Shown in pieces: positions 1 to 35,232 of a stretch of DNA of 35,232 nucleotides. This stretch comes from an uncultured Methylococcaceae bacterium. GTDB lineage: Bacteria; Pseudomonadota; Gammaproteobacteria; Methylococcales; Methylomonadaceae. The stretch spans positions 1 through 35,232 of the forward strand of contig CAIOMN010000120.1 of the NCBI GenBank assembly GCA_903859415.1. The letters run 5' to 3'. Positions within the stretch are counted from its first letter, which is position 1; every line of letters begins with the position of its first letter. The translations under genes and the position numbers were made by a program. A model generated the notes under the pieces. The model was given only the letters and a program-made list of their open reading frames with translations, did no database searches and was not told the origin of the DNA.

Positions 1-2
1 CC

Positions 3-65
3 CTGGAGAGGCGAGCGTATGTTCGGAATAAAAAGGTAGAAGATCGCTTTGCTGAGTTTTTATGA
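3..65 (+). CDS. possible 3' end of a gene cut by the window edge
   Basis: Frame 3 is open from the window edge to a TGA at 63-65 and gives about 20 residues ending RFAEFL. The composition, rich in Arg, Lys and Glu, looks like a normal protein tail, whereas the other two plus frames close sooner. The stretch is far too short to assign a family, and it could be chance. No terminator hairpin follows it. Confidence 0.25.
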   Translation: MERRAYVRNKKVEDRFAEFL

Positions 66-156
66 TGCTCTGAGTTGCTGCAAAAATAACAAAAATAGAA
101 TACGTTTTAAAGTGGACTGGAAAGTTGCCATACTCCTACATAGATAAAATATAGCT

Positions 157-174
157 ATCATAATCAATTATGAT
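157..174. promoter_or_regulatory. 18-bp palindrome, candidate operator upstream of the SmbP-like gene
   Basis: ATCATAAT and ATTATGAT form a perfect 8-bp inverted repeat separated by two bases, about 120 bp before the start codon of the SmbP-like gene. A second AT-rich element (about 196-215, containing AATGATAAT) resembles half of a Fur box, but its other half does not match. A metal-responsive regulator would suit the product, but the regulator is unknown. No convincing -35/-10 pair is seen between these sites and the gene. Confidence 0.35.
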
Positions 175-295
175 CATTTTATTTTCAAAATACTGAAATT
201 AATGATAATGTTAAGTCAATTGATACCATACTAACGATAAAATAATTCATGAGTATCAGTTGCTAGAAACAACTAAAATATTATGAGGAAAAATA

Positions 296-634
296 ATGAC
301 TAAATTAAGAAACTTATTACCTGGACTACTTTTGTTTCTTAGTATGAATGTGTTTGCTGAACAACATGCCGATGGCGCGATGACTCACGCTAATGCTGCT
401 CTTGCAAAAGGTAAAGAAGGCAATACATCCGCATTGGTGAACCATGCAAGAATGGCTTTAGATGAAGCTTTAGAGGCTTCATTAGTCACAAAGAGTGTAA
501 CCAAAAATCATCTGGATGCCGCTGCAAATTCATTGCAAAAAGCAATTGATAATGGCAATTTAGGACATGTTGGTCAAGCGACAAAAGCCATTGAGGAGGC
601 AATAGCACACCTTAAAATGGCTTCCAAGATATAA
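296..634 (+). CDS. smbP: SmbP-like small periplasmic metal-binding protein
   Basis: The 112-residue product has an N-terminal signal peptide (residues 1-21, hydrophobic core ending ...NVFA, cut before EQH). The mature part of about 90 residues is helical, with repeated His, Glu and Asp positions and Ala-rich heptads such as HANAALAKG and HARMALDEA. This matches the small metal-binding protein SmbP known from Nitrosomonas europaea, a periplasmic four-helix bundle that binds copper and other divalent metals. A good ribosome site (GAGGA at 285-289) precedes the ATG. The gene stands alone, with a strong terminator 10 bp after its stop and a palindrome upstream. A role in metal buffering is inferred from family resemblance; the ligand has not been seen. 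Confidence 0.75.
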   Translation: MTKLRNLLPGLLLFLSMNVFAEQHADGAMTHANAALAKGKEGNTSALVNHARMALDEALEASLVTKSVTKNHLDAAANSLQKAIDNGNLGHVGQATKAIEEAIAHLKMASKI

Positions 635-643
635 CTCCATTTT

Positions 644-680
644 AGTAAATCAGACATTTTTATAATTTGTCTGATTTACT
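644..680 (+). terminator. terminator of the SmbP-like gene
   Basis: A perfect 13-bp inverted repeat (AGTAAATCAGACA and its complement, 11-base loop) starts 10 bp after the stop codon. The 3' side is followed by a T/C-rich tract (TCCTACTTTT), so the U-run is imperfect. Confidence 0.7.
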
Positions 681-700
681 TCCTACTTTTCGTTAAACAC

Positions 701-732
701 AAAAAAAGCCCTATACTCACATATACGGCTTT
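701..732 (-). terminator. terminator after tRNA-Arg(TCG)
   Basis: On the minus strand, AAAGCC (705-710) pairs with GGCTTT (727-732). An inner TATA/TATA pairing extends the stem after one mismatch, and a run of T (701-707 on the minus strand) follows. It lies 12 bp beyond the CCA end of the tRNA and would end the tRNA block. Confidence 0.65.
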
Positions 733-743
733 AATTCTAAAGA

Positions 744-820
744 TGGCGCGCCCGGAGAGATTCGAACTCCCGACCAATCGGTTCGAAGCCGATTACTCTA
801 TCCAGCTGAGCTACGGGCGC
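744..820 (-). tRNA. tRNA-Arg, anticodon TCG
   Basis: A 77-nt cloverleaf with encoded CCA. The acceptor stem is GCGCCCG/CGGGCGC with discriminator G, and the anticodon loop CTTCGAA gives anticodon TCG, reading CGA. It differs from the tRNA-Arg(ACG) gene at 971-1047 at only three positions: the anticodon wobble base, one base next to the anticodon stem and the discriminator. This points to a local duplication followed by an anticodon change. Confidence 0.93.
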
Positions 821-839
821 GTAATTTATGTAGAAACAA

Positions 840-870
840 AAAAAAAGCCTTACAAGTAATGCAAGGCTTT
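840..870 (-). terminator. terminator after tRNA-Asn
   Basis: AAAGCCTT (844-851) and AAGGCTTT (863-870) form an 8-bp stem with an 11-base loop. On the minus strand it is followed by a long T-run (complement of the A-tract 838-846). It lies 8 bp after the CCA end of tRNA-Asn, so the next tRNA (Arg-TCG) probably has its own promoter. Confidence 0.75.
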
Positions 871-878
871 CCTTTATT

Positions 879-954
879 TGGCTCCCCCGGACGGGCTCGA
901 ACCGCCGACCTAATGATTAACAGTCATCCGCTCTACCGACTGAGCTACAGGGGA
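879..954 (-). tRNA. tRNA-Asn, anticodon GTT
   Basis: A 76-nt cloverleaf with encoded CCA, acceptor stem TCCCCTG/CGGGGGA and anticodon loop CTGTTAA, hence anticodon GTT reading AAC/AAT. It is third in a minus-strand tRNA block that begins with tRNA-Ser next to csrA. Confidence 0.95.
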
Positions 955-970
955 AAAATCTTTTCTTCAA

Positions 971-1047
971 TGGTGCGCCCGGAGAGATTCGAACTCCCGA
1001 CCGATCGGTTCGTAGCCGATTACTCTATCCAGCTGAGCTACGGGCGC
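971..1047 (-). tRNA. tRNA-Arg, anticodon ACG
   Basis: A 77-nt cloverleaf with encoded CCA and acceptor stem GCGCCCG/CGGGCGC, discriminator A. The anticodon loop CTACGAA gives ACG, which after A-to-I editing reads CGU, CGC and CGA. It is the near-identical partner of the TCG gene at 744-820. Confidence 0.95.
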
Positions 1048-1115
1048 CTTATTGAGCCGCTTATTATATTTAAGTTGACAGTCTATGTCAATTTTTTTAT
1101 AAAACAATTTAAATA

Positions 1116-1207
1116 TGGCGGAGAGAGAGGGGTTCGAACCCTCGATGGGAGTTAAAGCCCATACTCCCTTAGCAGGGGAGCGCCTTCAGCCACTCGGCCA
1201 TCTCTCC
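1116..1207 (-). tRNA. tRNA-Ser, anticodon GCT
   Basis: A 92-nt class II tRNA with a long variable arm and encoded CCA. The acceptor stem is GGAGAGA/TCTCTCC, and the anticodon stem-loop CTCCC-CTGCTAA-GGGAG gives GCT, reading AGC/AGU. It starts only 9 bp after the csrA stop codon. The csrA/tRNA-Ser pairing is common in gammaproteobacteria, and the tRNA may be cut out of a csrA read-through transcript. Confidence 0.95.
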
Positions 1208-1216
1208 TAAAACTCT

Positions 1217-1408
1217 TTATTCTCCAGAATCAGCAGATCCAGCCTGCTCTTTTTTGATTCTTTCGTAAATTTCTTCCCTATGCACAGAAACATCTTTTGG
1301 TGCATTTACACCTATACGCACTTGATTTCCTTTGACTCCAAGAACAGTGACGGTCACCTCATCACCTATCATCAAAGTCTCTCCTACTCGACGTGTCAAT
1401 ATAAGCAT
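1217..1408 (-). CDS. csrA: carbon storage regulator CsrA
   Basis: A 63-residue RNA-binding post-transcriptional regulator. As a dimer, CsrA binds GGA motifs in mRNA leaders and changes translation and stability of transcripts for carbon storage, motility and biofilm. The whole chain matches the family: [16 protein letters not shown] at the N-terminus, the beta-strand segment [17 protein letters not shown], then [16 protein letters not shown] with the conserved Val-His-Arg-Glu-Glu. The last dozen residues ([10 protein letters not shown]) form the usual variable tail. The ATG is preceded by AGGGAG at 5-bp spacing. A TATAAT box about 65 bp upstream is a likely promoter. tRNA-Ser follows directly. 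Confidence 0.97.
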
Positions 1409-1472
1409 GGTTTCTCCCTAAATATATATTATAAACCGACTGTTCTAACACAGCATCCAACTAAGATTGTCC

Positions 1473-1500
1473 ATTATAGCAGCTTTTCAGCATAAATAAA
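1473..1500 (-). promoter_or_regulatory. candidate sigma-70 promoter of csrA
   Basis: On the minus strand a perfect TATAAT (1478-1473) lies 16 bp after TTTATT (1500-1495), a weak -35. Transcription would start near 1466, giving a leader of about 58 nt before csrA. The -35 matches the consensus poorly, so the call rests mainly on the -10. Confidence 0.4.
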
Positions 1501-1508
1501 CCGAAATA

Positions 1509-2861
1509 TTATTCCGCATTTCGCCTAGGATCAAATGCATCCTGTACTGTATCGGCAAAAAGATTAGCCGCCAAAACAAGAGCAAACATAAATACAAACG
1601 CTGCTGACAAAGACCACCAAACAATAGGTTCACGAGCCAATTCAAGCCGAGCCCCATTAATCATATTACCCCAACTATAAGTGGTTGGATCAACACCTAT
1701 ATTAATATAGGACAAAACAGCTTCAGCCAATACTAATGAACTAAAATCCAATACTACTGATATAAGTATAATATGCATCACATTAGGCAGAATATGTCGG
1801 ATTAAAATTATTGATTTTTTTACTCCTAAAGCTTGCGAGGCCTGCACATACTCCATCTCTCTAAGCTTTAACGTTTCTGCCCTTAGTAAGCGACATAACC
1901 CGGTCCAATTAGTCAAACCCAAAATTAAACACAAAAACAGCAAACGCATATCGGCACGAACAATAATACTAGTAAAACTTTGCTCGTGATTCGAGATATA
2001 TACTTGAACCATCAATATTGAAGCCGCTATTAACAAAACACCTGGAATTGAATTTAGCGTGGTGTATAGATATTGAATAATATCATCGAGCCATCCCTGA
2101 AAATATCCAGCGAGGATACCAAAGACTATAGCTAATGGCAACATAATGAGCGTCGTCAATGTTCCCAAGACTAAACCAGTACGAATACTCTTGATTGCCT
2201 GGTAAAACACATCTTCACCCACCTTATCTGTACCAAAAACATGATAATAGGAAGATAAATAAATTAAGATATAGCCGAGTGAAACAATAATAAATGTCAC
2301 AAATAGAGCTGTCCGCATACTAGCTGGAATGATATCAAATTTGATCCACTTTTTTTGTCGTTTATAACTTATCGCAAGATAAATCAATATTGGCAAACTT
2401 CCACAAGCAACGCCTTGTACGAGGCCATAAAATAACTTTTTTAAAATATCAGGAATCAGATCACTTCCTGGATTTTCCAGATGACGCCCTCCATAAACCA
2501 GCCGTGGATAACTCCATTGAGTAGTTCCATCTTCCAAAACCACTGTTTCTTTACTATAAAGCGTAGTAGCAAATGGTGCAGAATAGGTTTTCTCAACATG
2601 CTCTATTAATGGCTTAGCCCAGAAATCAAGACAACTCATAACCTCATTACTTTTTTCTTGCGTCGGCTTGAAGTGCAATGAATCCATTAAACCAATCAAT
2701 ACAAAAAACAACAATACAACCAGAGATGCAATACCCACTTTACTGCCAGCTATTTTCTGTAGCGGGCGCTTTATATGCTCTTTATTTCGTAAATAGATTG
2801 CCAATACGCAGATAACAGTCATTAGCACAAATATCAACGCATCCGTCCATAAAATAACCAT
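1509..2861 (-). CDS. ABC transporter permease, DppC/OppC type
   Basis: A 450-residue inner-membrane permease of a peptide/nickel/opine-type ABC importer. The C-terminal half carries the usual signs: the FGTDKVGEDVF segment just before the transporter core, five membrane helices, and the EAA loop (YVQASQALGVKKSIILIRHILPN), which contacts the ATPase. The N-terminal half is longer than in OppC (about 300 residues). It has a first helix near residues 10-25, a second near 40-60, an extracytoplasmic stretch of about 80 residues and another helix, as in YejE-type permeases. Its ATG overlaps the stop of the upstream permease by one base (TAATG), so the two are translationally coupled. The substrate cannot be read from the sequence; peptides are the family default. 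Confidence 0.85.
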   Translation of the reverse strand: MVILWTDALIFVLMTVICVLAIYLRNKEHIKRPLQKIAGSKVGIASLVVLLFFVLIGLMDSLHFKPTQEKSNEVMSCLDFWAKPLIEHVEKTYSAPFATTLYSKETVVLEDGTTQWSYPRLVYGGRHLENPGSDLIPDILKKLFYGLVQGVACGSLPILIYLAISYKRQKKWIKFDIIPASMRTALFVTFIIVSLGYILIYLSSYYHVFGTDKVGEDVFYQAIKSIRTGLVLGTLTTLIMLPLAIVFGILAGYFQGWLDDIIQYLYTTLNSIPGVLLIAASILMVQVYISNHEQSFTSIIVRADMRLLFLCLILGLTNWTGLCRLLRAETLKLREMEYVQASQALGVKKSIILIRHILPNVMHIILISVVLDFSSLVLAEAVLSYINIGVDPTTYSWGNMINGARLELAREPIVWWSLSAAFVFMFALVLAANLFADTVQDAFDPRRNAE

Positions 2862-3838
2862 TAGGCCAACCTCACCCGTGGATCAACAAGCGTATAAGAA
2901 ATATCAGTCAACAATAACCCTATGACATACAATACAGAGCCCAAGAATACCATTGCACGAACAATAGCAAAATCCTGACTGTTAATCGCATCAATCGTAT
3001 AACTACCTAAACCGGGAATACTAAAAAAGGACTCCATAATTAAGCTACCCATAAATAATAATGGCAAAATCACTACGACACCCGTTAGTATTGGAATCAT
3101 TGCATTACGCAAGACATGCCTAAATAACGTTTGAACTTCAGAAAGTCCTTTTGCTCTTGCAGTCCTAACATAATCTTTTTCTACTTCCTCTAGAAATAAA
3201 GTCCGATACCATCTGACTCCAGAGCCAACACCTGAAAAAACGCCAATAATAACAGGCAGTATCAGAAATTTAATTGCAGAAAAACCATCATCATAACCTG
3301 ATATAGGCACTAACTTTAATACCTTAGCGACAATGAACTGTCCTCCAATGATAAAGAATAATGAAGAAACGGACATTAGTGCCACACACAAAACCATACC
3401 TGTCCTTTCTAAATACCCCCCTCTAAACAACACCATCATCAAAGCAAACGTCACATCAACTAATAAGCCGACAATCAATGTTGGCAAAGCTAACGCTAGG
3501 CTCGGCCACATACGCTCCTGGATATCAGCACCAATATTTCTTCCACTCTCGGAGACACCAAAGCGAAACAAGAATAACCCCACAGACTTTTGATAAAATA
3601 TAGTCTTCGTCAGCTTTTCTTCATTCGAAGCACTAGCATTCCACAATAATGGCAATTCATATCCATGTTGTTGCTTCCAATTTTCAATTGACTGCTCAGT
3701 CACATGTTTTTGACCTAATTGCATTCTGGCCATATCATTTGGACTATTTACAATAAAAAACAATACAAATGTCAGAATGTTCACACCGATTAATAAAGGA
3801 AAAGCATAAAGGAAGCGGCGAATAATATATTGGATCAT
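2861..3838 (-). CDS. ABC transporter permease, DppB/OppB type
   Basis: A 325-residue inner-membrane permease, partner of the adjacent DppC-type subunit. It opens with the family N-terminus (MIQYIIRRFLYAFPLLIGVN, first helix), then a periplasmic stretch, then five further helices. The EAA loop (DYVRTARAKGLSEVQTLFRHVLRNA) lies near residues 225-250, and the chain ends with VDPRVRLA, the typical C-terminal motif of these permeases. The ATG overlaps the stop of the binding-protein gene in an ATGA arrangement, which indicates one operon in the order binding protein, permease B, permease C. Length is normal for the family. Confidence 0.88.
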   Translation of the reverse strand: MIQYIIRRFLYAFPLLIGVNILTFVLFFIVNSPNDMARMQLGQKHVTEQSIENWKQQHGYELPLLWNASASNEEKLTKTIFYQKSVGLFLFRFGVSESGRNIGADIQERMWPSLALALPTLIVGLLVDVTFALMMVLFRGGYLERTGMVLCVALMSVSSLFFIIGGQFIVAKVLKLVPISGYDDGFSAIKFLILPVIIGVFSGVGSGVRWYRTLFLEEVEKDYVRTARAKGLSEVQTLFRHVLRNAMIPILTGVVVILPLLFMGSLIMESFFSIPGLGSYTIDAINSQDFAIVRAMVFLGSVLYVIGLLLTDISYTLVDPRVRLA

Positions 3839-5970
3839 TGTAAAACCTCCTTAGCACTACGACGATAAACATGAACAGCAGGAACTAACAAGGCTACGAA
3901 AATAAGTAACCCCAGGATTACTGGAAACCACAAAGGATGATTCCATACCCTTCTCTTTTCTGCTCTTTCGACTGGATCTATACGCGTATATTTAAGGCGG
4001 TTATTAGCCATCAAATTTGGCTTTAAATTACTATACCAACTATGAAATAAAGAGAAGTTCTTAGGGTGAAAGCCAAATACCCAAGGTGCATCGTGCCGGA
4101 CAACTTCCTGCAACTGTTGAATAATTTGGTATCGCTGTTCGCTATTATCCATATTCCGCATTTTCTGAAACAATTTATCAAACTCTGGGTTTTGATAATT
4201 AGCTGCATTCTCCCCTCCATATTTGACCTTTGAATTAGGCCCGTACAATAAGAAAAATAAATTTTCTGGATCAGGGTAATCCGCATTCCAGCCCCAAACG
4301 AATATTTGCTCATTCCCAGTACGCATTTTTTCTTGAAAACGATTGTAATCAGTACCTCTAACTACCAGCTTAATACCTAATTTTTCAAACTGTTTACGAT
4401 ACCAGTTCATCGTTGGCCTATCATCAATGCTGACAGAAGCAGTATCGAAATACAAAATAAGAGCTTCTTTAGTTTTCGGATCAATACCATTCAGATAGCC
4501 AGCCTCTTCCATTAAATGCCGAGCCGCCTCAATTTTTTTACGCTCTGGTTTATCTGCTTTCCAGTCATAGTTATAAGAGTTAATTCCTTCTTTTTCATCA
4601 GTATAGCCAAAAATACCCGGCGGAATAACTCCCTGCGCCACAACACCTCGCCCATTTCTAAAAATAGAAATAAACTCTTCATAATCTACGGCAATTGATA
4701 TAGCCTGGCGTAACTTTCTAGCTCTCTCACTATCCCCTCCAACAACCGGATCAAGCATGTTAAAGCCCATATAAAAAATAGATGCTTCAACTAATGTTTG
4801 CAGCTTAATACCTTTTTCCGTCATTGACTCAGTCAAGGTAGCGCCTCCGCTTCCTGTAAATTGAATCGCTTGATCAAAACTGTCTGACGCTATCCCTGAG
4901 GCATCATAATACCCTTGAAGAAACTTAGTCCAATAAGGGATTGTTTCCTTTTCTAACGTAAAGATCACTTTATCAATAAATGGCAATTTTTTTCCAGCAT
5001 CTTTAAGTAAAGCATTCTGTTTATCACTTGGCTCTCCCTCAGAGGGATATGACTCAAAATGAAAATTTGGATTTTTTACCAAAATCATGCGTCGATTAGG
5101 ATTATTTTCGGCTAATAAATAAGGCCCTGTACCAATAGGATACCAATCCAAGGTTATATTTTTATTCGATAATCCTGCTTGCTCATAAAATACATCAGCC
5201 TCCCAAGGCAAAGCAGAGAAAAAGGGCATTGCCAACCAAAAGATAAACTGTGGATACTTTCCTTTAATTCGAATACGATACTGATAACGCCCAGTGGTTT
5301 TGACTCCAGAAATCGTCTTATTTTTTAACTCAGTTTTTTGCAAAGAAGCGACTTCTTTTGAAAACTCATCAAATCCTACAATATAATTCTTCATGATCTC
5401 CGCGATTGGAGATTGAACTTTAGGGTGTGCCAAGCGTTTAATCTGATACACATAATCATCGGCTGTCAGCTCACGTGACCCAGTATCAACGAAATCATTG
5501 AGTGAATTTGCCTGCTGAATCTGTGTTTCAGACAAGTTATGATAACTATATTCAGATTCAGACGTTTTGGCTAAAGCTGCATGAGGTTGAAACTGAATAC
5601 CCTGTTTGAGATCAATCACATAATCTGTAAAAGCAATATCACTGTCTTGAACATCATTCCCTAACTTATTTCCGTGACTATCCAGATAATTTATCTCCGG
5701 CATTTTACTGGCCGTTAAGGGAGTTAATTGATAAGGTCTCTTTAAATAATGATATTGAAATGGAGATTCATAAATCTGAGCAATAAATGCATATTCATTT
5801 TCACTATAGGCAGTTGCTGGATCTAGATGTTTGGGTCTTTCAGAAAATGATTGATATAAAACCGAAATTGCACCCTCATCTTCAACATAAGGATTATTAA
5901 GCTGTGAAGCATCACAACCCATTAAAACCATTAAAAATATCAATTGACTTATATAGGTGCGTATACTCAT
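3835..5970 (-). CDS. lipoprotein substrate-binding protein of a peptide-type ABC importer (SBP_bac_5)
   Basis: A 711-residue binding protein of the OppA/DppA class. A lipobox (LMGC, Cys19) follows a short hydrophobic signal, so the protein should be lipid-anchored. The body shows class features: HLDPATAYSENEY near the start, WYPIGTGPYLL in the middle, LRQAISIAVDYEEFI and VVAQGVIPPGIFGY, then WNADYPDPENLFFLLYGP towards the end. It is longer than the usual 530-600 residues and ends in a hydrophobic helix (about residues 681-700) with a basic tail, which would give a second membrane anchor. It starts the operon and overlaps the next gene by 4 bp. No ATP-binding subunit gene is found beside it, so one must be supplied from elsewhere. 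Confidence 0.85.
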   Translation of the reverse strand: MSIRTYISQLIFLMVLMGCDASQLNNPYVEDEGAISVLYQSFSERPKHLDPATAYSENEYAFIAQIYESPFQYHYLKRPYQLTPLTASKMPEINYLDSHGNKLGNDVQDSDIAFTDYVIDLKQGIQFQPHAALAKTSESEYSYHNLSETQIQQANSLNDFVDTGSRELTADDYVYQIKRLAHPKVQSPIAEIMKNYIVGFDEFSKEVASLQKTELKNKTISGVKTTGRYQYRIRIKGKYPQFIFWLAMPFFSALPWEADVFYEQAGLSNKNITLDWYPIGTGPYLLAENNPNRRMILVKNPNFHFESYPSEGEPSDKQNALLKDAGKKLPFIDKVIFTLEKETIPYWTKFLQGYYDASGIASDSFDQAIQFTGSGGATLTESMTEKGIKLQTLVEASIFYMGFNMLDPVVGGDSERARKLRQAISIAVDYEEFISIFRNGRGVVAQGVIPPGIFGYTDEKEGINSYNYDWKADKPERKKIEAARHLMEEAGYLNGIDPKTKEALILYFDTASVSIDDRPTMNWYRKQFEKLGIKLVVRGTDYNRFQEKMRTGNEQIFVWGWNADYPDPENLFFLLYGPNSKVKYGGENAANYQNPEFDKLFQKMRNMDNSEQRYQIIQQLQEVVRHDAPWVFGFHPKNFSLFHSWYSNLKPNLMANNRLKYTRIDPVERAEKRRVWNHPLWFPVILGLLIFVALLVPAVHVYRRSAKEVLQ

Positions 5971-6156
5971 AGACTAAAAATAGACATAGATAATTGGGAC
6001 TTTGTCACTGTAACAAGCTGGATAAAATATTAAATTGAGTGACACACGAATACATCGAGTCATTCAACCGTTTAAAGTTCCATTGTAGCAACAAAAACAA
6101 TTTCAAGGAGCCTGAATCATATGGCGAATTTTTCTTAATGTTTTAGTTTAACCCAT

Positions 6157-6186
6157 AAAAAAGGGAGCTTAGCGCTCCCTTTTTTT
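6157..6186. terminator. bidirectional terminator downstream of ppiD
   Basis: GGGAGC and GCTCCC pair around a 5-base loop, flanked by a run of A on the left and a run of T on the right, so the 12-bp stem has U-tracts on either strand. It lies 18 bp beyond the ppiD stop and separates ppiD from the ABC transporter operon. Confidence 0.9.
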
Positions 6187-6203
6187 ACTTCAGCTTAATA
6201 AAT

Positions 6204-8075
6204 TTATTGAGCTTGAGGCTTTTTATTCACTTCAACATCAGCTTCTGCCTGCAAACTATTTAAAACTTGATTAAATTCAGTTTGACCCAAGGTTTTAGCA
6301 ATATTTTTCTTAGCCAATTCCAATTGCTTCTTATCGTCTTCGCTCATTGTGCCTGTAGTAACTTTTGATAAACTTACCACAACCTGCTCACCGGAGGGCA
6401 ATACGGTAAGAAAAACACTTGGCTTATCACCAATGGGTTTAGCTGCTTTAAAAATAGCGTCACTCAAATACTCTGGCAACTTGTTTTTTCCACGAACCAA
6501 TCCTTTTTCAGATTTAATCTCTACTTTATTTTCACTAGCTACGGATTGAATGCTTGTACCGGCTTCCAGACTTACCTGTATTTTCTTGGCTTTTTCAAGA
6601 GCTAAACGCTGGGCCTTTTCTTTAACCAACTCTGCAGCAATCTCATCCTTAACTTCTGCAATATCTTTTTTTGCTGCTGTCTTGTGCTCTAACAGCCTCA
6701 AGACAATCAAACGCTCACTGGGTTGCTCTATTGGCGCACTATTATTACCCTGTAAAACTTCTTCAGAAAATGCTGCATTACGTATTTTTTCATCTGTAGC
6801 AACACCCTCACCTTTATCCTTAGTAAACAAAGACGATTTCTGCACAACAAGACTTAAGCCATCTGCAACTGTCTGTAAACTATCAGGATGCTCATAACTC
6901 ATTTCTGTTAGTTTTTCACCCGCTTCATAAAAGGCATTTTCTGCCTGAGATTTTTGATAGGCTTTAGCTACCTCAGGTTTTGCAATTTCAAATGATTTAA
7001 CACTGCTAGGTACTAATTCAGTCACTTTAATCAAATGATAACCGAATGCTGATTTGACTGGATTTGATACTTCACCCAGTTTTAATGAACTTGCCGCATC
7101 TTCAAATGCTTTTTCCATCGAACCCAGGTTAAATAACCCCAAGTCACCGCCTTTTTTCGCAGTCAATTTATCATCTGATACCTCTGCGGCAACAACAGAA
7201 AAATCTTTACTAGCCAAGTCTTGCTTAGCTTTTAAAGCTTTTTCTAATGCTTGTTTTTCAGTAGTCTTATCATTGATTGCAATCAGGATATGACTTATTT
7301 TTCTACGCTCAGGGGTTGTATATTGATCTTTTTGTTCCTCATAAAAAGCTTTTAGCTTATCGTCCGTTACCACCACTTTCTTGGACAACTCATCCAGAGA
7401 AAGCTCAACATACTCTACTGAAACCTGTTCAGGTGTTTGAAATAGATCTTGATGTTGCTGATAGTAAGCAGTAATTTCTTCTGATTTCGGCTGCTCATTC
7501 AAGGGTGAAACAGGGACTATAATATAATCAACATCCCGTTGTTGATTCTGAATTTTAAAAAAGCTTTCAACATCAAATTGAGTTGCAAAACTACTATCCA
7601 TGACGCTATGCTGAAACTGCTCCATAGTTAAGGCATTCTTGATTCTATTCACAAATTCAGTAGATGAAATTCTTTGCGATCCGAGTAATGATTTATACTG
7701 CTTTTCACTAAACTTTCCATCAACCTGAAAATAAGGTAGTGATTTAATAAAATCACGCGCTTCATTATCAGTAACTACAAGCCCCTCTGTATGCACATAT
7801 TGTAATAATACCTCATCCTTTATCAGTTTCTGTAATGCTTGAGCTTTTAAAGTGGGTTCATCAATATTCATACCTTGAAGGTTCTGACTATATTGCTCAT
7901 AAGCTTTATTAACATCCCGCTGATAAAAATCCTTATCACCTACAGACGCAACCGGCTTCTCACCACCCCCATCCAAATAATTATTAATACCCCATAATGC
8001 AAAAGGCACACAAATTAATGTCAAGATCACCCATGCCAGGGTACCTTGAGACTTTTCTCTAATTTTGGTTAGCAT
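6204..8075 (-). CDS. ppiD: membrane-anchored periplasmic chaperone PpiD (SurA-N/parvulin)
   Basis: A 623-residue periplasmic folding factor held at the inner membrane near the Sec translocon. One N-terminal helix (about residues 13-31) is followed by a SurA_N-like helical chaperone domain. A parvulin-type domain follows (about residues 255-360, with RKISHILI, KKGGDLGLF and FGYHLIKV), then a C-terminal SurA-like region rich in Lys and Glu. Length matches E. coli PpiD (623). In E. coli the parvulin domain is almost inactive and the protein acts mainly as a chaperone; the same is likely here but not provable from sequence. The ATG has AGGG 7 bp upstream. As in other gammaproteobacteria, it follows hupB (here with tRNA-Val and tRNA-Asp between). 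Confidence 0.93.
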   Translation of the reverse strand: MLTKIREKSQGTLAWVILTLICVPFALWGINNYLDGGGEKPVASVGDKDFYQRDVNKAYEQYSQNLQGMNIDEPTLKAQALQKLIKDEVLLQYVHTEGLVVTDNEARDFIKSLPYFQVDGKFSEKQYKSLLGSQRISSTEFVNRIKNALTMEQFQHSVMDSSFATQFDVESFFKIQNQQRDVDYIIVPVSPLNEQPKSEEITAYYQQHQDLFQTPEQVSVEYVELSLDELSKKVVVTDDKLKAFYEEQKDQYTTPERRKISHILIAINDKTTEKQALEKALKAKQDLASKDFSVVAAEVSDDKLTAKKGGDLGLFNLGSMEKAFEDAASSLKLGEVSNPVKSAFGYHLIKVTELVPSSVKSFEIAKPEVAKAYQKSQAENAFYEAGEKLTEMSYEHPDSLQTVADGLSLVVQKSSLFTKDKGEGVATDEKIRNAAFSEEVLQGNNSAPIEQPSERLIVLRLLEHKTAAKKDIAEVKDEIAAELVKEKAQRLALEKAKKIQVSLEAGTSIQSVASENKVEIKSEKGLVRGKNKLPEYLSDAIFKAAKPIGDKPSVFLTVLPSGEQVVVSLSKVTTGTMSEDDKKQLELAKKNIAKTLGQTEFNQVLNSLQAEADVEVNKKPQAQ

Positions 8076-8106
8076 AGATCAGCCCTATTGAATCAAATTA
8101 CGAAGC

Positions 8107-8145
8107 AAAAAAAAGCCCCGAACCAGTTTCGGTTCGGGGCTTTTT
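8107..8145 (-). terminator. strong terminator after tRNA-Val/tRNA-Asp
   Basis: AAAAAGCCCCGAACC (8110-8124) and its exact complement (8131-8145) form a 15-bp GC-rich stem with a 6-base loop. On the minus strand a T-run follows. It is 4 bp beyond the CCA end of tRNA-Asp and insulates ppiD from the tRNA transcript. Confidence 0.92.
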
Positions 8146-8149
8146 AATT

Positions 8150-8226
8150 TGGCGGAGTGGACGGGGCTCGAACCCGCGACCACCGGCGTGACAGGCCGGT
8201 ATTCTAACCAACTGAACTACCACTCC
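8150..8226 (-). tRNA. tRNA-Asp, anticodon GTC
   Basis: A 77-nt cloverleaf with encoded CCA, acceptor stem GGAGTGG/CCACTCC and anticodon stem-loop CCGGC-CTGTCAC-GCCGG, hence anticodon GTC. It lies 6 bp downstream of tRNA-Val, so the two are probably made as one precursor ending at the terminator 8107-8145. Confidence 0.96.
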
Positions 8227-8232
8227 AAAGTC

Positions 8233-8308
8233 TGGTGGGTGCTGAGGGGTTCGAACCCCCGACCCTCGCCTTGTAAGGGCGATGCTCTCCCAGCTGAGCT
8301 AAGCACCC
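8233..8308 (-). tRNA. tRNA-Val, anticodon TAC
   Basis: A 76-nt cloverleaf with encoded CCA, acceptor stem GGGTGCT/AGCACCC, discriminator A and anticodon stem-loop TCGCC-CTTACAA-GGCGA, hence anticodon TAC. It is first in the Val-Asp tRNA pair located between hupB and ppiD. Confidence 0.96.
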
Positions 8309-8348
8309 GACTAAAAAAATAATTATATACTACTTTAAATAAAAAGTA

Positions 8349-8399
8349 AACATAATATTATGTTTTTATTTTTATTGAGAACGAGTGATACTCAATAAA
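8349..8399 (-). terminator. terminator-like hairpins downstream of hupB
   Basis: Two AT-rich inverted repeats follow the hupB stop on the minus strand. The first is a 9-bp stem (8371-8379 with 8391-8399). The second is a 16-bp perfect palindrome, AACATAATATTATGTT (8349-8364), followed by TTTACTTTTT. Either could end the hupB message; both are weak in GC. Confidence 0.4.
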
Positions 8400-8404
8400 C
8401 AGGA

Positions 8405-8677
8405 CTAGTTTACAGCATCTTTTAACGATTTACCAGCCTTAAATGAAGGTATCTTTGCTGCCTTAATAGTTATTTCTTCACCAGTTTGAGGATTACGTCC
8501 TTTACGCTCTGTTCTTTCCTTAACAGAATAAGTGCCAAAGCCCACTAAAGCGACAGAATCACCCTTACTCAAAGCACTTGTTACTGCCCCAAGAAATCCA
8601 TCTAAAGCACGCCCAGCATCTACCTTAGTTAAGCCAGCTGACTCTGCAATAGCGTCGATAAGTTCCGATTTATTCAT
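8405..8677 (-). CDS. hupB: DNA-binding protein HU
   Basis: A 90-residue nucleoid protein of the HU/IHF family that binds and bends DNA without strong sequence preference. The chain shows [16 protein letters not shown] at the start, the [18 protein letters not shown] segment leading into the DNA-embracing arm (RNPQTGEEI), and [15 protein letters not shown] at the end. Length and the hydrophobic core are exactly those of HU. AGGGGG sits 5 bp before the ATG. The position right after lon identifies it as the hupB-type copy. The 198-bp gap from lon leaves room for its own promoter. Confidence 0.95.
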
Positions 8678-8875
8678 TTTTCCCCCTAAGGAAGTTATTT
8701 ATTATGTATATTTTATAAAACTCCTATGCTCATTCTAATTTGCTCTACACAGCAACAAAAGAAACACGACTATTTATAGCAATAGGTGTTGCACAGTGTC
8801 AAGCTTTAAAACCCCCAGAAGTCATGTTTTTTTTCGGTTTTGCGTCATACATAATTCCACACAAAATAAACAGCT

Positions 8876-11308
8876 TTAGTGGGCCATAATACCTGACTGC
8901 TTCACCTTGCCCGCATCACTTTCTGCTTTCACTTGATCCGCGTCGACTTGTTTATTAAGAGGGACGGGCATATATTGTAACGCCACAGCCAACACTTCAT
9001 CTATCCAATGCACCGGCTTAATATCCAAGTTCTGCTTTATATTTTCAGGTATTTCTACCAGATCCTTTTCATTCTCCGCTGGAATTAACACCGTTGTTAT
9101 CCCGCCACGATGAGCAGCCAAAAGTTTTTCTTTTAGCCCACCAATTGGCAACACCTCTCCGCGCAAGGTAATTTCACCAGTCATTGCAACGTTTGCCCGC
9201 ACAGGAATCTTGGTTAAAGCAGAAATTATAGCTGTACACATGCCTATACCCGCGCTTGGACCATCTTTGGGAGTGGCGCCTTCAGGAACATGAATATGAA
9301 TATCATTTTTTTGAAATAACTCATGATCTATTCCGAGTAAGTCTGAGCGACTTCTAACCACAGTCATAGCCGCTTCAATGGATTCTTTCATGACATCACC
9401 CAACTTACCCGTTGCTGAATGCTTTCCCTTTCCAGGGATAACCGCAGTCTCAATGGTCAATAATTCGCCGCCCACCTCAGTCCAAGCCAAACCCGTAACC
9501 TGACCAATTTGGTCCTGTTCTTCAGCAAGACCATAATTAAATCGCTTTACGCCCAAGTATTCACTAAGATTAGCTGGAATTATTGATATCTTTGTGTCCG
9601 ACGACTTTAACAAAAGACTCTTAACTACTTTACGACAAATTTTTGAAATATCTCGTTCAAGATTTCGAACACCTGCCTCACGTGAATAATATCGGATCAT
9701 ATCTCTTACAGCAGTTTCTGAAATCTCAATCTCATGCTCTTCAAGACCATTATTCTTTATCTGCTTTGGAATCAAATATCGAATTGCAATATTAATTTTC
9801 TCATCTTCTGTATAGCCTGCAAGACGAATAACTTCCATCCGGTCAAGTAATGCCGACGGGATATTCATTGTATTAGCAGTGGCAACAAACATGACATCAG
9901 ATAAATCAAAATCAACTTCAAGATAGTGATCTGAAAAAGTATGATTCTGTTCAGGATCCAACACTTCTAACAAAGCAGATGCTGGATCTCCGCGAAAATC
10001 CTGAGCCATTTTATCGATTTCGTCCAATAAAAACATAGGGTTTCTGGTTTTTACCTTAGCCAGGTTTTGTAAAATCTTACCTGGCATTGAACCGATATAC
10101 GTTCGCCTATGACCACGAATCTCTGCCTCATCTCTGACACCACCCAAAGCCATACGCACATAAGTACGATTCGTTGCCCTGGCGATAGACTCTCCTAATG
10201 AGGTCTTACCCACACCTGGAGGCCCGACCAGACATAAAATGGGGCCTTTTAGTTGTTTAACCCGTTGCTGCACAGCAAGATACTCAAGGATACGCTCCTT
10301 GACTTTTTCTAAACCGTAATGCTCCGTCTCTAACACTTGCTCTGCAATTTTAAGATCATGCCTTACCTTGGTTTTCTTCTTCCAAGGCACGTTAATCATC
10401 CAATCAATATAGTTACGAACAACAGTAGCCTCAGCAGACATAGCAGGCATTAACTTAAGCTTATTCAACTCAGTTTCTGCTTTTTTCCTGGCCTCTTTTG
10501 ACATACCCGCACTTTCAATCTTCTTTTCTAGCTCTTCAATTTCATTTGGCGCGTCATCCATATCACCTAATTCTTTTTGAATAGCTTTAATCTGTTCATT
10601 TAAGTAATACTCCCTTTGATTTTTCTCCATCTGCTGCTTAACACGCACTCGAATTTTTTTTTCCATTTCGAGTAAATCAACCTCACCTTCCATTAAGGTC
10701 ATTAAATCTTCAAGTCGTTTTTCAATATCTGCGGCCTCAAGGATCGTTTGTTTATCACTGACTTTCAAAGTCATATGAGCAGCCATAGTATCAGCTAGAC
10801 GACTCGGATCATCAATTCCAGACAAAGCGTTTAATACTTCCGGTGGAATCTTACTGTTTAATTTAACATACTGATCAAAAGAACTAATCACCGTCCGCTG
10901 CAAGACATCCAAGCCTTTTTCAGACAACCTAATAACATCATCAATTTTTTCAACGACCGCTGAAAAAAAGCTGCCAGTATCTTGATAGTGCAACACCTTA
11001 CAACGCTCACTACCTTCAACTAAAACCTTTACAGTTCCATCAGGCAACTTTAATAACTGTAGAATATTAGCTAACGTACCTACTTCGTAGAGATCTGTAA
11101 AATCTGGCTCATCAACTTCAGCTTCCTTTTGAGCAACCAGTAAAATCTGCTTATTGTCCTTCATTGCCGCATCCAGAGCATCAATAGAACGCTCTCTACC
11201 AACAAATAAAGGAATAACCATGTGAGGGTAAACCACCACATCTCTAAGTGGTAACACCGGAATCAAGGTATCTTTTTGTTGCAACTCTTTCATATTATGC
11301 GTTTCCAT
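8876..11308 (-). CDS. lon: ATP-dependent protease Lon
   Basis: A cytoplasmic AAA+ serine protease of about 810 residues that degrades misfolded and regulatory proteins. The N-terminal substrate domain opens with [21 protein letters not shown] coiled region ([18 protein letters not shown]) precedes the ATPase with Walker [10 protein letters not shown], Walker B FLLDEIDK and sensor 1 TANT. The C-terminal protease has the catalytic Ser in PKDGPSAG and the Lys in [14 protein letters not shown]. The open frame reaches a TTG at 11326, but that codon has no ribosome site. The ATG at 11308 has AAAGG 8 bp upstream and is chosen; the ATG at 11293 (GGAAA upstream) is a further option. A sigma-32-like promoter lies about 37 bp before the chosen start. 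Gene order clpX-lon-hupB is conserved. Confidence 0.96.
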
Positions 11309-11344
11309 AAAAGGAACCTTTGGCAATTTTTGGGTTAGAAAGTT

Positions 11345-11370
11345 ATGGGGGCGCTAATTAAAATAGCAAG
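11345..11370 (-). promoter_or_regulatory. heat-shock (sigma-32-like) promoter of lon
   Basis: On the minus strand CTTGCT (11370-11365) is followed after 14 bp by CCCCAT (11350-11345). This matches the RpoH consensus of CTTGAA and CCCCAT with a 13-15 bp spacer, with one half perfect and four of six bases in the other. Transcription would begin near 11338, about 30 nt before the lon ATG. lon is a known heat-shock gene in other gammaproteobacteria. Confidence 0.7.
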
Positions 11371-11543
11371 GAATCGAGGTACAATTTATCACTTATCACA
11401 AAAAAACATAATAAATTGACACAAAAAGTATAAAAACTAACTCAATACCTACAGTTACTGATTATTATGAAGAAACTTCAGATATTGTAAAGGATACATA
11501 AAAACTAACTAATCCATCATCAATCTTGAATCGTAGTTTAATA

Positions 11544-11583
11544 CCCATGAAACAAATTAATGAACTCACAAGTTATTCATGGG
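11544..11583. other. inverted repeat in the clpX-lon gap
   Basis: CCCATGAA (11544-11551) and TTCATGGG (11576-11583) form an 8-bp stem with a 24-base loop. The 331-bp gap between clpX and lon holds this repeat, the clpX terminator and the lon promoter; no gene is seen in it. The function of the repeat is unknown. Confidence 0.35.
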
Positions 11584-11590
11584 AGAATAG

Positions 11591-11630
11591 AAAAGACCAA
11601 TCCCACTCGCCTTAGCTAACAGGATTGATC
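11591..11630 (-). terminator. terminator after clpX
   Basis: On the minus strand GATCAATCC (from 11630) pairs with GGATTGGTC (to 11595), a 9-bp stem with one G-T pair and an 18-base loop, followed by TTTTC. It lies about 10 bp after the clpX stop. Lon therefore probably depends on its own promoter. Confidence 0.6.
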
Positions 11631-11639
11631 AATAAAGCG

Positions 11640-12914
11640 TTAAGACTCTGCTACAACCTTTTTCTTTTCGGTTTCATAAACCAAAATAGGCTCTGAATTA
11701 CCTAAAATTACACTTTCTTCGATAACTACCTTACTAATGTTATCTACCGAAGGCAACTCATACATAGTATTGAGCAATACATTTTCAACTATCGTTCTTA
11801 AGCCCCGAGCACCTGTCTTTCTTTCCATTGCTTTACGTGCTATAGCAACCAAAGACTCATCCCTAAACTCAAGCTCAGCACCTTCCATTTCAAACAAATG
11901 CTTATATTGCTTAGTGAGTGCATTTTTTGGCTCCGTCAATATTTGCACTAAAGCCTGCTCATCCAACTCTTCCAAAGTCGCAATGATAGGTAAGCGACCA
12001 ACAAATTCAGGAATTAAACCATATTTAATCAAATCTTCTGATTCTACTTCGGCAAATAATTGACCAATATTTTTGGATTCATCTTTCGTTTTCACATCCG
12101 CTGAAAACCCTATGCCTCCTTTTTCGGAACGTGCCTTAATAACACGATCCAAACCTGCAAAAGCACCACCGACGATAAAGAGTATATTGGCTGTATTAAC
12201 CTGCAAAAACTCTCCCTGTGGGTGCTTTCTACCACCTTGAGGTGGGACTGACGCAATCGTACCTTCAATTAACTTCAGTAAAGCCTGTTGTACACCTTCG
12301 CCAGACACATCACGAGTAATAGAAGGATTATCTGATTTCCTGGAAATCTTATCTATTTCGTCAATGTAGACAATGCCAGTCTCAGCTTTCTCAACATCAT
12401 AATCACATTTTTGTAAAATCTTCTGAATGATGTTTTCTACATCTTCACCGACATAACCAGCTTCAGTCAGTGTGGTCGCATCAGCAATAGTAAATGGCAC
12501 ATCCAACAAACGAGCCAACGTCTCAGCCAGCAAAGTCTTACCTGAGCCAGTGGGGCCAATCAATAAGATATTGCTTTTTGCCAATTCAACAGAATCTTTT
12601 TTGGACTTGCTCCGTAGGCGCTTATAGTGATTATATACAGCTACTGCCAGTATTTTCTTGGCTCTATCTTGACCAATTACGTAACCATCAAGCTCTTCTT
12701 TAATTTCTTTCGGCTTAGGCAACTTGTTACTAGCAAAAGAAGAAGCATCCTCTTCCAATTCGTCTTTTATAATGTCGTTACATAACTCGACACATTCATC
12801 ACATACATAAACTGAAGGCCCAGCGATAAGCTTTCTTACTTCATGCTGGCTTTTTCCGCAAAAAGAACAATAAAGCAATTTATCACTGTCTTTACCGTGT
12901 TTGTCATTACTCAT
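11640..12914 (-). CDS. clpX: ClpXP protease ATPase subunit ClpX
   Basis: A 424-residue AAA+ unfoldase that recognises tagged proteins and feeds them into ClpP. The N-terminal zinc-binding domain has four Cys (16, 19, 38, 41) for dimer formation and adaptor binding. The ATPase follows with Walker A GPTGSGKT (residues 120-127), the pore loop GYVGED, Walker B YIDEIDK and sensor 2 GARGLR near residue 370. A loop with the IGF-type ClpP contact, here GGIGFSADV, is present near residue 270. All key residues are intact and the length is normal. It lies 71 bp downstream of clpP on the same strand, with AGGGG upstream of the ATG, and so belongs to the tig-clpP-clpX unit. Confidence 0.97.
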
Positions 12915-12985
12915 AAATCAGCCCCTGCAAACTTTAAATGGCATTTTAACTCCAATCGGGAAAAACCCTTATTGGATACCACACT

Positions 12986-13633
12986 TTATAAATCAGAACC
13001 TGTCACTCTAGTCGTCAATACTTTATCTATCAAGCCATAACTTACAGCATCCTCTGCACTTAAAAAGTTATCTCTATCAGTATCCAGCTGAACTTTCTCC
13101 AAGGGCTGACCGGTATGTTGAGACAATATTTTATTCAATTTGTCTCTTATCAACAAAATCTCTCTAGCATGAATATCAAAATCAGAAGCTTGCCCCTGAA
13201 AACCACCTAAAGGCTGATGAATCATCATTCTTGAATGTGGCAAACAATAACGCTTATTTTTCGCCCCACCTGTTAACAACAACGCCCCCATACTGGCAGC
13301 CTGCCCAATACATAAAGTACTAACATCCGGCTTAATAAACTGCATGGTGTCATAAATTGACATGCCCGCAGTGACTGACCCACCCGGAGAATTAATATAC
13401 AAATGGATGTCTTTATCTGGATTTTCTGATTCCAAAAAAAGTAACTGAGCAACTACCAAATTGGCCATGTAATCTTCAACCTGACCCACTAAAAAAATAA
13501 CTCTCTCTTTTAAAAGTCTTGAGTAGATATCATAAGAACGTTCACCTCTAGCGGTTTGCTCGACAACAATCGGCACCAAACCACCCGCCGCTTCAAGAGC
13601 TCTTGCTTGATTTATTACATGCTGTTTATACAT
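12986..13633 (-). CDS. clpP: ClpXP protease proteolytic subunit ClpP
   Basis: A 215-residue serine protease subunit that forms the two-ring barrel of ClpXP/ClpAP. The catalytic triad is visible: Ser114 in [10 protein letters not shown], His139 in [10 protein letters not shown] and Asp188 in DTDRDNF. The N-terminal 20 or so residues before VPIVVEQ match the short propeptide region of E. coli ClpP, and [18 protein letters not shown] is conserved. AAGG lies 7 bp upstream of the ATG. The gene starts 9 bp after the tig stop, so it is very likely translated from the tig-clpP-clpX message. Confidence 0.97.
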
Positions 13634-13642
13634 TTAAATACC

Positions 13643-14944
13643 TTAACGTTGTTGCTTATCCATAACATCACTAAAACTTAAAGCTTCATCAGATACTTTT
13701 GCTTCTGCAACCAACAGCTCAACAACCTGGTCTTCTAATACCATTTGCCGAACGTCATTCAGACGACTTTCATCTGAATAATACCAAGCAACTACATCAT
13801 CAGGGCGCTCATAACTTTTAGCCATGTCGTCGATGGTAGAGCGTACTTTATTACCATCCAATTGAATAGACTTTTTTTCAATAATTTCACCTAAAATCAA
13901 ACCTAACGCCACTCGACGCTTTGCCTGGTCTTCAAAAATATCACGTGGCAGCTTTAAATCTTCCAGATTCATTCTCTGTCTTTTAGCTGTTTCGATGTAA
14001 GGCTTCATCATTGATTCAATTTCAATATCGACTAATGAATTCGGCACAGTTAACTGTACTTTTTCGTAAAGCGAATCCATTAAAGAATTTTTCAACCGAC
14101 CTTTTAACGCTATATCTAACTCTCTTTCCAAGTTATTTCTAACATCGGCACGAAAAGACTCAACAGATCCATCATTAACGCCGTAAGCTTTAACGAAATC
14201 TTCGTTTATAACAGCTAACAAAGGCTCTTCAACTTTAACCACTTCGACTTCAAATTCTGCAACCTTACCTGCCAATTTTTCATTGCCATAGTCCACTGGG
14301 AAAGTTAAGCTAAAAATCTTGGTATCACCCGCCACTAGACCCATTAAGTTATCTTCAAAGCCCGGAATCATTTTTTTAGCGCCGAGCACAACACTAAAGT
14401 CGAGCACTTTACCATCGGTAAAGTTCTCACCTTCTGAAGTACCCGAGAAATTAACAGTAATATTGTCTTGATCTTGAGCCGCACGATCAACCAATAGCCA
14501 TGTTAGTTTTTGAGCTCTTAATTTCTCAATCATGGCATCAACATCACTCTCCTCAACACTAGAGACAGAACGAACAACTTCTAGTTGATCAACACCTTCA
14601 AGTGAAATCTCTGGATACACCTCAAAAACAGCCGAATATTTAAAGCCTTCAGCTTCCTCTAGAGGTTCAATATGTGGATAACCTGCTGGTTTTAAATCCT
14701 GATCCTGTAAAGCACTGTAATAAGTATCTTTAATCAAATCACTTGTGATCTCACTACGAACACGTTCGCCGTATAATTTCTTAACGACATGTTGAGGCAC
14801 TTTCCCTGGACGAAAACCATCAATTTTAACGTCACGTGCTAACGACTTCAATCGCGCTGCCACTTTCTCCTGGATAACAGATTCTGGCACGATAACAGTC
14901 ATTTTTCTGCTTAATTCTGATGTCTTTTCAACAGAAACTTGCAT
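13643..14944 (-). CDS. tig: trigger factor
   Basis: A 433-residue ribosome-associated chaperone that meets nascent chains at the exit tunnel. The N-terminal ribosome-binding domain contains the signature GFRPGKVP (about residues 43-50) in the loop that docks on ribosomal protein L23. The FKBP-like PPIase domain follows (about 150-245, with DNITVNFSGT and FEDNLMGLVAGD). The long helical C-terminal cradle runs to residue 433. GAGG lies 7 bp before the ATG. It is the first gene of the tig-clpP-clpX unit, downstream of tRNA-Leu. Confidence 0.96.
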   Translation of the reverse strand: MQVSVEKTSELSRKMTVIVPESVIQEKVAARLKSLARDVKIDGFRPGKVPQHVVKKLYGERVRSEITSDLIKDTYYSALQDQDLKPAGYPHIEPLEEAEGFKYSAVFEVYPEISLEGVDQLEVVRSVSSVEESDVDAMIEKLRAQKLTWLLVDRAAQDQDNITVNFSGTSEGENFTDGKVLDFSVVLGAKKMIPGFEDNLMGLVAGDTKIFSLTFPVDYGNEKLAGKVAEFEVEVVKVEEPLLAVINEDFVKAYGVNDGSVESFRADVRNNLERELDIALKGRLKNSLMDSLYEKVQLTVPNSLVDIEIESMMKPYIETAKRQRMNLEDLKLPRDIFEDQAKRRVALGLILGEIIEKKSIQLDGNKVRSTIDDMAKSYERPDDVVAWYYSDESRLNDVRQMVLEDQVVELLVAEAKVSDEALSFSDVMDKQQR

Positions 14945-15012
14945 TTCTTTACCTCACATTATTTATAGAAGAATTTTTATGAATACCGAAAACGGATGAC
15001 TAGAACCGAAGA

Positions 15013-15032
15013 TAGAGCGAAGATTCGCTCTA
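15013..15032. other. stem-loop between tRNA-Leu and tig
   Basis: TAGAGCGA and TCGCTCTA pair around AGAT, an 8-bp stem. It lies 16 bp past the 3' end of tRNA-Leu on the minus strand. There is no T-run after it, so it may be a processing signal or a weak terminator in the tig leader. Confidence 0.35.
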
Positions 15033-15047
15033 CTTTATAGAATAAGG

Positions 15048-15132
<85 letters not shown>

Positions 15133-15206
15133 ACTTTAATGAACGGGCTATTATAAATAACACTTTCATACTTAACAAGCTAAATGTGCAGAAATTTATT
15201 TAACAA

Positions 15207-16061
15207 CTAAATACTCACCGACACATCAAACCCTAAAAGTCTAATTTCAGATGCAAAAGCGTTTAATACATCAAAACTTAAAGGCTTTAATTTTGAAGCT
15301 TCTGGTTGCAAAGAAAGCCTGGCCATTGAATACAACAATATTCCTTGTAACTGGCAACCACTGACTTTAATCTCTGCCAGCAAATCAAGATACGCTGACT
15401 GCTCCAAGATCGATAAGCCTTGATTATCGTAATCCACTAAACAGGTTTGCAACTTCGTTCTGCAACATCGTGTTGATAGCTTTAAATTATTCACACTGGC
15501 TTTACAACTTTGCGCAGTATTATTAATTAAAGCCCTACCCTCTACTGTGGCGCTATCCAGCTTAAACCACACTTCTCCACCATAGGAAGCAAGCACCTTT
15601 ATGCCAGCCTGAACTTTTGCCTGATGAACCAAACTTCCATTAGTTATTAACACATAACGACTCTGCGGAAAAACACCCATTTCGGTTGCTACCTTTCCTA
15701 TTAATGCCACAGCTTCAGGAAACTCTTTTAAACTGGTTGGCTCACCATTACCTGCAATCGCAATATCCTTAATGACCCGCTTATCTCCATCTACCTCAAA
15801 GCGCTCATAAAAATCACCTTCAAGGGCATCTTTAAGAAAAAATCTTAATTCATCTTCTAATAACTTTAAATCTATTTCAGGAGCAGCGCCCAAAGTTAAT
15901 CCAGGAACCTGGCAATAAATACAGCGCCAATTACAGGCATTGTTTGTATTAAAGTTTATACCGATAGATAATCCACCCATCCGTCTGGAAATGACCGGAT
16001 AAACATACTTTAACCCAACAATATCAGAACGGTGACAAGTCGTTGATAATTTCGATACCAT
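15207..16061 (-). CDS. radical SAM protein, function unknown
   Basis: A 284-residue protein with the radical SAM iron-sulfur motif CNWRCIYC (Cys43, Cys47, Cys50), a CxxxCxxC site for a 4Fe-4S cluster that cleaves S-adenosylmethionine. The GNGEPT motif near residue 110, which contacts SAM, and YVLITNGSL in the barrel support the assignment. The overall layout resembles the COG0731/wyosine-like group of small radical SAM proteins. The substrate is unknown. The open frame begins at a GTG (16070), but the ATG at 16061 with GTGGGA just upstream looks more likely. The gene is divergent from mtgA and shows no operon partners. Several extra Cys in the C-terminal half might bind another cluster, which is speculative. 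Confidence 0.75.
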   Translation of the reverse strand: MVSKLSTTCHRSDIVGLKYVYPVISRRMGGLSIGINFNTNNACNWRCIYCQVPGLTLGAAPEIDLKLLEDELRFFLKDALEGDFYERFEVDGDKRVIKDIAIAGNGEPTSLKEFPEAVALIGKVATEMGVFPQSRYVLITNGSLVHQAKVQAGIKVLASYGGEVWFKLDSATVEGRALINNTAQSCKASVNNLKLSTRCCRTKLQTCLVDYDNQGLSILEQSAYLDLLAEIKVSGCQLQGILLYSMARLSLQPEASKLKPLSFDVLNAFASEIRLLGFDVSVSI

Positions 16062-16296
16062 AAATCCCACTTAGCTATAATTCTGAAGTAGCCGCTATTC
16101 TAGAGCATTAAAATTCATTAATTTAATATTTTAACCAACCACAAAACAAATTAATGTTACTAATTCAAGCACAATCCTTTGAAGATTATCAAAAACCATC
16201 TTGAACAACAAATATATTAGGTAACGATTACTGGGTTTTCAAGCCTAAACAAAGGCTTTATGATATACAAAACTCATCATCGAGATAACTTAGAAC

Positions 16297-17025
16297 TTGA
16301 GAAAAAAATCCCGTTACGCAGAAAACCCTAAGCCTTCAAATAATAAGTTTTGGCTATTATCACTCCGCTTACTTCTTCTAAAGTGCCTAGTTTATTTTGT
16401 TGCAATTTCACTGACTTTAGTTTTGATATTACGTTTTCTACCGGTGCCCACTAGTGCATTTATGCTCTATCGGCATTATCAGGACTTAGTCGAAGACCAG
16501 TCATTTAAATCAATAAATTACCAATGGGTCAGTTCAAAAAACATTTCACCTAATGCATCATCAGCAGTGATTGCTTCTGAAGACCAGTTGTTTTACCAAC
16601 ACTTTGGATTTGACTTAAACGCAATAGGCATTGCCATTAACTCGTATTTTAATGGAGGGCAACGACTAAGAGGCGCAAGCACCATCTCACAACAGGTCGC
16701 CAAAAATTTGTTTTTAACGCCCGCTAAATCATTCATCCGCAAAGGTATTGAAGTCTGGTTTACTTTGCTTATTGAATTACTCTGGAGCAAAGAAAGAATC
16801 TTATCCATCTATCTTAATATTGCTGAGTTTGGTGATCATCTATTTGGCATTGAGGCCGCCAGTCGATACTATTTTGGTACTTCGGCAAAAAACATTACCC
16901 GCTCACAGGCCGCCTTACTAGCAGCTACATTGCCCAATCCATTAAAACTACAAGCGGAACATCCTTCAAATTATGTGTTGAGAAGACAAAACTGGATATT
17001 AAGACAAATGCAAAATCAGTATTGA
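16297..17025 (+). CDS. mtgA: monofunctional peptidoglycan glycosyltransferase MtgA
   Basis: A 242-residue inner-membrane enzyme that polymerises lipid II into glycan strands without a transpeptidase domain. A basic N-terminus and one membrane helix (about residues 18-50) lead into a GT51 domain. The motif with the catalytic Glu is ASEDQLFYQHFGFD, followed by RGASTISQQVAKNLFL, RKGIEVWFTLLIELLWSKERILSIYLN and AEFG. Length fits MtgA (about 240). The only start that keeps the membrane helix is a TTG at 16297 with a weak ribosome site; the first in-frame ATG would remove the helix. It is transcribed alone, divergently from the radical SAM gene. Confidence 0.92.
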   Translation: MRKKSRYAENPKPSNNKFWLLSLRLLLLKCLVYFVAISLTLVLILRFLPVPTSAFMLYRHYQDLVEDQSFKSINYQWVSSKNISPNASSAVIASEDQLFYQHFGFDLNAIGIAINSYFNGGQRLRGASTISQQVAKNLFLTPAKSFIRKGIEVWFTLLIELLWSKERILSIYLNIAEFGDHLFGIEAASRYYFGTSAKNITRSQAALLAATLPNPLKLQAEHPSNYVLRRQNWILRQMQNQY

Positions 17026-17376
17026 TGCCATAAAAGCGCATAACGGCTTATTATTTAACAGCTGTTTTTGGATTATTTGTGAAGTTTCGTTAAACTTAAT
17101 ACGAGGATTTAATTGAGCGAAGAATTCTTTGATTTAAGTATTATAAATACGATCTATTTATTTCGACAGCGTCCTTGCCGTCTTACTGCTTGCCTACTTG
17201 CTGTAAAACTATCTCCAGTACTGGTATAACCGCATTCTAAATAAAAGCAAATTCAAATCTGTTTTGAATTAAAAAGATCAAACTAAATTGACATCCAGTT
17301 TAAACAAAAAATTGATTTTCTCAAATATAGGGTTACATTAACAGCACGAATGAATCCTAATAAGAAGGTGAATATT
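17026..17376 (+). other. gene-free stretch with a possibly decayed small membrane-protein ORF
   Basis: No intact gene is seen here. At 17113 a TTG with GAGGA 6 bp upstream opens a 38-codon frame beginning MSEEFFDLSIINTIYLF and ending at a TAA near 17229. Shifting to the next frame at about 17162 gives a hydrophobic run (SVLAVLLLAYLL), one in-frame stop and then YLQYWYNRILNK. This pattern could be the remains of a small single-helix membrane protein, or chance. The last 60 bp form the AT-rich leader of the following gene. Confidence 0.25.
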
Positions 17377-17691
17377 ATGTCAATACAAACAAATAATACA
17401 GACGACGTTTCAATTACTTTAGAAGACACATTAGAGAACGCTTCAAATCCATTTAAAACATTATTCATTGGCCTAGGGGCTTTGGTGTTTATCTTATCAA
17501 TCTTCGCCTTATTGCCGATGTTTTTTACTTATTTATCAGAAGGTGATGTTCGCGCGCCATCAGAGCTTCACCCAACCGATAGTGCTATCAGATTAAGTCA
17601 ACAAAATTCATCCTATAACAAACCCGCTATTGTTTTTGAAAAACAAACTGTCCCAAGGAACAAATACACCAACAATTTACCGATGAATTAG
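17377..17691 (+). CDS. small single-pass membrane protein, unknown
   Basis: A protein of about 104 residues that I do not recognise. A hydrophilic acidic N-terminus (MSIQTNNTDDVSITLED) is followed by one membrane helix (about residues 34-58, LFIGLGALVFILSIFALLPM), then a polar C-terminal tail of about 45 residues. The start is placed at the second ATG because AAGAAGG lies 8 bp before it; the upstream ATG (17350) has no ribosome site. A strong terminator follows directly after the stop. The gene stands alone between mtgA and the convergent gltBD operon. The acidic N-terminus and basic tail do not by themselves settle topology. Confidence 0.65.
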   Translation: MSIQTNNTDDVSITLEDTLENASNPFKTLFIGLGALVFILSIFALLPMFFTYLSEGDVRAPSELHPTDSAIRLSQQNSSYNKPAIVFEKQTVPRNKYTNNLPMN

Positions 17692-17737
17692 TTTAACCTT
17701 CTGGGTGAACAAGTTTAATTTGTTCACCCAGGTTAAA
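17692..17737. terminator. bidirectional terminator between the small membrane protein and gltD
   Basis: CTGGGTGAACAA (17701-17712) pairs with its complement (17720-17731). Outer TTTAACC/GGTTAAA arms extend the stem with a 2-base bulge. It begins right after one stop codon and ends 12 bp from the gltD stop, so it serves both convergent transcripts. Confidence 0.8.
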
Positions 17738-17748
17738 ACATTTGCTTG

Positions 17749-19194
17749 TTATCGTGGTAGTTCAGAAGTACCCATTAGATATTCATCAACCGCTCTAGCC
17801 GCTTGACGACCTTCACGGATAGCCCAAACCACTAGCGATTGTCCACGCCGCCCATCACCTGCAGCAAACACCTTATCAACACTGGTACTGTACTGTTTGT
17901 CATTAGCCTTGATTTGACCGCGACCATCCAACTCAACACCCATGTCTTTTAGCAAGCCCTCATGTACGGGATGTACAAAGCCCATCGCCAGTAAGACTAA
18001 ATCAGCGTCCAGGCTAAAAGCACCGTCCGCCTTTTCACTCATTTTCCACTGACCGCCTTCTTGCTTCCACTCCACTGTAACGGCATTTAAATGCGTAATC
18101 ACACCGTCTTTACCGGTCACACTTTGAGTATTTGTACTCCAATACCGGTGTTTGATACCTTCATCATGTGAGGTGGTTGTACGCAACTTATTAGGCCAAT
18201 TAGGCCAAGTAAGCAACTTATTTTCCTTCACAGGCGGTTCAGGTAATATCTCAAGTTGCACGACGGAGAGAGCGCCTTGGCGTATCGAAGTACCAATACA
18301 ATCAGAACCGGTATCCCCGCCGCCAATCACTACTACGTGCTTACCTTTAGCAGAAATAGCCACGTCATCAGGAATATTATCCCCTGCAACACGCTTATTT
18401 TGCTGCCGTAAGAAATCCATCGCAAAATGCACACCTTCAAAATCGTTGCGACCCGGCACGGCTAAGTCACGAGGTTTTTCAGAACCTACCGCTAACACAA
18501 CCGCATCATATTCTGTCAGTACTTTCTTAACCGATAAGTTTTTACCCACAAAACTGTTAGGTCTAAAACGCACGCCTTCTGCTTGCATTTGTGCGATACG
18601 CCGATCAATATGGCTTTTTTCCATCTTAAAATCAGGAATGCCATAACGCAATAAACCGCCGATACGATCATTTTTTTCGTACACATAAACTTCATGTCCA
18701 GCTCTAGCTAACTGTTGAGCTGCAGCCATACCGGCTGGCCCAGAACCGATAATCGCGACACGTTTACCGGTACGCCTCTCAGGTATCTGGGGCTTTATCC
18801 AGCCCATTTCCCAGCCCTTATCAACAATAGCCCGCTCAATTGACTTAATTGTTACCGGTTGATCGGTCAAATTCAGCGTACAGGCTGCCTCACAAGGTGC
18901 AGGACAAATACTACCGGTAAACTCAGGAAAGTTGTTGGTACTATGCAAAACGGCTAAAGCTTCTTGCCAATCCCCCCGATAAACACCATCATTCCATTCT
19001 GGAATAATATTGTTAATCGGGCAGCCTTGATGACAAAAAGGAATACCGCAATCCATACATCTTGCCCCTTGCTGACTCATCTCTGCGTCACTTGGAGCTA
19101 TAGTAAACTCGCGATAATGCTGAATGCGTTCACTGGGTGCTTGATAGCGCCGTTCAGTACGCGGTAGCTCCATAAATCCGGTGGGTTTGCCCAT
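17749..19194 (-). CDS. gltD: glutamate synthase small (beta) subunit
   Basis: A 481-residue NADPH-oxidising FAD subunit that passes electrons to GltB for glutamate formation from glutamine and 2-oxoglutarate. Two N-terminal Cys clusters bind iron-sulfur centres: [14 protein letters not shown] and CPAPCEAAC (about residues 46-110). The FAD site is [18 protein letters not shown] and the NAD(P)H site is [15 protein letters not shown]-terminal FAD contact ([16 protein letters not shown]) completes the fold. The ATG at 19194 has AGAAGG 8 bp upstream and is preferred over the in-frame TTG at 19200. It follows gltB by 22 bp as the second gene of the gltBD operon and ends at a strong shared terminator. 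Confidence 0.96.
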
Positions 19195-19216
19195 GATCAA
19201 TACCTTCTAAAAACGG

Positions 19217-22200
19217 TTAAACAGTAGTGGTTGCTTGCTCTGCCTGTATTTGTTTAAGTGCTGCACGGTAATCAACCGGCATTACTTTAATAAAACGGGG
19301 CAAATAATCGGACCAGTTATCCAGAATTTGTTGCGCTCTCTGACTACCGGTATAACGCTTGTGATTTTCAATTAAGTGTTTTAATCGCTGTGCATCATGT
19401 CGCGTCATATCCGACATTATATTCACACGTCCATGCGTTTCTAAGTCTCCCCCTTGATGGGCGAAAAGCTCCAGATTTTCATCTTCTTCAGGAATGGGCT
19501 CAAGATCAACCATGGATAAATTACAAAGTTGATCGAAATTACTTTCCTTATCCAAGACATAAGCCACTCCACCGGACATGCCAGCAGCAAAGTTACGTCC
19601 CGTTTTACCCAGCACAACCACAACCCCTCCAGTCATATATTCACAACCATGATCACCGACACCTTCAACGACCGCAATAGCGCCCGAATTACGTACAGCA
19701 AAACGTTCACCTGCAACCCCATTAAAATAGCATTCACCGCTGATTGCACCATACAATACAGTATTACCCACGATAATATTTTCCGCAGGGTTAATAGGAC
19801 ACTCTTTAGGAGGAAAGATAGCAATTCGTCCGCCACTCATGCCTTTTCCTACGTAATCATTGCCTTCACCTTCAAGTTCTAAACTAATACCTTGCGCAAG
19901 GAATGCCCCAAAACTCTGTCCGGCCGTTCCTTTAACCTGGATAGCAATGGTGTCATCCGGTAAGCCTTTATGGCCGTATCGTTTTGCTACTTCACCTGAC
20001 AGCATTGTGCCAAAAGTACGGTTAACGTTACAAATTGGCGTATTAATAACAACTGGTTGCTGCTGCTCCAATGCAGATTGTGCTTGCGCAATCAAAACAT
20101 GATCCAGTGCATGCTCTAAACCATGATCCTGTTTTTCACAATGATATACAGCCGTAGTGGAATCACTATCCGGCATATAAAACACTCGACTAAAGTCTAA
20201 GCCCTGGTTTTTCCAATGAGAAAGTGCCCGCTGCATATCCAGTTTGTCAGAGCGCCCCACCATTTCATCAAAACTTCTAAAGCCCAGTTTTGCCATCCAG
20301 TGCCGGACATCTTCAGCAATCATAAAGAAATAATTCACCACATGTTCTGGTTGACCGGTAAAACGCTTTCTAAGCTCAGGATCTTGGGTCGCTACACCGA
20401 CTGGACAGGTGTTTAGATGACATTTACGCATCATTAAACAGCCCGATACGATCAAAGGTGCCGTGGCAAAGCCAAATTCATCTGCGCCTAATAAAGCGCC
20501 AATGACCACATCTCTACCCGTGCGTAAGCCACCGTCAACTTGTACGGCAATACGCCCACGAAGCTTATTCAGCACTAACGTTTGATGAGTTTCAGCCAAG
20601 CCAATTTCCCAAGGTAAACCTGCATGCTTAATAGAACTCATCGGACTTGCACCGGTCCCACCATCATAACCAGCGATGGTGACATGATCGGCATGGGCTT
20701 TAGAAACCCCCGCTGCAACCGTGCCAACGCCAACTTCAGAAACCAGCTTGACACTAATACGGGCTTTTGGATTTACATTCTTTAAATCATGAATCAGTTG
20801 TGCAATATCCTCAATTGAATAAATATCATGATGCGGCGGTGGAGAAATTAAACCGACACCCTGAGTTGCATGGCGCACTTTCGCAATCACTGCATCCACT
20901 TTATGACCCGGTAATTGCCCTCCTTCACCCGGTTTTGCACCTTGACTGATTTTAATCTGAATATCATCAGCATTCACCAAATATTCAGTGGTCACTCCAA
21001 AACGCCCTGAAGCTACTTGTTTAATAGCTGAACGCATCGAATCTCCATTCGGTAAAGGTATAAAGCGTTCGGGTAATTCACCACCTTCACCCGTATTTGA
21101 TTTACCGCCAATGCGATTCATAGCAATCGCTAAGGTAGTATGAGCTTCGTATGAAATAGATCCAAAAGACATCGCGCCCGTTGCAAACCGTTTAAGAATT
21201 TCGGTCACAGGCTCCACTTCATCCAGTGGTACAGAATTAGCCTCTTCTTTAAAAGTCATTAATCCGCGTAAAGTTAGCAGTGCTTCGTTTTGCTCATCTA
21301 TTAATTTACAGAACGCTGCATAACCTTCCGTACTATTGGTTCGGGTAGCATGTTGCAGAGCACTGATAGTTGCCGGTGTCCAGGTATGCGCTTCACCGCG
21401 CACCCGATACGCATACTCCCCCCCAATATCCAAGTTATTTCGATAAAGTGGTGCGTTACCATAGGCTATTCGATGACGACGAACTGTTTCTTCACTGATT
21501 TCTGATAACCCCGCTCCTTCAATGGTACTGGTCGTCCCAGTGAAATAACGATCTAAAAACACTTCAGACAAACCAATTGCGTTAAAAATCTGCGCCCCAC
21601 AATACGACTGGTAGGTCGAAATACCCATTTTCGACATCACCTTTAACAAGCCTTTAGAAATAGCCTTAACAAAGCGCTTATGCGCCTCATATTCCGTCAA
21701 GTCTTGAATGTCTTGACACAATACGGACAAGGTATCGAAGGCTAAATAAGGATTGACCGCTTCTGCACCATAAGCACCGAGTAAAGCAAAATGGTGAACT
21801 TCACGTGCTTCACCGGTTTCAATAACCAAGCCCACCTTAGTCCGTAAGCCTTCAACCGTGAGATATTGATGAACCGCTGAAGTGCCTAACAAAGCCGGAA
21901 TCGAGATATGAGACGCGCCCAAATCACGATCAGATAAAACCAGGATATTATGCCCTTCCAATACCGCTTTTTTCACCGCTAAACAGAGCTTTTGCAATGC
22001 CCCTTCCATACCACTAGCACCCAGATCAGACGGATAACATAAGGTAAAGGTCTTGGTTTTAAAAGCACCGGCAGAACGCGCTTCAATACGGCGGATTTTT
22101 TCCAGGTCCTGATTCGTTAGAATCGGCTGCTCAACTTCCAAGCGTTTATGCGTGCCGCCTTCGTCTAAACCTAATAAGTTTGGACGTGGGCCAATCAACG

Positions 22201-23836
22201 ACACCAAAGACATCACTAGCTCTTCACGAATAGGATCAATCGCTGGATTAGTGACTTGCGCAAAGCCTTGTTTAAAATAATCATATAAAAGACGTGGGCG
22301 TTGGGACAAAATAGCTAAGGCCGCATCAATACCCATAGAGCCAATCGCTTCCTGTCCTGTTTGTGCCATTGGCTTTAAGATAAATTCAATATCTTCTCGG
22401 GTATAACCAAAGGCTTGTTGCCTGTCTAATAATGTCGCTGCATCAGGTGCCATTGCTGAAACCTCGGTAGGCAACCTGGACACTAATATCCGGGTTTTAT
22501 CTAACCAATCGGAATACGGAAAACGAGCGGACAATTCAGCCTTCAACTCAGTATCATCAATAATGCGGCCTTGCACCGTATCAATCATCAACATTTTTCC
22601 GGGCTGTAAGCGCCATTTTTTGATGATTTTATGTTGGGGTACTTCTAACACGCCCATTTCTGAAGCCATAATCACAAAATCGTCATCCGTCACCAAATAG
22701 CGGGCAGGACGTAATCCATTTCGATCCAGGGTAGCTCCAATCTGACGACCATCTGTAAAAGCAATAGCAGCAGGACCATCCCAAGGCTCCATAAGGGCAG
22801 CGTTATATTCATAAAAAGCGCGCAATTTTTCGTCCATTAAAACGTTACCAGACCATGCTTCAGGAATAAGCAACATCATCGCATGGGCAAGCGAATAACC
22901 ACCTGCTACCAATAATTCCACGGCATTATCAAAACAAGCCGAATCTGATTGACCTTCAGCAATTAATGGCCAAAGCTTATGAACATCTTCACCCAGAATT
23001 TTGGAAGCAATCGAATGTCGACGTGCGGCCATCCCATTCATATTGCCCCGCAAGGTATTAATTTCACCATTGTGGGCAATCATACGGAAGGGGTGAGAAC
23101 GATCCCAGGTAGGAAAAGTATTGGTAGAAAAACGCTGATGTACCAGCGCCAAGGCGCTTATGAATTGCTCATCATTCAAATCCGGATAAAACGGACCAAC
23201 CTGATTGGCCAGTAACATTCCCTTGTAAACGATAGTACGGGTTGACAAGGAAGGCACGTAAAAAGACTCACCTTCTTTAAGGTTCAATTCGCGAATAGCA
23301 TTTTCGACTTGTTTGCGAATAACAAATAATTTACGTTCAAAAGCATCCTGATCAGAACACTCGACCCCTTGACCAATAAAGACCTGTCTAACGAAGGGTT
23401 CTACTTTTTTAGCTGTTTCGCCTAAATCAACGTTATTAACCGGCACATCACGCCAGCCTAATAAATCACAGCCTTCTTGCTCAATAAAACTTGTAAAGAC
23501 CCGTTCACAACTGATTCTACTCACAATATCGCGAGGCAAAAACACCATGCCTACTGCATAACTTCCCGCTACAGGCAGCGTTATGTTTTCTTCATTGCAC
23601 TGCGTACGAAAAAAAACATCCGGTATTTGAGTTAATATCCCAGCCCCGTCTCCCGCATAAGGATCTGCTCCAACAGCACCTCGATGCGTTAAATTTCTCA
23701 GTAACTCTAAACCCTGCTTTACAATCTCATGACTTTTTTGACCTTTAATATGAACTACAAAACCCACACCACATGCGTCATGTTCATGACGTGGGTCATA
23801 TAAACCTTGTCTAATTGGTAACGTACCTTGATTCAT
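19217..23836 (-). CDS. gltB: glutamate synthase large (alpha) subunit
   Basis: A 1539-residue enzyme that hydrolyses glutamine and channels ammonia to 2-oxoglutarate, the key ammonium-assimilation step with glutamine synthetase. Cys22 (DACGVGF) is the amidotransferase nucleophile exposed after removal of a short propeptide. The class II glutaminase domain shows [12 protein letters not shown] and [11 protein letters not shown]. The FMN/synthase domain carries [24 protein letters not shown] and the 3Fe-4S motif [15 protein letters not shown]. The C-terminal GXGXG beta-helix has [24 protein letters not shown] and GGVVVVLG repeats. The ATG at 23836 with AGAGG close upstream is preferred to the GTG at 23842. 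It leads the gltBD operon. Confidence 0.97.
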
Positions 23837-24049
23837 GATCACCTCTAAAGAATATTAAAAGGGCGTCCTTCCTTTAAAACCCTCACCAAACACTCGTGTT
23901 AAAGCTTCCATAAAAGCCACACAAAAACAAAATTTATAAAATCATTGGATGATAAATAAAGCTGTCAGGTATTGTTTTACAATACTTGTTGAACAATCGC
24001 AAGCATTCTATATAGCGTATAATCACAAATCCATTCAAGGGTATAAATA
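23837..24049. other. divergent intergenic region between gltB and the UbiF-like gene
   Basis: AT-rich DNA without a clear gene. It holds the leader of gltB, a 6-bp inverted repeat GTATTG/CAATAC (23969-23985), and the candidate promoter of the UbiF-like gene. No other strong repeat or operator is recognised. Confidence 0.5.
24018..24023 (+). promoter_or_regulatory. candidate -10 box for the UbiF-like gene
   Basis: A perfect TATAAT that would start transcription near 24030, ahead of a short ORF and the hydroxylase gene. No -35 at proper spacing is evident (TTGAAC lies 23 bp upstream), so activity may need an activator. Confidence 0.35.
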
Positions 24050-24097
24050 ATGGCTAGTTTCAACATGCTCTTGTATTCAGGCCCTATCGGTAACTGA
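24050..24097 (+). CDS. possible 15-codon leader ORF upstream of the UbiF-like gene
   Basis: ATG preceded by AAGGG at 8-bp spacing opens a frame of 15 residues (MASFNMLLYSGPIGN) ending in TGA, 76 bp before the next gene. The ribosome site is better than that of the downstream gene. It may be a leader peptide or chance; nothing in the peptide suggests an attenuation mechanism. Confidence 0.22.
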   Translation: MASFNMLLYSGPIGN

Positions 24098-24173
24098 ATG
24101 TATTTTGCTTTATGAATTAATAAGTATGGTATCTTTCGTCACGTTAGATGCTTGAATATAAGGTTGATTAATT

Positions 24174-25391
24174 ATGAAAGAAGAATTTGATATTATTATC
24201 GTCGGCGGTGGTATGGTTGGAGCAGCTGTTGCCTGTAGTTTAGGTGGTAGTTCATTAAAAGTAGTGGTGATTGAAAACACCTTACCTTTGCCCTTTGAAC
24301 CGACCCAGCCACACGACTTAAGAGTTTCTGCCCTGAGCATTGCCTCAAAAAACATTCTTGAAACTGTTGGTGCCTGGACCGGTATTGAAAGCCGACGCTT
24401 ATGCCCATTTCGTCGGATGCGAGTTTGGGAAACAGCCGGTGATACCGAATTTTGTAGTGATGACATTGATCATCCCGCACTGGGCTATATTGTTGAAAAC
24501 AGAATAACCCAATTAGCGTTATTAGAACACTTACAGGCATTTGATAATGTAAAACTCATTAGCCCAGCCATCATCAAAACTATAATCTACGCCCCAGGTG
24601 AAAATAGTGTTCTTGAATTAGATGATGGTCGCGTACTGACTGCAAAGGTATTAGTTGCCGCTGATGGAGGTCAATCCAGAGTTAGACAGACTGTTGGCCT
24701 GGGAGTAACCAGTTGGGACTATAAACAGCATGCACTGGTTATTTATATTGAAACGGACTATGGCCAGCAAGATATCACCTGGCAACGCTTTGTACCCAGT
24801 GGACCACAGGCTTTTCTACCTTTAAATGGAAATTTCGGATCGATTGTCTGGTATAACTCACCGGATGAAGTAAAACGATTAAAAGGCTTACCTTACGAAC
24901 AATTAAAAGCAGAACTGATTGCCGCCTTCCCTACCTGTCTTGGTAAAGTCAATAGTGTATTAGGTGTTGCCAGTTTCCCACTCAAAAGACAACATGCGCA
25001 AAATTATGTTAAGCCCGGTGTTGTACTGGTGGGTGATGCAGCGCACATGATCAATCCACTTGCTGGACAAGGCGTTAACATAGGCTTATTGGATGCTGCA
25101 GCGTTAGGCGAAGTATTAATTGATGCCGCTAAAAATGGTCTTGATATTAGTGACGAGAAAGTTTTAAAGCGCTATGAAAAGATCAGACGTAACGAAAATT
25201 TAAAAATGATGACGGTGATGGATATTTTTTATCAGGTCTTTAGTAATGAAGTCTTACCTCTTAAATTTATCCGTAACCTTGGCTTGGGACTTGCTGAACG
25301 TATCCTGCCCGCTAAAAATAAAGTCATGCGCAGCGCAATGGGTTTAGAGGGTAACTTACCCAAACTGGCAAAGGGCGAACCCATTATTTAA
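24174..25391 (+). CDS. ubiF: FAD-dependent ubiquinone-biosynthesis hydroxylase, UbiF-like
   Basis: A 405-residue flavin monooxygenase of the UbiH/UbiF/VisC family that hydroxylates the ring of ubiquinone intermediates. The dinucleotide motif DIIIVGGGMVGAAVA is at residues 6-20. The DG motif VLVAADGGQSRVR lies near 155-168, and the second FAD motif GVVLVGDAAHMINPLAGQGVN near 282-302. The C-terminal MDIFYQVFSN and LKFIRNLGLGLAE resemble E. coli UbiF more than UbiH, so the C-6 step (2-octaprenyl-3-methyl-6-methoxy-benzoquinol) is the best guess. A UbiH or UbiI role is not excluded. The ribosome site is AAGG at 10 bp. It is a single-gene unit. Confidence 0.85.
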   Translation: MKEEFDIIIVGGGMVGAAVACSLGGSSLKVVVIENTLPLPFEPTQPHDLRVSALSIASKNILETVGAWTGIESRRLCPFRRMRVWETAGDTEFCSDDIDHPALGYIVENRITQLALLEHLQAFDNVKLISPAIIKTIIYAPGENSVLELDDGRVLTAKVLVAADGGQSRVRQTVGLGVTSWDYKQHALVIYIETDYGQQDITWQRFVPSGPQAFLPLNGNFGSIVWYNSPDEVKRLKGLPYEQLKAELIAAFPTCLGKVNSVLGVASFPLKRQHAQNYVKPGVVLVGDAAHMINPLAGQGVNIGLLDAAALGEVLIDAAKNGLDISDEKVLKRYEKIRRNENLKMMTVMDIFYQVFSNEVLPLKFIRNLGLGLAERILPAKNKVMRSAMGLEGNLPKLAKGEPII

Positions 25392-25409
25392 GTATTAAGC
25401 CGAAACTAT

Positions 25410-25442
25410 TTCGGAAAATAAAGGCCCATTTTGTTTTCCGAA
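25410..25442 (+). terminator. weak terminator after the UbiF-like gene
   Basis: TTCGGAAAA and TTTTCCGAA form a 9-bp stem with a 15-base loop, 18 bp after the stop codon. The tail TCCCCTTT is only a weak U-tract. Confidence 0.4.
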
Positions 25443-25500
25443 TCCCCTTTCTTACCTTACCATTAAACAACTTTCAGATAACTGGACTAAAAATCAGTTT

Positions 25501-25890
25501 CTAGCGGGGTAATTGCTGTTTAACCCGTTGCGCTGCCTGCTCACAATCAACTGCTGTTTTTTCAACCTTCTGGCGTAAAAAAAGTCCAATAATTGCACCA
25601 TCACTTTCACGAGAAACATACTCATTAAGTGGTGCACACGCTTCTTGCATAGCCTGCTCAGCCTTTAACAAAACATCACGATTATTAACTTGATCAGTCT
25701 CTTGCAACTCCATAAGATCACTCGTCACACTATTTTGCAGAACAAACACCGTTTCAACGTAATGAGAAAACTCTTCCTTTGTTTGACCTTTTGCTCCATA
25801 TCCTTTAGAAAAAGGCAGGCTACAACCTGATGACAGCAATACCGCGACTATCAGAAGTGGACTTAAAAAATTAACCAATCTACGCTCCAT
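25501..25890 (-). CDS. small lipoprotein, unknown
   Basis: A 129-residue protein with a type II signal peptide ending LSSGC (lipid-modified Cys23). The mature part is about 105 residues, mostly helical and polar, with two Cys (in EACAPL and VDCEQA) that could form a disulfide in the periplasm. No known domain is recognised. It is divergent from the dynamin-like gene (185-bp gap), so the two may share regulation, but a functional link is not shown. The ribosome site is weak (AAAAG). Confidence 0.65.
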   Translation of the reverse strand: MERRLVNFLSPLLIVAVLLSSGCSLPFSKGYGAKGQTKEEFSHYVETVFVLQNSVTSDLMELQETDQVNNRDVLLKAEQAMQEACAPLNEYVSRESDGAIIGLFLRQKVEKTAVDCEQAAQRVKQQLPR

Positions 25891-26075
25891 TTAACTTTTA
25901 ATTTACATCCGATACAAAACCATAAGCGAACTAATATACTCTATATTCACACAACCAAAAACAGGAAAAAACACCCCACAATCACCTCTCTGTTTTTTGC
26001 TATTATCAAAACAACGATCGGTGTATACTCCGACAACTTTATATATCATAATTTAGTATACAGGAGTTCAAACTG

Positions 26076-27500
26076 ATGACTGAAAAGACAGTAAGCAAAT
26101 ATCTGCTCAATCTGGAAAAAAACGTTGCCCATGATAATCCAGCATTACAAAGATCAGTACATATTTTTCATGAGCTTGATCAAATTGAATACGACCTGGG
26201 TCTTATTGATATAGACGAAACAACAGCCAGTAAAAATTCATGGTCGCCTATCATCAGCTTAATTGGTGGTAACTCCACAGCTAAATCCAGATTTATAAAC
26301 AGCTATCTGGGCACACAGCAAACCACTGCGGGAATTCAGGCTTCAACGCACAAATTCACTGTGCTATTACCCAGCAGTCAAGTTAACTCGGCGACCTTGC
26401 CAGGCACTGCGCTTGATGTTGATCCTCGCTACCCTTTTTATCAAATCAGCAGAAAAATTGAACAGCTTCAAAAAGGTGAAGGTGACCGAATTAATGCATA
26501 TCTTGAATTAAAGGCCCTCAACAGCGAACGATTAAAAGGCAAATTATTCATAGACTCCCCAAATATGGGCGTTTTGCCATTAAACCCCATTAACTCGATG
26601 CTGGTAAAACACATCATTGAAAACTCCGATGTGGTTTTGGTTTTTACTGATTTATTTGAATCAGCAGCCCCATTACTTGAAGAAGTCATCGAACAAATTG
26701 CTACACACCAGGATTCCAATAAATTTATATATTTGATTGACGAACCAATCGCTACAATCAATCCGGCTAAAGCCAATGAAATCATTCTTTCCTGGCAAAA
26801 AAGGCTTCTGGGAAAGGACCTGCATACCGGACAGTTCATTATTGTACCTAATCAACAAAATAGCATTAATCCTCAAAGCAAAGTCGATTTCTCGGAAATA
26901 GACCAACGCATGACCAATGTTTCATTTGACCGAACTTACCGAATTCTTAATCTGCTTGAGAAAAATATCCGGGATATAGAAGACGTCATCATACCCGAAG
27001 TAAAAACGGGCATCAAAACCTGGAAAGAGCGGGTCAATTTATCAACTCTATTCGTGGTGAGCTTAATTGTACTGCTAGGCATTGGTGCGGAAATACAATT
27101 AGGCATTTTAGAAGTGTTAATGGACCCTATTATCGGCTCTGTCGCTATCGGCGTTCTAATAGCTGTTCTGGTGCCTACCCATATACTCCTCAGTAAACTC
27201 CATGCAAAACTGATTATTAACAAATTAAATGAGCGACAAAAGGAACTCCATTTGATGGAGAACCTGGCAAACCTCTTCGAAAAAAATATCACTTTCGTGC
27301 GTATGCTCTTACCTATTTATGAATCAGCGGGCTGGAATAAAAAGGTTAAAGCGGAATTAACCCACTTAACGGATAAAACTAAAGACTTAGTGCAATCTTT
27401 AAATGATATTTTTGGAACAACTGAAGAACAAGCACCCGTTCAAACGATTAAAGAAGAGCACCACACCAACTACCTGGATTTATCAAAATTAAAAGAATAA
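26076..27500 (+). CDS. EHD/dynamin-like P-loop membrane protein with degenerate GTPase motifs
   Basis: A 474-residue protein whose first 260 residues follow the plan of dynamin-family GTPases of the EHD type. The P-loop region is GGNSTAKS (64-71), compared with GxxSTGKT in EHD proteins. A switch-like QASTHKF sits at 89-94, and LPGTALDVDPRYPF (108-121) closely resembles the EHD segment VPGNALVVDPRRPF. A G3-like DSPNMG starts at Asp160. The Walker A Gly is Ala, DTPG is DSPN, and the NKxD specificity motif is not seen (IDEP at 221-224), so nucleotide use may be altered or lost. Two close hydrophobic helices (about 322-345 and 350-373) form a membrane hairpin, followed by a helical tail. AGGAG lies 9 bp before the ATG. 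A membrane-protein gene follows 48 bp downstream. A membrane-remodelling role is inference. Confidence 0.65.
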   Translation: MTEKTVSKYLLNLEKNVAHDNPALQRSVHIFHELDQIEYDLGLIDIDETTASKNSWSPIISLIGGNSTAKSRFINSYLGTQQTTAGIQASTHKFTVLLPSSQVNSATLPGTALDVDPRYPFYQISRKIEQLQKGEGDRINAYLELKALNSERLKGKLFIDSPNMGVLPLNPINSMLVKHIIENSDVVLVFTDLFESAAPLLEEVIEQIATHQDSNKFIYLIDEPIATINPAKANEIILSWQKRLLGKDLHTGQFIIVPNQQNSINPQSKVDFSEIDQRMTNVSFDRTYRILNLLEKNIRDIEDVIIPEVKTGIKTWKERVNLSTLFVVSLIVLLGIGAEIQLGILEVLMDPIIGSVAIGVLIAVLVPTHILLSKLHAKLIINKLNERQKELHLMENLANLFEKNITFVRMLLPIYESAGWNKKVKAELTHLTDKTKDLVQSLNDIFGTTEEQAPVQTIKEEHHTNYLDLSKLKE

Positions 27501-27548
27501 TCGAATAATCCAGACCGTGTCAATTAATGAAGAAACGACAGAAATGAT

Positions 27549-28064
27549 GTGACTAACATGCTATCAACCGAGCTTCTTACACAATATTTGCCTTTGTGCT
27601 GGTTTAAACAGGACCCACTCAAGCTAACAAGATCAATGAGTTTTTTTAAAACAAACCTGTTGATCTACTTTATTGTGGAGTACATCACGCAAGCCAACAT
27701 GACAGACGATCCGTTTGAATCTTTTGTTGAAGTATCAATACAAATCTTGCTGACTTTGTTCTTCATCGGTTTTGTTCTGCACTTAAATAAAACCTTATAT
27801 GCCTATATTCAAGTCACTTCATCGATTTTAGTCTGTGCAAATATCATATCTATTTTCGTCATTCCTGTTTTGGTCTGGCTAACCGTCGATGAAAACATTT
27901 TAAGCTATTATAGTTTGAGCCTTTTGTTCGTGTGGGAGTTTACAGTTATATCGTATATCCTCAGAAAAGCCCTCACCATCAACTCTACAGCTGGATTAGC
28001 GCTCTCAGTAGTGTATTTTTCGATAACCTACCTAGGCGCTTTTGCATTGGGACAACTCGTCTGA
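27549..28064 (+). CDS. polytopic membrane protein next to the dynamin-like gene
   Basis: A 171-residue hydrophobic protein with about five membrane helices (near residues 35-50, 64-80, 86-113, 121-142 and 147-171) and a short cytoplasm-like N-terminus (LCWFKQDPLKLTRS). The spacing of helices recalls bacterial Yip1-domain proteins, but I cannot confirm this from sequence alone. It starts with GTG (27549) or ATG (27558); neither has a clear ribosome site. The 48-bp gap from the upstream gene and the same strand argue for a two-gene operon. Its stop is only 11 bp from the convergent MFS gene, with no terminator between. Confidence 0.6.
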   Translation: MTNMLSTELLTQYLPLCWFKQDPLKLTRSMSFFKTNLLIYFIVEYITQANMTDDPFESFVEVSIQILLTLFFIGFVLHLNKTLYAYIQVTSSILVCANIISIFVIPVLVWLTVDENILSYYSLSLLFVWEFTVISYILRKALTINSTAGLALSVVYFSITYLGAFALGQLV

Positions 28065-28075
28065 GACAACAGAGC

Positions 28076-29467
28076 CTAACTATTTACATGCTCGGAAATG
28101 AGACTTTGTAATTGATTCTTATCTAATTGTTGATTATCCACTTTAAGGTAAGCAACCCCGTCCTCATAGTGCAATGTTACTTCTTCTACACCATTAAGCT
28201 TCACTATTTCTGCAGCAAAATTGTTTGCGGCCTGCTCACTGATCTCCTCTAAAGAAATAAGTAAATTAGCCCAGTAACGAGGCGGCTTCATACTCAGTGA
28301 CAACAGGAACCAGGTAAATGCAGCGATGGCGCAAAACAAAAAGACGCCGCTAGCACCCATCTGGCCATAACACCACCCACCAATCCCACCACCCAAACCA
28401 GCCCCGAGAAATTGGCTGGTAGAGTAAACACCCATCGCTGTGCCTCTTAAGTCGCCAGGGGCTGTTTTAGACACTAACGAAGGTAAGGTCGCTTCCAATA
28501 AATTAAAACCGGTAAAGAATAACCAGAGAAAGCCAATAATACCGATTAAACTGGAACTAAACTGCATTAAACCCAAATCAGCTAAAACGAGTGTCGCAAT
28601 AGCACCAATAAAAACGGCTTTCATTTTGCGCTTTTTTTCCGCCACGATAACAAACGGAATTATTGCTGCCATTGAAACGACAAAAACAGGTAAATAAACC
28701 TTCCAATGCTCAGCTGGCGCTAAACCCGCATCACGCATTAACAAAGGTAGTACGACAAAGCTTGCTGTTAACATGGCATGCAGCACAAAAATACCGTAGT
28801 TAAGTCTTAATAACTCAGTGTTTTTTAAAATATTAAAAAACTGGTTAGGCACCAGCTCCGCATCTCTATGCTTTTTAGATTTTTTTGGATCAGGAACCAG
28901 AAACCGAACTACAAAGATGGCGATAAATGACAGTCCCGCAATGAGCCAGAATATGCCATGCACCCCAATCAACCCGCCGATAATCGGCCCAGCCGTGATG
29001 GCAACGCCAAAAGACACGCCAATACTCAGACCAATTAAAGCCATGGCTTTTGTACGATGAACTTCCTGGGTTAAATCGGCCACCAAGGCCATAATAGGTG
29101 CGGCTATAGCGCCTGAGCCCTGAATGGCCCGGCCTAATAAGACACCGTAAATAGTGGTTGAGAGTGCGGCGACTACACTACCTATTAAAAAGATGATTAA
29201 ACCGCTAATGATAATCTTTTTTCTACCAAAACGATCCGACATCAAGCCAAAAGGAATTTGTAAAATAGACTGACTTATGCCGTAAATTCCAATCGACAAG
29301 CCAATTAATGCGGGTGTAGAGCCTTCGAGTTGTTCGGCAAATAATGACAGTACCGGCATTATCAAAAACAACCCTAACATGCGTAACGCATAAATACTGG
29401 CTAAAGACCACGTCGCCCGTTTTTCCGATGCCGTCATCGGACTGGTAATATCCTGCACTTGTGTCAA
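28076..29467 (-). CDS. yajR: MFS transporter, YajR type
   Basis: A 463-residue major facilitator with 12 predicted membrane helices and, beyond residue 400, a small soluble C-terminal domain (NNFAAEIVKLNGVEEVTLHY...). That domain matches the ferredoxin-like YAM domain that marks YajR. The MFS motif A is clear in the loop between helices 2 and 3 (GLMSDRFGRKK), and a Gly-rich GAGLGGGIGGW segment lies in the second half. It is probably a proton-driven exporter; its substrate is unknown, as in E. coli. The start is TTG (29467) supported by AGGAG 9 bp upstream, and no ATG fits the first helix. It lies 95 bp downstream of the Nudix gene on the same strand. Confidence 0.88.
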   Translation of the reverse strand: MTQVQDITSPMTASEKRATWSLASIYALRMLGLFLIMPVLSLFAEQLEGSTPALIGLSIGIYGISQSILQIPFGLMSDRFGRKKIIISGLIIFLIGSVVAALSTTIYGVLLGRAIQGSGAIAAPIMALVADLTQEVHRTKAMALIGLSIGVSFGVAITAGPIIGGLIGVHGIFWLIAGLSFIAIFVVRFLVPDPKKSKKHRDAELVPNQFFNILKNTELLRLNYGIFVLHAMLTASFVVLPLLMRDAGLAPAEHWKVYLPVFVVSMAAIIPFVIVAEKKRKMKAVFIGAIATLVLADLGLMQFSSSLIGIIGFLWLFFTGFNLLEATLPSLVSKTAPGDLRGTAMGVYSTSQFLGAGLGGGIGGWCYGQMGASGVFLFCAIAAFTWFLLSLSMKPPRYWANLLISLEEISEQAANNFAAEIVKLNGVEEVTLHYEDGVAYLKVDNQQLDKNQLQSLISEHVNS

Positions 29468-29562
29468 AACTAATTGCTCCTGGGCACCTAAAATTCAATC
29501 ATGGCTGTATTGTAACAAAAACAACCCGCATTTCAGCAAAAGTAAAAACTTTAAAGCACAGA

Positions 29563-29997
29563 TTAATTTAGCGGGGTGACCTGCCCGGTTTCCCGATATT
29601 TTTTATAATCAGAAAGTACTTGGGCGTGATCAAACGCTAAGACCTCAGGCAATGTATCCAATGTAAATAATTGACAGTTTTTAGCATCATCGGCTGCCAC
29701 AGGCAAGCCGTGTGCTTCTGCAATATAGACCGCAGTCACCGTATGTCCACGCGAGTCACGCGCTGGATCAGAATAAATGCCTAGCAAGGCTGTTAATTTA
29801 ACAGTCAAACTAACCTCTTCCTGAGCTTCTCGCACTGCAGCATGTTCTACGATCTCACCCACATCGACAAATCCTCCGGGTATGGCCCACCCATAAGGAG
29901 GATTTAAGCGCTCAATGAGCACAAACGGGCGTTCGGGTAAATCAATCAGCTCAATAATAATATCAGCAGCCAGTAAGGGGGTAACGGGTTTGTACAT
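29563..29997 (-). CDS. Nudix hydrolase
   Basis: A 144-residue hydrolase of nucleoside diphosphates linked to another group. The Nudix box is at about residues 41-63: G-x5-E-x7-REAQEEVSL within [12 protein letters not shown]. It keeps the metal-binding Glu residues, with Ser in place of the usual Gly near the end. ADP-ribose or NADH-type substrates are common for such short enzymes, but specificity cannot be read. GAGG lies 5 bp before the ATG. It is on the same strand and just upstream of the MFS gene, and may be co-transcribed with it. Confidence 0.88.
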
Positions 29998-30113
29998 AAC
30001 ATCCTCAAAGAGTTTTGGTTAGTGTTGTGATTGTAACTGATTTGATTGCTACTCAAAGAATAGCAAGGATTCCCAATCAGCAATTAGCGTAGTTCAAAAT
30101 TAAGACACGATTA

Positions 30114-33100
30114 TTAAACCGATCTCAATATTGAAAAGTGTCTATACAATTCCATAGGCATCGCATTTTTCAACTCCCAAGTAATTGAAATGGGCCGTTC
30201 GCCTTCTGCTTTAATTAATACAGCCTCCCCTAATGCTGCAAAAGCAGAGTCTTTATTCTCTCGGACAAACAAATAAAATCGCCAATCATTAGCGGGTGTG
30301 TCTACACTTTCTAAATATCGACGACCTGTTTTGTTAGCTGAGTTAGCCACATTTTGTGATTGCCAATGGAATAATTGAGGACTAATCGCATAATCATGAT
30401 ATTGAATCCGCTCATCAAAGCCTTCGCTTTTGTCTAGCGTTACAAACATGAGTTCAATTTTAAAATCTGCAATAGGTAAACAACCTTCCCTAAAAGCAGG
30501 TCTTTTACTGGAATCGGCATAACCGATTGCTGTAATAATATCGGACCTTGAATATCGGTTATGTAAAGAAAGAACCCACTCCGATGGCATTCCATCAAGG
30601 TGAAAGTAAGGCTGTATCGCTTGTTCTAACTGCCAATCAATAACTTCAATTAACTCTTTTTTAATGGCTGGATGTTGATCCAATAATAGAATCAATTGCT
30701 CGGGGCTAATCAATTCAGATTGTTTGACCAGGAGCGTATGCGCTAACATTTGAACCCTAGTTTGATCAACAGCCTGATGGTGTAAAAACTGATACCAAGC
30801 TTTTAAAACCTCCACATCATCAACAGTCAAAAGACTGGCTATTCTGCGCGACAATTCGTCTTCCCTAGACCCCTTTGTTGGCGTTGGAAGTTGAGCACGC
30901 CGCATAAGCTCAGCCCATGAATGATTACCCGAGTAAACATCCGAAATATCTATTACATTCTCCAACAAAAATGCTTTGAGCTTAATATCGGCCTTATCTT
31001 TAGAACTTGCCCATGCAACTAACTCGGCGGCTAAACGACTCACATTCAATTTTAAAGCATACTGAAGACTTGCTAATACTCGCTCTCTAGCCACCTTATC
31101 AAATTGAATATGACAGCCTGTAGGTAATAAACCAAATCCTTTATCAACAGAGTCTTTTATTGCCAATCGACTTTGCCCTGTTAAAGCTCTTAACAATATA
31201 TCAAACCTAAAGTCTTTAGAATATGTGCCAATGAAATCTAAGACTAAACAACTCTCTTTACCTCTCGCTAACCGTAATCCACGACCAATTTGCTGTTGAA
31301 AAACAACGGGGCTTTGTGTGGGCCTAAGCAATAACAAAGTATTTACTTCTGGAATATCAACCCCTTCATTAAATAGATCACAGGTAAAAATTACTTTTAA
31401 TCTGCCCTGTTTCAATTCATTAATAGCATGATCACGCTCTTCCTGAGTGTGCTGCCCTGTAATTGCTTTTGAAGGCAACCCTTTCTTTTCAAAATAATCC
31501 GCCATAAACTCAGCATGGCGGACACTGATGCAAAAACCAATAGCTTTGAGCTTTTGTAAATCACTGACATAAGTTTCAACCGCTTGCAGTGCTGAGCGAG
31601 CTCGTATTTCACTAGCTGAAATTATATTGTCCAGTTGAATATCGATGTTTTTTTGCTTCCATTGAATGCTGGTTAAGTCAATATTGTCATGGGTTGCATA
31701 ATATTCAAAAGGAGCTAATAACTCTTGATCCAGTGCATCCCATAATCTTAAAGTTACCGCAGGTGAACCATCAGGCCTTGCATCAAAATATTGATTTAAA
31801 CTTTTGCCATCTGCCCGCTCGGGTGTCGCGGTTAAACCCAAAAGAATAGCGGGATTAACCGATGAAATAAACTTATCAAACGAACTAGCGGGTAAATGAT
31901 GAGCTTCATCAATAATAACCATATACCAAAAATCTGCGCCGTGTTGAGTTACCAGATTTCGATTATGTACTGTATTAATGGTTACAAATAAATGCTCATG
32001 CTGACTGGCTACATTATTACCGTCTAATAACTCACCAAAATTTGAATCACGTAACACTTGTCGGAAAGTACTGATGGCCTGCATTAAAATCTGCACCCGA
32101 TGAGCAACAAATAACAATCTTGGCTGGCCGCCTTTTTCTTTCGTCAATCGTGCATAATCAAACGCAGCAACAACTGTCTTACCTGTACCTGTCGCAGCGA
32201 CTACTAAGTTACGATAACGTTGATGAGCTCTTTCAGCGGCTAAACGATCTAACATTTCTTGTTGATAAGGTTTCGGAGTTAAATCAAACCATGTCCGAAT
32301 AGCAATCAACTCAGAGTTACTTTGATAAGTTTTTCCGTGCCTTGATTCTGCCTGCAAAGCCTTCTCTAGAGCATTACGATGTTCTTGATTATTTGGATCA
32401 TAATGAAGAAACTCACCATCATTCCAAAGTGTCTCAAAATGAGCTTGAGCATTTTTAAAAACGGCTTCGTTTGAGCTTTGGGTTAATTTAACAGTCCATT
32501 CGATACCACTAATTAAAGCCGATTCTGAGAGATTAGCACTCCCTATAAAAGCAGTTCCAAAGCCACTGGCTCTATTAAAAATCCATGCCTTAGCATGCAA
32601 TCGCGTGCGTCGTCCGTCTAAGGAGATTTTTAAATCCACATTGGGTAATTCAGCAAGAGCATTAACAGCTCTTGCCTCGGTGGCACCAATATAAGTGGTT
32701 GTTAGAATGCGGAATTTTGTGCGAGATTTTCCATTTGCATCAATTGCAGTCGCTTGTTTTAATACATCAATTATTTTTCTAACGCCGCTCCATGTAATAA
32801 AGCTAACCAAAATATCTACCGTATCAACAGCTTGTAATTCTGCAATAAGCTCATGTAATAAAGCAGGCTCACTACGTGAGGAACTAAACAACCAAGGTCT
32901 TCGTAAGCCGGTGATAGGGAAAACTCCCGGCATATTGGGCTCATGAACTGAGCGTAAAATTTGGGGGGGTTGTGCTATAAAATCAACATCTAACTCAGCT
33001 TTAGATTGAAGCCGAGCATTTTTCAACAACGCTGAAATAAACTTAATTTCAGTTTGTGCTTGCTCAGTATCACCCTTGTTCGGTGAAGAAATTTCATCCA

Positions 33101-33266
33101 AAAGTTCAGGCAATCTATTCATTAATTCGGCTAATAAATACTCCCTATTTTCAACTGACGAAGGTTTACTAACAGTGGCCCTGCCATCAGTCATTAATTG
33201 ATTAATTTCTGCTAACTCAGTATCAAGAATCAGTCGATCGTATAAGCCTTTAGATAACTTCGTCAT
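30114..33266 (-). CDS. PLD-type nuclease/superfamily 2 helicase fusion (DUF3427-like C-terminus)
   Basis: A 1050-residue fusion. Residues about 130-290 form a phospholipase-D-like nuclease domain with one HxK motif (His224, Lys226) and GSANLSESAL. The acidic residue expected 5 after the Lys is Asn, which I believe is common in this subgroup. A superfamily 2 helicase follows: motif I ATGTGKT (358-364), DEAH (453-456), TATPER (479-484), motif V FNEGVDIPEV (632-641) and motif VI QQIGRGLRLARG (658-669). The rest, about 350 residues, ends with RRYLESVDTPANDWRFYLFVREN, like the DUF3427 domain of such helicases. GGAG lies 5 bp before the ATG. No methylase or other restriction/defence partner is adjacent. 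DNA repair or phage defence are both possible. Confidence 0.8.
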   Translation of the reverse strand: MTKLSKGLYDRLILDTELAEINQLMTDGRATVSKPSSVENREYLLAELMNRLPELLDEISSPNKGDTEQAQTEIKFISALLKNARLQSKAELDVDFIAQPPQILRSVHEPNMPGVFPITGLRRPWLFSSSRSEPALLHELIAELQAVDTVDILVSFITWSGVRKIIDVLKQATAIDANGKSRTKFRILTTTYIGATEARAVNALAELPNVDLKISLDGRRTRLHAKAWIFNRASGFGTAFIGSANLSESALISGIEWTVKLTQSSNEAVFKNAQAHFETLWNDGEFLHYDPNNQEHRNALEKALQAESRHGKTYQSNSELIAIRTWFDLTPKPYQQEMLDRLAAERAHQRYRNLVVAATGTGKTVVAAFDYARLTKEKGGQPRLLFVAHRVQILMQAISTFRQVLRDSNFGELLDGNNVASQHEHLFVTINTVHNRNLVTQHGADFWYMVIIDEAHHLPASSFDKFISSVNPAILLGLTATPERADGKSLNQYFDARPDGSPAVTLRLWDALDQELLAPFEYYATHDNIDLTSIQWKQKNIDIQLDNIISASEIRARSALQAVETYVSDLQKLKAIGFCISVRHAEFMADYFEKKGLPSKAITGQHTQEERDHAINELKQGRLKVIFTCDLFNEGVDIPEVNTLLLLRPTQSPVVFQQQIGRGLRLARGKESCLVLDFIGTYSKDFRFDILLRALTGQSRLAIKDSVDKGFGLLPTGCHIQFDKVARERVLASLQYALKLNVSRLAAELVAWASSKDKADIKLKAFLLENVIDISDVYSGNHSWAELMRRAQLPTPTKGSREDELSRRIASLLTVDDVEVLKAWYQFLHHQAVDQTRVQMLAHTLLVKQSELISPEQLILLLDQHPAIKKELIEVIDWQLEQAIQPYFHLDGMPSEWVLSLHNRYSRSDIITAIGYADSSKRPAFREGCLPIADFKIELMFVTLDKSEGFDERIQYHDYAISPQLFHWQSQNVANSANKTGRRYLESVDTPANDWRFYLFVRENKDSAFAALGEAVLIKAEGERPISITWELKNAMPMELYRHFSILRSV

Positions 33267-33387
33267 TAAAACTCCATATTTTTGGCTAATATTTATTTAA
33301 CCAATATAACAAATTTATTGTGCTACTTACGGTTGGTTCGAGTACATGAACTTTAACAAACAAGGTCATTCCTTAATAATCTATTAA

Positions 33388-33768
33388 TCAGTCAAACGAA
33401 TGCAACCCTATTGCATTGCCTTCACTATCGCCAATGATAGCAATGAAGCCCTCTTTTCCAACACTCCATTTAGGGCGAAAAATAGTTCCACCATTATTAA
33501 CGGCTCGCTCGGATATAATCAAGCAATCATCACAATGAAAATAGATCATATTCCCTTCAACGGATGGCTTCCTCATGGGATGTTTCATTAACGCCCCCAT
33601 CGCCCCAATACCGGGCATTTGTCCAGGGAAACGAAGCACTTCGAAGCTTCCATCTGTTGGCTCTGGTGTCAGCACACAATCAAACACTGCTTCGTAAAAT
33701 GTCCTGGCTCTATGCATGTCTTCAACATAAATTTCAAACCAGGTGACTGGATTTCTAATTGCTTGCAT
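33388..33768 (-). CDS. VOC (glyoxalase/bleomycin-resistance) family protein
   Basis: A 126-residue protein with the two beta-alpha-beta-beta-beta modules of the vicinal oxygen chelate superfamily. The first begins NPVTWFEIYVEDMHRARTFYEAVF, and the second has GNMIYFHCDD and ends FIAIIGDSEGNAIGLHSF. Members act as lyases, dioxygenases or drug-binding proteins; the substrate here is unknown. The first residues and 31 bp upstream are repeated at 34782-34840, evidence of a past local duplication. The ribosome site is weak (GAG 8 bp before the ATG). Confidence 0.82.
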   Translation of the reverse strand: MQAIRNPVTWFEIYVEDMHRARTFYEAVFDCVLTPEPTDGSFEVLRFPGQMPGIGAMGALMKHPMRKPSVEGNMIYFHCDDCLIISERAVNNGGTIFRPKWSVGKEGFIAIIGDSEGNAIGLHSFD

Positions 33769-33799
33769 AACTAACTCAGTGGTTCAAATCGCTATCTAT
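33741..33799. repeat. direct repeat, copy 1 (start of the VOC gene)
   Basis: 59 bp covering the first nine codons of the VOC gene and 31 bp upstream. The copy at 34782-34840 matches at 55 of 59 positions by eye. The two copies flank the toxin-antitoxin genes. Confidence 0.85.
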
Positions 33800-33843
33800 A
33801 CAGGAAGATCTCGCATCATCGTTTAAACACAACATTGGAGCGC

Positions 33844-34203
33844 TCATAATAAGTTGGCTAATTTTTTATCAAGTGTCAGTAACTCAAGCTGATAATGCTT
33901 AGCCGTTCCAGCTATAATTGAATGAGGTAATTTTGTTTTATGTTGGCGTCTAAATTCAATTGTCTCATCTTCAATTGCTTTAGTGACCGCTAAATAATTC
34001 ATCCGTAATAACAGGGTTTCAATCGCGTTAATTTCAATCGCTGAAATACTTGGAAAACTTAACAACTCCATGCGAGAAATAGATGAATACACACATTCAT
34101 ATATTTTAATTTTTTTGAGTGCAAACAACTCTAATACCTCAGGTTTTCTAGCTAGAAAACCAATAATGATATTAGTATCCAGTAAATATTTAGCGCCATT
34201 CAT
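33844..34203 (-). CDS. VapC-like PIN-domain toxin with a changed catalytic residue
   Basis: A 119-residue PIN-domain protein; active VapC toxins are Mg-dependent RNases that cut tRNA or rRNA. Asp9 (YLLDTNI), Glu46 (ISRMELLS) and Asp112 (LTLDKKL) are in place. The Asp normally found in the LPDxxIA motif is His94 (KLPHSIIAGTA, codon CAT at 33924-33922), a single-base change from GAT. The toxin may therefore be weak or inactive. The ATG at 34203 lies within the end of the antitoxin gene (14-bp overlap), and an in-frame GTG is just before it. The arrangement is typical of a coupled toxin-antitoxin operon. Confidence 0.82.
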   Translation of the reverse strand: MNGAKYLLDTNIIIGFLARKPEVLELFALKKIKIYECVYSSISRMELLSFPSISAIEINAIETLLLRMNYLAVTKAIEDETIEFRRQHKTKLPHSIIAGTAKHYQLELLTLDKKLANLL

Positions 34204-34399
34204 CACGTAATGCCTGTTGTAATTTTAGCGGGTCTTGATCGGCAAAACTGGGAAACTCTGGTAAATCATTAACAAGATCAATTAATAACTCATCAGAGTG
34301 TTTATTCTTAAGCACCACAAATTCAATAAACTCTTTTGTTAATTGCTTTATGTCGAGTTTCTCAACTAATTCATCTGGCAAATCAATTGTTAATTGCAT
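34190..34399 (-). CDS. antitoxin partner of the PIN-domain protein
   Basis: A 69-residue acidic protein that begins with a short beta-strand and helix (MQLTIDLPDELVEKLDI), in keeping with a VapB-type or ribbon-helix-helix DNA-binding start. The C-terminus (DLPEFPSFADQDPLKLQQALRDEWR) is rich in Pro and acidic residues, suited to binding the toxin. AGGAG lies 6 bp before the ATG. Its 3' end overlaps the toxin gene, which supports the pair. The exact family is not recognised. Confidence 0.68.
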   Translation of the reverse strand: MQLTIDLPDELVEKLDIKQLTKEFIEFVVLKNKHSDELLIDLVNDLPEFPSFADQDPLKLQQALRDEWR

Positions 34400-34463
34400 A
34401 GCTAACTCCTAAATTTTAAACGGGGGGTTCAATACTCCACGGGTGAATGAGGTCGGAGTAATT

Positions 34464-34709
34464 TCATAGAGTATCTTCAAACAGATTAACAATATCAGCT
34501 TCGCCCATTCTGTCAAAATCATCCGGTACGCTGATTTGTCCTGCCATAAAACCAAACCGTTTGATTTGAGTAGACTCTGGAGTATTAAGAGGAATTACTT
34601 TAACCATTGGCTTGCCCGCTTTAGCGATGACAAAGGATTCACCTTTTGCCGCTTGCTCCACTAGTCTGGATAGATGTGTTTTAGCATCGTGAATGTTGTA
34701 GGTATGCAT
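34464..34709 (-). CDS. orphan Phd/YefM-type antitoxin
   Basis: An 81-residue protein with the Phd/YefM N-terminal dimerisation and DNA-binding pattern: YNIHDAKTHLSRLVEQAAKGESFVIAKAGKPMVKVIPL. The acidic C-terminal tail (DFDRMGEADIVNLFEDTL) is of the kind that wraps a toxin. Such genes are normally followed by a PIN or RelE/Doc-type toxin. Here the next 64 bp have no toxin and then a different antitoxin gene begins, so this one is an orphan or its toxin was lost. The ribosome site is poor. Confidence 0.82.
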   Translation of the reverse strand: MHTYNIHDAKTHLSRLVEQAAKGESFVIAKAGKPMVKVIPLNTPESTQIKRFGFMAGQISVPDDFDRMGEADIVNLFEDTL

Positions 34710-34781
34710 AAATTTACGTATGTTTGACTTAGTTCAGTTGGGTTAGTTTACTACAGCTTACCTTGTTGTGTTGGTTCGAAT

Positions 34782-34809
34782 AGGTGACTGGATTTCTAAT
34801 GGCTTGCAT
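34782..34809 (-). pseudogene. remnant of a second VOC-gene start
   Basis: From the ATG at 34809 the first nine codons read MQAIRNPVT, as in the VOC gene, then the likeness stops. Only 28 bp of coding sequence survive, so no protein is expected. Confidence 0.6.
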
Positions 34810-34840
34810 AGCTAACTCAGTGGCTCAAATCGCTATCCAT
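34782..34840. repeat. direct repeat, copy 2
   Basis: Second copy of the 59-bp repeat described at 33741-33799, with four substitutions. It lies between the orphan antitoxin and the small unknown gene at 34889-35098. Confidence 0.85.
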
Positions 34841-34888
34841 CTAATTCTCCGTTCTTCCAAAATGGGATCATGCGGAGAGCACCCATCT

Positions 34889-35098
34889 TCATAGCTCGTG
34901 CCCAGCAAGTTGTTCAGCGTATCGAGACAGAACATGAGCAAAATCCGTAAACTGTCCTTCGGCATTGGGTTGCCGATAAGCAATTGCGAGCTTCTTTAAG
35001 TCTTCATCGCTCACAGACATTACGAACTCGATATTGAAAACTCTTTTCAAGGCCTCTGCTCTACGCTCACTCAAGAACTTAATATCAAGATTCGGCAT
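34889..35098 (-). CDS. small protein, unknown
   Basis: A 69-residue helical, charged protein (MPNLDIKFLSERRAEALKR...) that I do not recognise. It has no signal or membrane helix and is rich in Glu, Ala and Arg. The ATG is directly preceded by GAAGG, too close for a good ribosome site, and a stop codon lies two codons upstream, so translation is uncertain. Its place among toxin-antitoxin genes could mean an antitoxin-like role, but nothing in the chain shows it. Confidence 0.4.
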   Translation of the reverse strand: MPNLDIKFLSERRAEALKRVFNIEFVMSVSDEDLKKLAIAYRQPNAEGQFTDFAHVLSRYAEQLAGHEL

Positions 35099-35169
35099 CC
35101 TTCATTTACCGGTTTACACTTTATGCAATTCCTGGCTTTATAAAGTCCTGAAAACGGGTTTCTTTCGAT

Positions 35170-35216
35170 GTACAAATGAACATAAACCTTCAGTTCATTG
35201 TACACTGAAGGTTTAT
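35170..35216. repeat. nested inverted repeats able to form two exclusive hairpins
   Basis: Hairpin A pairs GTACAAATGAAC (35170-35181) with GTTCATTGTAC (35193-35203), 11 bp with one bulge. Hairpin B pairs ATAAACCTTCAGT (35182-35194) with its exact complement (35204-35216), 13 bp with a 9-base loop. The arms overlap, so only one can form at a time. The adjacent gene, if any, lies beyond the window. Confidence 0.7.
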
Positions 35217-35232
35217 ATCCATGCCATTAGCC

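Follow-up and report, generated by a model that had tools for sequence, protein, structure and literature searches.

What does an EHD/dynamin-like protein do in a methanotroph once its nucleotide motifs have eroded, and does the membrane protein encoded beside it share in the task? The question is raised by two adjacent genes in a 35,232 nt stretch of DNA (the window) from an uncultured Methylococcaceae bacterium (contig CAIOMN010000120.1 of assembly GCA_903859415.1). An earlier note, made from the sequence alone, had read the first as an EHD-type protein with changed motifs and a membrane hairpin, and the second as its dedicated membrane partner. Both genes lie where that note had placed them (Table 1). 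The genome is that of a methanotroph close to Methylobacter: in a named collection its nearest records are uncultured Methylococcaceae, and Methylobacter psychrophilus and Methylobacter sp. KS41 are among those that follow.

Table 1. Positions of the features discussed, in nucleotides of the window
Feature	Position	Strand	Basis
Divergent lipoprotein, three invariant Cys (lipobox + two)	25501..25890	-	Upstream of the EHD-like gene, frequent neighbour
474-aa EHD/dynamin-like protein, nucleotide motifs eroded	26076..27500	+	ORF; PDB profile and fold matches to EHD4/EHD2; single eroded clade; purifying selection
Former P-loop GGNSTAKS (G[TL]FS[AS]GKS[ST] in intact kin of the order)	26265..26288	+	Alignments, motif tables
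Retained segment resembling the EHD KPF loop, TLPGTALDVDPRYPF	26394..26438	+	Retention averages 0.90 across 11 columns of the eroded representatives
Former G3 motif DSPN (DSPG in intact kin)	26553..26564	+	Alignments, motif tables
Former G4 position DEPI (NQ[IM]D in intact kin of the order)	26739..26750	+	Alignments, motif tables
Membrane hairpin, two hydrophobic helices	27039..27185	+	Hydropathy; model helices 282-342 and 351-390
Five-helix membrane protein, usual neighbour	27558..28064 (ATG, 168 aa, likelier) or 27549..28064 (GTG, 171 aa)	+	Same-strand linkage in 93/111 distinct loci; model

In a Pfam scan, the window protein gave a sub-threshold Dynamin_N match (E 0.01) and no C-terminal EH domain, and 17 of 22 aligned relatives matched Dynamin_N at E up to 1, the best at 3.9e-16. 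A profile search of the PDB with the 22 relatives returned EHD4 (E 1.3e-5) and EHD2 (E 3.4e-4), followed by Era GTPases from E 0.033. When an AlphaFold2 model of the protein (pLDDT 76.7, pTM 0.70) was submitted to Foldseek, the five best matches were all EHD4 or EHD2, with E-values from 9.4e-9 (EHD4) to 1.2e-6, and Fzo1, a bacterial dynamin pair and IniA ranked behind them. The TM-scores were modest (0.35-0.42 by query), which we attribute to domain placement in a medium-confidence model. The structure search did not place the protein in an unrelated P-loop class, and the EHD likeness proposed in the earlier note is borne out by both profile and fold.

The profile matches span nearly the full length of the protein, pointing to common descent with bacterial EHD-like GTPases, and in a tree rooted on 13 rows of the class the eroded rows join the intact rows of the order (SH-aLRT 99). 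The window protein thus descends from bacterial EHD-type GTPases, which are built from G domain, helical stalk and membrane hairpin. In PMC7016017 the closest bacterial homologues of EHD and sarcalumenin are described as having two membrane helices behind the GTPase domain, and the eukaryotic EHD progenitor is traced to a proteobacterial lineage; bacterial EHD kin with a two-helix hairpin are therefore already published, and these proteobacterial GTPases share both family and layout with the window protein, a dynamin-type G domain followed by two membrane helices. Compared with eukaryotic EHD2 and EHD4, its best PDB matches, the window protein retains the PGxALxVDPxxPF (KPF) segment and has a membrane hairpin, whereas the nucleotide motifs are lost and no EH domain was found. 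That the window protein is an EHD relative whose motifs have eroded is, taken together, very probable.

Two observations concern the wider family. Intact bacterial EHD kin (loci L032-L039 and L060-L086) carry VDD in place of the switch-I TTD of EHDs, and may accordingly differ in catalysis from the eukaryotic proteins. A defence role of the kind associated with the LeoA/LeoBC dynamins was considered and set aside, the window protein having no PADLOC match at E 0.01; one intact relative (L034) matches LeoA weakly (E 2.5e-7).

The motif changes described in the earlier note are real, and they extend to the whole family. Neither GxxxxGK[ST] nor DxxG nor [NT]KxD is intact in the window protein, which reads GGNSTAKS, DSPN and DEPI at these places and keeps LPGTALDVDPRYPF. 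Of 301 genomes from the order, 229 have an EHD relative, almost always in single copy, and so have 92 of 369 from the class, a figure that includes three from the order. In the family of the window (Methylobacter, Methylovulum, Methylotuvimicrobium and kin; here f1) the protein was counted by hand in 212 of 227 genomes. Among 195 loci with the gene, GxxxxGK[ST] was matched by 37 (36 distinct), all from outside f1; beyond the order, the loci compared were the 27 best-scoring from 89 genomes. No match was found in the remaining 158, among which are a truncated copy (L162) and repeated records of some genes. A tree of 80 chosen representatives, built by a quick method without bootstrap and with three motif stretches left out, separates 59 eroded f1 rows from 21 intact rows outside f1 on one branch (SH-aLRT 100, length 1.15). 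Rows were scored as eroded by the P-loop pattern, and the finding is that this sorting coincides with family and clade: the 21 representatives outside f1 keep GxxxxGK[ST], DSPG and NQxD, unlike the 59 within it. To judge from these alignments, the nucleotide motifs were lost in the ancestor of the methanotroph family to which the window belongs. Scraps of the ancestral motifs (GKN, APG, NQ) persist in lineages g16 and g27, which suggests stepwise erosion. In the literature searched, which covered bacterial EHD proteins, pseudoGTPase dynamins and dynamins in Methylomicrobium or methanotrophs and was largely restricted to papers readable without subscription, we found no report of a family-wide motif loss and no description of the eroded clade.

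Erosion has spared much of the P-loop likeness in the lineage of the window, and a re-shaped pocket might still bind nucleotide or another ligand, making the protein a slow or altered ATPase/GTPase instead of a nucleotide-free scaffold. Alanine at the position of the GKS glycine is a derived state common to 45 of the 59 eroded representatives, Lys 70 of the P-loop is kept in 50 (replaced in nine) and Asp 160 in 44. Yet a complete [NT]xxD is absent from the aligned positions in all 59 rows, just as GxxxxGK[ST] is, and several lineages have dispensed with the lysine altogether (GGSSQASSR, GGNTQAASR, GTATAGAEK). Exchange of the GKS glycine for alanine, moreover, abolishes nucleotide binding in Ras and RhoA mutants, which also counts against an active pocket. 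The slow ATP hydrolysis described for eukaryotic EHDs (PMC9741607) speaks for residual activity, and we regard such activity as unlikely, though deserving serious weight.

What has been kept is as informative as what has been lost. Retention was tested on the 108 columns in which the 36 distinct intact sequences are at least 95% identical, sorted into sets chosen by the analyst: the nucleotide site (14 columns), the LPGxALDxDPRxPF or KPF segment (11) and all remaining columns (83). Eroded rows have kept the residue of the intact sequences at a mean rate of 0.29 in the nucleotide site, 0.90 in the KPF segment and 0.60 in the remainder, with differences between nucleotide site and KPF segment (p=1.4e-4), nucleotide site and the 83 other columns (p=0.015) and KPF segment and the 83 others (p=0.003). 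Against the rest of the G domain (59 columns), the lower retention at the nucleotide site was not significant (p=0.065), so the whole domain drifted on the stem. Profile alignment identifies the retained segment as the counterpart of the EHD KPF loop, which in EHDs enters a pocket of the G domain and acts as an oligomerisation interface (PMC9741607). A KPF-type loop therefore appears to be present in the window protein as a retained segment, with a putative oligomerising role.

The membrane hairpin has a different history. Hydropathy places its two helices at residues 322-340 and 352-370, and both helices were found in 16 of 18 rows scanned at the same cut-off, including all six eroded rows scanned. 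The two adjacent helices of the earlier note are thus real, but they are not part of the change, because intact kin possess the hairpin too, a point already in print (PMC7016017). The hairpin is ancestral in the clade of the window.

A protein with ruined motifs at the end of a long stem branch could be a decaying GTPase relic. However, dN/dS of the EHD-like gene was 0.04-0.11 in 11 eroded pairs, close to the 0.09-0.10 of two intact pairs, so the protein is not decaying, and its presence in nearly all f1 genomes argues in the same direction; a relic is barely credible. The membrane-partner gene gave 0.03-0.15 in ten pairs, and both proteins are under purifying selection. The breadth of the EHD-like gene across the order and the low dN/dS of both genes indicate that the two genes are not there by chance.

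The second gene encodes the membrane protein that had been predicted, with about five helices: its AlphaFold2 model (pLDDT 93.6) consists of an N-terminal helix and five longer hydrophobic helices, and alignment with relatives favours the ATG start over the GTG start. The model is small and all-helical and shows no further domain, and a PDB fold search with it returned nothing convincing (best E 0.83). Across distinct loci with a non-intact P-loop, a count that takes in truncated L162, the gene is linked to the EHD-like gene in 93 of 111, without exception on the same strand and at a distance of 5-501 nt (median 48); among the 18 non-linked loci, at least one ends close behind the EHD-like gene (L157, 272 nt). 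Wider flanks were compared at 84 loci, the best 80 of 532 plus four, two of them second copies of the same records. With L161 set aside (its gene is cut by the contig end), the partner was present at 77 of 83 assessable loci, compared with 23 for ubiH and 21 for an MFS gene, and partner linkage therefore outlasts that of other neighbours. None of the 36 distinct intact loci showed the partner, although two of them (L080, L083) run out within 171 nt after the EHD-type gene; a linked membrane gene is thus usual in the clade of the window, in contrast to intact bacterial EHD kin.

Partner-grade matches (E below 1e-30) were counted by hand in 176 of 212 f1 genomes with the EHD-like protein, as against five of 15 without it. 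The 36 exceptions fall in g32 (17), g17 (seven), g18 (five) and others (seven), and some may be assembly or first-look misses. Of the genomes examined, three of g32 contain only another f1 subtype of the partner family and one of g17 (G115) has just the general type; those of g16, g27 and g37 carry a related copy away from the EHD-like gene. Genus g34 has no EHD-like protein (five of five genomes) and only weak partner-family matches, the three copies examined being of the general type. The link is thus strong without being obligatory. The second gene is a frequent conserved neighbour, so that the refuting result named in the earlier note, homologues in which it is never adjacent, was not obtained. 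A real functional tie between the two proteins is probable.

The partner family itself divides into two. In a tree of 70 rows (midpoint root, quick method), one half is made up of general copies, all from the order except for two that come from the class, and the other half (SH-aLRT 98) contains f1 rows only, namely the linked partner, the unlinked g16, g27 and g37 copies and the other f1 subtype. Outside the order, the best match to the family in 339 class genomes searched reached only E 3e-17. By eye, the general type follows an ABC-F-like ATPase gene in L220, L211, L213 and L219 and precedes a UspA-like gene in L219 and L220. Assignment to Yip1 (PF04893) was tried and rejected: one of 24 members matched at E 0.054, a signal too weak to use, and a profile-profile comparison with six bacterial Yip1 proteins gave E 0.093; one of six distant paralogues reached E 1.2e-4.

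A dynamin-like protein with a usual gene neighbour recalls the E. coli pair RdcA/RdcB (YjdA/YjcZ), a dynamin-like protein with an operon partner. RdcA is described in PMC6510439 as forming oligomers and binding to DgcE at the membrane MASE1 domain of the latter, and it remains fully functional after replacement of the P-loop lysine. Because it can act on a membrane protein without that residue, RdcA offers a precedent for a nucleotide-independent reading of the window protein. It also invites the view that the window protein is a signalling adaptor: free of nucleotide, it would gather its membrane partner into clusters or switch it on, in the way that RdcA acts on the membrane domain of DgcE, and would shape no membrane; the small, all-helical partner with no further domain would suit such a role. 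RdcA, however, is a working GTPase whose G2 threonine is required (PMC6510439), and RdcB, in the accessible part of the same source, resembles no known family and is nowhere termed a membrane protein, unlike the five-helix partner here. No diguanylate cyclase or other output gene was a shared neighbour when the neighbours of the window genes were compared across loci, and the EHD-type hairpin and KPF segment point to membrane scaffolding. RdcA probably belongs to another dynamin-like group than the window protein, and we consider a purely signalling adaptor improbable.

Upstream of the EHD-like gene and on the opposite strand, the lipoprotein gene is present at 61 of the 84 wider loci (best 80 of 532 plus four), and its family, for which Pfam gave no convincing match, occurs in 209 of 301 genomes of the order. 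The lipoprotein is possibly a component of the system. That it is an obligatory third part is not supported: it is also found in family f4 genomes without the EHD-like gene, and it is missing from listed f1 genomes of g3, g16, g18, g34 and g37.

Other features of the surroundings are recorded here for completeness. A promoter scan gave five sites, against 8.3 in shuffled sequences, and a terminator scan six, against 1.6, none of them 3' of the gene pair on the + strand. Elsewhere in the window (30114-33266, - strand) lies a gene for a 1050-aa helicase/PLD-type protein that matches the PADLOC model of a type IV methyl-directed restriction enzyme (E 2.2e-190). By eye, mreC-/mreD-like genes adjoin the EHD-type gene on the opposite strand at six of the 36 intact loci (L069, L072, L075, L081, L084, L086), and a phospholipase D/cardiolipin-synthase-like gene at intact locus L032 of genus g8 (4382-5515) is convergent with the EHD-type gene, with an overlap of a few bases. 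Small membrane or TPR-like proteins recur upstream at five to seven of the 36 intact loci.

The eroded form has been seen only in methanotrophs of one family, the genome of the window has two AMO-family matches (PF02461), and PMC9445010 describes as unknown how the intracytoplasmic membranes bearing particulate methane monooxygenase are formed. The protein might on these grounds be a dedicated organiser of such membranes. However, ten f4 genomes (G046, G057, G060, G073, G081, G091, G096, G099, G102, G105) and the g34 genomes G179 and G258 have AMO-family matches and no EHD relative, and intact kin are widespread in the class. An exclusive tie to methane-oxidising internal membranes is therefore not supported, and a dedicated role of this kind is very unlikely.

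The reading that we prefer, tentatively and with slightly less than even confidence, is that of an EHD-type scaffold or adaptor in the membrane, independent of nucleotide and in most cases working together with a membrane protein. An ancestral GTPase would have lost its nucleotide motifs and kept the oligomerisation-loop segment and the hairpin, leaving a protein held in one state, embedded in the membrane and free of nucleotide dependence, which could oligomerise through the KPF-type interface. In most lineages, the five-helix partner would recruit or regulate the EHD-like protein in place of nucleotide turnover. The likely output would be an inner-membrane patch held or organised, or a clustered partner, and through the divergent lipoprotein the system may reach into the periplasm. 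We infer from this arrangement that the protein would bind no nucleotide, would oligomerise, would bind its partner and would organise membrane as the outcome; the membrane-remodelling or stress role proposed in the earlier note likewise may apply. Counting against the scaffold are the much P-loop likeness that survives in the lineage of the window, above all the widely kept lysine, the lack of a significant difference in retention between the nucleotide site and the rest of the G domain, and the fact that the partner is not obligatory. The fuller proposal, that the whole family has a permanently nucleotide-free EHD-type scaffold whose assembly is partner-controlled in most lineages and which the lipoprotein possibly links to the periplasm, is plausible but somewhat more doubtful.

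Loss of catalysis with survival of a binding role has parallels among GTPase-related proteins. To our knowledge, the eukaryotic pseudoGTPases Rnd1/3, CENP-M and the p190RhoGAP domains are neither dynamin-type nor bacterial. Their GTPase-related domains keep binding roles without catalysis (PMC10211241).

Mutants are the usual means of asking if membranes can be organised by dynamin-type proteins in the absence of nucleotide turnover. Here, evolution ran the experiment, the motifs having been given up and the oligomerisation segment and hairpin kept across many genera. Comparison of the intact and eroded branches would separate the role of the nucleotide from the role of the scaffold in EHD proteins. 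As well as this, the system gives a testable setting to two conserved methanotroph families that have no convincing Pfam match, the membrane partner and the lipoprotein. If the scaffold reading is true, these methanotrophs would harbour a dynamin-type machine that works without fuel.
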